NCBI GenBank assembly: GCA_903851045.1
Contig: CAINNF010000019.1
Coordinates: 1-47,853, forward strand
Length of the DNA stretch: 47,853 nucleotides
Reading direction: 5' to 3'
Source of the DNA: Candidatus Adlerbacteria bacterium
Lineage (GTDB): Bacteria > Patescibacteriota > Minisyncoccia > Phycocordibacterales > SBAW01
The notes beneath the pieces were generated by a model. The model did no database searches. It saw nothing but the letters and a program-made list of their open reading frames with translations, and was not told the DNA's origin. The position numbers were made by a program, and so were the translations under genes. Positions 1 to 47,853 of the stretch are shown in pieces. Each line of letters opens with the position of its first letter. Positions within the stretch are counted from its first letter, which is position 1.

Positions 1-1
1 C

Positions 2-1405
2 ACGATCACCGCGACCCTGTCCTCGGGCACGACGCAGCCGGTCGCGTTCTCTACTACGGGACTACCGTCGGGCGTGACCGCTTCATACTCGCAGACCTCC
101 TGTAGTCCAACCTGCTCCACGACGCTTACCCTAACCGCAAGCGCGAGTGCCGCGACGGGCACCGTACCGGTCACCGTGACAGGAACCTCGGGCACCACAA
201 CCAGATCGACCTCGTTCAACCTCACCGTGGCAGCGCCGGTGGTGCCACCGACCGGGAATAATATCATCCCTAATCCGTCTCTGGAGGACCCGGCGAGCGA
301 TCCGAACGCGACCGCTCCTACCAGCTGGTTTACTGAAGGGTGGGGGACCAATAAGACGACCTATACCTACTTGAAAACGGGAGGGCACACAGGCAGTCGT
401 GCCGTCAAAGTACAGATGACTTCGTACACGGACGGAGATGCGAAGTGGACGTATAATCCGATAACGGTGACGCCGGGTGACACCTACACGTTCTCCGACT
501 GGTATCAGTCGGCCACGACGACGCATGTGGTCATCGAATTTACGTTGACGGATAATACCCAGTACTACATCGAGATGCGCACCGCCACGACCACTGCGGC
601 GAACGAATGGAAGAAGTATCAACAGGATTTCGTGATCCCATTCAATGCGAAGTCGGTTCGGGTCTTCCACATGATAGAGGCGGTTGGTAGCTTGGTCACC
701 GACGACTACTCGCTCGTGAAGACTATCCCGGTCGGGTTCGCGCGACCGATCGTCACACTTACGTTCGACAATGGCTTCGAGGACAATATCACCACAGTGA
801 TACCACTCCTCGACCAGTTCGGCTACAAGGTCACGTATTGTTTCTCGACCGAGTATGTCGAGGGGGTGCCGAGCGCCATGACGACGACACAAACGATAGC
901 GAACCATGGTCACGAGGTGTGTTCGCACTCGGTGCATCACGACCAGGGCGATCTGGTGACATTAACACCGACACAGCTTGACTATGAGCTCGGGCATTCG
1001 CAGGCATACTTGCAGCAGCTGACCGGTCAGCCGGTTCGTAACTACATCTCGCCGTTCGGTTCGTACAACGACTTCTCTCTCCAGTTCGTGAAAAAATATT
1101 ATCGCTCGCACCGTACCACCGACGAGGGTTACAATAGCAAAGAGAATTTCGACCAGTACCGTATCATCGTGCAGAACATGGAGAATACGACGACGATGGC
1201 ACAGTACAAGAGTTGGGTGGACGAGGCGATCAAAGACAAGGCTTGGCTGATGTTGGTGTATCATCGCGTCGCGAGCGACCCGACCTTGTACGATACCCCG
1301 TTGGCGGATTTCCAGCCGCAGCTGCAGTATCTTAAAGACAAGGGTATTGCGGTCGAGACGACCGACCAAGCGCTGGATGAGCTCATCCCTCAGGTTACTC
1401 CCTAA
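2..1405 (+). CDS. Polysaccharide deacetylase (NodB-type) with N-terminal Ig-like/carbohydrate-binding-like region; 5' partial
   Basis: Frame is open to the window edge (TITATLSSGTTQPVAFSTTG... precedes the track's GTG at 74). NodB-like motifs: VTLTFDNGFEDN, HEVCSHSVHHD, YISPFGSYND. Confidence 0.82.
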   Translation, partial: TITATLSSGTTQPVAFSTTGLPSGVTASYSQTSCSPTCSTTLTLTASASAATGTVPVTVTGTSGTTTRSTSFNLTVAAPVVPPTGNNIIPNPSLEDPASDPNATAPTSWFTEGWGTNKTTYTYLKTGGHTGSRAVKVQMTSYTDGDAKWTYNPITVTPGDTYTFSDWYQSATTTHVVIEFTLTDNTQYYIEMRTATTTAANEWKKYQQDFVIPFNAKSVRVFHMIEAVGSLVTDDYSLVKTIPVGFARPIVTLTFDNGFEDNITTVIPLLDQFGYKVTYCFSTEYVEGVPSAMTTTQTIANHGHEVCSHSVHHDQGDLVTLTPTQLDYELGHSQAYLQQLTGQPVRNYISPFGSYNDFSLQFVKKYYRSHRTTDEGYNSKENFDQYRIIVQNMENTTTMAQYKSWVDEAIKDKAWLMLVYHRVASDPTLYDTPLADFQPQLQYLKDKGIAVETTDQALDELIPQVTP

Positions 1406-1435
1406 ACCAGAGCATGCAAGGGTTCTCTATAATTC

Positions 1436-1467
1436 ACACCACCGCGCTCGAATGAGCGCGGTGGTGT
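1436..1467 (+). terminator. Strong hairpin 3' of the deacetylase gene
   Basis: ACACCACCGCGCTC-GAAT-GAGCGCGGTGGTGT, perfect 14-bp stem; no clear U tract. Confidence 0.6.
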
Positions 1468-1553
1468 TGTGTAGCGATGGTCCTTGGTGTTCATCGATCT
1501 TGCTCGACTTTTCCACAGAAAAAAATGACTTATGTTGGTGGTAGAATAACTCG

Positions 1554-2891
1554 ATGAAGCGAACACTGTTCATCGTCGCGCTCGTTACCTGTTCGGTCGG
1601 TGCTGCATCGTGTGCCGCGTGGTATGGGTGGCGCATGCATGAAAGCAAACCCTTGCAGGCGGCCGCGACGTCTGCGGTCCAGTATCGCACCCCGCAAGAG
1701 GCGGAGGATGTGTATGTCCGTTTCGACATGGAGGCGTACGACATCATGCTGGCGAACTTTTGGAAGCAGGCGGGAGATGCCGACACGGCAGGACTCTTCG
1801 AGAAATCGCTCCAAAAAGCCGCAAGTACCACGAACGTCACACTCGCGAGTTCGACGCGCGCAGGCACCGCCGCGATGCTTGCAAACACCTTCAAAAAAGC
1901 GGGAAGTCCCGAAGCAGAGAAGGCGCTCGCACTCCTCACGCTCCAGGTCGCGCTATACAACCTACCTCCTGCGGGACGCGACCAACTGTTGTCAGCTGCG
2001 CTCGCGACCCAGCTGAAGAACGAGGTCGAGAACGTGAACCCGAACAACGACCTCTACCAAAACCTCGGTGTGTCTTCGGGTGCCACGATCGAACAGGTGG
2101 ACGAGGCATATGCACAAAAGAAAGCGGTACTCGAAGGGACAACGTCGCCACAGGGTCAGGCTGAGCTCAAACAAGCGACCTACGCGCATAAGGTGCTCAC
2201 TAGTACGTCCGCGAAGGCGCAATACGACACCAACAAGGCCGAGCCGACCGTGTTCATGCACATGCTCGCTTCGAACACGCTGTACCTGTACATAAGCAAG
2301 ATCGCGCCGACCACCATCAACGAACTCCTGATGGATATCGAACAGGCGAGCACGACGCCGCAGACGAGCTTGATACTCGACTTTCGCGGGAACATCGGTG
2401 GGGACCTGAGCTTCGCGCAGAACGTCATGTCGATGTTCGAGGGACCGAACGCCTACGCGTTCGACCTGTTCCATCAGGGTACGTACGATGCGCAGCGCAC
2501 GCCGAACTTCGGTCCTTTACCCGCGCTCGCGAAGTACAAAGAGATCGCCATACTCGTCGACAATATGACGCAGTCGACCGCAGAGCTCACCTCTTCCTCC
2601 TTGCGGCGATTTCGGTTCGGCTACATCGTGGGCACGAAAAGCCGCGGATGGGGGACGGTCGAGAAGGAATTCGCGCTCAAGACCGTCATCGACCCGAAGG
2701 AGACGTACGCGCTCCTGCTCGTTATCGACCTCACCCTTGGGGGTGACCAACAACCGATCGAGCAGAACGGCGTCAAGCCGGACGTGGACACGAGCGCCCC
2801 GGGCTGGCAGAACAACCTATCCACCTACTTCCACTCATCGTCCTTGATCCAAGCCCTCAAACAAGTGGCAACCACCCCGCCGCTGCAGTAG
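1554..2891 (+). CDS. Exported S41-family (C-terminal processing/tail-specific) peptidase with internal J-like segment
   Basis: N-terminal hydrophobic signal. S41-like LILDFRGNIGGDL, VDNMTQSTAELTSSSL and GTKSRGWG. J-domain-like NDLYQNLGVSSGATIEQVDEAYAQKKAVLEG...YAHKVLTSTSAKAQYD. Confidence 0.72.
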   Translation: MKRTLFIVALVTCSVGAASCAAWYGWRMHESKPLQAAATSAVQYRTPQEAEDVYVRFDMEAYDIMLANFWKQAGDADTAGLFEKSLQKAASTTNVTLASSTRAGTAAMLANTFKKAGSPEAEKALALLTLQVALYNLPPAGRDQLLSAALATQLKNEVENVNPNNDLYQNLGVSSGATIEQVDEAYAQKKAVLEGTTSPQGQAELKQATYAHKVLTSTSAKAQYDTNKAEPTVFMHMLASNTLYLYISKIAPTTINELLMDIEQASTTPQTSLILDFRGNIGGDLSFAQNVMSMFEGPNAYAFDLFHQGTYDAQRTPNFGPLPALAKYKEIAILVDNMTQSTAELTSSSLRRFRFGYIVGTKSRGWGTVEKEFALKTVIDPKETYALLLVIDLTLGGDQQPIEQNGVKPDVDTSAPGWQNNLSTYFHSSSLIQALKQVATTPPLQ

Positions 2892-2910
2892 GTGTAGAAA
2901 TAGAAAAGCG

Positions 2911-2932
2911 CCCCAATCTCTTGGGGCGCGCG
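2911..2932. terminator. Bidirectional terminator-like hairpin between convergent genes
   Basis: GCGCCCCAA-TCTC-TTGGGGCGC between genes ending at 2891 (+) and 2951 (-). Confidence 0.6.
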
Positions 2933-2950
2933 CACGTGTCGGAAAGAACA

Positions 2951-3883
2951 TCAGGTTTTTGGATGTGACTCATCCGCGGTAAGGGTGTGCCAACTGTATT
3001 GGTAAAGCAATTCGAACCGCTCCACGTGTTGGCGATGTGTCGGATCGAACGCGTTGCGACGTACATGTTCGATCATCTCACCGAACGCTGCGGTTTCCTT
3101 CACGCTCGGGGGGCTGATCCGCCCTGCGTGTCTGATCGGCACATCCATCACGACTTTTGAACCGCGCATGACACGCGGGTCATCGCCACGGTCGTCCGTG
3201 TAGTACGGAGAGAGTGCAACGAGCCGGGTGCCAAGAAAGCACGCTTCTTCTAGGTCGTGAGTGACGAAGAACACCGTCAATTGGTATTCTCGCCACAACT
3301 CCAAGAGCCAGAGCTGCATGTTCTCGCGCGTGCTCGGGTCCAGTGCCGAGAACGGTTCGTCCATAAGTACGATTTTTGGTCGCTGGAAGAGCGTCTGCAC
3401 GATCGCGACCCGCTGACTTTGTCCGCCAGAGAGCTGCGCTGGGTACTTGTGTGCGTGCTCCGCGATGCCCGCTTTTTTGAGAAACTGCATCGCTTCGTCA
3501 CGCTTCGCACGATACTCGCCGGTCGTTCGCCAGAACACCGAGTGTCGGAGCCGGTCGCCCGCGAGAACGTTCTGAAGTACGGTCAGATGGGGAAGAAGCG
3601 AATAGTTCTGGTAGACGATGCCTCTGGAGAGGTCTGGTCGCATGACCGGATCTCCATACACGAAGACTTCGCCTGCGAGCGGTGTATCCTGCCCGAGAAC
3701 AATCCTCAGGAGTGTCGACTTACCACAACCTGACGGACCGACGATGGCGGTGAGGTCACGCGGCGGTACCGACAGGTCAATGTTATCCAGGACCATACGA
3801 CCGCCGAATCCTTGATACAGATTTTCAGCGTGTACAGCACTGACTGCACGAAAGTCATCAGGCCCAGCCTTTGCTGTGTCCAA
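2951..3883 (-). CDS. ABC transporter ATP-binding protein (nitrate/sulfonate/taurine type)
   Basis: Walker A GPSGCGKST, signature LSGGQSQRVAI, Walker B IVLMDEPFSALD, H-loop VTHD. Confidence 0.92.
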   Translation of the reverse strand: MDTAKAGPDDFRAVSAVHAENLYQGFGGRMVLDNIDLSVPPRDLTAIVGPSGCGKSTLLRIVLGQDTPLAGEVFVYGDPVMRPDLSRGIVYQNYSLLPHLTVLQNVLAGDRLRHSVFWRTTGEYRAKRDEAMQFLKKAGIAEHAHKYPAQLSGGQSQRVAIVQTLFQRPKIVLMDEPFSALDPSTRENMQLWLLELWREYQLTVFFVTHDLEEACFLGTRLVALSPYYTDDRGDDPRVMRGSKVVMDVPIRHAGRISPPSVKETAAFGEMIEHVRRNAFDPTHRQHVERFELLYQYSWHTLTADESHPKT

Positions 3884-3892
3884 GGTGCCCTC

Positions 3893-4729
3893 CTAACTCT
3901 TGCTGTTGTCGCTGGTATACCATGGGTACAACCAGCTTGTCAGTCTGCGGAGTATCGTGTCGAGCATAAAGCCCAGCAGTGTGATCCATAGGACGTATGG
4001 GTAGATGACATCCATGTTTTGGAGTCGTCGTGCCAAACTGATCCGGTATCCGAGTCCATCCGAGGCCGCTATCATCTCGGCCGCTATCAGGAAGAGCCAT
4101 GCCGAACCGAGCGCCAATCGAACGGCGCTCAATAGTCGTGGTATGATTTGTGGCAGTATCACGCGGTACACGACGCCAAGCTGTGTCGCACCGAGCGTCA
4201 GCGCCTTGACGGTCTGTTCGATCGGGATAGCAAGCGTGGCAAGATAGATGTCGCGCGTTATGACGAAGACCGTGCCGAAGAAGATCAGTGTCACCTTTGA
4301 CACTTCACCAACACCGAGCGCAATGAGCAAAATAGAGATCAGTGCGAGCGGTGGAATGATCGAGAGAAAGGTGATGAACGGGGCGAATGTGGCTCGAAAG
4401 CCAGGGAACATCGCCATGTTAACTCCAAGGACCAAGCCGATCGCGGCTGCTATATAGACGCCACAGAGAAGGCGTCCAAGGCTTGCGACGGTGTCTGTCC
4501 ACAGAAGTATCTGTCCCGCACCTTTGTTCGTTTCGGTCGCGAGACGCCACATGGTGTTCGCCATTTGTCCGAACGTCGGGAAGAGTTTCTCGTCTGGAGT
4601 AGCGGCATGCATCATCTCTGAGGTTACCGCATATCCCGCGACGAGAATCACAAATGGAAGCGCAGCAAGTATCCACCGCGCACCGTTCGGTTCAGCATAG
4701 ATGCCGAATATTCGTGGCGGCTTGTACAT
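3893..4729 (-). CDS. ABC transporter permease (TauC/SsuC-like)
   Basis: Multiple TM segments; EMIAASDGLGYRISLARRLQNMDVIYPYV resembles the BPD-permease EAA loop region; next to the ATPase and SBP genes. Confidence 0.88.
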   Translation of the reverse strand: MYKPPRIFGIYAEPNGARWILAALPFVILVAGYAVTSEMMHAATPDEKLFPTFGQMANTMWRLATETNKGAGQILLWTDTVASLGRLLCGVYIAAAIGLVLGVNMAMFPGFRATFAPFITFLSIIPPLALISILLIALGVGEVSKVTLIFFGTVFVITRDIYLATLAIPIEQTVKALTLGATQLGVVYRVILPQIIPRLLSAVRLALGSAWLFLIAAEMIAASDGLGYRISLARRLQNMDVIYPYVLWITLLGFMLDTILRRLTSWLYPWYTSDNSKS

Positions 4730-4767
4730 ACCGCGCGTTCCTTTCGGTATAGCAGAGTGAGCCGTGT

Positions 4768-4789
4768 CCCGGCAGCGAATGCTGCCGGG
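4768..4789 (-). promoter_or_regulatory. Intercistronic hairpin between SBP and permease genes
   Basis: CCCGGCAGC-GAAT-GCTGCCGGG perfect inverted repeat. Confidence 0.55.
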
Positions 4790-4806
4790 GTGGTATACGC
4801 TGTTCG

Positions 4807-5859
4807 TCAGAGCTGACCGACTGCCGCCAACTGTTCGTAGGTGGTCGTGAAGCGCAGCTTGATCTTCGTGGAGTCGCCGATGACGGTGCCGTCAGGAAAG
4901 GCGATACCGATCGCGTCGACGCTCTTCGCACCCTCGATGAGGTCGTGGTCGAAGACGAAGTGGCGGACGAACTCCATGGTGGTCCTCAGCTGAGGGGATG
5001 CCGTAAAGGATACGGCGGCCGCAGGTTGCGGGAACAGAGCGGTCGTACGCAGCTGCGCCCGAAACTCCTGAACGGTCGCGCCGGACTGTGCAGCCATCGT
5101 CGCGATCGCATCCGCCGCCGCAGTGTCAGCGCCGGACATGATACCGAGTGCTTCGTACCAGGCACCGGCCACTGCCTTCTTGCAGGGTTCGGACACTTTG
5201 GTATTGACCACGACCATGTCGATGATCTCGCCCGGGATCTTGGACGAGTCGAACACCAGATGCATGCCGGGGACGTTACGTCCCGTCATGAGCATCGGAT
5301 TCCAGGTCACGAATACGCTGCCAGATGGAGCGGTCGCGATCACCGATCCGATAGTGTCGTCGTCCACCTGGTGCCGTGTGACCGAATTGTCTTGGTAGCC
5401 GTTCAGCTTGAGGGCGCGCGCGAGCAGATAGTCGCTCACTGAGCCGACGACGAGATTCGCTTCACGTCCCACAATGTTCTTCAGTCCAACCCCCTCGGGG
5501 CCCGAGACCAGGATGCCGTCGTTGCCGTTGGAGAAGTCGCCGATGGCGATGACGGTCGAATCCGTACCCGCTGCTGCGGTTCCGGTCAGGACGTCGATGT
5601 TGGACACCGACACGCCTTCGAAGGCACCGTTGGAGTACTGAGTGAGGGACTCGACATATTTGTCGAGGTAGGTGAACGTCAGCTTGACGTCGTATTTCTT
5701 ACCCCATTTGGCGGCGATGCCGCTACTCTGGATATAGCCGAGTGGTTCCCATCCGACGTAGCGGCTCCAGGCGATGTTGCAGCGATCGGCTGCATACGAT
5801 GAGGAGGCGCCCATGAGGAGCAGCAGAGCCGCGCCACATCCGAGAAGGATCTTTCGCAT
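4807..5859 (-). CDS. ABC transporter substrate-binding protein, TauA-like; resembles the urea carboxylase-region SBP family (TIGR03427-like)
   Basis: Signal peptide ...SSSYAAD; YVGWEPLGYIQSSGI, GDFSNGNDGILV, FDSSKIPGEIIDMVVVNT, GIAFPDGT resemble that family from memory. Confidence 0.82.
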   Translation of the reverse strand: MRKILLGCGAALLLLMGASSSYAADRCNIAWSRYVGWEPLGYIQSSGIAAKWGKKYDVKLTFTYLDKYVESLTQYSNGAFEGVSVSNIDVLTGTAAAGTDSTVIAIGDFSNGNDGILVSGPEGVGLKNIVGREANLVVGSVSDYLLARALKLNGYQDNSVTRHQVDDDTIGSVIATAPSGSVFVTWNPMLMTGRNVPGMHLVFDSSKIPGEIIDMVVVNTKVSEPCKKAVAGAWYEALGIMSGADTAAADAIATMAAQSGATVQEFRAQLRTTALFPQPAAAVSFTASPQLRTTMEFVRHFVFDHDLIEGAKSVDAIGIAFPDGTVIGDSTKIKLRFTTTYEQLAAVGQL

Positions 5860-5894
5860 GGTCTATTCCTTTTGCGAAGTGTGTCGAAGAACTT

Positions 5895-5968
5895 CCTGTT
5901 TCGGCTCTCTTGAGCCTTCATCAGTCGGGACTGGGGTCGCACAAGGCGACGCCCCATCCCGAGACAGG
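5895..5968 (-). ncRNA. Candidate type III hammerhead ribozyme in the 5' leader of the SBP gene
   Basis: Minus strand: CCTGTC^TCGGGA-TGGGGCGTCGCCTTGTGCGACCCCAG-TCCCGA-CTGATGA-A-GGCTC-AAGA-GAGCC-GAAACAGG. Stem III CCUGU/ACAGG, GUC cleavage triplet, 6-bp stem I, CUGAUGA and GAAA core, 5-bp stem II with one extra A. Confidence 0.75.
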
Positions 5969-5969
5969 T

Positions 5970-5991
5970 GGGGCTCTCGTGCGAGAGCCCC
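5970..5991 (-). terminator. Hairpin immediately 5' of the hammerhead candidate
   Basis: GGGGCTCTC-GTGC-GAGAGCCCC. Confidence 0.5.
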
Positions 5992-6079
5992 AAGTTGTGT
6001 AGTTGTTCAAAAGAACTTTCAGGGCGGATACCCTGTGTCTCTTTCAGCTACATAGAAGTTTTTTGTTCTCTTGGTTTTT

Positions 6080-7300
6080 TTAGAATCGTTTCGACGGGTC
6101 TTTCACCTCCGTAAATTCGGCATCGATGATCGAAGCCGCTTTCCCGCCGCGCTCCATCCGACGGATGTCGGCTTCGTTCTCGTCCGTCGCTGAGAGCAGG
6201 GTGTCGATCTCTTGCTTCAGTACGGGCAGAGAGTTAGTCTTGTAGCGAGCGATCTCGTTCAGAGAGGCGCGGGCTTTGGCGAAGGCCTGCAGTAGTCGCG
6301 TCAGGTCCTGTCCATCACCAGTTGCTTGCTTGTAGACCTCTACTCCTTGTGTTTGGAGCGTGTCCGCAGCCCTCTCCAGCATGGTTTGGGCTGTGTTTTC
6401 GAGTGCCTCGAATTTTGTCAGAGTAGTCCTTTGGTCGGCAAGCGCAAGCAGTAGCGTGGCGGCGACCCTAAGTACTTCGACCGAGTCGTCACAGCCCTGA
6501 TTCACACCCTCCAAGAGTTGGATATTGTTTTGGACAACGAGGCCGTTTGCCTGTATGCCGAACTGGTTGGTCCCGCGTCGCTTAAGGAGCGCCTTTTGAC
6601 GAAGGCGCAGCGGGAACAAGATCTCCTCCTGCAAAAACCGTTTCTGGTCACCTGCAGGAAGGTGTTCGAGTTCAGTTTCGACCTTCTTGTCGATCGCGAG
6701 CAAGTACTTGATTTTCCGCTCCAGCGCCAAAGTTTTCTGACGTCTGGCAACGATGTCGTCGCGCAGCGTTGCATTATCCCGCTTCAGCGTCTCGCCTTCT
6801 TTTTTTACCGAGTTCACGATGGCGCTGATTGATTCCCCAGCACTCTGAAGTTTGAGGAGATATCTCTGTACTGGACGTCCCACGCCAGGAATAAAGCTAA
6901 ACATGTGAGCGAGGGTACCGACAGTAAAGTCTCTTCCGACGGGATCGAGTGCTTGCATGGTCTGCTGCAACTCTAACAATCCGTTCGCCAAGACACCACC
7001 ATCGTCTGCCCGCGCTGCGAGCAGTTTAAGCGGCTGGTTGAGTAGTGCGCTTTGTGACCCGCTAGCAAGAACGTCAGCACCGAGATTTTCAACCTCTTGG
7101 CGCTTTCTCTCCTGCACATCGAATGCAGTACCGCTGATCGACAGCAGATCGCGAACGTATGCTCCAGCTTCAGCGTCGATGTCGCGGTCAACGGCTGGGT
7201 CAAACGTGACAGCTTGTGCTGGTACAGGAACCAGTTCCTGTTTGATAGCGGCGACAGGAAGTTCGAGTTTCAGTGGCTTGTCAGTTATGGTTTCCGACAT
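6080..7300 (-). CDS. TelA-like toxic anion resistance family protein
   Basis: Helical TelA-like sequence (VGTLAHMFSFIPGVGRPVQRYLLKLQSAGESISAIVNSVKKEGETLKRDNATL... LNEIARYKTNSLPVLKQEID). Confidence 0.82.
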   Translation of the reverse strand: MSETITDKPLKLELPVAAIKQELVPVPAQAVTFDPAVDRDIDAEAGAYVRDLLSISGTAFDVQERKRQEVENLGADVLASGSQSALLNQPLKLLAARADDGGVLANGLLELQQTMQALDPVGRDFTVGTLAHMFSFIPGVGRPVQRYLLKLQSAGESISAIVNSVKKEGETLKRDNATLRDDIVARRQKTLALERKIKYLLAIDKKVETELEHLPAGDQKRFLQEEILFPLRLRQKALLKRRGTNQFGIQANGLVVQNNIQLLEGVNQGCDDSVEVLRVAATLLLALADQRTTLTKFEALENTAQTMLERAADTLQTQGVEVYKQATGDGQDLTRLLQAFAKARASLNEIARYKTNSLPVLKQEIDTLLSATDENEADIRRMERGGKAASIIDAEFTEVKDPSKRF

Positions 7301-7312
7301 GGTTCACACCTC

Positions 7313-8122
7313 TTACTGTTGCATGTTTCGTTTGTCGTAGATGCCAGCACGGCTGGCGAGTCGGGCGAGTTCGCTAATGGCTGTTTCGTAGTCCATCGTT
7401 GCTCTACCGACCTTCGTTTCAATCCTCGCGATAGCGATGGTGGTCTCGGTAAGGACCGTGACCGCTTTCTCGCTGTACGCGACGATCGCGTTGACGCCGC
7501 GCTTCACGTCGGCGATGAGGGTAAGGCGCTTGGTGAGCGCCTCTCGCTCGTCTCCTTCGGTGGCGTGCGCGAGCTCAGTCTCGAGTCGCGCAGTATCGAT
7601 GTTCTCGATGCTGCGCAGCTGTCTCGCCGCCGACTCGAGCGTGTCGAGGGCGGCGAGATATACCTGTTCGGCAGTGCCGAGGTATCGAGCATAGGTCAGC
7701 TCGGTCGGCTGCAGTTGTGTGCCGAGCACCTCCTTAAGCCGTTCGTATTGTGCCTTGAGTGCGGCAAGCTGTTGCACACCGTCCTCAAAACCAAGCACCT
7801 CGAACTCTCGGCGAAGCCGGTTGGGGAACGCAGCCAGGTAGTCTTGCTGCGTGGCTCGGAGCTCTGCCAAGTAATGCTGCGCGAACCACTCGTATCGGAA
7901 GAAGTAGTTCACGATGAAACTACTAATGCCGACCGTGCAGATCGCGAGTCCTCCATAGAACGCCCACGGGACGATAAGCAGCAGTCCCGCAGTGAGTCCA
8001 ACGATGCCGACCGTTGTGGGGTAGAGGGTGATGGGTAGGCTGACGGTGGCTTCTGCCACCGCCTTCCCGACCGCCCCTGGTGAGTAGTCGATCAGTGCGG
8101 GCGGTCCTGTTTTTTCGTCCAT
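7313..8122 (-). CDS. XpaC-like (5-bromo-4-chloroindolyl phosphate hydrolysis family) membrane protein, tentative
   Basis: Two TM segments then a coiled-coil domain; directly upstream of telA, the usual XpaC-TelA pairing. Start at 8122 chosen by AAGGAG RBS. Confidence 0.5.
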   Translation of the reverse strand: MDEKTGPPALIDYSPGAVGKAVAEATVSLPITLYPTTVGIVGLTAGLLLIVPWAFYGGLAICTVGISSFIVNYFFRYEWFAQHYLAELRATQQDYLAAFPNRLRREFEVLGFEDGVQQLAALKAQYERLKEVLGTQLQPTELTYARYLGTAEQVYLAALDTLESAARQLRSIENIDTARLETELAHATEGDEREALTKRLTLIADVKRGVNAIVAYSEKAVTVLTETTIAIARIETKVGRATMDYETAISELARLASRAGIYDKRNMQQ

Positions 8123-8132
8123 AGGCATCTCC

Positions 8133-9689
8133 TTATTCGCTGAGAAGAAGTAGGTCCACTCTCGGCAAGCGATCCATATAGCTTCGGTAGCTTTCGCCCC
8201 GATCTTGCGGCAATGGTCGCGCCGAGCCGAACCCAGCCACACGAATGCGGTTGGGGTCGATGTTGTACGTGACCTGCAGGTAGCGAGCCACGGCTTCGGC
8301 GCGTTCGGTCGAGAGCTCCTTATTTGCCGCTTCGTCACCGCCTGGTTTGGTATGACCTTCCACACGGATGCGATATCCAGGGAAGGTGCGCAGTGTCTCG
8401 ACCGTTTGGTCGAGCTGCTGTTTACCAGTCAACGTGAGTTGGTTGTTGCCGGACTGAAAGACGATCGGGCGCACCTTAAGCGTACCGACTGGTTTCAGGT
8501 TCGCCCATCCAGAATCATTCAACGGTGAAAACTGGCGGGCGAGCGAATCGACATTCGCCTGTGCCGCTGCGGTCTTGAGAGTCTCGTCAGCGTAGAGAGC
8601 GCCTACGAAGGTCGCATTGAAGATCAAACGAGCGTCCCCGTTCGGTAGGGGATTATTCGGCAGACCGTAGTAATCGGTCAAGACTCGTGCGGTCGTGTTG
8701 ATGACATCGACGATGCCGAACGAAGGGATGCCGCTGGTCGTGTTACCAAGGCCGAACCACTCTGTAGCATTCTCTCCCAGCGTATACCACTGGATGCCAC
8801 GGAGTATGATATCGGCTTGTTCACTGGTGACGCCCGAGTACTTCGCGACCGCAAGGCGGAGTTCCGCCGGGTGGTCTTTGTAGTACGAGAGCGTCTTCCA
8901 GTAATTGGCGAGCACTAACCGTACGACGTCTGGATGATCTCGACCGAAGTCGCGATTGACCAGAAAGACGTCGTTGATAAGCTTGTCGGTCTGGTCGGTC
9001 CCGATGAGTTTGACCATGCCTGGCAGAGCCAGAGCCTTGGTCACATCAGGTTCCCACAGCACCGCAACTTGTGCATCACCGGCAACGAGTCGTTTGAGAG
9101 CCTCGTTCGATCCGTCCGTCGGTACCCGCCATGCGCCAGCACGATTGCGCAGCAGTGGGATGTCGAAGTCGACGGCAATTGCTTTGAGCAGGTAGTCGCT
9201 CGGGGATTCGGGCGTCAGCGCGACCTTGATGTTCAGGTTGGTCTTCAGTCCGTCGAGGTTCGTGACCGCAGCACTGTTCGCCACGATGGCGTCAGCGCCG
9301 CGAGAACGATCGATCACGAAGCTGATGGTGGCCGGGTAGCTGTTTGCACGCCCGTATTCTATGTATGAGTCCACGGTGCCGACCGCAAGTGACAAGTCAC
9401 CGGTCTGCAGATTGTGATATCGCGTGGCGTACTTTGCCTGGTCGTCGCGGCACTCCAACGTATATCCTTCGGCTAGCATCCGCGCCTGCATTTGTTGGGA
9501 GCAAAGCGGGAAGTAACCGACGAAGTTGTCCATACCGATGACGACGCGGCCTTTTGAGCTTGCGGCGGCGCTGGTTTGGATCTCGTGATGCTCCGCGAAG
9601 ATCGGCCGGCTCAGCTTGAAGGTAATAATGAGCAGCAGGGCCACCATGAGTGCCAAAGCTGCTCCGACAAGACGGCGGTTCTGCGCCAT
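8133..9689 (-). CDS. Periplasmic substrate-binding domain fused to C-terminal OmpA-like domain
   Basis: N-terminal anchor; SBP-like VVIGMDNFVGYFPL...; OmpA-like YRIRVEGHTKPGGDEAANKELSTERAEAVARYLQ...NRIRVAGFGSARP. Confidence 0.82.
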   Translation of the reverse strand: MAQNRRLVGAALALMVALLLIITFKLSRPIFAEHHEIQTSAAASSKGRVVIGMDNFVGYFPLCSQQMQARMLAEGYTLECRDDQAKYATRYHNLQTGDLSLAVGTVDSYIEYGRANSYPATISFVIDRSRGADAIVANSAAVTNLDGLKTNLNIKVALTPESPSDYLLKAIAVDFDIPLLRNRAGAWRVPTDGSNEALKRLVAGDAQVAVLWEPDVTKALALPGMVKLIGTDQTDKLINDVFLVNRDFGRDHPDVVRLVLANYWKTLSYYKDHPAELRLAVAKYSGVTSEQADIILRGIQWYTLGENATEWFGLGNTTSGIPSFGIVDVINTTARVLTDYYGLPNNPLPNGDARLIFNATFVGALYADETLKTAAAQANVDSLARQFSPLNDSGWANLKPVGTLKVRPIVFQSGNNQLTLTGKQQLDQTVETLRTFPGYRIRVEGHTKPGGDEAANKELSTERAEAVARYLQVTYNIDPNRIRVAGFGSARPLPQDRGESYRSYMDRLPRVDLLLLSE

Positions 9690-9727
9690 CGGTATGGGTC
9701 CCTTTCAGAACTGGAATGAGAGTGAAT

Positions 9728-9754
9728 CGAGGAGGAGCTTGTGGCTCCTCCTCG
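9728..9754 (-). promoter_or_regulatory. Intercistronic hairpin between VWA lipoprotein and SBP-OmpA genes
   Basis: CGAGGAGGAGC-TTGTG-GCTCCTCCTCG, perfect 11-bp stem. Confidence 0.55.
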
Positions 9755-9766
9755 TTTAGCGTGTTA

Positions 9767-10501
9767 TCAGCGTCGAAACGACGTTGGGTCGAACACAAGC
9801 GTCTCGGTGGTTGCTTCTGCGAGACCTTTTCTCAGGTCGGCAGGGTTATTGACAGTGACGTACAGTGTGTACCCTGGGATGTTCAAGGAATGGTTCGTCA
9901 TGCAGAACCCAAGCGTCGCAACGCTGATCGGGGACTTGGTAACGATGTTTCGAGCAAGTCCTGCGACTGCCTGTGGGCCTCCGCCCTCGTTTGCTTCGCC
10001 ATCAGTGACGATGACGAGCATGTAGAGGCCGTAGCCATTCTGGCGTTGCTTTTGTTCGAGCAACATGTCGCGTCCGAGTTCGATAGCGTGGTAGAGGGGT
10101 GTTTGACCCCCCGCGACGATAGCGTTGATGCCCGCGTGAATGGAAGACTGATCGCCGCTCCCGAGTGGAGTGACGATACGTGGCCCACCATTGTAGTCGA
10201 AGACGACCAGCCCCTGATTAACGCCAGGTGGCTGCGCATCGATCGAAGCTATGACCGCGCTTTTCGCAACAACGATCTTTGTGTCCCTGTAGTCGCATAC
10301 AGGATCACTCATGCTCCCGCTGCCATCGATCACGTAGACGATGTTCTCGTCCAAGAAGTGATCGGGGGCAACGAGCTCGACTCGAGCGGATGTTTCTGAG
10401 TGTTTCGTCTCCTGTGGTGGTTTTTTGGGGTCGTCACATGCGGCGATGAGCAGCAAGCCGCTCATCGCCAAAAGGCTGACGAAGCGCCGATACTGTTGCA
10501 T
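9767..10501 (-). CDS. von Willebrand factor A domain lipoprotein
   Basis: Lipobox LLLIAAC; MIDAS VYVIDGSGSMSD, GGQTPL, VTDGEANEGGG. Confidence 0.88.
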   Translation of the reverse strand: MQQYRRFVSLLAMSGLLLIAACDDPKKPPQETKHSETSARVELVAPDHFLDENIVYVIDGSGSMSDPVCDYRDTKIVVAKSAVIASIDAQPPGVNQGLVVFDYNGGPRIVTPLGSGDQSSIHAGINAIVAGGQTPLYHAIELGRDMLLEQKQRQNGYGLYMLVIVTDGEANEGGGPQAVAGLARNIVTKSPISVATLGFCMTNHSLNIPGYTLYVTVNNPADLRKGLAEATTETLVFDPTSFRR

Positions 10502-10522
10502 GGTCGTAAATCCTGTTTCCGA

Positions 10523-12265
10523 TCACTTTACGAAGACATCGGATTCGGTATCGACCGAAGTAAAGCTAAACCGTACCCGGCGACTCTGGACCCACTCCTG
10601 ATCCGTTTGCGGTTTGCAAGCAAGGGTTATCTCGCCGCTCGAGTCATGTACGCACCCAGGCGCATCCACACCCCACCCAGTTACGTTGAACTGGCCAGGA
10701 TCGAAGGTGATGCCTTTGGTCTTCGCATAAGCGATTACGGCATCCCGAACGGCGTTCGCACGCCGAAGTGACAGATTCTTGAGCCCTTGTCGCTGCTTAG
10801 TAAGTGTATCCGGTGAAAGCCTCGGCTTCTCTGGATCGACAAGGCCAAGACTGGTGAGATACCCCGAAGGGTCGACGTACCCTTGGATATCGATCAGATC
10901 GCCCGCATTTTCTACGGCGCGTTTGATTATGTTTTCAAACTGCGCCTGGTACAACGCTACCGGGAAGTCGCTTTGCCGAGGGCTGAAGAGTATGTTGAAC
11001 CCGAACAACTCACCTTGCTCCGTGTCGCGCTGCACGCGTCCCTCAAGGAAACGTGCCGCAGCCGCAGGGTTGAAGTGCGGCACCACGACGTCGCCTGTGT
11101 TCGTCAGATCGCGAGCCATACGTGTCCAGTCCCACCCAGCTTGTGTCAGAGACACCCGCCGGGTCAGAAGTCGCATCTGCATGAAGGCAGGTTGGATCTC
11201 GGCGGTGAGACCGTCGAATCCGGACGGATAGTTCGAGTCTGTGAAGAACCGAAAGTTGCCGCCATAGCCTGCCAGCCGCATACCTTGATACAGCTGAACG
11301 ATGTCGTCGCTGTCGGTCGGGTTATCCAAGAGGAGCCCAGCCGCAGCACTCACGAGGTCGCTGTACGACTTTTTGTCCGTATTGTTCGGACCCATGATCG
11401 CCACCGTTTTCTCGTCGGCGACCAGGAGCGCATGCGCCAGCGCCTCGATCCTGTCTCGGTTGGCGTCAAAGAAGTCCTTGCGGACAGCGTAGACGTCAGG
11501 GACGACACGACCAGCCTGTGCGGTCGAGAACAGAATACGGGCGCCCTTGACCGAGCCTTCGCGGCCGGTGCCAACGGTGCCGTGTGCGGTCAGAACCTGC
11601 GCTTCAGGCATGATGACGAATGCGGCTGCGACCGAGGGGTCGGAGCTCATTGCCGTAGCAGGACTGAACGAGTTCTTGTCGGTCACCAGCAGATCGGGGA
11701 CATACTTGATGGTGACGTCCGATGCGCTGAGACCGGCGGTTTGTAGCACGTTTACCAGAAGGTCGACGTGCGGACCGTAGGCCTGCAGGACGATAGTCTT
11801 GCCCTTCAGGTCGGTCAGCTCGTTGATGTCTCCGCGGACGACCAGGGCATCCGCCCCGGTCGACCACGACAACTGGTGAAAGACCACCATCTGCGTCCGT
11901 GGATCACGATTCGTTAGCTCGGAGGCCGTGTTGATCATGCCCAGCGTGCCGCGCAAAAACGGCGACCTGCACGTCAGGTAATCGTCCAGCTGTGCCCGGA
12001 AGTCGTCCCTCGATACGAGTTGGAGGTCCAGACCGTGCTGGTCGATGATACTGCCGCGTGCGGTACGTTTGGAGTTGCCGTTCGCGTAGCTGGTGGCGAT
12101 ATCAGCGCCCCATGCGATGACCGGCATGTTCCAGGGTTGTCCGACCTTGCAGTCGGCGACTCGTGACTGTGCCACCAAGGGCCCTTGGGTCACGTAGTTT
12201 CCGGCGTGTGCTGGCGCTGTGCCCACAAGGGCGCACAGTGCAAGCAGGATCTGAAGCATTCTCAC
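10523..12265 (-). CDS. Secreted substrate-binding-like protein with C-terminal OmpA-like domain
   Basis: Signal peptide ALVGTAPAHAG; SBP-like DLKGKTIVLQAYGPHVDLLVNVL; OmpA-like DIQGYVDPSG...LSLRRANAVRDAVIAYA...VTGWGVDAPG. Confidence 0.75.
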   Translation of the reverse strand: MRMLQILLALCALVGTAPAHAGNYVTQGPLVAQSRVADCKVGQPWNMPVIAWGADIATSYANGNSKRTARGSIIDQHGLDLQLVSRDDFRAQLDDYLTCRSPFLRGTLGMINTASELTNRDPRTQMVVFHQLSWSTGADALVVRGDINELTDLKGKTIVLQAYGPHVDLLVNVLQTAGLSASDVTIKYVPDLLVTDKNSFSPATAMSSDPSVAAAFVIMPEAQVLTAHGTVGTGREGSVKGARILFSTAQAGRVVPDVYAVRKDFFDANRDRIEALAHALLVADEKTVAIMGPNNTDKKSYSDLVSAAAGLLLDNPTDSDDIVQLYQGMRLAGYGGNFRFFTDSNYPSGFDGLTAEIQPAFMQMRLLTRRVSLTQAGWDWTRMARDLTNTGDVVVPHFNPAAAARFLEGRVQRDTEQGELFGFNILFSPRQSDFPVALYQAQFENIIKRAVENAGDLIDIQGYVDPSGYLTSLGLVDPEKPRLSPDTLTKQRQGLKNLSLRRANAVRDAVIAYAKTKGITFDPGQFNVTGWGVDAPGCVHDSSGEITLACKPQTDQEWVQSRRVRFSFTSVDTESDVFVK

Positions 12266-12354
12266 GTCTGTTCCTTTCTGTAACTTCTATGTAGTTGTCA
12301 GAGGACAGAACCATTGACACATAAACGGTGTCAGTGGTGTATCCGCAAGAGAGC

Positions 12355-12420
12355 ATACCACGCTTTTATTTATACGCAATATATTGCAAATAAAAATTAG
12401 TGTTGTAAATATTGCATTCT
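12355..12420 (-). promoter_or_regulatory. AT-rich promoter/operator region of the 12265->2951 cluster
   Basis: Palindrome GCAATATATTGC (12376-12387); -10-like TATGCT with upstream TTGCGT on the minus strand. Confidence 0.4.
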
Positions 12421-12426
12421 TGGTCC

Positions 12427-14562
12427 CTACCGTACGAACCACGAGGCTACATAGTGCCACAACGTGAACAGGAAGGATCGATGTACTGTTGTGCCAACGC
12501 TTGCAAGTTGTTCGGTCGGGATCGTGACGTGTTGCGCGATCGAAGTGTCCTTAGGTACCTGCTGTTTCGCCTTATGCACGTTCGTATGAGTGAGAGTAGG
12601 GAGAAGAGCTGCCGCTATTATTGGTGGCGTAGAGGTCGCTGGTGTGGCTGTGCTCAGTGGGGTCAGAGCGGCAACCGTTGTGGTAGGAGTGCTCGTAGCT
12701 TCCGGCGGGGTGGTCGTGGCGATAGATGTTGTTGTTGCTATGAGTAGTGAACTCGTCGAGAGGGGTACTCCTGCTGTGCCCGCCGCAGACGCAGCGGTCG
12801 TCGGGCGGTGCGAAAAATTTTGTAGCACCGTGTTCCATGGCCTCCCTTCAAGTCCGAGTAGTGCGTATGCGGTGGCCCAGATGCGCGTGGGAGTATCGGT
12901 CGTGGTCGGCTCGAATCCGCCATCCGCCTGTTGATAGGAGGTGAGGCAGGTGAGTGGTGTCGCGCCAGTGTTGCTTTGCCAGGTTGTCGGAGTGTCACCA
13001 AGCGCCGTTACCGCCTGCAGCACCCAGCTCGTTGCATATTCATTACCAACACAGCCTGAACCGCTTTCGTGTGATCGCAGGTAAGCCTTCGCTTTGGTAA
13101 GTGCGCTCGTGACCCCCTCAAGGGTGGTGAGTGGGGCGAGTGCTTGCGCTGCGGCTGCGGTCAGGTCGACACTGTCCCACGAGCCGTTGCTCGACTGTTG
13201 TGCAAGGATATATGCCGTCTCTTTTTGTATCAGAGGGTCCTGTACGGTGTATCCGGCGTGTAAGAGAGGGAACAGCGCAAATATGTCATCGTTGACCGAC
13301 GTTGAGTCGCCGGTCTGTGTGCCGTCGAAGGCATCGACGACGTGCTGCACCGCGTTGGTGCCGCCGTACGGATCATCACCGAGCGCTTCGAGCGCCATAG
13401 CGCGTCGCTCGTAGTCGGTGGTCCGGTCTGCTGGAGCGGTATCGAGATAGCTCCTGAGCGCATTTGCCGCGGTGAGTGCTGCCGGGTGCGACGCGAGCGC
13501 GAGTGCTACCCAGTCATCGATAAAGGTGCCTGTGAACGAACCATTCGCCCGCTGTTGTGACAGTAGGTAGGCGAGCGCAGTATCTCCTGGCTGCGGTGTC
13601 GGACTTCCGCCACCACCTCCACCCACGATCGTTGGGGGTGTCGACGTCGCTGCGTCAGTGACACTGAACGAGGTTGCGGGAGTGTAGTAGTCCTCCGCAA
13701 GTCCAGCGGCGTATGTACCGGGCTGTGACACGGTAAAGGTCGCTTGCCCCGAACTGGCCGAGGTGGATGTCGCGATAACCATCGGCGACCATGGGTTCGC
13801 TGGGTCGGGCTGCGTGATACCAACCACGAGTCCTGGTGCGGGTGTATAGGTGTTCGTTGCCGGGTCATAGGACTCTGCGGTGACGGTGAACGGCGCGTTC
13901 GTGGTCACGGAAGAAGTGTCGAGCACGACCTGGCGCGGATACCCAAAGTAGATAAAGACAATGTCATGGTCGCTCAATTGGTAGGAATCCATGCCGACCG
14001 ACGGTGTGGTACCGTTCACCGAATACTGCCACTTGCTGCACAGCGGTGTGGAGGAGGCTGCCGGTACCGAAAGACAGTTGAGGTAGAACGCGCCGTATGA
14101 CGCATAATACTGCAGGTCGCTGATCGTAAAGTCGGTCGAACTTGCCGCAAGCAGCTCCAGTGCGGCCAAGACGCTCTTTGCTGACGAGGTGATCGGTGTC
14201 GTCGTGCCTGTCGGTGTGATGCTTGTGGTCGTTGCGTTCGGCGAAAGAGCAATAAGGCTTGATGTCGCTATGGTGTCACCAGCACGAATCGTGATCTGTA
14301 CGGTTTCGGTTGGTGTGGTGGGGGCGGCGAGCGACGTGTCGCTTTCTCCAACTGCAGGACTACAAGGGGACGTTTCCGAAAGCGACACGTCGCTCGCCGC
14401 AGATACACACGTGGATGTTGCTATCGATACATCTGTAGTACTCGTAGCCACCACGTCGGGTGTGCTGCTAGCAGCATCATCGGCGTGTGCGAACGAGGAG
14501 GGTACGCACAAAAATAGTAAAAAACCGAACAGCAACACACGCACCGAGGTGGTATATGTCAT
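12427..14562 (-). CDS. Secreted DUF4430 (transcobalamin C-terminal-like) plus terpene-cyclase/prenyltransferase-like alpha/alpha-toroid repeat protein, C-terminal TM
   Basis: Signal peptide; DUF4430-like FYLNCLSV...CSKWQYSVNGTTPSVGMDSYQLSDHDIVFIYFG; repeats ALAYLLSQQRANGSF, YILAQQSSNGSWDSVDLTAAAAQAL; Ser/Thr-rich tail; C-terminal TM. Start 14562 chosen because 14604 lies in the riboswitch. Confidence 0.75.
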   Translation of the reverse strand: MTYTTSVRVLLFGFLLFLCVPSSFAHADDAASSTPDVVATSTTDVSIATSTCVSAASDVSLSETSPCSPAVGESDTSLAAPTTPTETVQITIRAGDTIATSSLIALSPNATTTSITPTGTTTPITSSAKSVLAALELLAASSTDFTISDLQYYASYGAFYLNCLSVPAASSTPLCSKWQYSVNGTTPSVGMDSYQLSDHDIVFIYFGYPRQVVLDTSSVTTNAPFTVTAESYDPATNTYTPAPGLVVGITQPDPANPWSPMVIATSTSASSGQATFTVSQPGTYAAGLAEDYYTPATSFSVTDAATSTPPTIVGGGGGGSPTPQPGDTALAYLLSQQRANGSFTGTFIDDWVALALASHPAALTAANALRSYLDTAPADRTTDYERRAMALEALGDDPYGGTNAVQHVVDAFDGTQTGDSTSVNDDIFALFPLLHAGYTVQDPLIQKETAYILAQQSSNGSWDSVDLTAAAAQALAPLTTLEGVTSALTKAKAYLRSHESGSGCVGNEYATSWVLQAVTALGDTPTTWQSNTGATPLTCLTSYQQADGGFEPTTTDTPTRIWATAYALLGLEGRPWNTVLQNFSHRPTTAASAAGTAGVPLSTSSLLIATTTSIATTTPPEATSTPTTTVAALTPLSTATPATSTPPIIAAALLPTLTHTNVHKAKQQVPKDTSIAQHVTIPTEQLASVGTTVHRSFLFTLWHYVASWFVR

Positions 14563-14599
14563 ACGCCTTGCTCGAGGCACTTGTGTGGATAAATAGTTC

Positions 14600-14694
14600 G
14601 TCAAGCGTCGGTATTCGGACTTGATCCTGGATCTCTCAGGACTTACCGTAGCGGCACTGTGGAGGACTTACACCTCTCTTCCCCTTCGCTCGAC
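14600..14694 (-). ncRNA. Cobalamin (B12) riboswitch-like element
   Basis: Minus strand: GTCGAGCG AAGGGGAAGAGAGGTGTAAGTCCTCCACAGTGCCGCTACGGTAAGTCCTGAGAGATCCAGGATCAAGTCCGAATACCGA CGCTTGAC. Matches the B12-box pattern (GGTGnAAgTCC...CnGnnCCGCnACnGT...AGTCCGnATACC) with an 8-bp closing P1. Confidence 0.85.
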
Positions 14695-14716
14695 ATGATC
14701 GGACAGAACCCTCGCA

Positions 14717-15268
14717 CTATACGCGGACGTGTAACGCTTGTGCAAGCCGCTCGCGCATGGTGCGAGCACGCACGATAACCTCGCTACCGTACACGAACAC
14801 ACCAAAGAGAAGTGGCGTGTACAGTACGTCACCCAGAAGCATGTTGCGGTAGAACGGCAACCCGAGCGTGTAGCAATAGACGAGTCCTTCGACCGTTTTC
14901 GCGTACCACGGCGAGAATGCCCACACCGCAAAGTTCGTGACGATGAAGAACAAGAACGAAGAGGCGAGGACGAGCGCCGCACCCGTAAAGAGGTTTGGAT
15001 ATCTTTTGAGTATAAAGCTACCGATACCGATGAGCGCGAAGGAGCCGTAGACGCTCAACATCACACGCCAGTCGTAGAATCCGATGATAAGGTCGGAGAG
15101 AAGGAGTGCGAGTAAGGGTACCGCCACCGCCCAAGTTCTCCCTAAGTACACACCCGAGATGAGAGCGATTGCGGTGATCGGTGTCGCGTCGGGCAGGTGG
15201 AAGGCGAGTCGCACCGCAAGCGTGAAGAGGACGAGACCGAAGGCTATCAGAAAGTTTTTGTATCGCAT
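14717..15268 (-). CDS. DUF6580-like / ECF transporter S-component-like membrane protein
   Basis: About 6 TM segments; PDATPITAIALISGVYLG, LLALLLSDLIIGFYDWRVMLSVYGSFALIG typical of this family. Confidence 0.7.
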   Translation of the reverse strand: MRYKNFLIAFGLVLFTLAVRLAFHLPDATPITAIALISGVYLGRTWAVAVPLLALLLSDLIIGFYDWRVMLSVYGSFALIGIGSFILKRYPNLFTGAALVLASSFLFFIVTNFAVWAFSPWYAKTVEGLVYCYTLGLPFYRNMLLGDVLYTPLLFGVFVYGSEVIVRARTMRERLAQALHVRV

Positions 15269-15270
15269 GA

Positions 15271-15816
15271 CTATTGTCGTGATGGGCCGAACTGCCACGC
15301 AACCCGGTCGCCGTTGTGTAGTATATACCCACTTGCGCCGATCTGGGGCTCGACACCGTTCACTGTATATTGCCAATAGTTTTTATTGGTACCATTGGTG
15401 AGTCCGCCCATACTCGTGATCAGTGCCCCAAGCCCCGTATAGTTTTGAACCTCCAACTGTAGGTGTGGGTCTTTGGTACTGAGTGTCTGCAGAAGGGTGA
15501 GAAGGGTCTCGTTCGCGGTGATAGTAACCTGTTTGTCAGTATAGAGACCTTGTATGGAGAGCGAAATGCTCGGGCCGTTTGGTGCGGTGGCAGTGTGTTG
15601 TGGGGTGGTGGATGTATGTAATGTATCGTGCGCAATAGGTACGGACCCCATGTTCGATGGGTGAGTGTCGTTTGTGGTAGTGGGAGAGTCTATCTGACGG
15701 GACAGGCTCACCCGCAGCGTCGGTGCCTTCGCCTCATGGGTGTGCAGGAGAAAGCCTGCCGCGATAGCGACGATGATGCATAGTCCCGGCACCGCATACC
15801 AGAGGTGTTGGTTCAT
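15271..15816 (-). CDS. Membrane-anchored DUF4430 (transcobalamin C-terminal-like) protein
   Basis: N-terminal TM; LSIQGLYTDKQVTITANETLLTLLQTL...GGLTNGTNKNYWQYTVNGVEPQIGASGYILHNGDRVAWQFGPS. Confidence 0.78.
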   Translation of the reverse strand: MNQHLWYAVPGLCIIVAIAAGFLLHTHEAKAPTLRVSLSRQIDSPTTTNDTHPSNMGSVPIAHDTLHTSTTPQHTATAPNGPSISLSIQGLYTDKQVTITANETLLTLLQTLSTKDPHLQLEVQNYTGLGALITSMGGLTNGTNKNYWQYTVNGVEPQIGASGYILHNGDRVAWQFGPSRQ

Positions 15817-15842
15817 AGACCCAAGTATCATATACTACAGGC

Positions 15843-16409
15843 ATGTTGTATACACGCAAAGGGGATACCGGCACGACCGAACTGTTCGGATCGCCCGACC
15901 GATTACCGAAAGATTGCCCGTTATTCGAAGCGCTCGGCACCGTGGACGAACTCAATTCGCTCTTAGGCGTCTGCTTCGCACAAGCGCATAGTGCCGCCGA
16001 CACGGCCGACTCGAGCCCGACCACGGTGGAGTACCGTCACCTCGCAGAACTCATACGAAACGTCCAACAAGACCTTTTTATCGTCCAGGCGGAGTTGGCG
16101 GGTGCCCCCAAGACGCTTGATGAAGCGCACGTGTTGCACCTAGAATCGTGTATCGCCGAAGTAGAGTCGTATATAACGAATCCTCACTCGTTTGTCATTG
16201 CGGGCGGCTCCGAACTTTCGGCCTATTTCGACTACGCACGAGCGGTCTCACGTCGAGCCGAGCGCCACGTGCTCGCGGTACGAGGCGACTATCCAACCTC
16301 CGCCGACACTCAAAAATATCTTAACCGCCTCTCCAGCTTCCTCTACGCTCTTGCAAGAAAAGCCAACAAGCTCGCCGAGTCAAAGGAGGCAAAGCCGACG
16401 TATACATAG
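15843..16409 (+). CDS. ATP:cob(I)alamin adenosyltransferase (PduO/MMAB type)
   Basis: YTRKGDTGTTELFG, FEALGTVDELNSLLG, IQ...DLFIVQAELAG, FVIAGGSELSAYFDYARAVSRRAER, YLNRLSSFLYALAR. Confidence 0.93.
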   Translation: MLYTRKGDTGTTELFGSPDRLPKDCPLFEALGTVDELNSLLGVCFAQAHSAADTADSSPTTVEYRHLAELIRNVQQDLFIVQAELAGAPKTLDEAHVLHLESCIAEVESYITNPHSFVIAGGSELSAYFDYARAVSRRAERHVLAVRGDYPTSADTQKYLNRLSSFLYALARKANKLAESKEAKPTYT

Positions 16410-16433
16410 GGCAATTCTGAGGGTTGTTTTCTA

Positions 16434-16463
16434 TTGACATATATACACCTAATGTATTAAAAT
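16434..16463 (+). promoter_or_regulatory. Sigma70-like promoter
   Basis: TTGACA at about 16434 with AT-rich -10 region (TATTAAAAT) upstream of the GTG at 16533. Confidence 0.5.
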
Positions 16464-16532
16464 GTTGGCAGCTTAGCTCGGGCTCAAAACCCACTTTGGT
16501 ACATTCACAAGCACAACACAGGAGTACGGCTC

Positions 16533-17573
16533 GTGGAGATCAACGACCTGACCATCACTCAGAATAACGATGGTAGCTATACGTGGAGCACTCCCAAACC
16601 ACTGCCTGTCTGCTTTGATGAGCGGTGGAGTGATGCAGAACTGCAGCACTTCATCGACGACGTCATCGAAGTTGCCCGCCAGCAGTGCACCTATCGCGGT
16701 GCATCTCGGGAGGAGCATGACGCACTAACCAAGGACCAGCGACGCACGAGGGGGCTGGAAATGTTCGACCAGCTCATCCGACAGAGCGAGCCGCCCGGAC
16801 TGACCATATTCCAACGCGCCCTCTTCTGGGCGAGTTCGTGGTGGTGGCACACCGACACGCGTATGCTGGCAAGAGTCTTCTTTCCCAACAAAGATGAGAT
16901 CGGCGAAGCACAAGCGAGCATCGCCGATTTCATCATCCCGGCGCTGCCACAGTCCATACAGGAGTGTGTGAAGGATATGGTCTTGGTTGAAACGGCAAGC
17001 AATCCTCGTCACTTCGCCCTCCTGTTTGTCAGCCGCGACGATAATCTGCGGCGTATTGTCACCGATACGCAACTCTTCGAACTCACGGGTGTCATGGGCT
17101 ACGTCTACCTCGACATCACCCATGACGGCAAGCCGGTTGCCCGCTCGTGCTGCGAGCGAGGTGGTGGTCGCGCCTTCTTTGATGGCGTACGACTGATGAG
17201 CCATCCTCGCTTCGAGACGTGCGCCCCCAAGACCGTGATGGTTGACAGTGGCTACAAGGTTAACTCGACTGGTTGCACTATCGTTAACGGCATGCTGTTC
17301 CCGCTCATCGATGCGGACGACCCAGTCGCTCACACCCACGGTGCTTTTTTTGGATTCACCGCATTCGATCAAAACGATGTAGTGAGAGCAACGGAGATGG
17401 CGCAAGCGTCTGGAACTCGTATGAGGGTGGATGGCAGCCGTGTGACCTTGGACGGCACCGAACTGAAACCTACAGGCGTGTTCTACCCGAGCGAGACAAC
17501 TCTGTTGCCGACTGGCTTCACCCACTTCGGTTGGTCGAAGTTCAGGCCGATCAACTACTCAAAGATTGCCTGA
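16533..17573 (+). CDS. Hypothetical protein (346 aa)
   Basis: Long ORF with GTG start, own promoter and upstream AGGAG; no family recognised. Confidence 0.75.
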   Translation: MEINDLTITQNNDGSYTWSTPKPLPVCFDERWSDAELQHFIDDVIEVARQQCTYRGASREEHDALTKDQRRTRGLEMFDQLIRQSEPPGLTIFQRALFWASSWWWHTDTRMLARVFFPNKDEIGEAQASIADFIIPALPQSIQECVKDMVLVETASNPRHFALLFVSRDDNLRRIVTDTQLFELTGVMGYVYLDITHDGKPVARSCCERGGGRAFFDGVRLMSHPRFETCAPKTVMVDSGYKVNSTGCTIVNGMLFPLIDADDPVAHTHGAFFGFTAFDQNDVVRATEMAQASGTRMRVDGSRVTLDGTELKPTGVFYPSETTLLPTGFTHFGWSKFRPINYSKIA

Positions 17574-17696
17574 CCAAACCAGCACCATACACCCGCAGCA
17601 CGGAGGTCCAACCCCTCCTGCTGCGGTTCTGTTTTTCTATACCCTTCTGTCTTGCTGCAGTCGTCTACGGCTCACCATTGTCGCGTGGAGAATCTG

Positions 17697-18113
17697 TTAG
17701 CTGTGTCGCTCCTCTAACTTCTCGATATGCTCGAGCTCGGCGTCTATCTTATCTATCTTGTGGAGGATGTAGTCGGTCGTTGTCTTCTCTGAGCGGACCT
17801 CGCGTTCGGTCTTCTCGGCCAGCTGCTCCTCTTGTTTGACCAATCTCTCTTCTCCGAGCACGTCAGTAAGTATCATACGGTCGCCGAGGAAGACCGAAAT
17901 AAGTAAGCCGGTGACCATGAGCATTGCTACGCCAGTGATGATCGAGCCAGGGCCAAAGAGGACAGGTGCAAGTTCGGCTGTCTCCCACACACCCTTCCAA
18001 AACAGTACGACACCAACACCTCCCACGAGCGCATACAGCACGGGCCGATGACCGAGCCAGCTGCGAATATGGTCGTCACCTCGACGAAAAAAGTGCAGCA
18101 CTTTGCGCAACAT
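17697..18113 (-). CDS. Small membrane protein with two TM segments and C-terminal coiled coil
   Basis: Hydrophobic segments followed by EEQLAEKTEREVRSEKTTTDYILHKIDKIDAELEHIEKLEE. Confidence 0.7.
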   Translation of the reverse strand: MLRKVLHFFRRGDDHIRSWLGHRPVLYALVGGVGVVLFWKGVWETAELAPVLFGPGSIITGVAMLMVTGLLISVFLGDRMILTDVLGEERLVKQEEQLAEKTEREVRSEKTTTDYILHKIDKIDAELEHIEKLEERHS

Positions 18114-18139
18114 GAATTCATAATACCACGTACCGCTTG

Positions 18140-18211
18140 GGAAACAGCAAAAGGCACTTTGTGCAGGGGTGCTGTGTATCTCCCCGGAGCAAAGTGCCTT
18201 TTGCTGTTTCC
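18140..18211 (-). repeat. Long perfect hairpin (22-bp arms, 28-nt loop) 3' of the RNR gene
   Basis: GGAAACAGCAAAAGGCACTTTG (18140-18161) and CAAAGTGCCTTTTGCTGTTTCC (18190-18211) are exact reverse complements. Confidence 0.9.
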
Positions 18212-18254
18212 TCTTACGCTAGTGTTTTTGTGTTTTCTGTAAGTACGTTCGGTG

Positions 18255-20576
18255 TTATGCCGCAGTGGAACTCGGCACCACCATGTCGATGTCGCACACG
18301 CCGCCGATACAGGCGAGTTCTTTCTTTTGTTCGGTCTCGTCGGTCTTCTCGTAGGTGACGAGCTTGCCGAAGTCGATATCGGGGAAGTTCGCCTTCATCT
18401 CGTCGTACTGCTTCTTGTCGATGGTCTCGTAGGGGGCCAAGCGGTAAACATGGTCGAAGCGTGGGAGGAAGGAGAGGCCACCGATGATGTCCCAATTCTT
18501 CTGCACCCAGTCGACGACGGCGATCCACTCGTCTTCGCCGACCGAGATGGTCGCCGAAGGGTTGTGCTCAGTGAAGTTCAGTTTGATGTTCTTCCAATAC
18601 TCCAGCTGCTCCAGCGCCGAGAAGTCGTCCTTGAACTTCGAGCTATCCGGCGACTCGATAGGGAACTCCAGCACGAACGTGCTCGCGGTCTCCGCGTTCT
18701 GGCCGACCTCGGGGTACACTGGTACGCCCTGGTCGCGTAGCATCTTAAAGAGCGAGTCGGTCGCCGAAATGCGCACGCGGCGGATGTAGTACTTGGCGTG
18801 ACGTGGGTGGATGCCCGAGGAGCAGTTGAAGGTCTGCGACACGGTGCCCGACGGTTTGACCGCGGTGACCGAGTTCGACGGGGCGATGCCGAACCTCTTC
18901 GCGAATTCCGCATTGACCGCCACGGCGGTGTCGCGGATAGCGCGTAGGTTCTCTGGCTTGCGTGCGGCGTCACTGTCCCACTGCCCGGTGACCGAGACAC
19001 CAAGGAGCGCCTCTTCACGACAATGTTCGGCCCATTCAGGCGAGATGTACTTGAAGTTCGTAAGCGACGCCTGGTAGGTGCCCAGTATAGCGGCAAGACG
19101 CGCTTTGCGAAGGAGCGACTCACGGGTGTCGTCCGCGCGTGCGATGACCTCAGAGAGGTTGCAGAACTGCTTGGACTGGAGGATGATCTCGCCGCACGGG
19201 TTGGTGCCGATCGGTCCGCGCACGACACCGTCCTCACCGAGGAAGCCAACTTTGTTGAAGTATTCGCCACGGCGCTTTGGGAGCGTGTTGCCGAGAGCGC
19301 CACGGTTAAAGATACCGCGTTCGCCCGAGCCGCTCTTCATGAGGGCGACCCACTCTTCGAGGAGTTCGGTGTTCGACGGCTTCGACTCGTACACGGCGGA
19401 GTTGTTCGCGACCATACGGTACGGCTCCGTGTTGAAGAACTGTCCCTTCTTGGCGTCACGCAACTCAACGTCATCGAGGTCGGAGAGCGAGATCATCGCG
19501 GTTCGGCGTACGCCGCCAGCGACCACACACTCGCCAATCTTGCAGATGATGTCGTGCACGTCGATAGGGCGCAGACGTCGCCCTTGGCGACGCACGATCT
19601 GTTCACGCGCGAAGGCGAGCAGCGACTTTAGAGGTTCTGGCCCCGATGCCTTGCCACCCATGACCTTCAAACGAGCGCCTGCCGGTCGGATCATCGAAAA
19701 GTCGAAGTCGATGTCCTTGCCGCTGTACCACGTAGTGACACCGAGCGTGAGCGCGTTGCACCACCCCTCCTTAGAGTCGGCTATCATGTGCGTCGGAGCC
19801 TTCTTGCCTTTTTGCTTCTGGATCTGTGGCAGTTGCTCGACGTTCTGGCTCTCGACCGCGAACCCTACGCCGCAGCCTTGCATCGAAAGGTACATGATCT
19901 CCGCGAAGTCTTCGAGCTTGGTCGGTGCGATAAAGGTGCAGTTGTAGGCGCAGGTGTTGCAGCGTCGCGCTGCTTCGCCAGAGAACTGCATGAGTCGCAT
20001 CGAGGGCATCACTTCCTGACGCAGGATCCCTTCGCGCACCTCGGCGTATTCTGCGGCGGTCAGTTTGGCACCCAGATTCTCCTGCATGAACGACATGTAA
20101 CGGTCGACGGTTTCGACCCAGGTCTCGCGACGACCTTCGGACTCGATCCAACGCGCATAGGTGCGCAGGTAGACGAACTCGCCCAAGGGGTTATCTTTGA
20201 AATACTTCTTGCTCTCAGCCACGAGCGCACGGACATGTTCGGGCACATCGCCTTGTTTTTGGCGCATACGAGCACGCTCGGCTCGGTACAGGATGTAGGC
20301 TTTCGCGGTCGCCGGGAACTCCATCAGCATGAGCTCTGTCTCGACCTCGTCCTGTACGTTCTCGACGGTCGGCGCATACGACGCATCCGCGGTCTTTTTC
20401 GCATGCAGCTTCTTTGCGACCGCTTTCGCGACCTTTTCGGGGGCCTTGTCTTGCAGTTCGCCCGCTGCCTTCATCGCTTTTTCGACGGCGACGGCGATCT
20501 TTTGCACATCGAACGGCACGATTGAACGATCTCGCTTGATAATGGTGGTCAACTCTACAGACTCCGCTCGTGGCAT
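18255..20576 (-). CDS. Adenosylcobalamin-dependent (class II) ribonucleotide reductase, RTPR-like with ATP-cone
   Basis: N-terminal ATP-cone-like KRDRSIVPFDVQKIAVAVEKAM; CNTCAYNCTFI, MQGCGVGFAVES, TNPCGEIILQSKQFCNLSEV; C-terminal ACIGGVCDID. Confidence 0.85.
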   Translation of the reverse strand: MPRAESVELTTIIKRDRSIVPFDVQKIAVAVEKAMKAAGELQDKAPEKVAKAVAKKLHAKKTADASYAPTVENVQDEVETELMLMEFPATAKAYILYRAERARMRQKQGDVPEHVRALVAESKKYFKDNPLGEFVYLRTYARWIESEGRRETWVETVDRYMSFMQENLGAKLTAAEYAEVREGILRQEVMPSMRLMQFSGEAARRCNTCAYNCTFIAPTKLEDFAEIMYLSMQGCGVGFAVESQNVEQLPQIQKQKGKKAPTHMIADSKEGWCNALTLGVTTWYSGKDIDFDFSMIRPAGARLKVMGGKASGPEPLKSLLAFAREQIVRRQGRRLRPIDVHDIICKIGECVVAGGVRRTAMISLSDLDDVELRDAKKGQFFNTEPYRMVANNSAVYESKPSNTELLEEWVALMKSGSGERGIFNRGALGNTLPKRRGEYFNKVGFLGEDGVVRGPIGTNPCGEIILQSKQFCNLSEVIARADDTRESLLRKARLAAILGTYQASLTNFKYISPEWAEHCREEALLGVSVTGQWDSDAARKPENLRAIRDTAVAVNAEFAKRFGIAPSNSVTAVKPSGTVSQTFNCSSGIHPRHAKYYIRRVRISATDSLFKMLRDQGVPVYPEVGQNAETASTFVLEFPIESPDSSKFKDDFSALEQLEYWKNIKLNFTEHNPSATISVGEDEWIAVVDWVQKNWDIIGGLSFLPRFDHVYRLAPYETIDKKQYDEMKANFPDIDFGKLVTYEKTDETEQKKELACIGGVCDIDMVVPSSTAA

Positions 20577-20767
20577 AAGCGCTTTGGTAATTATTTTGAT
20601 AAGGCACCCATAATGATACTCCTGCCTGATGAGCCCATGATCAAAAAAACTGGGGATAGTGCATTCGAAAGTAAAGCACCGGGGGGGTCAATAGAAAAAA
20701 GCCATACGCTGCCGTTGGGTGACGCAAAAAGAAAAAGCGCCGATGGTCTGGCGCTTCTGTCGCACGC

Positions 20768-20992
20768 TTACACGGCGCGTAGTCGCATCCGCATCCTTCT
20801 AAACGCGGGGTCTTGGTCGGTGGGGAGCAGCCCCAGGGTCTCCCGCGTGATAGCGATGGTATCGCCGCTGTGTGCCGCAGCTGCCACTTCGGTGGCAGTG
20901 AGCTGAGGTAAAGGCTTGTCCCTCCAGGCTGCAGCATCCAATGGTACCGGGTATTGCGGCGGCATGGGATCGATCTTGTCGGGCACGGTCAC
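20768..20992 (-). CDS. Small hypothetical protein (74 aa)
   Basis: ORF with upstream GAGGTGACC; weak. Confidence 0.5.
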   Translation of the reverse strand: MTVPDKIDPMPPQYPVPLDAAAWRDKPLPQLTATEVAAAAHSGDTIAITRETLGLLPTDQDPAFRRMRMRLRAV

Positions 20993-21087
20993 CTCCGTAC
21001 GTGAGCAGGGTCGTATATACCGTACCTTGTTGCGTACCGACTCGTCAACTTTTTAGAACATCACACCCAATGGTATAGTTTGAACGT

Positions 21088-21801
21088 ATGCAAGAGATCA
21101 TCAACCACCTTGAGGAGCATAAAAAGAACGCTGGCTCGAAGCTCAACTGGCTGCGTGCGGCGGTCTTGGGTGCCAACGACGGTATCGTGTCGGTCGCCTC
21201 GATCGTGGTGGGAGTTGCTGCAGCATCCGATTCGAGAAGCTTCATACTGACCGCAGGTACTGCGGGTCTGGTGGCGGGCGCGCTTTCAATGGCAATGGGG
21301 GAATATGTATCGGTAAGCGCTCAAAGAGATACCGAGAAAGCGCTCCTTGCGAAGGAGCGCTTTGAACTTGAGAACTACCCCGAAGCAGAGCTCGAAGAAC
21401 TCGCCAAGATCTATCAAGTAAAGGGGCTATCGGAGGCGACCGCACATGCCGTAGCGAAGGAATTGACCGCCCGCGACGCGTTTGCCGCGCATGTCGAGGC
21501 AGAGTTGCGTCTTGACCCCGAGGATCTCACCAACCCGTGGCATGCCGCTATCGCTTCCGCACTTGCGTTCTTCAGTGGAGCTATCGTTCCCTTGGTGGTG
21601 ATATTGCTCCCGCCAGCGTCCGTTCGTCTTCCGGTCACCTTCGCGGCGGTCACGGTCGCCTTAGCTATCACCGGTACGCTCAGTGCACAGGTTGGTGGCG
21701 CTCACAAAGGGCGCGCAACGTTGCGCGTGATGGTGGGTGGACTCCTAGCGATGGCGGTCACCTTTGGTATCGGTAAGCTGGTCGGTCAGGTCGGGTTATA
21801 A
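21088..21801 (+). CDS. VIT1/CCC1-family metal transporter
   Basis: NWLRAAVLGANDGIVSVASIVVGVAAAS, AGALSMAMGEYVSVSAQRDTE. Confidence 0.93.
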   Translation: MQEIINHLEEHKKNAGSKLNWLRAAVLGANDGIVSVASIVVGVAAASDSRSFILTAGTAGLVAGALSMAMGEYVSVSAQRDTEKALLAKERFELENYPEAELEELAKIYQVKGLSEATAHAVAKELTARDAFAAHVEAELRLDPEDLTNPWHAAIASALAFFSGAIVPLVVILLPPASVRLPVTFAAVTVALAITGTLSAQVGGAHKGRATLRVMVGGLLAMAVTFGIGKLVGQVGL

Positions 21802-21809
21802 TCAATCGG

Positions 21810-23174
21810 ATGAAATTCAACAAGATCCTCGAATCCTTCTTTACGTATCCAGCGGAGACGCTCGAAGGTGGTGTCGAGGCGGCGCAGCGGGTTGAAGGTG
21901 CGCTCATTAGTAAGCGACCACTGTTAGTGGCAGAGAACTATCTCAACACGCTTGGACCGGGACTCACGACCGGTGCGGCAGACGATGACCCGTCGGGCAT
22001 CGCGACCTACTCCCAAACGGGAGCACAGTACGGGTTCGGACTCATCTGGCTTTCGCTGTTCAGCTTCCCGCTGATGGCGATCGTGCAGGAGATGTGTGCC
22101 CGTATCGCGCTCGTAACCGGCAAAGGACTCGCGGCGAACATCCGTACCCAGTTCCCGGTATGGGTGCTGTACGTGTGCACCAGTCTTCTCTTTGTTGCCA
22201 ACACGTTCAATCTCGGTGCGGACCTTGGTGCTATGGCGAAGGTGACCCAACTACTCGCTCCTCGGTTCGATTTCGGCCTGTTGGTGCTCTTCTTTGCGGT
22301 CGCGAGCCTTCTTTTACAGATCTTCACCACATACGCGCGCTATGCGCAGTATCTGAAGTATCTCACCATGACGCTTTTGGCGTATGTGGTCACCGCCTGT
22401 ATCATACATATCGACTGGAGCGTCGTGCTCTACCACACGGTCGTACCGACGCTTTCGTTCTCCAAGGATGAGCTTCTTCTCGTGTGCGCCATCCTCGGCA
22501 CGACGATCTCTCCCTACCTGTTCTTTTGGCAAACGTCGCAGGAGGTCGAGGAGGAGATACTGCACGGTCGCACGACCGTCGCGTCGCGTCGCGGTGCCAC
22601 TCATGAAGAGATACGACAGATGCGCACCGACGTGTGGACGGGGATGTTCTTCTCTAACGTCGTCATGTTCTTTATCATAGCGGTCTGTGCCGCGACGCTT
22701 GCGGCGAACGGTATCACGAACATCGCGACCGCCGACCAGGCCGCGCTCGCACTGCGCCCGCTTGCGGGCGAGTGGGCCTATCTCCTGTTCGCGCTCGGGG
22801 TGCTGGGTACCGGCATGCTCGCGGTCCCGGTGCTCGCTGGTTCGGCGTCCTATGCTATTTCGGAGAGTTTCGGATGGAAGACGGGGCTGTATCGCAAATT
22901 GAACGAAGCCTACGCCTTCTACGGTGTCATCATCGTCGCGATGATCGTCGGGTTGGCTCTTAACTTCGTTCACCTCGACCCGATCAAAGCGCTCATATAC
23001 TCCGCGGTCGCCAACGGTCTCATCGCACCGGTCATGCTGGTGTTCATCGTGCTCCTGGGGAGCAACAAGAAGCTGATGGGGGCACACGTGAACACCCGAC
23101 TCACCACCACACTCGGATGGGTCACCACCGCACTGATGGTCGTTGCCGGTGTCGCGGTCCTTGTGACGCTCTAA
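21810..23174 (+). CDS. Nramp-family divalent metal transporter (divergent motifs)
   Basis: LGPGLTTGAADDDPSGIATYSQTGAQYG; multi-TM; second signature ILGTTISPYLFFWQTSQEVEEE. Confidence 0.9.
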   Translation: MKFNKILESFFTYPAETLEGGVEAAQRVEGALISKRPLLVAENYLNTLGPGLTTGAADDDPSGIATYSQTGAQYGFGLIWLSLFSFPLMAIVQEMCARIALVTGKGLAANIRTQFPVWVLYVCTSLLFVANTFNLGADLGAMAKVTQLLAPRFDFGLLVLFFAVASLLLQIFTTYARYAQYLKYLTMTLLAYVVTACIIHIDWSVVLYHTVVPTLSFSKDELLLVCAILGTTISPYLFFWQTSQEVEEEILHGRTTVASRRGATHEEIRQMRTDVWTGMFFSNVVMFFIIAVCAATLAANGITNIATADQAALALRPLAGEWAYLLFALGVLGTGMLAVPVLAGSASYAISESFGWKTGLYRKLNEAYAFYGVIIVAMIVGLALNFVHLDPIKALIYSAVANGLIAPVMLVFIVLLGSNKKLMGAHVNTRLTTTLGWVTTALMVVAGVAVLVTL

Positions 23175-23180
23175 AACGCC

Positions 23181-24176
23181 CTAGATCGCATCCACGCGCA
23201 CCTCGTACACGCCAAGTGTCGTGTCGTTGGGGATACTAAAGTAGGTCTGTGCCCCGATACCGCCGGTCAGTTCGCTGCTGTCGCTTGTCGTATAGGTGAC
23301 ATTGTCGGTCGGACCGGACTCGGAGCAGCCGATGGTTGGTCCCGACACGCGAAGCGTGACCCAAGTGCGTCGTGGGGCGGGGACGCGCGAGATGTCGGGC
23401 ACATCGGCGACGGCGACGGTCTTGGTGACACCCTTGATCCGCTCGTTCATGGTGATATGGTCGGCGACGAACGTGCAGGAGATGAAGTTGTCTTCGTCAC
23501 GGTACCGGCCGATAAGCGTGATGTCGCCATTGCTGGTGCTCATGTCCGCACTGTAGCGATAGTTCGTCCAGTTAATCGACGCTGGGTAGATAGCCTCTGC
23601 GCCGGTCGTGGACGCATTCGCCTGTACCAGGAGTGTCCCGTCGGAAGTGGTCGAGACCGTGCCCCAGGTGCCCTTCCAACCCTCAAAGATTTGTGTGAGG
23701 TAGGGTAGTGACGTTTGCGTATCCTTCGTCGGAGCTTGGGATACGGCAGTTATGACCGCTGCTTGCTGGTTTGCTTGCGGCGAACTGGTGGTGCTTGTGT
23801 GCCCCGAACTGATCGAAGGGGTCGTGGGTGTAGGAATGGGAGTCGGCACGCAACTGATCTTTCGTATCAATGCGCGCGTGAGCGGGCCGACGATACCAAC
23901 GGCCTCGAGACGATTCGCTGTTTGAAAACGCTTCACCGCCGCAAGTGTCACCGGGCCAAAATGGCCGCTGGTCTCTGCGGAAAAGAATCCTTGTGCACGC
24001 AAGAAGTTTTGCAGTTGACTTACCGACGCGTTGGTCGACGTATCCGACGCGCCTCTGCCGAAGCTTGCGGTAAGGTTGGTGCACGACGAAGCCGCAAAAG
24101 TGGTGCTCGGGGTCGCTACGGTGCCGATAAGAAGGATCAGGAACGCAAAAAGACATGCGGTAACAGTGTGTGTCAT
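23181..24176 (-). CDS. Secreted protein with peptidoglycan-binding (PG_binding_1-like) domain
   Basis: Signal peptide; VSQLQNFLRAQGFFSAETSGHFGPVTLAAVKRFQTANRLEAVGIVGPLTRALI. Confidence 0.85.
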   Translation of the reverse strand: MTHTVTACLFAFLILLIGTVATPSTTFAASSCTNLTASFGRGASDTSTNASVSQLQNFLRAQGFFSAETSGHFGPVTLAAVKRFQTANRLEAVGIVGPLTRALIRKISCVPTPIPTPTTPSISSGHTSTTSSPQANQQAAVITAVSQAPTKDTQTSLPYLTQIFEGWKGTWGTVSTTSDGTLLVQANASTTGAEAIYPASINWTNYRYSADMSTSNGDITLIGRYRDEDNFISCTFVADHITMNERIKGVTKTVAVADVPDISRVPAPRRTWVTLRVSGPTIGCSESGPTDNVTYTTSDSSELTGGIGAQTYFSIPNDTTLGVYEVRVDAI

Positions 24177-24305
24177 AACGCATGAAATCTAACGCATGTC
24201 GTCAGGCTTGTCTAATCGCTCCCGCTCTTTTGGGCACACTTGCTATTTTTTGAATAAAAGAATATACTTGCGCTTCTTAGTCAATACTAATGAACATATA
24301 TATAC

Positions 24306-24962
24306 ATGGCACCATTTAACAAAGGAGGATACAAGGGGGGGAATGGGGGCCAGGGCGGGTTCCGCGGCGGCAACGATCGCCCACGATTCGGTGCTAACAA
24401 AGGCGGTTTTGACCGTGGTGGCCGCGATGACCGCCCTACTCAAATGTTCGCAGCCACCTGTGCCGAGTGCGGCAAGGCTTGCGAAGTACCCTTTCGCCCC
24501 AACGGCGAAAAGCCGGTCTTTTGTCGTGACTGCTTTGGCGACAAGCGCGGTAATCAGGCCGAATATGGCCGCCGTGAGGCTCCTGCCCATGTCCCTGCTC
24601 CTCGCGACCGCGACTTCGCACCTCGTCGCGAGTTCAACGCTCCATCCCACCACGACCACAAGCCTGCGGTCGTAGAGGACAAGCGCATCGATGAGCTCAA
24701 GCGTCAGATCGACGCCGCACACAAGAAGCTCGACTCGGTCATCGAGATGATCCGCGACCTCGCAGTCAGTATACCGGCACCCAAGGCGGCAGCTCCTGTG
24801 GTCACCAAGCAAGCGGCTCCGGTTGTTGCGAAGGCCCCGGTCGCCGCAAAGACTTCCCTCAACACGAAAGCTCCCGTTACGAAGGTCGCCCCTAAGGGTA
24901 AGACGCTCGCCACAGTCGTCAAAAAGGTCGCCGCGAAGAAGAAATCACCAGCAAAGAAGTAA
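24306..24962 (+). CDS. Gly/Arg-rich protein with Cys4 zinc-ribbon and Lys/Ala/Pro-rich C-terminus
   Basis: RGG-like N-terminus; CAECGKACEVPFRPNGEKPVFCRDC; histone-H1-like basic tail. Confidence 0.85.
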   Translation: MAPFNKGGYKGGNGGQGGFRGGNDRPRFGANKGGFDRGGRDDRPTQMFAATCAECGKACEVPFRPNGEKPVFCRDCFGDKRGNQAEYGRREAPAHVPAPRDRDFAPRREFNAPSHHDHKPAVVEDKRIDELKRQIDAAHKKLDSVIEMIRDLAVSIPAPKAAAPVVTKQAAPVVAKAPVAAKTSLNTKAPVTKVAPKGKTLATVVKKVAAKKKSPAKK

Positions 24963-24985
24963 GAGAGTCGTGGTAAGGTAAACTC

Positions 24986-26437
24986 ATGCAGCGCGGAGAG
25001 GTGATAGTACGGTTCGACAAGGTGTCATTTAGCTTTGGCATCAAAAAGCCCATCTTGCATGAGGTGGACTTTACCGTGCGCCGCGGCACCAAGATCACCT
25101 TCATGGGCCAGAACGGCGCAGGCAAAAGTACTATCTTTGGTCTTATCATGGGTGCGCATGAACCCAGCGAGGGTACCATCCATCTCGCCAGCGGCCTCTC
25201 GGTCGCTATCGGCCGCCAGGTCATCCCGCGAGAGGAGCTCGAGCTCACTGTGCGTGACTTCTTTCAGCGTGTATTCCCTAAAAAGGTCTACGACATCGAC
25301 CCGCGCATCGACCGCGTGCTTGAGGTGGTCAACCTACATGCCGACCACGACAAGATAGTCGGGAAGTTCTCTGGCGGTCAGCAGGCGCGCCTCCTGTTAG
25401 CCTCCGCACTCATCCAAGACCCCGACCTCTTGCTCCTGGACGAGCCGACCAACAACCTCGACAAGGCGGGCATCGAACATCTCACGAAATTTCTCCAGGA
25501 CTACAAGAAGACCGTCATCGTCATCTCGCACGATGCCGAGTTCCTCAACTCCTTCACGCAGGGCGTCCTCTACCTCGACGTCAATACGCACAAGGTCGAA
25601 CAGTATGTCGGCAACTACTTTGACGTGGTGAAAGAGATCTCTATCCGCATCGAAAAGGAGAATAGAAAGAACGCACTCCTCGCCAAGGAGATCCAAGAGA
25701 ACAAGGACAAGGCGAACTTCTTCGCCAACAAGGGCGGCCAAATGCGTATGGTCGCCAAGCGTATGCGCGAGAAGGCCGAAGAGCTCGAGGAAGAAAAGGT
25801 GGATGTGCGCAAGGAGGACAAGACCATCCGCTCTTTTCGCATTCCTATGCAGGAGGGACTCATCGGTGAGATTATCGCTATCTCCTCGTTCAGAACGATC
25901 AAGGATCATAAGGTGGTCGAGCGAAAGGCGAAGGTCTCGCTGCGCAAGGACCAACATTTGTTACTCAAAGGCCCCAACGGGATAGGGAAGTCGACACTCC
26001 TGGAGTCAATAGCGAACGGTAGCGCCAAAGGCGTGACCATCACGCCGGGCGTGAAGATCGGGTACTACCGTCAGGACTTCTCCAACCTCGATTTCGACAA
26101 GACGGTCTACGACGAACTCGCCGCGGTGATGGAGCGCCCGCTCGAACACGACCTACGCTCCGCTGCCGCCGGTTTTCTCATTTCGGGTGAGCTTATCAAT
26201 ACGAAGATTGGCTACCTCTCAGAGGGTCAAAAAGGCCTCGTCGCCTTCGCACGTCTCCAGCTATTAAAGCCCGGCCTGTTAATACTCGACGAGCCCACCA
26301 ACCACATCAACTTCCGCCACATCCCCGTCATAGCCGAAGCCTTGAGTAATTTCGAAGGCGCCATGATCCTCGTCAGCCACGTTGCCGACTTCGTGCAGCA
26401 AATCCGCATCGACGAGGTCTTGGACCTAGAGCAATAG
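24986..26437 (+). CDS. ABC-F family ATPase
   Basis: Two ABC domains (GQNGAGKST / GPNGIGKST; FSGGQQARLLLASAL; LLLDEPTNNLD / LILDEPTNHIN) joined by a charged linker. Confidence 0.93.
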   Translation: MQRGEVIVRFDKVSFSFGIKKPILHEVDFTVRRGTKITFMGQNGAGKSTIFGLIMGAHEPSEGTIHLASGLSVAIGRQVIPREELELTVRDFFQRVFPKKVYDIDPRIDRVLEVVNLHADHDKIVGKFSGGQQARLLLASALIQDPDLLLLDEPTNNLDKAGIEHLTKFLQDYKKTVIVISHDAEFLNSFTQGVLYLDVNTHKVEQYVGNYFDVVKEISIRIEKENRKNALLAKEIQENKDKANFFANKGGQMRMVAKRMREKAEELEEEKVDVRKEDKTIRSFRIPMQEGLIGEIIAISSFRTIKDHKVVERKAKVSLRKDQHLLLKGPNGIGKSTLLESIANGSAKGVTITPGVKIGYYRQDFSNLDFDKTVYDELAAVMERPLEHDLRSAAAGFLISGELINTKIGYLSEGQKGLVAFARLQLLKPGLLILDEPTNHINFRHIPVIAEALSNFEGAMILVSHVADFVQQIRIDEVLDLEQ

Positions 26438-26440
26438 AAA

Positions 26441-26466
26441 GAGCCGGTCCCGCGGGACCGGCTCTG
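26441..26466. terminator. Bidirectional terminator between convergent genes
   Basis: AGAGCCGGTCCC-GC-GGGACCGGCTCT perfect palindrome. Confidence 0.75.
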
Positions 26467-26477
26467 GTGGGCACGTA

Positions 26478-26744
26478 TTAGTTGCCAGTCTTGCCGACCA
26501 TCGCGCTGGCGGTGCTGAAGGCTTGCAAACCCACACCAGGCTTGGTGACGTCCAGCTCCAGGAGCTTGAATGCTTGTTCGTCAGTGAAATCCGCGATGAT
26601 CGTCACGATTGCGACGATCACGGCCTTGAGATCATTCGCCACCAAGGGGGCGAGAGATGGCAGGGCGTGGAGCAGGGCGCCGTACTTGTCGGTCAGCCCC
26701 TTGTAAATCAGCTGAAGAGCAGCTGCCAACTCCTCGTCCTTCAT
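26478..26744 (-). CDS. Hypothetical helical protein (88 aa)
   Basis: ORF with flanking terminator; no family recognised. Confidence 0.6.
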   Translation of the reverse strand: MKDEELAAALQLIYKGLTDKYGALLHALPSLAPLVANDLKAVIVAIVTIIADFTDEQAFKLLELDVTKPGVGLQAFSTASAMVGKTGN

Positions 26745-26893
26745 GGTTACCGTTCAGTATTGGGTGCTTGTATTCCTGATATATTTGGAAAATTAACGTT
26801 TTTTCGTAAAGTCATTTGAAGAGACATTTTGCCGTTAAGATGTTTAAACGGCACGCCGCAGTCAGTGAATGGTTTTGTGCGGCGCCGTAGCAT

Positions 26894-27807
26894 TCATGCG
26901 TTGAGCCACCGTTCCGCCGTTTTGAATGATTGGAAGCCTTTGATACTTTTGAGCCGTGCTTGCATGTGCGAATTAAACGACTCAGTGAGGTTGTTGGTAT
27001 GGGGACAGTGGTCCATACGGAAGTTGTAGGCAAACAGCTCCTCACGTCGTGACATGATTTCAATCATGAGCAGCTTGAGCGTGAAGTCGCGCTTGCCCCA
27101 AGACTCAAACAATCCTCTGAGCATGGCGTCTCTTTTGGCAGGGTGATGTTCGCGGCTGAATGCGTATGCCAGATGCGAGAAAAAGGTTCGGTACTTGGGC
27201 AAGGTGCGCACCTGCAATCGCTGCCTAATGTTTTCGAGGTAATGCACGTGGCACAGCTGCACGCGTGCCTTGGGAAAATACTTTGCCAACGCAAGCTTGA
27301 TAGCGGCTGCATCATCGCAGATGACGATTTGGAGCGGGTAGCGACAGGCTTTAAGCAATCGGAAGAACTTGGTGAACGACAGTTCGTTTTCCGAGGGTGC
27401 AAGCATGTCTACAGGTATGTCATGTGTGAGGAAATCAATGCCGTAGATGAATGGTATCTTTTTGTCGTAGCCTTTGACTGCAATGTATTTGCTGTTCACG
27501 TTGAGCCTGCCACTTCAACGCTCACAGTACTCACTGGAGACCCAAGTATTTTCGGGCAGCTTGTCCATTTCTTCCAAAAGGCGGTTGTGTATTTTTGCAG
27601 GAGATATCATGTATTGGTCAGCAAGCTTGCGCATGGGCGTGCCGTCGATGTATTGCACCCAAAGCACGGGCTTGCGCTTGTAGTTGATTGAAAAAGAGTT
27701 ACGGCAAGTCTTACACAAAAAGCGGTTGATGCCTCTGCGGGAGCCTTTCTTGATGGTTTTGATGCCGCTGCATTTGGGGCACGAAGGATTGCGTTTTTTT
27801 TGTTCAT
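26894..27807 (-). pseudogene. Interrupted transposase (zinc-ribbon N-terminus, MULE/IS256-like catalytic domain)
   Basis: Conceptual MNKK(K)RNPSCPKCSGIKTIKKGSRRGINRFLCKTCRNSF...VSSEYCER*SGRLNVNSKYIAVKGYDKKIPFIYGIDFLTHDIP...VICDDAAAIKLALAKYFPKARVQLCHVHYLENI. Frame change at an A8 run near the start and in-frame TGA at about 27515. Confidence 0.82.
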
Positions 27808-27873
27808 ACTACCAGCATATCAAGCAAAAAAGCCTTGTTTTTAGAACTGTATTGCCCTTACCCCTTTACACCT

Positions 27874-27905
27874 TGACAAAGGTGTGGTTTGGGTGTATAC
27901 TCGAA
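27874..27905 (+). promoter_or_regulatory. Sigma70-like promoter
   Basis: TTGACA...17 nt...TATACT upstream of the 27957 gene. Confidence 0.55.
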
Positions 27906-27956
27906 AACAGGTTGATCTTCGGCCGATTTGGCCACAAACGCCTGAGGAGGGCATCA

Positions 27957-28174
27957 TGAAAAAGCACGTTTACTTCGTTTCTTACAACATCAACCAGGTC
28001 GGCGGCGGAATTTCGGGTCACGGAAATGCCGAAGCGATCAGTGGCGAGGCCATCACGCAGATGGCACACATTCAGGACGTAGCACGTGACATAGCGGAAA
28101 AGGCATCGAAGGAATGCGGCCGACCCATGAGCGTCACCATCATGAACTACCAGCTCCTGCGCGTCGACGAGTAG
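27957..28174 (+). CDS. Small hypothetical protein (72 aa)
   Basis: Promoter and GAGGAGG RBS upstream of ATG (MKKHVYFVSYNINQVGGGISGHGNAEAISGEAITQM...). Confidence 0.7.
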
Positions 28175-28271
28175 GCTTCGGCCTCACAACAAGTTTCTCG
28201 TGGGGCGGCATCGCAAGATGACCGCCCTTTCTGCTTTCCTTTTTCTTCATTATGCCAGCATATTTCTAATT

Positions 28272-28466
28272 CTAACCCTCAACCACAATGCAAAAGGTGC
28301 CTTTCAGGCACCCAATTGTGAACGGTCTCTCCTTCATGTTGCCGGTGCCGGCAAGAAACTGCTGGATGCCCTCGAACAATGCCTTGAGGAGCGAATCCTT
28401 CGGATTCTTCGCCTTGCCACCGGATTTGCCTTCTTGGGCAGCGACTGCCGCGAGTGCGGCGGCCAA
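28272..28466 (-). CDS. Small hypothetical protein (64 aa)
   Basis: Lys/Gly/Ala-rich N-terminus; promoter-like region upstream; weak. Confidence 0.45.
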   Translation of the reverse strand: MAAALAAVAAQEGKSGGKAKNPKDSLLKALFEGIQQFLAGTGNMKERPFTIGCLKGTFCIVVEG

Positions 28467-28554
28467 AATCGATTCTTGACCGATAGGAGAATCCTTTATT
28501 TCGGATCAAACACCATTGTTTGATCCACTGAAAGCTATTTTACACGATATAATA

Positions 28555-28580
28555 TTTTGTCAAGTAATAGCTTGACAAAA
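28555..28580. promoter_or_regulatory. Palindrome containing face-to-face -35 boxes of divergent promoters
   Basis: TTTTGTCAAG-TAATAG-CTTGACAAAA, 10-bp perfect arms; TTGACA present on each strand. Confidence 0.5.
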
Positions 28581-28636
28581 CCTATAAACCAGTTACGATT
28601 GTTCCAGAAGCCCTTTGAATTGTTCTTTGGGCTTGC

Positions 28637-29317
28637 ATGGGAATAAGAAAAATGGCCATTCGTAAAGAAGTCACGGTGACCGTCACCCAGACCACGGGGG
28701 ATCTCCCCGTGTATCGCTCCTCGGCGCGGTCGGACAACGACCTTGTCCGCAACATTTTCAAGTTTGCAGTGCTGGGCATTGCGGGCTACCTCGTCTATTT
28801 GTTCCTCGTGCACGTGTTGTTGCCCTTGTTGGGCGGTATCACGCTTGTATTGCTTGCAGTAGCGTGTGTGCTTGTATTATATAAGACGGAGCTGTTTAAG
28901 GTGCCAGAGGTTCGAGACACAACTCGTCCGATTCTCGATGTCATGTATGAAAAGGCCCAGCGGGAGGGCGGTAACTCCAAGCGTACTCAGGAACAGTACT
29001 ACACGTTCGGTTGCATTGCATGCGCGGTCGTTCTTGTGCTGTATTTGTTCGGTACGATCACGGTGGGCGTATTCGCCATCAATCCCGATTACCACATGTT
29101 CCCGGTGAACGTGTTCGGTGCTGTGGCGGTCCTCATGCTCGTGCAGCAGCTGGTGCAGACACTGAGTTGGACACTCCAGATGTTTGCGTCGAAAACGCTG
29201 CACTTCAAGACCGCGGTCGTGTCGCGCTACCAGCGCAACCTTCCTTGGGTCACCAGCGTGGCGGTCCTTGTGTACCTGGCAAGCCTCGCCGGGGTCAACT
29301 TCGGCCTCATCCACTGA
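28637..29317 (+). CDS. Membrane protein of unknown function (4-5 TM)
   Basis: ORF with promoter upstream, TM segments and strong terminator downstream. Confidence 0.75.
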   Translation: MGIRKMAIRKEVTVTVTQTTGDLPVYRSSARSDNDLVRNIFKFAVLGIAGYLVYLFLVHVLLPLLGGITLVLLAVACVLVLYKTELFKVPEVRDTTRPILDVMYEKAQREGGNSKRTQEQYYTFGCIACAVVLVLYLFGTITVGVFAINPDYHMFPVNVFGAVAVLMLVQQLVQTLSWTLQMFASKTLHFKTAVVSRYQRNLPWVTSVAVLVYLASLAGVNFGLIH

Positions 29318-29334
29318 AGGCCCACGCCTTCGCG

Positions 29335-29363
29335 CCCCGCGGCACTCGTGCCGCGGGGTTTTC
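29335..29363 (+). terminator. Rho-independent terminator
   Basis: CCCCGCGGCACTCGTGCCGCGGGGTTTTCT. Confidence 0.8.
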
Positions 29364-29402
29364 TATAGCTATACGACCAGAGAAATGCTTGACAGACTAT
29401 AC

Positions 29403-29435
29403 ATACTATGATTTTATATAACAAAGGTCTTTATC
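29403..29435 (+). promoter_or_regulatory. Sigma70-like promoter region
   Basis: TTGACAGACTATACATACTATGAT just upstream of the 29454 gene (TTGACA/TATGAT); exact coordinates approximate. Confidence 0.45.
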
Positions 29436-29441
29436 TATAGT

Positions 29442-29837
29442 TTGGAGGTACTGATGGCTGAGATCATACCGTTTAGGCCGAGAAAAGGTCCGGTTATGAG
29501 CCAAGCGCGTGCAGCAGCCGTGGAGCCGCTACCGGTGGTAGCTGACGTGCGAGCGCCCATGACGTTCCGATTCGGTCAGGAAGGCTATACGAACGCCGCA
29601 GATGATGCGTTGGCGTTGCTGATAGAGATGCAAATGCATCTTAATGGCTTGCAGGGATTTAACCCTGACAGGCACAAGGAGAACATACAACTGCGAAAAC
29701 AGGGGCTCAGCGAATATACTTACGAGCAGCTTGTTGAGATTGCTCGCCGCAGCGGTCCACTCCAGTGGACAGAGAAGCCCGCTTACTACCAAGCGCTTCT
29801 GGACTGTATCATCAAGTTGGATGCGACAGAACTCTAA
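29442..29837 (+). CDS. Hypothetical protein
   Basis: ORF with upstream promoter, GGAGG RBS (ATG at 29454 likely) and downstream GC-rich hairpin. Confidence 0.7.
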   Translation: MEVLMAEIIPFRPRKGPVMSQARAAAVEPLPVVADVRAPMTFRFGQEGYTNAADDALALLIEMQMHLNGLQGFNPDRHKENIQLRKQGLSEYTYEQLVEIARRSGPLQWTEKPAYYQALLDCIIKLDATEL

Positions 29838-29891
29838 AAAGCCGCCGCAGGAGCCGTTGGGACCACCCCGCGCTCCTCCGGCGGCTTCTAT

Positions 29892-30659
29892 TTATTTCCC
29901 CAACCCAATCAATTTCAAAAAGGTTTCGAGTTCGGCTCCTTCGAGTGGGCGGTATTCGCTTGAGCGGAGTTTACCAAGCTTGATGTTGAGGATGCGTACA
30001 CGCTTCAACTCATCGACGGTGTTGTGGAGCGCGGAGACCATGCGGCGGATCTGGTGACGCTTGCCTTCGCTCAGCGTGATACTAAAGGTGAAGTCGCCGA
30101 GGATGGTGACCGTGCAGTCCTTTGTCACGTACCCTTCGATGTCGACGCCGCGCTCCATGTTCGTCTTGAAGCTATTGCGCAATTTTTCGCGCGTGCGCAC
30201 GACATATTCCTTATCGTGCTCGGAGTCGGGGTTGAGGAGTCGGTCGGTGATACGGCCGTCGTCGGTGAGTATGAGGAGCCCATGGGAGTCCTTGTCGAGG
30301 CGGCCGATAGGGAAGACGCCCTCGAGCTCGCGGACCCCTTTCAATACCTCTTTGATATCCTTGTCCGAGTGTTGGGCAGAGTGCGTCACGACTCCGACCG
30401 GCTTGTTGTAGGCGAAGTAGCGGTAGGTCCGCTGCTGCGCCTTCTTCGATACGACGACCGTGTCGGACTCATACACTTTGTCCCCCAACTGTGCCTTCTT
30501 GCCACCCAGCATCACTTGGCCCTTCGCCACCATCTCGTCCGCGCCACGCCGGGTCGAATACCCTTTAAACGCAAGGTATTTGTTGATACGCATAGGGTAG
30601 GAGTCGCCCGGCTCCTGTGGAGCGGGCGGGCGGGCGGGAACTTGCATGCGCTTTTTCAT
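29892..30659 (-). CDS. Ribosomal large-subunit pseudouridine synthase (RluB/RluF/RsuA family)
   Basis: S4-like MRINKYLAFKGYSTRRGADEMVAKGQV; NKPVGVVTH; GRLDKDSHGLLILTDDG; EGKRHQIRRMVSAL. Confidence 0.92.
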   Translation of the reverse strand: MKKRMQVPARPPAPQEPGDSYPMRINKYLAFKGYSTRRGADEMVAKGQVMLGGKKAQLGDKVYESDTVVVSKKAQQRTYRYFAYNKPVGVVTHSAQHSDKDIKEVLKGVRELEGVFPIGRLDKDSHGLLILTDDGRITDRLLNPDSEHDKEYVVRTREKLRNSFKTNMERGVDIEGYVTKDCTVTILGDFTFSITLSEGKRHQIRRMVSALHNTVDELKRVRILNIKLGKLRSSEYRPLEGAELETFLKLIGLGK

Positions 30660-30757
30660 GTGGTGGAGTATACAGCATACCGCGAGTATTGACAATAATA
30701 TGCAAATATAGCAATATGTACTACGGTGGTGCAAAAGCACCTTACAGGAGAATACCG

Positions 30758-31327
30758 ATGACGTTACGACGTCCGACGGAGGACTGGATCCCAACCGACC
30801 TTATCTTTGTGGTTTTGGTGGGTGCGCTCTACGGGCTCATTGCCGCCTATCTACTACCGGTGGTCACAAGCTCCATAGCGATCCTGGTCATGGCGTTCCT
30901 GATGGTGCGCCGGGTCGTGCTTGTGGAGGCGCCGCGAACCGGCTCGCTACCGTATGTGACGGTGCTGGAGCACCGGTTGAAAAATCGCCGCGTGCTCGAG
31001 TCGAGCGAGATCTTGACGGAGGCATCCCGCCAGCTATGCGTGTACATGCTCCTGTTGGCCTTTGGTTTTTGGACCATTGTGTTCTTGGAACGATGGCCCA
31101 CCTACTCGGTGTGGTGGATCGCTCCCCTGGGGTGGTGCACGGCAGCACTGGTCGGTGCAGAGTTGCTGCGCGCGTGGCAAGAATTTCGGGTATGCGAAAG
31201 TGACTTTTACCTGACGCACCCATACCAGATCGGGTTTTGGGCACGTTTGGTGCACAAGCTGTCCGCTGTCTTTGCGACGACGTACGGTCTCTGTCTTGCG
31301 AGCGACTATCTGCATCTCTTGCCGTGA
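30758..31327 (+). CDS. Membrane protein of unknown function
   Basis: Several TM segments; TTGACA promoter and AGGAG RBS upstream. Confidence 0.7.
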   Translation: MTLRRPTEDWIPTDLIFVVLVGALYGLIAAYLLPVVTSSIAILVMAFLMVRRVVLVEAPRTGSLPYVTVLEHRLKNRRVLESSEILTEASRQLCVYMLLLAFGFWTIVFLERWPTYSVWWIAPLGWCTAALVGAELLRAWQEFRVCESDFYLTHPYQIGFWARLVHKLSAVFATTYGLCLASDYLHLLP

Positions 31328-31387
31328 TTCTTGACTCGACCACACCATTGTGGTAAGAAAAACTGTCAACAAGTAAGGAGTTCTTTC

Positions 31388-31681
31388 ATGGCTCAGCAAC
31401 GCCGGACTCGGCAAACCCCCGGCCAAGCCGCAAGGAACGCGCGCAAGCGCGAGCTCCAGGGGTTCAACCGCAGTGAGCTGACCCTCGCCGACCGCAGACG
31501 CGGGACGCTCGCCATCATCCAACTCGGCCAGCAAAGTCTGGCTGCCTCACTGAAGGCCGCTGAGGCCCAGCGGCGCGAGGAGGCACGGATCCGCGAGCTC
31601 GAGGCGCGGGCCGAACGAGCTCGGCAGGCTGCGCTGGCATCCGAAACTCCGGTATCGGAAGCGGCTGCAGTGGCAGCCTGA
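31388..31681 (+). CDS. Small basic coiled-coil hypothetical protein
   Basis: AAGGAG RBS; Arg-rich N-terminus then coiled coil; terminator hairpin GGCGCGCTCACC-CCAC-GGTGAGTGCGCC downstream. Confidence 0.7.
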   Translation: MAQQRRTRQTPGQAARNARKRELQGFNRSELTLADRRRGTLAIIQLGQQSLAASLKAAEAQRREEARIRELEARAERARQAALASETPVSEAAAVAA

Positions 31682-31785
31682 TCTAGGGCGCGCTCACCCC
31701 ACGGTGAGTGCGCCTTTTCTTTTGGTCGCTTCGAGAAGCTCCGCGAACGTTCGCGGGGCATTTTCTATATATGTTACACTAAGAT

Positions 31786-32958
31786 ATGGTGCATAAATTC
31801 CTACGAAACGAGGGAGCTTTGGTAGTGCAAGGAGCCGCATTGGTGTTCGTTGCCGTTGGTCTCGTCTACGTGCTTGGGTCAACGAAACTTTTCACTATCA
31901 AGTACGATTCGGCTGCAGCGGTCGCTCTTTCGGCGACGACGACCATCGCGACGACCCAAGCGGTGTCGACCGCTCCGGTCATCCCACCGCTCGACGTAGC
32001 CGACTACGACCGACGCATGTGGCTTATGGCGAACAACGGTACGACGACCATGCCGGTGGGATATGGGTCGACTACCTTGCCGCATGCCGCGCTCGCAACG
32101 TCCACACTCGCAACCTCCACATCGAAAGTGAAGAAATTCCTATGGCCGGTGAAGACGGTGTACCCCAACGGCGGCGCGATACTGCCGTTCCACCGCATCA
32201 TCGCGTATTACGGTAACTTTTACTCCAAGGGCATGGGTGTGCTTGGGAAGTATCCAAAGGACATCATGCTCTCTAAGCTCGCCGACGAGGTAGCGAAGTG
32301 GAATGCTGCCGACCCCGAGACGCCCGCGCTCCCTGCTATCGACTACATTGCGGTCACGGCACAGGGGAGTCCTGGCGCGGACGGCAAGTATCGTTTGCGC
32401 ATGCCGGACTCACAGATCGACTATGCGCTCGAGCTCGCCGACGAGGTGCATGGCATCGTCATACTCGACGTCCAGGTGGGGCTGAGCAACCTGCAAAGCG
32501 AACTGCCCCCTCTGGAGAAGTACCTCAAGATGCCGAACGTACATCTCGCGATCGATCCGGAGTTTTCCATCAAGTCCAAGAACAAGCCCGGCGAGGTGAT
32601 AGGCACCATGAACGCCGCCGACGTGAACTACGCGGCTGGCTTTTTGGCAAAGCTCGTCAAGGACAACAACCTGCCGCCCAAGATCCTGATCGTGCACCGC
32701 TTCACCCAGGGCATGGTGGTCGGGTACAAGCAGATCGAGCCTCTGCCCGAGGTCCAGGTCGTGATGGACATGGACGGCTGGGGTTCGCCCGCGAAGAAGA
32801 TAGGCACCTACACCAACTTTATCGAGGCGCAACCGGTACAGTTCACCGGGTTCAAGCTCTTCTATGTGAACGACCTACGTGCGCCCTCCACCCGCATGCT
32901 CACACCGACCGATCTTTTAAAGCTCAGTCCCAAGCCGGTGTTCATCCAGTTCCAGTAG
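31786..32958 (+). CDS. N-terminally membrane-anchored extracellular protein of unknown function
   Basis: N-terminal TM; long conserved-looking domain (HRIIAYYGNFYSKGMGVLGKYP...ELADEVHGIVILDVQVG...DMDGWGSPAKKIGTY). Confidence 0.75.
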   Translation: MVHKFLRNEGALVVQGAALVFVAVGLVYVLGSTKLFTIKYDSAAAVALSATTTIATTQAVSTAPVIPPLDVADYDRRMWLMANNGTTTMPVGYGSTTLPHAALATSTLATSTSKVKKFLWPVKTVYPNGGAILPFHRIIAYYGNFYSKGMGVLGKYPKDIMLSKLADEVAKWNAADPETPALPAIDYIAVTAQGSPGADGKYRLRMPDSQIDYALELADEVHGIVILDVQVGLSNLQSELPPLEKYLKMPNVHLAIDPEFSIKSKNKPGEVIGTMNAADVNYAAGFLAKLVKDNNLPPKILIVHRFTQGMVVGYKQIEPLPEVQVVMDMDGWGSPAKKIGTYTNFIEAQPVQFTGFKLFYVNDLRAPSTRMLTPTDLLKLSPKPVFIQFQ

Positions 32959-33017
32959 GGTGTTGATACGCGCTGCCTGGCAGTGTCGAGGTGCTAGAAT
33001 GAAAGGGATCTTCGCTC

Positions 33018-34094
33018 ATGAAAAATCGCACGCTCCAATCGTACTTTTTGCTCGTGCTGCTGCTCGGCTCGCTTGCGCTTGCCTACTGCATCTTTAGCGC
33101 GTTCCTTGTCCCGTTCGTGCTCGCGGCAGTGTTCGCGGTGGTGCTGCAGCCGCTCCTGCGGTGGGTGAGCTCCTTTGCCCCGAACCGGAGCCTCGCGTCG
33201 GGCCTCACACTTATCATCAGTATCGTGTGCATCCTGGTGCCGCTGGGGTTCCTTGGCGTACTTATCACCGGCGAGGCACAGCGCTTGTACCTGTCGCTCC
33301 TGAACGGGACCGGCGAGGCGTACCTGTTTGTCGCGCTCCAGAACGCACAGCAGTCGGTGCACGCACATGTCCCGCAGGTCGTATTCCCGACGAATCTCTA
33401 CACCTACATCGACCAGTACGCTCGGGCCGCGCTCGGGTGGATCGTCGCTAACTTGGGGGTCATCTTTTCGAGCGTCGCGCTAGTGTTGGTCAACCTGTTT
33501 CTTTTTGCGATCACCCTATTCTATCTATTGCGGGACGGCCCCGCCTTCAAACAGGCGATAATCAAGCTCAGCCCCTTGGACGACCGAGACGACGAGGCGA
33601 TCTTTCAGCGTCTCGAGCGTGCGGTCAACTCCACTATCCGGGGTAATTTGCTGACCGCGTTCATCCAGGGGGTCGTCGCGTGGCTCGGGTTCGCGCTCTT
33701 TGGCGTGCCCAACAGCATCCTGTGGGCACTGCTCGCCTCGCTCGCCTCGCTTATCCCAGGTATCGGCACACTGTTGGTGGTGCTGCCTGCGGCAGGGTTC
33801 TTGTTCTTTACCGGTTCGACCAACGAAGCGCTCGGACTCCTTGTGTGGGGTGTCGTGTTCGTGAGTTCGATCGACAACTTCATCCGCCCACGGCTCGTGG
33901 GTGGCGGACTCCAGATGCATCCGCTCATCGTCCTTTTGTCGGTCCTCGGTGGACTCTCCTTCTTTGGGCCGCTGGGGCTGGTGCTGGGGCCGTTGTGTAT
34001 CAGTCTGCTTTTCGCGGTGCTGGCTATCCATTCGCGTACGAACGGGAAGAAGACTCCCCAGAAGAAGCGCGCGCGCGATATTCCAAAGGCGTAG
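33018..34094 (+). CDS. AI-2E family transporter (PF01594-like)
   Basis: Multi-TM; PFVLAAVFAVVLQPLLRWV, RGNLLTAFIQGVVAWLGFALFGVPNSILWALLASLASLIPGIGTLLVVLPA, DNFIRPRLVG. Confidence 0.93.
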   Translation: MKNRTLQSYFLLVLLLGSLALAYCIFSAFLVPFVLAAVFAVVLQPLLRWVSSFAPNRSLASGLTLIISIVCILVPLGFLGVLITGEAQRLYLSLLNGTGEAYLFVALQNAQQSVHAHVPQVVFPTNLYTYIDQYARAALGWIVANLGVIFSSVALVLVNLFLFAITLFYLLRDGPAFKQAIIKLSPLDDRDDEAIFQRLERAVNSTIRGNLLTAFIQGVVAWLGFALFGVPNSILWALLASLASLIPGIGTLLVVLPAAGFLFFTGSTNEALGLLVWGVVFVSSIDNFIRPRLVGGGLQMHPLIVLLSVLGGLSFFGPLGLVLGPLCISLLFAVLAIHSRTNGKKTPQKKRARDIPKA

Positions 34095-34118
34095 TTTTTG
34101 GTATACTCACCAGTATCT

Positions 34119-34874
34119 ATGACAAAGATCATTCTTGGCGTGATGGGGCTTTTTATTGTTGGGGCAGGGGCGTACTATCTATTACAAGGGAGCGGGCCGG
34201 GTGACGGCGAGAGGTCCGCTGCACAGACGAACGCCGCTGCGGCGGTCGGGACCCCGGTGAACATTCCCACGAACACCGCACAGACAAACCCGGCCCAGGC
34301 AGACCAGGCGGCCGCAACAAGCCCGACCGCGCCTGCGCAAACGGCAGCGACCAACCAACCACAACCAACCACTAACACACCACCTATGCAAAACATCACA
34401 CAAGCCACGCTGCACACCTCCATGGGCGATATCGTTATCGAATTTTATCCGAAGCAAGCCCCCAACACGGTTGCGAACTTCATCAAGCTTGCTTCATCGG
34501 GCTTTTATGATGGGACCAAGTTCCACCGTGTCATCAAGGACTTCATGGACCAGGGCGGCGACCCGCTCACGAAGGATGACACCCAGCAAGCACGATGGGG
34601 GACCGGCGGCCCCGGCTACCAGATTCCCGACGAGATCAGCGCCACCAACAGCAATGTGGTCGGCTCGGTCGCTATGGCGAACTCGGGACCGAACACCAAC
34701 GGGAGCCAATTCTTCATCAATGCGAAGGACAACCACTTCCTTGACCCTAACTACACCGTCTTCGGTCATGTCGTCTCGGGACTCGACGTTGCGCTCGCCA
34801 TCAACAAGGTCGCGACCAACTCCGGCGACCGCCCACTCACACCTATCGTCATCAAAAGCGTGAGCGTGAAGTAG
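34119..34874 (+). CDS. Exported/membrane-anchored cyclophilin-type peptidyl-prolyl isomerase
   Basis: ATLHTSMGDIVIEFYPKQAPNTVANFIKLASSGFYDGTKFHRVIKDFMDQGGDP...GSVAMANSGPNTNGSQFFI. Confidence 0.95.
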   Translation: MTKIILGVMGLFIVGAGAYYLLQGSGPGDGERSAAQTNAAAAVGTPVNIPTNTAQTNPAQADQAAATSPTAPAQTAATNQPQPTTNTPPMQNITQATLHTSMGDIVIEFYPKQAPNTVANFIKLASSGFYDGTKFHRVIKDFMDQGGDPLTKDDTQQARWGTGGPGYQIPDEISATNSNVVGSVAMANSGPNTNGSQFFINAKDNHFLDPNYTVFGHVVSGLDVALAINKVATNSGDRPLTPIVIKSVSVK

Positions 34875-34986
34875 TCCGAACACCCATTGACGAGTCGAAA
34901 GGCTTCTGTTATATTGCCGACGGCTGTACGCGGGCAATGCCCGTACAGTGTCTACTTAACACTTGTAACACTTGGGAGTTGAAGCA

Positions 34987-35562
34987 ATGTGCCTGTGCGA
35001 TGTGTGTACCCAGGGTCAGGAGCCGGAAGCGGCTCACGATCTTTCGGTACAAGCCTTCTGGCAGATCATCAACGACGCTATCCGCTCGACAGGGCCGGCA
35101 CGCTACTCCAGCGTTCAGACCAGCGACCGCAAGGTCGCCAGCGTGAGCGGCTCGGTGCTGGGTGCCGCGAGACGGCCCCTGCAGCTGATGAGGGAGCTGG
35201 CGGGCCTTAAGCTCGACCTTAGCTGCTCGACCGAATGGGATCAGCGGGCGAAACTGTTCGCCCAGATCAAGCGCCTGGAAGCGGTGCTCGAGATCAGTCT
35301 CGCGTTTTTCAAATTCATCCTGACCGAGGAAGCAGACGCCTGGGGTGAGCCGAAGGTCACGTTGCGTGCGGGCGGGGTCGCGGTCTACACCCAGGAGGAC
35401 AACGAGCGGTATGGCGAGATGGTCAGGGAGATCCAGCAGATGATCAACCGCAACATCGAACTCGTCGGCGGCGGCTCGCCGGTCGAACCGACCGACGAAG
35501 ACGACCCGGGCGCCATGCTCGAGGAGGTTCTCAAGCAGATCTTTGGCAACAGGGCCGCATAG
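34987..35562 (+). CDS. Hypothetical protein
   Basis: ORF with TTGACG/TATATT promoter upstream and terminator downstream. Confidence 0.72.
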   Translation: MCLCDVCTQGQEPEAAHDLSVQAFWQIINDAIRSTGPARYSSVQTSDRKVASVSGSVLGAARRPLQLMRELAGLKLDLSCSTEWDQRAKLFAQIKRLEAVLEISLAFFKFILTEEADAWGEPKVTLRAGGVAVYTQEDNERYGEMVREIQQMINRNIELVGGGSPVEPTDEDDPGAMLEEVLKQIFGNRAA

Positions 35563-35575
35563 TCGGCAGCATGTG

Positions 35576-35604
35576 GGCCCGGTCATCGTGACCGGGCCTT
35601 TTTG
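35576..35604 (+). terminator. Rho-independent terminator
   Basis: GGCCCGGTCA-TCG-TGACCGGGCC-TTTTT. Confidence 0.85.
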
Positions 35605-35658
35605 TATGGACGATAAAACCCGGAGTCGTGGTGACGACTCCGGGTGCGGTTGTCTGCG

Positions 35659-35880
35659 TCAGTGTGATCGCAGGCGGGAGAACTCTTCGGCTATCCACGC
35701 GTCCGTCCATGCGTCGAGCGCCTGGGCGACCTGTGGGTCAAGCAAGCCAGCTTGGCTTGGGGACTCGTCGCGACCCTCTGCGGCGCGCTTCAAGTCCTCT
35801 ACGTGATCCAGTAGGGACAGTGTTTGCCCCGGCGACAGGCCAAATGTTTTGGCCGCCTTGAGTGCTCGGTGGTCACTCAT
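35659..35880 (-). CDS. Small hypothetical protein (73 aa)
   Basis: ORF MSDHRALKAAKTFGLSPGQTLSLLDHVEDLKRAAEG... Confidence 0.6.
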   Translation of the reverse strand: MSDHRALKAAKTFGLSPGQTLSLLDHVEDLKRAAEGRDESPSQAGLLDPQVAQALDAWTDAWIAEEFSRLRSH

Positions 35881-36049
35881 CGGGGTATCCTTCTGTAACT
35901 GCGCAATGAACGCGCATCACCACAGTAAAGCGTATGGGGTGCACAGGTCAACTGACGGTGCACACTCGCTTGACTCCCCGTCGTTCCTCGACCATAGTCA
36001 ATAGTGGAAGGGCATCACCGTCTTGTGCTCCATACTACAGGAAAGGAAT

Positions 36050-36283
36050 ATGTCGATGTTCGCATGGGTGCCGCGTGTTGGAACATGGCTACGTCGTCGA
36101 GGTGAAGGGGCATACTTCTGGATCACGGCTGCACTCTCTATCACCGTTCTTTTTCTCGCGTTGTCTTTGTTTTGCGCTGTCGCGTTCTGGGATCGTACGG
36201 TCGGTCATCTTATCGTCGAATGGAAGTTTGGACACCGCATGAGTCCCGCCTTGGCCCGGTCTCGGCACACTCGACGGTCATAA
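36050..36283 (+). CDS. Small single-TM protein
   Basis: AGGAAAGGA RBS, one TM, terminator downstream. Confidence 0.6.
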   Translation: MSMFAWVPRVGTWLRRRGEGAYFWITAALSITVLFLALSLFCAVAFWDRTVGHLIVEWKFGHRMSPALARSRHTRRS

Positions 36284-36297
36284 CCGAGTCCCGCTTC

Positions 36298-36330
36298 GCC
36301 CACCAAGGTCTCTCCTTGGTGGGCGTTTTT
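36298..36330 (+). terminator. Rho-independent terminator
   Basis: GCCCACCAAGG-TCTCT-CCTTGGTGGGC-GTTTTTATT. Confidence 0.85.
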
Positions 36331-36396
36331 ATTATTGACTTTACTGCATCGGGTTATATAGTCTTTCCAGAGTAACCATGTACGAAAGGATGGGCT

Positions 36397-37092
36397 ATGA
36401 CAACGCAACAGACGTCGCGAGCAGTGCTCGAACCACTGGTCCTGCAGCTGACCGACCCACGAGAAGAGTTTCTCGGCAGGGTCCCGGGCAAGCAGATAGC
36501 GAGCCTATTCGCGCTCTGTGACGACACGGGTCGGGTACGGATCGACCTCGCAATGAAGGCCGTTTGCCCGGAGAAGGATCGAAAACAGGGCCTCACGCAT
36601 CTGCGGAATCTTCGTATGTTCTTCAGTACGGCAGCTCGGGACGCGGGCCTCAAGGTCGACCTAGTTACGGACACGCAGACGCGGTCCGAACCTGCCAATC
36701 GGCATCTCCGTTTCATACACGAGGTGCCGAGGACCACGGCAAAATATATCAAGGCGAACAGGCGAGCTGCTACCGTAGCCATCGAGCCGATCGCGCCGCC
36801 GCTATTTCGCCTCATAGCTGAAGGTGTGGCAGGCTGGGAGATAGTCCAGGTCGGCGAGATCATTCTCAAGAAAGGGTTAGTGGTCTCGTGGAGAGTGCTC
36901 ATTCGGTTGGCGCAACAGATGCTCGATCTGGGCGGTACGCTCGATGATACGCCGGTCAGTACGAAGCGCGTGTTGATCATCGCTTCGTCCCACGAGGTGG
37001 TGCAAGCCATCATACGGGATGTTCCGCCGGACACGTTCAAGAACAATCCTGCGCACATGGAACCCGGGGTGCACTGCACCTTTCACCGATAG
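36397..37092 (+). CDS. Hypothetical protein (231 aa)
   Basis: ORF with TTGACT/TATATA promoter, RBS and downstream terminator (CCCGCA...TGCGGGTTTTTT). Confidence 0.72.
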   Translation: MTTQQTSRAVLEPLVLQLTDPREEFLGRVPGKQIASLFALCDDTGRVRIDLAMKAVCPEKDRKQGLTHLRNLRMFFSTAARDAGLKVDLVTDTQTRSEPANRHLRFIHEVPRTTAKYIKANRRAATVAIEPIAPPLFRLIAEGVAGWEIVQVGEIILKKGLVVSWRVLIRLAQQMLDLGGTLDDTPVSTKRVLIIASSHEVVQAIIRDVPPDTFKNNPAHMEPGVHCTFHR

Positions 37093-37160
37093 CAACCATC
37101 ACTTCTGCCCGCAACGTCCCTTGAGTGGGGCGATGCGGGTTTTTTATACCTCCTTGCATG

Positions 37161-38471
37161 CATGGAACCATCTTGTGTATGCTGCCCGAGGATAGTTCGT
37201 GCCTTCCCATCAACCGTACGAGGAGACGACCAGTGGATGCGCTTGTGGTGCCAGAGACTCGACTTGCGAGGCAACACTTTCTTTGCCCGATGACCGGTGG
37301 CGACGTCACCAAAGACGTGTGCCAGACCCTTTCGTGGGTCGGCAAAAACAACGCGAACTCGTGCGTTCGCCACCAGTGCGGGTCGCCGTGGCGGCTGTGC
37401 GCCGGTTGCATACGCGAAAGTCGAAAGCCCGACGTGGTCGTGCGGCCCGGCGAGCGGCTGTGCCAATTCCATATCGACCATGGCGAGGCGACCAAACGTC
37501 CCACCAGCCCGATGCTCGTGGGCACGGTCACGACCAAGGAGGTGCAGACTACTGAAGAGGGTCTGGCTATCCTGCAGCGGGTGCGCGTCGCTATCAGCAA
37601 CGCACGACTCGAGGTGATCCCGGTCGAGCGTATCGTGCCGATGCCGAACCAGCCGAGGAAGCACTTCAATCAGGACCGACTGCGCCAACTCGCCGACTCG
37701 ATCGGCGTCGCAGGCCAGATCATGCCGGGGTACGTACGCGTGCTCCCCGGCGACGAGGTCCAGCACTACCAACTGGTCGACGGCGAACGTCGCTGGCGCG
37801 CGATACTGATGGCAAGGATAGCTACCTATCGCGCCATGGTCGTCGACATCGACGACGTCGCGGCGCAGTACCTCGTGTCGATCATCGCGAACTTCAACCG
37901 CGAGGGTCACACGACGCTCGAGTTGATGGAATCGGTACGGGTGTCCTTCGAGGAGCTCAAGCTCTCGGCCGAAACCATCAGCGAGGTCACCGGCTTCTCG
38001 GTCGCTTACGTCTACCAGCTCTACAACCTGCGGCACCTGGTGCCAGAGGTGCTGGCGCTGCTCGACCCGGAACTCCCGCAAGATAAACAGCTCTCAAGGA
38101 GTGCCGCCATTGCGATCTCGAAGCTCGAACAAGGGCACCAGCTTTCGTACGCAACGAAGGTCATCTCGAGAGAGATACCGCTCGGGAGCCTGCGCACCGT
38201 CGTCCAGACGCACGCCGTGCGCACAGGGCAACAGATCTCGTCTCGCGCATCGAAGCCGTCCGACCATCGACGCGATATCGTGCGAAGGGTCGAAAAGCTC
38301 GGACGAAGCGTCGGTTTGGTGCGTACACAGCTCGCCGCGATGCCGCCCGCGACCATCAGCGGGTGGTCGCCTGCCGATGTCGAAAGCATGATCGGCGACC
38401 TCAACGAGATACAGGCAGCGATCACCGCTTCGATCGATGCGCTCAAAAAAGGCCACCCGAAAGCGCGATAA
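37161..38471 (+). CDS. ParB/RepB-like domain protein with N-terminal Cys-rich (zinc-finger-like) region
   Basis: IPVERIVPMPNQPRKHFNQDRLRQLADSIGVAGQIMPGYVRVLPGDEVQHYQLVDGERRWRAILMA; HTH-like LSAETISEVTGFSVAYVYQLYNLRHL; N-terminal CVRHQCGSPWRLCAGC. Confidence 0.83.
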   Translation, partial: HGTILCMLPEDSSCLPINRTRRRPVDALVVPETRLARQHFLCPMTGGDVTKDVCQTLSWVGKNNANSCVRHQCGSPWRLCAGCIRESRKPDVVVRPGERLCQFHIDHGEATKRPTSPMLVGTVTTKEVQTTEEGLAILQRVRVAISNARLEVIPVERIVPMPNQPRKHFNQDRLRQLADSIGVAGQIMPGYVRVLPGDEVQHYQLVDGERRWRAILMARIATYRAMVVDIDDVAAQYLVSIIANFNREGHTTLELMESVRVSFEELKLSAETISEVTGFSVAYVYQLYNLRHLVPEVLALLDPELPQDKQLSRSAAIAISKLEQGHQLSYATKVISREIPLGSLRTVVQTHAVRTGQQISSRASKPSDHRRDIVRRVEKLGRSVGLVRTQLAAMPPATISGWSPADVESMIGDLNEIQAAITASIDALKKGHPKAR

Positions 38472-38484
38472 TGCTCGCGTTCTA

Positions 38485-38519
38485 TGCCTGCTTCAGTACC
38501 TTGAAGCAGGCATTTTTAA
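38485..38519 (+). terminator. Rho-independent terminator
   Basis: ATGCCTGCTTCA-GTACCT-TGAAGCAGGCAT-TTTT. Confidence 0.8.
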
Positions 38520-38618
38520 TACAAGAATACATCCGGTGCGTAGGTCTTGTCAGATACCGCGGCACCGGTATAGTCAGTGGGGAACAGTATCGTTCTTTGT
38601 GTTGTTTTGGAGGAAGCT

Positions 38619-38864
38619 ATGGTTTGGACGAGCACACCACGGCGGCAGGACAAGCTGGAGCCCGCCAAAGCGGTCGACCAAATGACCCTTGCGGAGGCTA
38701 CCGCAGCCTTCAACGAGACGACACGCAACCTGCATCGCGAGAGCATCATCGCCAACCCGGCCGCGCAAGTTGGCGACGCGCCGGTGCTGGCTCGCGCCAA
38801 GGCACTGCGCCGGCGCATCGTCGAGCTGGAGGCAAATCAAGAAGCTGCCAGCGAGACGACCTAG
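38619..38864 (+). CDS. Small hypothetical protein (81 aa)
   Basis: GGAGG RBS upstream, terminator downstream (CCCCGCCCAGCATCCTGGGCGGGGTTTT). Confidence 0.65.
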   Translation: MVWTSTPRRQDKLEPAKAVDQMTLAEATAAFNETTRNLHRESIIANPAAQVGDAPVLARAKALRRRIVELEANQEAASETT

Positions 38865-39000
38865 CCCACACACTCAACCCCGCCCAGCATCCTGGGCGGG
38901 GTTTTAATATACTAGGACACATGCTTGACACAAAAACCAATTAATGATAGGGTACTATCGGTGCTCATTTCAGAGTCCACAATATAGAAAGGCTAAAAAC

Positions 39001-39351
39001 ATGGCTCACGTTGCAGTCGCCGGTAATGTCAAAGTCGAAACGCCCGCCAACCAGAGCATCGATCCCGACTACGGCATCCACAAGTGTGGAATGGAAGCCG
39101 ACCTTCGCAGGAACGGCTTCGACAAGTATGCCGTCCAGGAGCAGGTGCTCGGCCACTCGCACGCCATCGTGCAGGCCCTGCTCGCCGGCACCCCGGTGCC
39201 GGTGCATCCGCGCCCCGGCATCCAGCTGTTGGCTACGCATGTGGCCAACGTGGTGATCGCCGAGGGCGCCCAGGGGCTTGCCATGTATATGGAGTTCGAC
39301 CTGGACGATCTGTCGGAGCAGGCGACGAGTGCCCATATTTCGTCCTGCTAG
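39001..39351 (+). CDS. Hypothetical protein (116 aa)
   Basis: TTGACA-type promoter, AAAGG RBS, downstream terminator GGCGGCCCG-ATAC-CGGGCCGCC-ATTTTT. Confidence 0.7.
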   Translation: MAHVAVAGNVKVETPANQSIDPDYGIHKCGMEADLRRNGFDKYAVQEQVLGHSHAIVQALLAGTPVPVHPRPGIQLLATHVANVVIAEGAQGLAMYMEFDLDDLSEQATSAHISSC

Positions 39352-39427
39352 TCGCTGGACGTAGCGTCGCCGAATGGAGGAGGGCGGCCCGATACCGGGC
39401 CGCCCATTTTTGTAGGAGGAGACGTGC

Positions 39428-40066
39428 ATGTTCTTTGACGATCGAACCGACGCAGGCAAGCGACTTGCCGCACGTGTGGCAGAGCAGCTCGCCTCGGCCA
39501 AAAACTACCACGTGGTGGGTCTGGCGCGCGGTGGGGTGCCGATCGGCTTTGCGGTCGCGCAGGCGCTCAACCTCCCGCTCAGCGCACTGCTCATCGACGA
39601 TATGACCTGTGAGGAGGGGCAACTCTTCGTCACCCCCTTCGGCACTGGCCAGCTCTTCCAGCATGAAGCCGAGTCTCTCTACGCCGAGGATGTCGCGCTG
39701 CTCCCCGTCACCAACTACCAGGAGCTGCTTGCGTCAGTACGCGAGCGTCAGCAGCGCTTCAACGGCGACTAATTCGTGCCTGGTGCACATGTCATCCTCT
39801 GCGATGATGGGGTGGTCAGTGGCAAGACCGCTCGTGTTGCAGTGACGATGCTGCGCCAGTACTTCGGTGTCGAGTCGATCGTGTTCGCCACACCGGTCAT
39901 ACCAAGCGCGTTTCGCGCCAGTGACGTTGATGCCGACCAGGTCATCTACTGGCGGCGCTCGACACTCCAGGCACCACCGACCGGCATGTTCTATCGGTCG
40001 TTTGGTGATGTGCCGGACGATACCGTCGCCCAGCTCGTCAACGAGCGTCGGCTCGTACTCGCCTAA
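39428..40066 (+). pseudogene. Phosphoribosyltransferase (PRTase) split by an in-frame TAA into 39428-39772 and 39776-40066
   Basis: N-part FDDRTDAGKRLAARVAEQLASAKNYHVVGLARGGVPIGFAVAQAL; C-part HVILCDDGVVSGKTARVAVTMLRQ (PRPP-loop-like); TAA TTC GTG junction in the same frame. Confidence 0.78.
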
Positions 40067-40078
40067 GGTCCTTTTTCG

Positions 40079-40112
40079 CCCACCACGTCTCATAGCGTGG
40101 TGGGCATTTTCG
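40079..40112 (+). terminator. Rho-independent terminator
   Basis: GCCCACCACG-TCTCATAG-CGTGGTGGGC-ATTTT. Confidence 0.8.
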
Positions 40113-40154
40113 TATTGCCACCACTCGCACAGAGTCCTGTCTCGACGCGCTCCT

Positions 40155-40184
40155 TATTCGTACATTCTCAAGAATGTTGGAATG
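40155..40184 (-). repeat. 30-bp palindrome copy 1 (one degenerate arm)
   Basis: Minus strand CATTCCAACATTCTTGAGAATGTACGAATA; supplies the TGA stop of the HTH gene. Confidence 0.85.
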
Positions 40185-40467
40185 AGGACAGGAGGGTATA
40201 TAGGCGTCGGCCGGTGGGGGTGAGTTTGTGCGCGACCGACTTGCCGACATATGTCTTCTCGACCAAGCCAGCGTGCGTGAGCCGTCTGGTGTGCTCGGAG
40301 ATTGTCTTGAAGTTGCCTGCCAGCGACCGTGCTATCTGGTCGAGCGTGATACCGTCCTCCTTTGCGATGAGGAACAGGATAGCTATGCGCCAGTGGTTGG
40401 CGACACCTTTGCAGCAACGCTCAAGTTCGCGCACGCTCTTGCTGCGCGAGTCGCCGGTCGCACTCAT
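40168..40467 (-). CDS. ArsR-like winged-HTH transcriptional regulator
   Basis: ANHWRIAILFLIAKEDGITLDQIARSLAGNFKTISEHTRRLTHAGLVEKTYVGKSVAHKLTPTGRRLY. Start uncertain (40467 or 40572). Confidence 0.8.
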   Translation of the reverse strand: MSATGDSRSKSVRELERCCKGVANHWRIAILFLIAKEDGITLDQIARSLAGNFKTISEHTRRLTHAGLVEKTYVGKSVAHKLTPTGRRLYTLLSSFQHS

Positions 40468-40494
40468 TCCAACATTCTTGAGAATGTTGGAATG
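40465..40494 (+). repeat. 30-bp palindrome copy 2
   Basis: CATTCCAACATTCT-TG-AGAATGTTGGAATG, perfect 14-bp arms. Confidence 0.9.
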
Positions 40495-40658
40495 GCTCTG
40501 CTGGGTGTGTCGGTTACCGACCGCTCTGGTGCCCATGGCCGAGAGGATACCAGATCGTATCAAAAAATCCACTCACGTAAGGAAAAAGAGAGTGCAAGGA
40601 TGATGCGTAGCCGCCCACCCGATTGCACGCACTTTTGCGGTTGTGCTATACTGCCTGT

Positions 40659-40910
40659 ATGCTAAAGCGTCAAGCCACCCCCACCAAAACAGCCCCGACC
40701 TTTCGTGTCGAATTCGACCGCGAAGACGATGGTCGCTGGATAGCCGAAGTCCCCAAGCTCCCCGGCGTGATGGCCTATGGCGACACCAAGCCCGAAGCGC
40801 TCAAGCGGGTCTATGCGATAGCACTGCGCACGTTAGCGGACACCGTTGAGGGTGGTTCGACCCCGGCCTCGGTTGCTCGTCTGTTTGGGTATGGAGTGGC
40901 GAACCGTTAA
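40659..40910 (+). CDS. hicB: HicB-like antitoxin
   Basis: FRVEFDREDDGRWIAEVPKLPGVMAYGDTKPEALKRVYAIALRTLAD. Confidence 0.85.
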   Translation: MLKRQATPTKTAPTFRVEFDREDDGRWIAEVPKLPGVMAYGDTKPEALKRVYAIALRTLADTVEGGSTPASVARLFGYGVANR

Positions 40911-41100
40911 AGCCTCTCGTGTGCTGTCGGCACTCATGCGCCAAGGTTGGACGCTCAAACGCCAACGAGGTTCGCACCGCATTTTAGGCAAGGACGGCTG
41001 GTCAGACATTACGTTTGCTTTTCATGATAAAGAGGAGATCGGGCCACGCATGCTCTCGCGCATAGCGAAGCACACAGGTCTTGCCCCAGAGAACCTCTAA
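40891..41100 (+). CDS. hicA: HicA-like mRNA interferase toxin
   Basis: VKASRVLSALMRQGWTLKRQRGSHRILGKDGWSDITFAFHDKEEIGPRMLSRIAKHTGLAPENL; overlaps hicB by 20 nt. Confidence 0.85.
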   Translation: MEWRTVKASRVLSALMRQGWTLKRQRGSHRILGKDGWSDITFAFHDKEEIGPRMLSRIAKHTGLAPENL

Positions 41101-41190
41101 GCCTCGTTTCGCCATGCTTTCGAGTCGTCGCTAAAAGCGATTGATGCTCAATATGCGGACCTGGTACGGGGGAGTTCGTCTTGTATAGTT

Positions 41191-41220
41191 CATTCCAACA
41201 TTCTTGAGAATATTGGAATG
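41191..41220 (+). repeat. 30-bp palindrome copy 3
   Basis: CATTCCAACATTCTTGAGAATATTGGAATG, one mismatch to copy 2. Confidence 0.9.
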
Positions 41221-41224
41221 AACA

Positions 41225-41332
41225 TGTGGGAGGGTGAGTGGGGACCGGAGTGGGGTTGGGGGATTGGGAGACGAGAGGGGTGGGTGGGGATAAGGTGGGG
41301 GTGGGGGAATTTACTTTGGGGGAAAGATGATG
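41225..41332 (+). other. Extremely G-rich tract with G-quadruplex potential
   Basis: GGGGTGGGTGGGGATAAGGTGGGGG fits G3+N1-7 (about 41277-41301). Confidence 0.7.
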
Positions 41333-41346
41333 TATTATATTTTCGT

Positions 41347-42486
41347 ATGCGACGACTGTTCAGATACGTGGCCGAGCGGCGGCGGTTGTATGGCGAGGAG
41401 GTCAAAGAAGAGATGAAAAGCTGGCCCAAGAGGCTCGTCTCCAGTACAAGGATAAACCTTGTACGGGGGGTGCGGAGGGTGGAGTTTTGGCTGACGTTCG
41501 CGGCGTATGCTATCCCGCTGGGGTTCCTCCTGTATGTGCTGTACTGGAACTTCCTCCCCTTTGGCTACGACAAGACCTTCACCATCCAAGTAGGCTCCCC
41601 CGGCGACACCTCCGGCGAATTCCACCTTGATTCGTCTCCAGGTCTCTCCGAACCAATGATCGCCCCCGACGGCACCACCTACCGCACACTCAATGGTATG
41701 GCTAAATTGGTTTTAACCCCTGGGGTTTCATTGAGAAATGCACGAGTTTCTGTGAGTATTGACGGTAGTCCCGGTGTTTCAATTTTACCACCCTCCATCG
41801 ATTTTAATTTGAATTCCGTTCAATGGAATTACTTGTGGGACTTTTCTACAAGTTCACAAAAGAACCTTGTTGGTGCTGCGTTTCATAAGGATAATTGTGA
41901 GTTTTTTGATGGCAAAAGTAAGTTAGAACTACCTAATTCTGCAGATGAGTTCGAATCAGGCCCTTTAACAATATATACAGAATGGGAACCAGAAGACTCT
42001 GTAAATGATAATCAAGAAATTGTCGGTCATTTTAATTGGACTATTTGGCAAAATAGCAACAACGTTGTGTTTACTGTCGGAAGAATGAACAGCGGCTCAG
42101 GAGGTTTTTATTCAATTACATATCCCATTTCAAACTCTCTGTTTTTTAAAGTAAACCATTCGTTGATCGCAACATATAATCCAGGAACAGATGGTTATAT
42201 TGATTTGTATGTTGATAGTTATCATGCCGGAAGAACATATTTTGGTAATCAGACAATCTGGCCAGAATATTCAAATGAAAACCTAAGTCTAGGTTGGACA
42301 TCTCATGACTACTCGCGGAACCCCTTTTTTAAGGGTTGCATATATAAACTAGCCCTAGCAAAGACTGCACTAAATCAGGGCCAAGGAAGCATAGAGACTA
42401 ACATGGTGGGTGCCTCACTTGAAATCTATGTAGCAAGTGTTGCTACTAGCACTTTTCGTATGGTTAAAATACATGTCAAGCAGTAA
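41347..42486 (+). CDS. Membrane-anchored LamG/concanavalin-like domain protein
   Basis: N-terminal TM; LamG-like SGPLTIYTEWEPEDS...ATYNPGTDGYIDLYVDSYHAG...FFKGCIYKLALAKTALNQ. Start chosen downstream of the G-rich tract. Confidence 0.7.
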   Translation: MRRLFRYVAERRRLYGEEVKEEMKSWPKRLVSSTRINLVRGVRRVEFWLTFAAYAIPLGFLLYVLYWNFLPFGYDKTFTIQVGSPGDTSGEFHLDSSPGLSEPMIAPDGTTYRTLNGMAKLVLTPGVSLRNARVSVSIDGSPGVSILPPSIDFNLNSVQWNYLWDFSTSSQKNLVGAAFHKDNCEFFDGKSKLELPNSADEFESGPLTIYTEWEPEDSVNDNQEIVGHFNWTIWQNSNNVVFTVGRMNSGSGGFYSITYPISNSLFFKVNHSLIATYNPGTDGYIDLYVDSYHAGRTYFGNQTIWPEYSNENLSLGWTSHDYSRNPFFKGCIYKLALAKTALNQGQGSIETNMVGASLEIYVASVATSTFRMVKIHVKQ

Positions 42487-44668
42487 GCGATTTTCAGACT
42501 CTCTTTTTGTAATCCACACTAAATTTGTTACAAAATTTTGCAGTCTTTTTTCTTTCGCATTTTTTTATCTGTATGTTACCAAGTCTTATGTTTCATTTGC
42601 CTCTGAAGACACCCTTATTCCCTTGAGTTTAATATTTGCTTATTTCGCTCTTCTAAATCATTATTTTTTAATTCCCAAACATAGTTTTGTTCGCAGACTG
42701 GCTCCAAAATATTTATTATATATATTTATTCTGACTCTAGAAATAACCCTTTTGCCATTATCCCTTGTTGACTACACTTCGGAAGAATTTACAAATTTGC
42801 TTGAGCTTTCGCTGTGTATTAATATTGCTCTTGGAATTTTTATTTTTGCTACAAATCGGCAAAAGGCAGACTCTGTGCAGATAGACAGAGAGCACGAGAA
42901 AGGGCTCGAAATAGCAAGGGCCAAAACATTTGAGTCTAATCATCGACGTCTACAAAATGTTCCAATTTTAGGAAAAATGTGTAGGTCAATATACAAAGAA
43001 GGGCTGCTATATATACTACTCATTTTTATCACAATTTTAGTGTCAACAGCAGTAAGAATATATTTTATCCCACACGCGGCAATCGATAATGACGAGGGTT
43101 ATACTTATGCCCTTAATTTGGGGTTCTTGGAGTACCATGATTTAGGGACATCTATAACAGGTGCTACTTACTCAAGGACACCGATTTATAATTTTTTTAC
43201 CTCGCTAGTTTTGTTATTAAGCAACAACCCCTTGTTCTCATTGCGACTTTTTAATGTTTTGTTTTTTATGTTTGTGTCTCCATTTATCTATGTTTGTATT
43301 CGAAACCTCTTTTCAAAAAAAATTGCGATAATTGCCTTTATCTTAATAAACCTCTGTTGGTATCTTAATGCAACACTTTTAGCTGGGCGTAGTTATACCT
43401 TTTCGATTGTGTTCTCTTTTTTTGCTTTATATTGGCTAATCAAGGCAATACTAGAAGCGCAAAAAGGAAACCTTCCATATAAAAGCGTTCTATTGGGTAT
43501 TCTACTTATGACACTGACTTTCTTTGAGGGTCATATTACGGCAACGTACCACTTACTTCCTCTGCTGTTTGTCACTGCCACAATTATATTTTCTAGAGTT
43601 AATTATAGACAAAAACTCATTATTCTAGGCATTTTTACTGCTTTTTGTTTTTTATTGTGTTGTTATATTTTTGTTATTAATCCTTCATATGGTTACTTTA
43701 TATATAAAATAATTAATATAAGACCTGACTTTAAATTTATTACAGACTTTAGTTCACTTTTTTCATACTATTCTTCAATTGGTATATTTGTTATTGTCTT
43801 TACTTTGGGATTTTCATTATTTGTAACCAACAGAAACTCTAACGCAAACAGGGCAGTCTTTTTTTTTAGTTTATTTTGTGTATATGTATATGGAGTCCAC
43901 GCCGTAGTTATCCCTGATCAAACCAAGTTTTTTATTTATCTTTCGGATTTAATAATACCGCTAATAATATGTTTTTCTTTTTGGCTTTCAGTTATTTTGT
44001 CTTATAAAATCAAAGCGATTGTGCCTGCACTATTTCTTGTAATAATAGTTATAGTGGGCACTTCTTGTTACAACATGTTTGGTGTTTTTAACCAAACAGT
44101 ATCATGGGAAATGAACGGTCAACCTTTTGAGAATATGGCGAGGCTGGCCCCAAAAGGAGCAACCATCCTTACGGATCAACCCCTAGTTGGTCAAATTCTT
44201 TCACGAGATTACAACATATACACCATTTTTCGTTGGATAAATGATGCTGAGATGGTCGATGTAAATCTTAATCAGGACGTATACAGTAAAGATGACCCAT
44301 ATGCCACCACCCAGTTTTCAACTACAGAAAAAAAACGGTTTAAAGAGTTTATATTTGAAAATATTGAGACGCGCGACATCATTAGTGTCAACCAATTATA
44401 CAGTCTGTATTCTGGAAGCCCTTTGGTGATGAATGAAGCACAAATTAACGCAATCATAGAAAACTCTCCAAATAAGGAGGTATACCTACTGTTTACCCAT
44501 AACGCTTACGATAAACGCGCACGAGAAAGAAACATTGAATTGTATGACTATGTTTTTAGCCATATACATATAGTTAAAGAATATGACATAGTTAACAATT
44601 CCTACAATGATCAGCCCGCACCTTCATATTTGCGCAACGTATTAACATTGGCAAAAATTTCTAAATAG
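42473..44668 (+). CDS. Multi-TM GT39/ArnT-like (GT-C) glycosyltransferase-type membrane protein
   Basis: About 12+ TM; first-loop acidic motif IDNDEGYTYALNLGFLEYHDLGTS typical of GT-C enzymes. Confidence 0.75.
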   Translation: MSSSKRFSDSLFVIHTKFVTKFCSLFSFAFFYLYVTKSYVSFASEDTLIPLSLIFAYFALLNHYFLIPKHSFVRRLAPKYLLYIFILTLEITLLPLSLVDYTSEEFTNLLELSLCINIALGIFIFATNRQKADSVQIDREHEKGLEIARAKTFESNHRRLQNVPILGKMCRSIYKEGLLYILLIFITILVSTAVRIYFIPHAAIDNDEGYTYALNLGFLEYHDLGTSITGATYSRTPIYNFFTSLVLLLSNNPLFSLRLFNVLFFMFVSPFIYVCIRNLFSKKIAIIAFILINLCWYLNATLLAGRSYTFSIVFSFFALYWLIKAILEAQKGNLPYKSVLLGILLMTLTFFEGHITATYHLLPLLFVTATIIFSRVNYRQKLIILGIFTAFCFLLCCYIFVINPSYGYFIYKIINIRPDFKFITDFSSLFSYYSSIGIFVIVFTLGFSLFVTNRNSNANRAVFFFSLFCVYVYGVHAVVIPDQTKFFIYLSDLIIPLIICFSFWLSVILSYKIKAIVPALFLVIIVIVGTSCYNMFGVFNQTVSWEMNGQPFENMARLAPKGATILTDQPLVGQILSRDYNIYTIFRWINDAEMVDVNLNQDVYSKDDPYATTQFSTTEKKRFKEFIFENIETRDIISVNQLYSLYSGSPLVMNEAQINAIIENSPNKEVYLLFTHNAYDKRARERNIELYDYVFSHIHIVKEYDIVNNSYNDQPAPSYLRNVLTLAKISK

Positions 44669-44676
44669 TAGATTGA

Positions 44677-45924
44677 TTACAAAATTTTTAACAAAACCCT
44701 TAAATTTAAGCAAAACCAAACAGCGTAGGCAATTATTGTAGCAAACGCAATTCCATATACACTGAAATCGTGAACCAAACAAAGACTTAATGTAATATTA
44801 ATCAATATTGCTATTACAGCATTCAAAAAAAGACTACTAGCCTTTTCGTTAAGTATTAATATTTCTGAACTTAGGTTTTGCAAGGACAAAAAAAGAGGGT
44901 AGGTGCCCAATATGTACAATAGCATTATAACCTCGGTGAATCTGTTTCCATAGACCATCAGCACAAAGGTTTTAGAAAATATTAAAAAGCCAAAAAAGAT
45001 AAGCGTGTTGACGAATATTAGTTTTGTAGCGGTACTAATAAAAAGCTTTATTTGGTTGGGTTGTATAAAAAGAGGTACAGAACCTAAAATAATCGGGATA
45101 CTGACTATTGTGGCATTTTTAGACAACTCTGCTGCAATATTATACATACCAACGTCCGTAGCGGATCCGAAGTGTGATAGTAGAATCGTATCAATTCTTG
45201 TTAACAATACAAAAGATGCAGAGGATAAACTTAAATAAAATGTTCTGTTAAGAATAATCTTTAAAAGATCGTAGTCTGTCTTGGCAAAAAAGTCTTTTAA
45301 GTTCAAGTGTAATTTGTTTTTTAAAATTATCGCTCCATATAATAAGGCGAGGGCGTATCCTGCAATAAAGATAATCAGCAGGGAGTGTAGAGTTTTGTAG
45401 TTAATTAAAACAAAATAAAATAACAGTAGGATTGTGGTGCCGTACTCTAATAAATATATAACAAACTCATAAAATAATTTATGGGCGGCTTCAAAGCAAT
45501 TTACAACTAGACCCCAGAAATTCATCAGAAACATGAGCAAAACAAAAAAGAAAAAGTTATCATTAAGTATTTTTATCGGGATCAAAAAAAGTAAGCAACG
45601 AAGGATTATGAGGGCCAGCGCGAACCACACAACTTTAGTGCCAAGACCTGTTGTAAAAGCTAGACGACCCTCGCTCTCAAACCCATGTCGAGTAACCTCT
45701 TTTTTTATAGCTGGATTGATGGAATTGCCAAAGAAAATCTCCACAATAGAAATATATGCGAGAATAAGGGCTAGGTTGCCATAAGTATCTATTCCCCAAA
45801 ACTTCGGTACATAAAACAAAATTATAATGCCAGAAAACGCTGAAATCAGCTTGGCGAGCAAAGCCCAAAAAGTCTCCCTCCTGCCTTTATTGGAACTTAT
45901 TAGGGCAAATATTTTTGTGATCAT
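44677..45924 (-). CDS. Wzx/RfbX-like polysaccharide flippase
   Basis: Oligosaccharide flippase-like multi-TM pattern (YVPKFWGIDTYGNLALILAYISIVEIFFG). Confidence 0.82.
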   Translation of the reverse strand: MITKIFALISSNKGRRETFWALLAKLISAFSGIIILFYVPKFWGIDTYGNLALILAYISIVEIFFGNSINPAIKKEVTRHGFESEGRLAFTTGLGTKVVWFALALIILRCLLFLIPIKILNDNFFFFVLLMFLMNFWGLVVNCFEAAHKLFYEFVIYLLEYGTTILLLFYFVLINYKTLHSLLIIFIAGYALALLYGAIILKNKLHLNLKDFFAKTDYDLLKIILNRTFYLSLSSASFVLLTRIDTILLSHFGSATDVGMYNIAAELSKNATIVSIPIILGSVPLFIQPNQIKLFISTATKLIFVNTLIFFGFLIFSKTFVLMVYGNRFTEVIMLLYILGTYPLFLSLQNLSSEILILNEKASSLFLNAVIAILINITLSLCLVHDFSVYGIAFATIIAYAVWFCLNLRVLLKIL

Positions 45925-46865
45925 TTTATAATTTTTTTGAAAGAGTGTGCCCATATGGTCAGCCTGCAGAATAAGCTAGCCGGTAAAAAGGAGGCGATAT
46001 AAATTGTCATTATAACTAAAAGTTTAGATTTGTTAAACCCACAGGCCTTGAGAAGCGACCCTCTTCCTATCTTTTTTTTACCGTCAATTAATTCAAAAAC
46101 TCCCTTCTCTGTATAGTAATATGCTAGTCTTGATTTATTCAACCTTATATAGTCTTTTTCAAATTCATCAAAGTAAACTTCATACAAAAGAGGCATGGTC
46201 TTTGAACGTGAGATTATAGATTTACTTCCAGTGAGCCTCGTGTCATGCTTTGTGTGATAAATTCGTAGGTAGCGTGTACGGACCAACGCGTTACCGTGTT
46301 TTTTTAAAATATTAAACCATAAGATCAGTTCAAGTCCGTTACCTAGTTCTGGGAAAGTAACAAAATTAAATATTTCTTTTGGCATTAGCTGTAGAGTTTC
46401 AATCTTAGGCCACAGCCCTTTAATAGCATCCTCATATGTTATTACTTGTAAGTCATTAAATCTCAAGTCGATATATCTAGCATCAGTGGTCTTTTTGGCA
46501 AAGTACAAAAGTATACTGACATTTTTTTTACTTAACAAAGGAATGTCCTTTTCCATTTGGAATATAGCATTATTCATCAACTCATCATCACTATCAAGAA
46601 AAGTTACATATTTGGCTTTGGCTTTTGAGACTCCAAAATTCCGAGCAGAACCAACACCACCATTCTCTTTGTGAAAATACGAGATGCGAGAATCACTGAG
46701 ATATGTATTTACAACTTCTTGGGTATTGTCTGTCGACCCGTCGTCAACAATAATCAACTCCCAGTTTTTACTACTTTGATCTAAGATTGATTTTATCGCA
46801 CGCTCAATACACCATGCCCGATTGTGTGTTGGTACGATTATGGATATTAAATTATTGCTGTTCAT
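45921..46865 (-). CDS. Family 2 glycosyltransferase
   Basis: ISIIVPTHNRAWCIERAIKSILDQSSKNWELIIVDDGSTDNTQEVV; FLDSDDE. Confidence 0.93.
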   Translation of the reverse strand: MNSNNLISIIVPTHNRAWCIERAIKSILDQSSKNWELIIVDDGSTDNTQEVVNTYLSDSRISYFHKENGGVGSARNFGVSKAKAKYVTFLDSDDELMNNAIFQMEKDIPLLSKKNVSILLYFAKKTTDARYIDLRFNDLQVITYEDAIKGLWPKIETLQLMPKEIFNFVTFPELGNGLELILWFNILKKHGNALVRTRYLRIYHTKHDTRLTGSKSIISRSKTMPLLYEVYFDEFEKDYIRLNKSRLAYYYTEKGVFELIDGKKKIGRGSLLKACGFNKSKLLVIMTIYIASFLPASLFCRLTIWAHSFKKIIK

Positions 46866-47853
46866 ATAAATATTTTAAATCTTTGATATATTTGTTAAGC
46901 GAACGTAAGCCAACACCCCCAAAAGCATTTAAGGAAAGACGTTTCCGTAGTAGGGAGTCAGTAGACAGTTTTTTAATCTTTAATGAAAGATCTAGGAAGT
47001 TTGTAGAATCAAAAAGTATTCCATTCTCATTATTCTTTACAATCTCGTTTAATCCATCTACATTGGATGCAATTATAGGCACTTCCATAGCCTGAGCCTC
47101 TATTCCAGTTAATCCCATAGGTTCCCAGTGAGATGGAACAACAAAGCAGTCTAATAAAGAATAAAACCAAACCATGTTTGAAACATGGCCGAGATATATC
47201 ACCTTGTTTTCAAGTGCGTATTTAGTAATGAGCGCCAACAGCTCTTTCTTTTGTTCACCCTCTCCTGCAATCAAAAACGATATGTTCTCGTTCCTTTGAG
47301 AAAGCAATCTTGCTGCTTCGACAAACTCCCTCCATCCTTTTCGTTCAACCAACCTACCCGCAAAACCAACAATAAAGTTTTCTGAAGAAATTCCTAGCTT
47401 TGTTCTCTCGACGCCTATATGCCAAGAAACATTTTTACTACTAAACGTATTGAGATCTACAAAGTTGTATAACAACGTTATCTTAGACTCGTTCACATGG
47501 GCATATCGCATCAGTGCTTTTTGTACTGACTTGGAAATTGCTATAAAACAATCAACTTTCTTCTGGTTTAAATTAAGAATTAGTCGGTACAACATGCCGT
47601 CTTCAAATATTCCGCCGTGTTCATGTACAATAAGTTTTACGTGTGGAAACCAAATAGTTTTTAAAATGATTCCAAAAACATTAGATCTATAAAGGTGGCA
47701 CTGGATGATATCAATTTTCTCTTTTTGTATTAACTTGCGCAATGCAAAAATAGGGGCAAAAGAATATCTGGACCGGGAATCAAAAATACAAACATTTTTA
47801 TGTTTAATTTCAGTCGTTATGTCTCTTTTACGCAAAGCAAAAAGAAAAATATC
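46852..47853 (-). CDS. Family 4 (GT-B) glycosyltransferase; 5' end may lie beyond the window
   Basis: IDIIQCHLYRSNVFG, IVGFAGRLVERKGWREFVEAARLL, VVPSHWEPMGLTGIEAQAMEVPIIASNVDGLNEIV. Confidence 0.9.
   Translation of the reverse strand, partial: DIFLFALRKRDITTEIKHKNVCIFDSRSRYSFAPIFALRKLIQKEKIDIIQCHLYRSNVFGIILKTIWFPHVKLIVHEHGGIFEDGMLYRLILNLNQKKVDCFIAISKSVQKALMRYAHVNESKITLLYNFVDLNTFSSKNVSWHIGVERTKLGISSENFIVGFAGRLVERKGWREFVEAARLLSQRNENISFLIAGEGEQKKELLALITKYALENKVIYLGHVSNMVWFYSLLDCFVVPSHWEPMGLTGIEAQAMEVPIIASNVDGLNEIVKNNENGILFDSTNFLDLSLKIKKLSTDSLLRKRLSLNAFGGVGLRSLNKYIKDLKYLYEQQ

Follow-up and report, generated by a model that had tools for sequence, protein, structure and literature searches.

A 47,853-nucleotide stretch of a Candidatus Adlerbacteria genome (the whole stretch analysed, hereafter the window) contains a set of genes and a cobalamin riboswitch that probably constitute a cobamide scavenging module, covering capture, uptake, activation and use. 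This reading, which had been put forward in a preliminary description of the sequence, is supported by the association of the riboswitch with its neighbours, by gene linkage and by the homologies of the encoded proteins. The host genome is a Patescibacterial MAG of 1.25 Mb (1.253 Mb), 96% complete, whose closest kin are Ca. Adlerbacteria. As inferred from these features, cobamide binding, hand-over, transport, energisation and repression by B12 would be connected as follows. A membrane-anchored small DUF4430 protein and a secreted DUF4430-toroid protein would bind cobamide on the surface of the cell in the way that the two-domain animal B12 carriers do, and would hand it over to DUF6580, a solitary protein of the CbrT/BtuM type that would carry it across the membrane, probably through toppling or a facilitated mechanism like that of BtuM, or else with the help of an unrecognised ATPase. 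PduO would then adenosylate the cobamide, and a class II ribonucleotide reductase (RNR) would consume the product. When B12 is plentiful, the riboswitch would shut off translation of the large binder. Weighed against such a module were the generic character of the toroid, the DUF6580 loci devoid of B12 markers, the DUF4430 proteins of pilus clusters, and the failure of solitary CbrT to sustain uptake, all of which are considered below.

Pfam, TIGRFAM and Rfam scans recovered every element named in the preliminary description at its reported position. On the minus strand, the small DUF4430 gene (15271–15831; 186 amino acids; Pfam 9e-13, 48.9 bits) is followed by the DUF6580 gene (14717–15268; membrane protein of 183 amino acids; Pfam 3e-41, 141.8 bits), the cobalamin riboswitch aptamer (14590–14727; RF00174) and the long DUF4430-toroid gene (12427–14562; 711 amino acids; defined by Pfam, an AlphaFold model and a start-codon check). 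The ORF calls before start correction had been 14717–15376 for DUF6580 and 12427–14604 for the long gene, both on the minus strand; the most likely starts are the ATG at 15268, which abuts the stop of the small DUF4430 gene at 15271, and the ATG at 14562, respectively. The gene for a PduO-type cob(I)alamin adenosyltransferase (15843–16409, plus strand; Cob_adeno_trans/PduO, Pfam 145.1 bits) runs divergently from the small DUF4430 gene, and two unassigned ORFs separate it from the gene for an RTPR-like class II RNR (18255–20576, minus strand; ATP-cone, RNR_Alpha and RNR-II insertion domain). Since the adenosyltransferase gene sits on the plus strand, the B12 genes do not form a single operon. 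Adjoining them, at 6080–12265 on the minus strand, lies a cluster encoding TelA-like, OmpA-domain, VWA and substrate-binding-like proteins, while genes for VIT1-family and Nramp-family metal transporters are found side by side at 21088–23174 on the plus strand.

The riboswitch, located between the DUF6580 and long DUF4430 genes, scored 32.7 bits (gathering score 31.5) and has a B12 box. The margin of only 1.2 bits was weighed against the reading of the locus as a B12 module. It is the sole cobalamin riboswitch in the host genome, and the orthologous position is occupied in two other Ca. Adlerbacteria loci, L080 (34.5 bits) and L081 (33.5 bits), both over the cutoff; in a third, L082, the same aptamer and hairpin were recognised by eye in the same place. 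The hairpin in question, GCCTCGAGCAAGGC (14565–14578, minus strand), resembles a P13/expression platform and is present before the ATG in L080, L081 and L082 as well. That it ends 2 nt before the ATG suggests translational control of the long gene, and it probably blocks access of the ribosome once B12 has bound; the predicted direction of control is repression by B12. Comparable CGAGC hairpins occur in L089, L090, L091 and L120, where they are followed by intrinsic terminators, and these other lineages thus seem to use transcription control. At most, the direct target of the riboswitch is the long DUF4430-toroid gene; the adenosyltransferase and the RNR lie outside its control.

To place this arrangement in context, 194 genomes of the same class were surveyed with a riboswitch threshold of E <= 0.001. 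Ten contained a cobalamin riboswitch, which exceeded the gathering score in three. Nine of these ten riboswitches immediately precede a DUF4430 gene, and the remaining one stands at the head of a cobC-cobU-cobT-cobS-DUF71 operon, whose genes were named by reading their sequences. Sequence within 3 kb of DUF4430 matches made up only ∼0.2% of the total searched, so a pairing in 9 of 10 cases exceeds chance. A second scan covered named genomes collected by means of DUF6580, using the cobalamin-class cutoffs for RF00174 or RF01482. Among the 19 toroid loci found, nine had an over-cutoff cobalamin-class riboswitch near the start of a DUF4430 gene and none elsewhere in the locus, and one further locus carries an AdoCbl-II riboswitch (58.8 bits). 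The two surveys overlap (for instance, L090 is genome G162 and L120 is G102), meaning that their counts are not fully independent, and the survey counts rest on MAGs and on a simple ORF caller.

The two DUF4430 proteins are both over the PF14478 cutoff (26.2 bits for the long one). The small protein has an N-terminal membrane anchor, and a search of the PDB with it returned intrinsic factor as the top match (E 0.0023) followed by transcobalamin-1 (E 0.069); a tblastn search against plasmids gave no match. The proposal in the preliminary description that DUF4430 is transcobalamin-like stands: this domain and the beta domain of transcobalamin and intrinsic factor are homologues. The long protein begins with a signal peptide, DUF4430 (approximately residues 85–210) and an Ig-like domain, and continues with an alpha/alpha toroid (approximately residues 325–580; pLDDT about 70–95 in the AlphaFold model), a disordered Thr/Ser/Pro stalk and a short C-terminal helix. 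Like transcobalamin, intrinsic factor and haptocorrin (PF01122 plus DUF4430), it thus unites an alpha/alpha toroid and a DUF4430 domain in one secreted protein.

The further suggestion that the toroid resembles the transcobalamin barrel was only partly borne out. A phmmer search of the PDB with the long protein found no match, and Foldseek did not discriminate: complement/alpha-2-macroglobulin proteins and terpene cyclases ranked first, with transcobalamin, haptocorrin and intrinsic factor slightly below the top toroid matches (E about 4e-6 to 9e-6). When only the toroids of Adlerbacteria were used to build a profile, terpene cyclases again came out on top, and transcobalamin did not appear until E 0.34. 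On PF01122, Pfam's eukaryotic cobalamin-binding family (cutoff 25), the window protein scored 16.3 bits, while its orthologues in L080 (30.2 bits) and L082 (26.6 bits) passed. The domain order in the window protein (DUF4430, Ig-like, toroid) is moreover the reverse of that of transcobalamin. The toroid is best described as a generic alpha/alpha toroid, not as specifically transcobalamin-like. The higher rank of terpene cyclases and complement/alpha-2-macroglobulin toroids in both Foldseek and sequence searches would agree with the protein being an adhesin or enzyme of the cell surface, akin to terpene cyclases or thioester-domain proteins, and sharing the locus by chance. Yet it lacks the DxDD motif, on which account a terpene-cyclase function was rejected, and the GCGEQ motif, on which account identity as a thioester protein was also rejected; in addition, the signal peptide, the fused DUF4430 domain, the control by a B12 riboswitch in many lineages, and the two Adlerbacteria orthologues over the PF01122 cutoff all argue in favour of a B12 binder, making an enzyme or adhesin improbable.

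The order toroid-then-DUF4430, as in transcobalamin, is found in many class relatives (L043, L051, L120). The window protein (12427–14562) and its counterpart in L050 (8196–10019) show the opposite order to these three, which looks like a domain swap or a circular rearrangement. In the toroid-first lineages, a further gene recurs between the long and small DUF4430 genes, encoding a small Ig-like protein that is secreted and has a transmembrane segment at its C terminus (L041 8745–9326, L043 8442–9098, L051 8918–9460, L086 6830–7330, L130 7354–7878); this protein, which is possibly a membrane anchor or adaptor, is absent from the window. A divergent DUF4430 subfamily was encountered in type IV pilus clusters (L071, L072, L074, L075, L076, L077), which hold T2SSE, T2SSF, N_methyl pilins and a prepilin peptidase; no B12 genes were seen around them. 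The presence of DUF4430 alone is consequently no proof of B12 binding.

With regard to DUF6580, a profile built from 12 members of the class gave as its best PDB match chain A of 6FNP (E 3.1e-10), and a larger alignment matched 6FNP alone (E 0.0021); the single window sequence gave a non-significant E of 0.66 against CbrT. The 6FNP structure shows the L. delbrueckii cobalamin transporter ECF-CbrT (PMC5997447), and DUF6580 is likely to be a distant homologue of CbrT, judging by these profile matches. The AlphaFold model (pLDDT 92.6) has an S-component fold, and its top Foldseek match was 8c7p, BtuM bound to cyanocobalamin (TM 0.67, E 0.0036), followed by the S-components for riboflavin, pantothenate and folate (RibU, PanT, FolT). 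With 6FNP best in sequence and BtuM best in fold, both top relatives are B12 proteins, and the description of DUF6580 as ECF-S-like is supported. His24 was invariant (24/24 sequences) and Cys132 was present in 17 of the 24; a role of His24 as cobalt ligand is speculation.

The neighbours of DUF6580 were also recorded. In the class survey, 13 of the 18 genomes with an over-cutoff DUF6580 had an adjoining DUF4430 gene. In the named scan, which yielded 74 DUF6580 loci, DUF4430 lay within 3.5 kb in 38, a class II RNR within 5 kb in 24, an adenosyltransferase (ATR) nearby in 10 and DUF71 in 2. At least one B12 marker was present in 52 of the 74, and the linkage of these genes in related genomes, proposed earlier as a check, holds well. 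In 33 loci the gene immediately upstream, in the same orientation, was a DUF4430 or toroid gene. A distant family (L036) again has the order RNR-ATR-DUF4430-DUF6580, L052 has DUF4430-DUF6580-RNR and L065 has RNR-DUF6580. The DUF71/COG2102 proteins of L051, L042, L113 and L066, encoded either beside DUF4430-DUF6580 or in a riboswitch-headed cobC-cobU-cobT-cobS operon, carry a B12-subgroup motif, ENGE[FY]H or the near form EQGEYH; ENGE[FY]H is the published signature of the DUF71 B12 subgroup (PMC3541065).

The remaining 22 of the 74 loci had no B12 marker, and in G084, G166 and G071, class genomes without any DUF4430, DUF6580 is found in polysaccharide-type clusters, which suggests that the family may not be purely B12-related. 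At L062, L063 and L064, with no DUF4430 in the genome, the clusters containing DUF6580 are apparent polysaccharide/glycosyltransferase clusters. These loci would fit a DUF6580 that moves another substrate (another vitamin, or a lipid or polysaccharide precursor) and whose B12 neighbourhood is incidental; for the window this is very improbable, given that the best sequence and fold matches in the PDB are both B12 proteins, that DUF6580 lies directly downstream of a DUF4430/toroid gene in the 33 loci mentioned, and that it stands beside a class II RNR and PduO in several families.

An important point is how transport by DUF6580 might be energised. The preliminary description had proposed looking for an ECF energising module elsewhere in the genome; PF02361 (CbiQ/EcfT) was not found there, nor in any of the 194 class genomes, although it was present in 10 of 14 control genomes. 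A BtuC-type permease (FecCD, PF01032), found in 13 of the 14 controls, was similarly absent from the host genome. Energisation by known ECF or BtuCD components was accordingly rejected, and transport would be performed by a solitary S-component. Precedents point in both directions: CbrT alone did not support growth of E. coli on B12 and needs its ECF module (PMC5997447), while BtuM supported B12-dependent growth of E. coli without a module, and its host is without EcfT (PMC6072759). DUF6580 resembles BtuM (8c7p; PMC6072759) in that both combine an S-component fold with the lack of an ECF module, in organisms that have no EcfT, but it has no detectable sequence kinship to BtuM and its Cys132 is not invariant. 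On balance, a BtuM-like solitary mode is moderately favoured over module-dependent transport.

The alternative would be that DUF6580 uses a T-component and ATPase too diverged for PF02361, or shared with another ABC system, the locus then encoding an ECF-type transporter of the usual kind plus an accessory binding protein, the situation in lactobacilli. The closest sequence relative of DUF6580 is indeed CbrT, with its requirement for a module, and the neighbourhood matches the nrdJ-cbrS-cbrT-pduO cluster of L. delbrueckii, a B12 auxotroph (PMC5997447). This explanation is nonetheless rather unlikely in view of the absence of CbiQ/EcfT from all 194 class genomes, set against its presence in most controls, and of the ability of BtuM, the closest fold match, to work without a module in an EcfT-free organism.

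The lactobacilli also bear on the proposal of an uptake route outside the known systems, which could be kept only in part, as they offer a close precedent. The L. delbrueckii cluster and the window share a class II RTPR-type RNR, a PduO ATR and a CbrT-related S-component. In L. rhamnosus a DUF4430 gene adjoins rtpR, and that source has a separate entry for an 'additional lipoprotein component of putative cobalamin ECF transporter' (PMC9963975). The window differs from the L. delbrueckii cluster in that EcfT is missing from the class, there are two DUF4430 proteins, one of them toroid-fused, a cobalamin riboswitch lies within the cluster, and DUF6580 is only distantly related to CbrT. What sets the present system apart from that of lactobacilli is its lack of an ECF module, the fusion to a toroid, the way the riboswitch is placed, and its spread among Patescibacteria. 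Surface proteins also scavenge B12 in Bacteroides, through BtuG/BtuB; the fold of BtuG is unrelated, and its partner is a TonB-dependent transporter of the outer membrane, of which none was seen at the window locus.

As to activation and use, PduO was over the TIGR00636 cutoff (132.3 versus 108.45 bits); the RNR matched PF17975 and PF21995, and TIGR02505 with E 5e-89, below the curated cutoff. Neither an R2 subunit (PF00268) nor NrdD (PF13597) was found in the 96% complete host genome; with the class II RNR as the only reductase detected, B12 is probably essential to the host. The absence of B12 biosynthesis genes noted for the window extends to the genome for the genes sought: tblastn with a relative's sequences for assembly of the lower ligand (cobC, cobU, cobT, cobS and DUF71) gave no match in 1.252 Mb of the 1.253 Mb.

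These results lead to the tentative proposal, held at somewhat under an even chance, that Patescibacteria import cobamides by means of riboswitch-controlled transcobalamin-like binders and a solitary CbrT/BtuM-type S-component with no ATPase module, the binder being a bacterial relative of animal transcobalamin and intrinsic factor. Searches of open-licence literature yielded no account of prokaryotic DUF4430 as a B12 binder, nor of DUF6580, although earlier predictions elsewhere, for example for lactobacilli, are possible. A concrete function is thereby proposed for two families hitherto without one, prokaryotic DUF4430 and DUF6580, together with a possible answer to the question of how B12 reaches Patescibacteria, many members of which encode a ribonucleotide reductase that depends on it. 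Should the solitary S-component prove able to work on its own, it would be a second case beside BtuM; should the DUF4430-toroid proteins bind B12, they would be bacterial kin of the human B12 carriers and might shed light on how those carriers arose.
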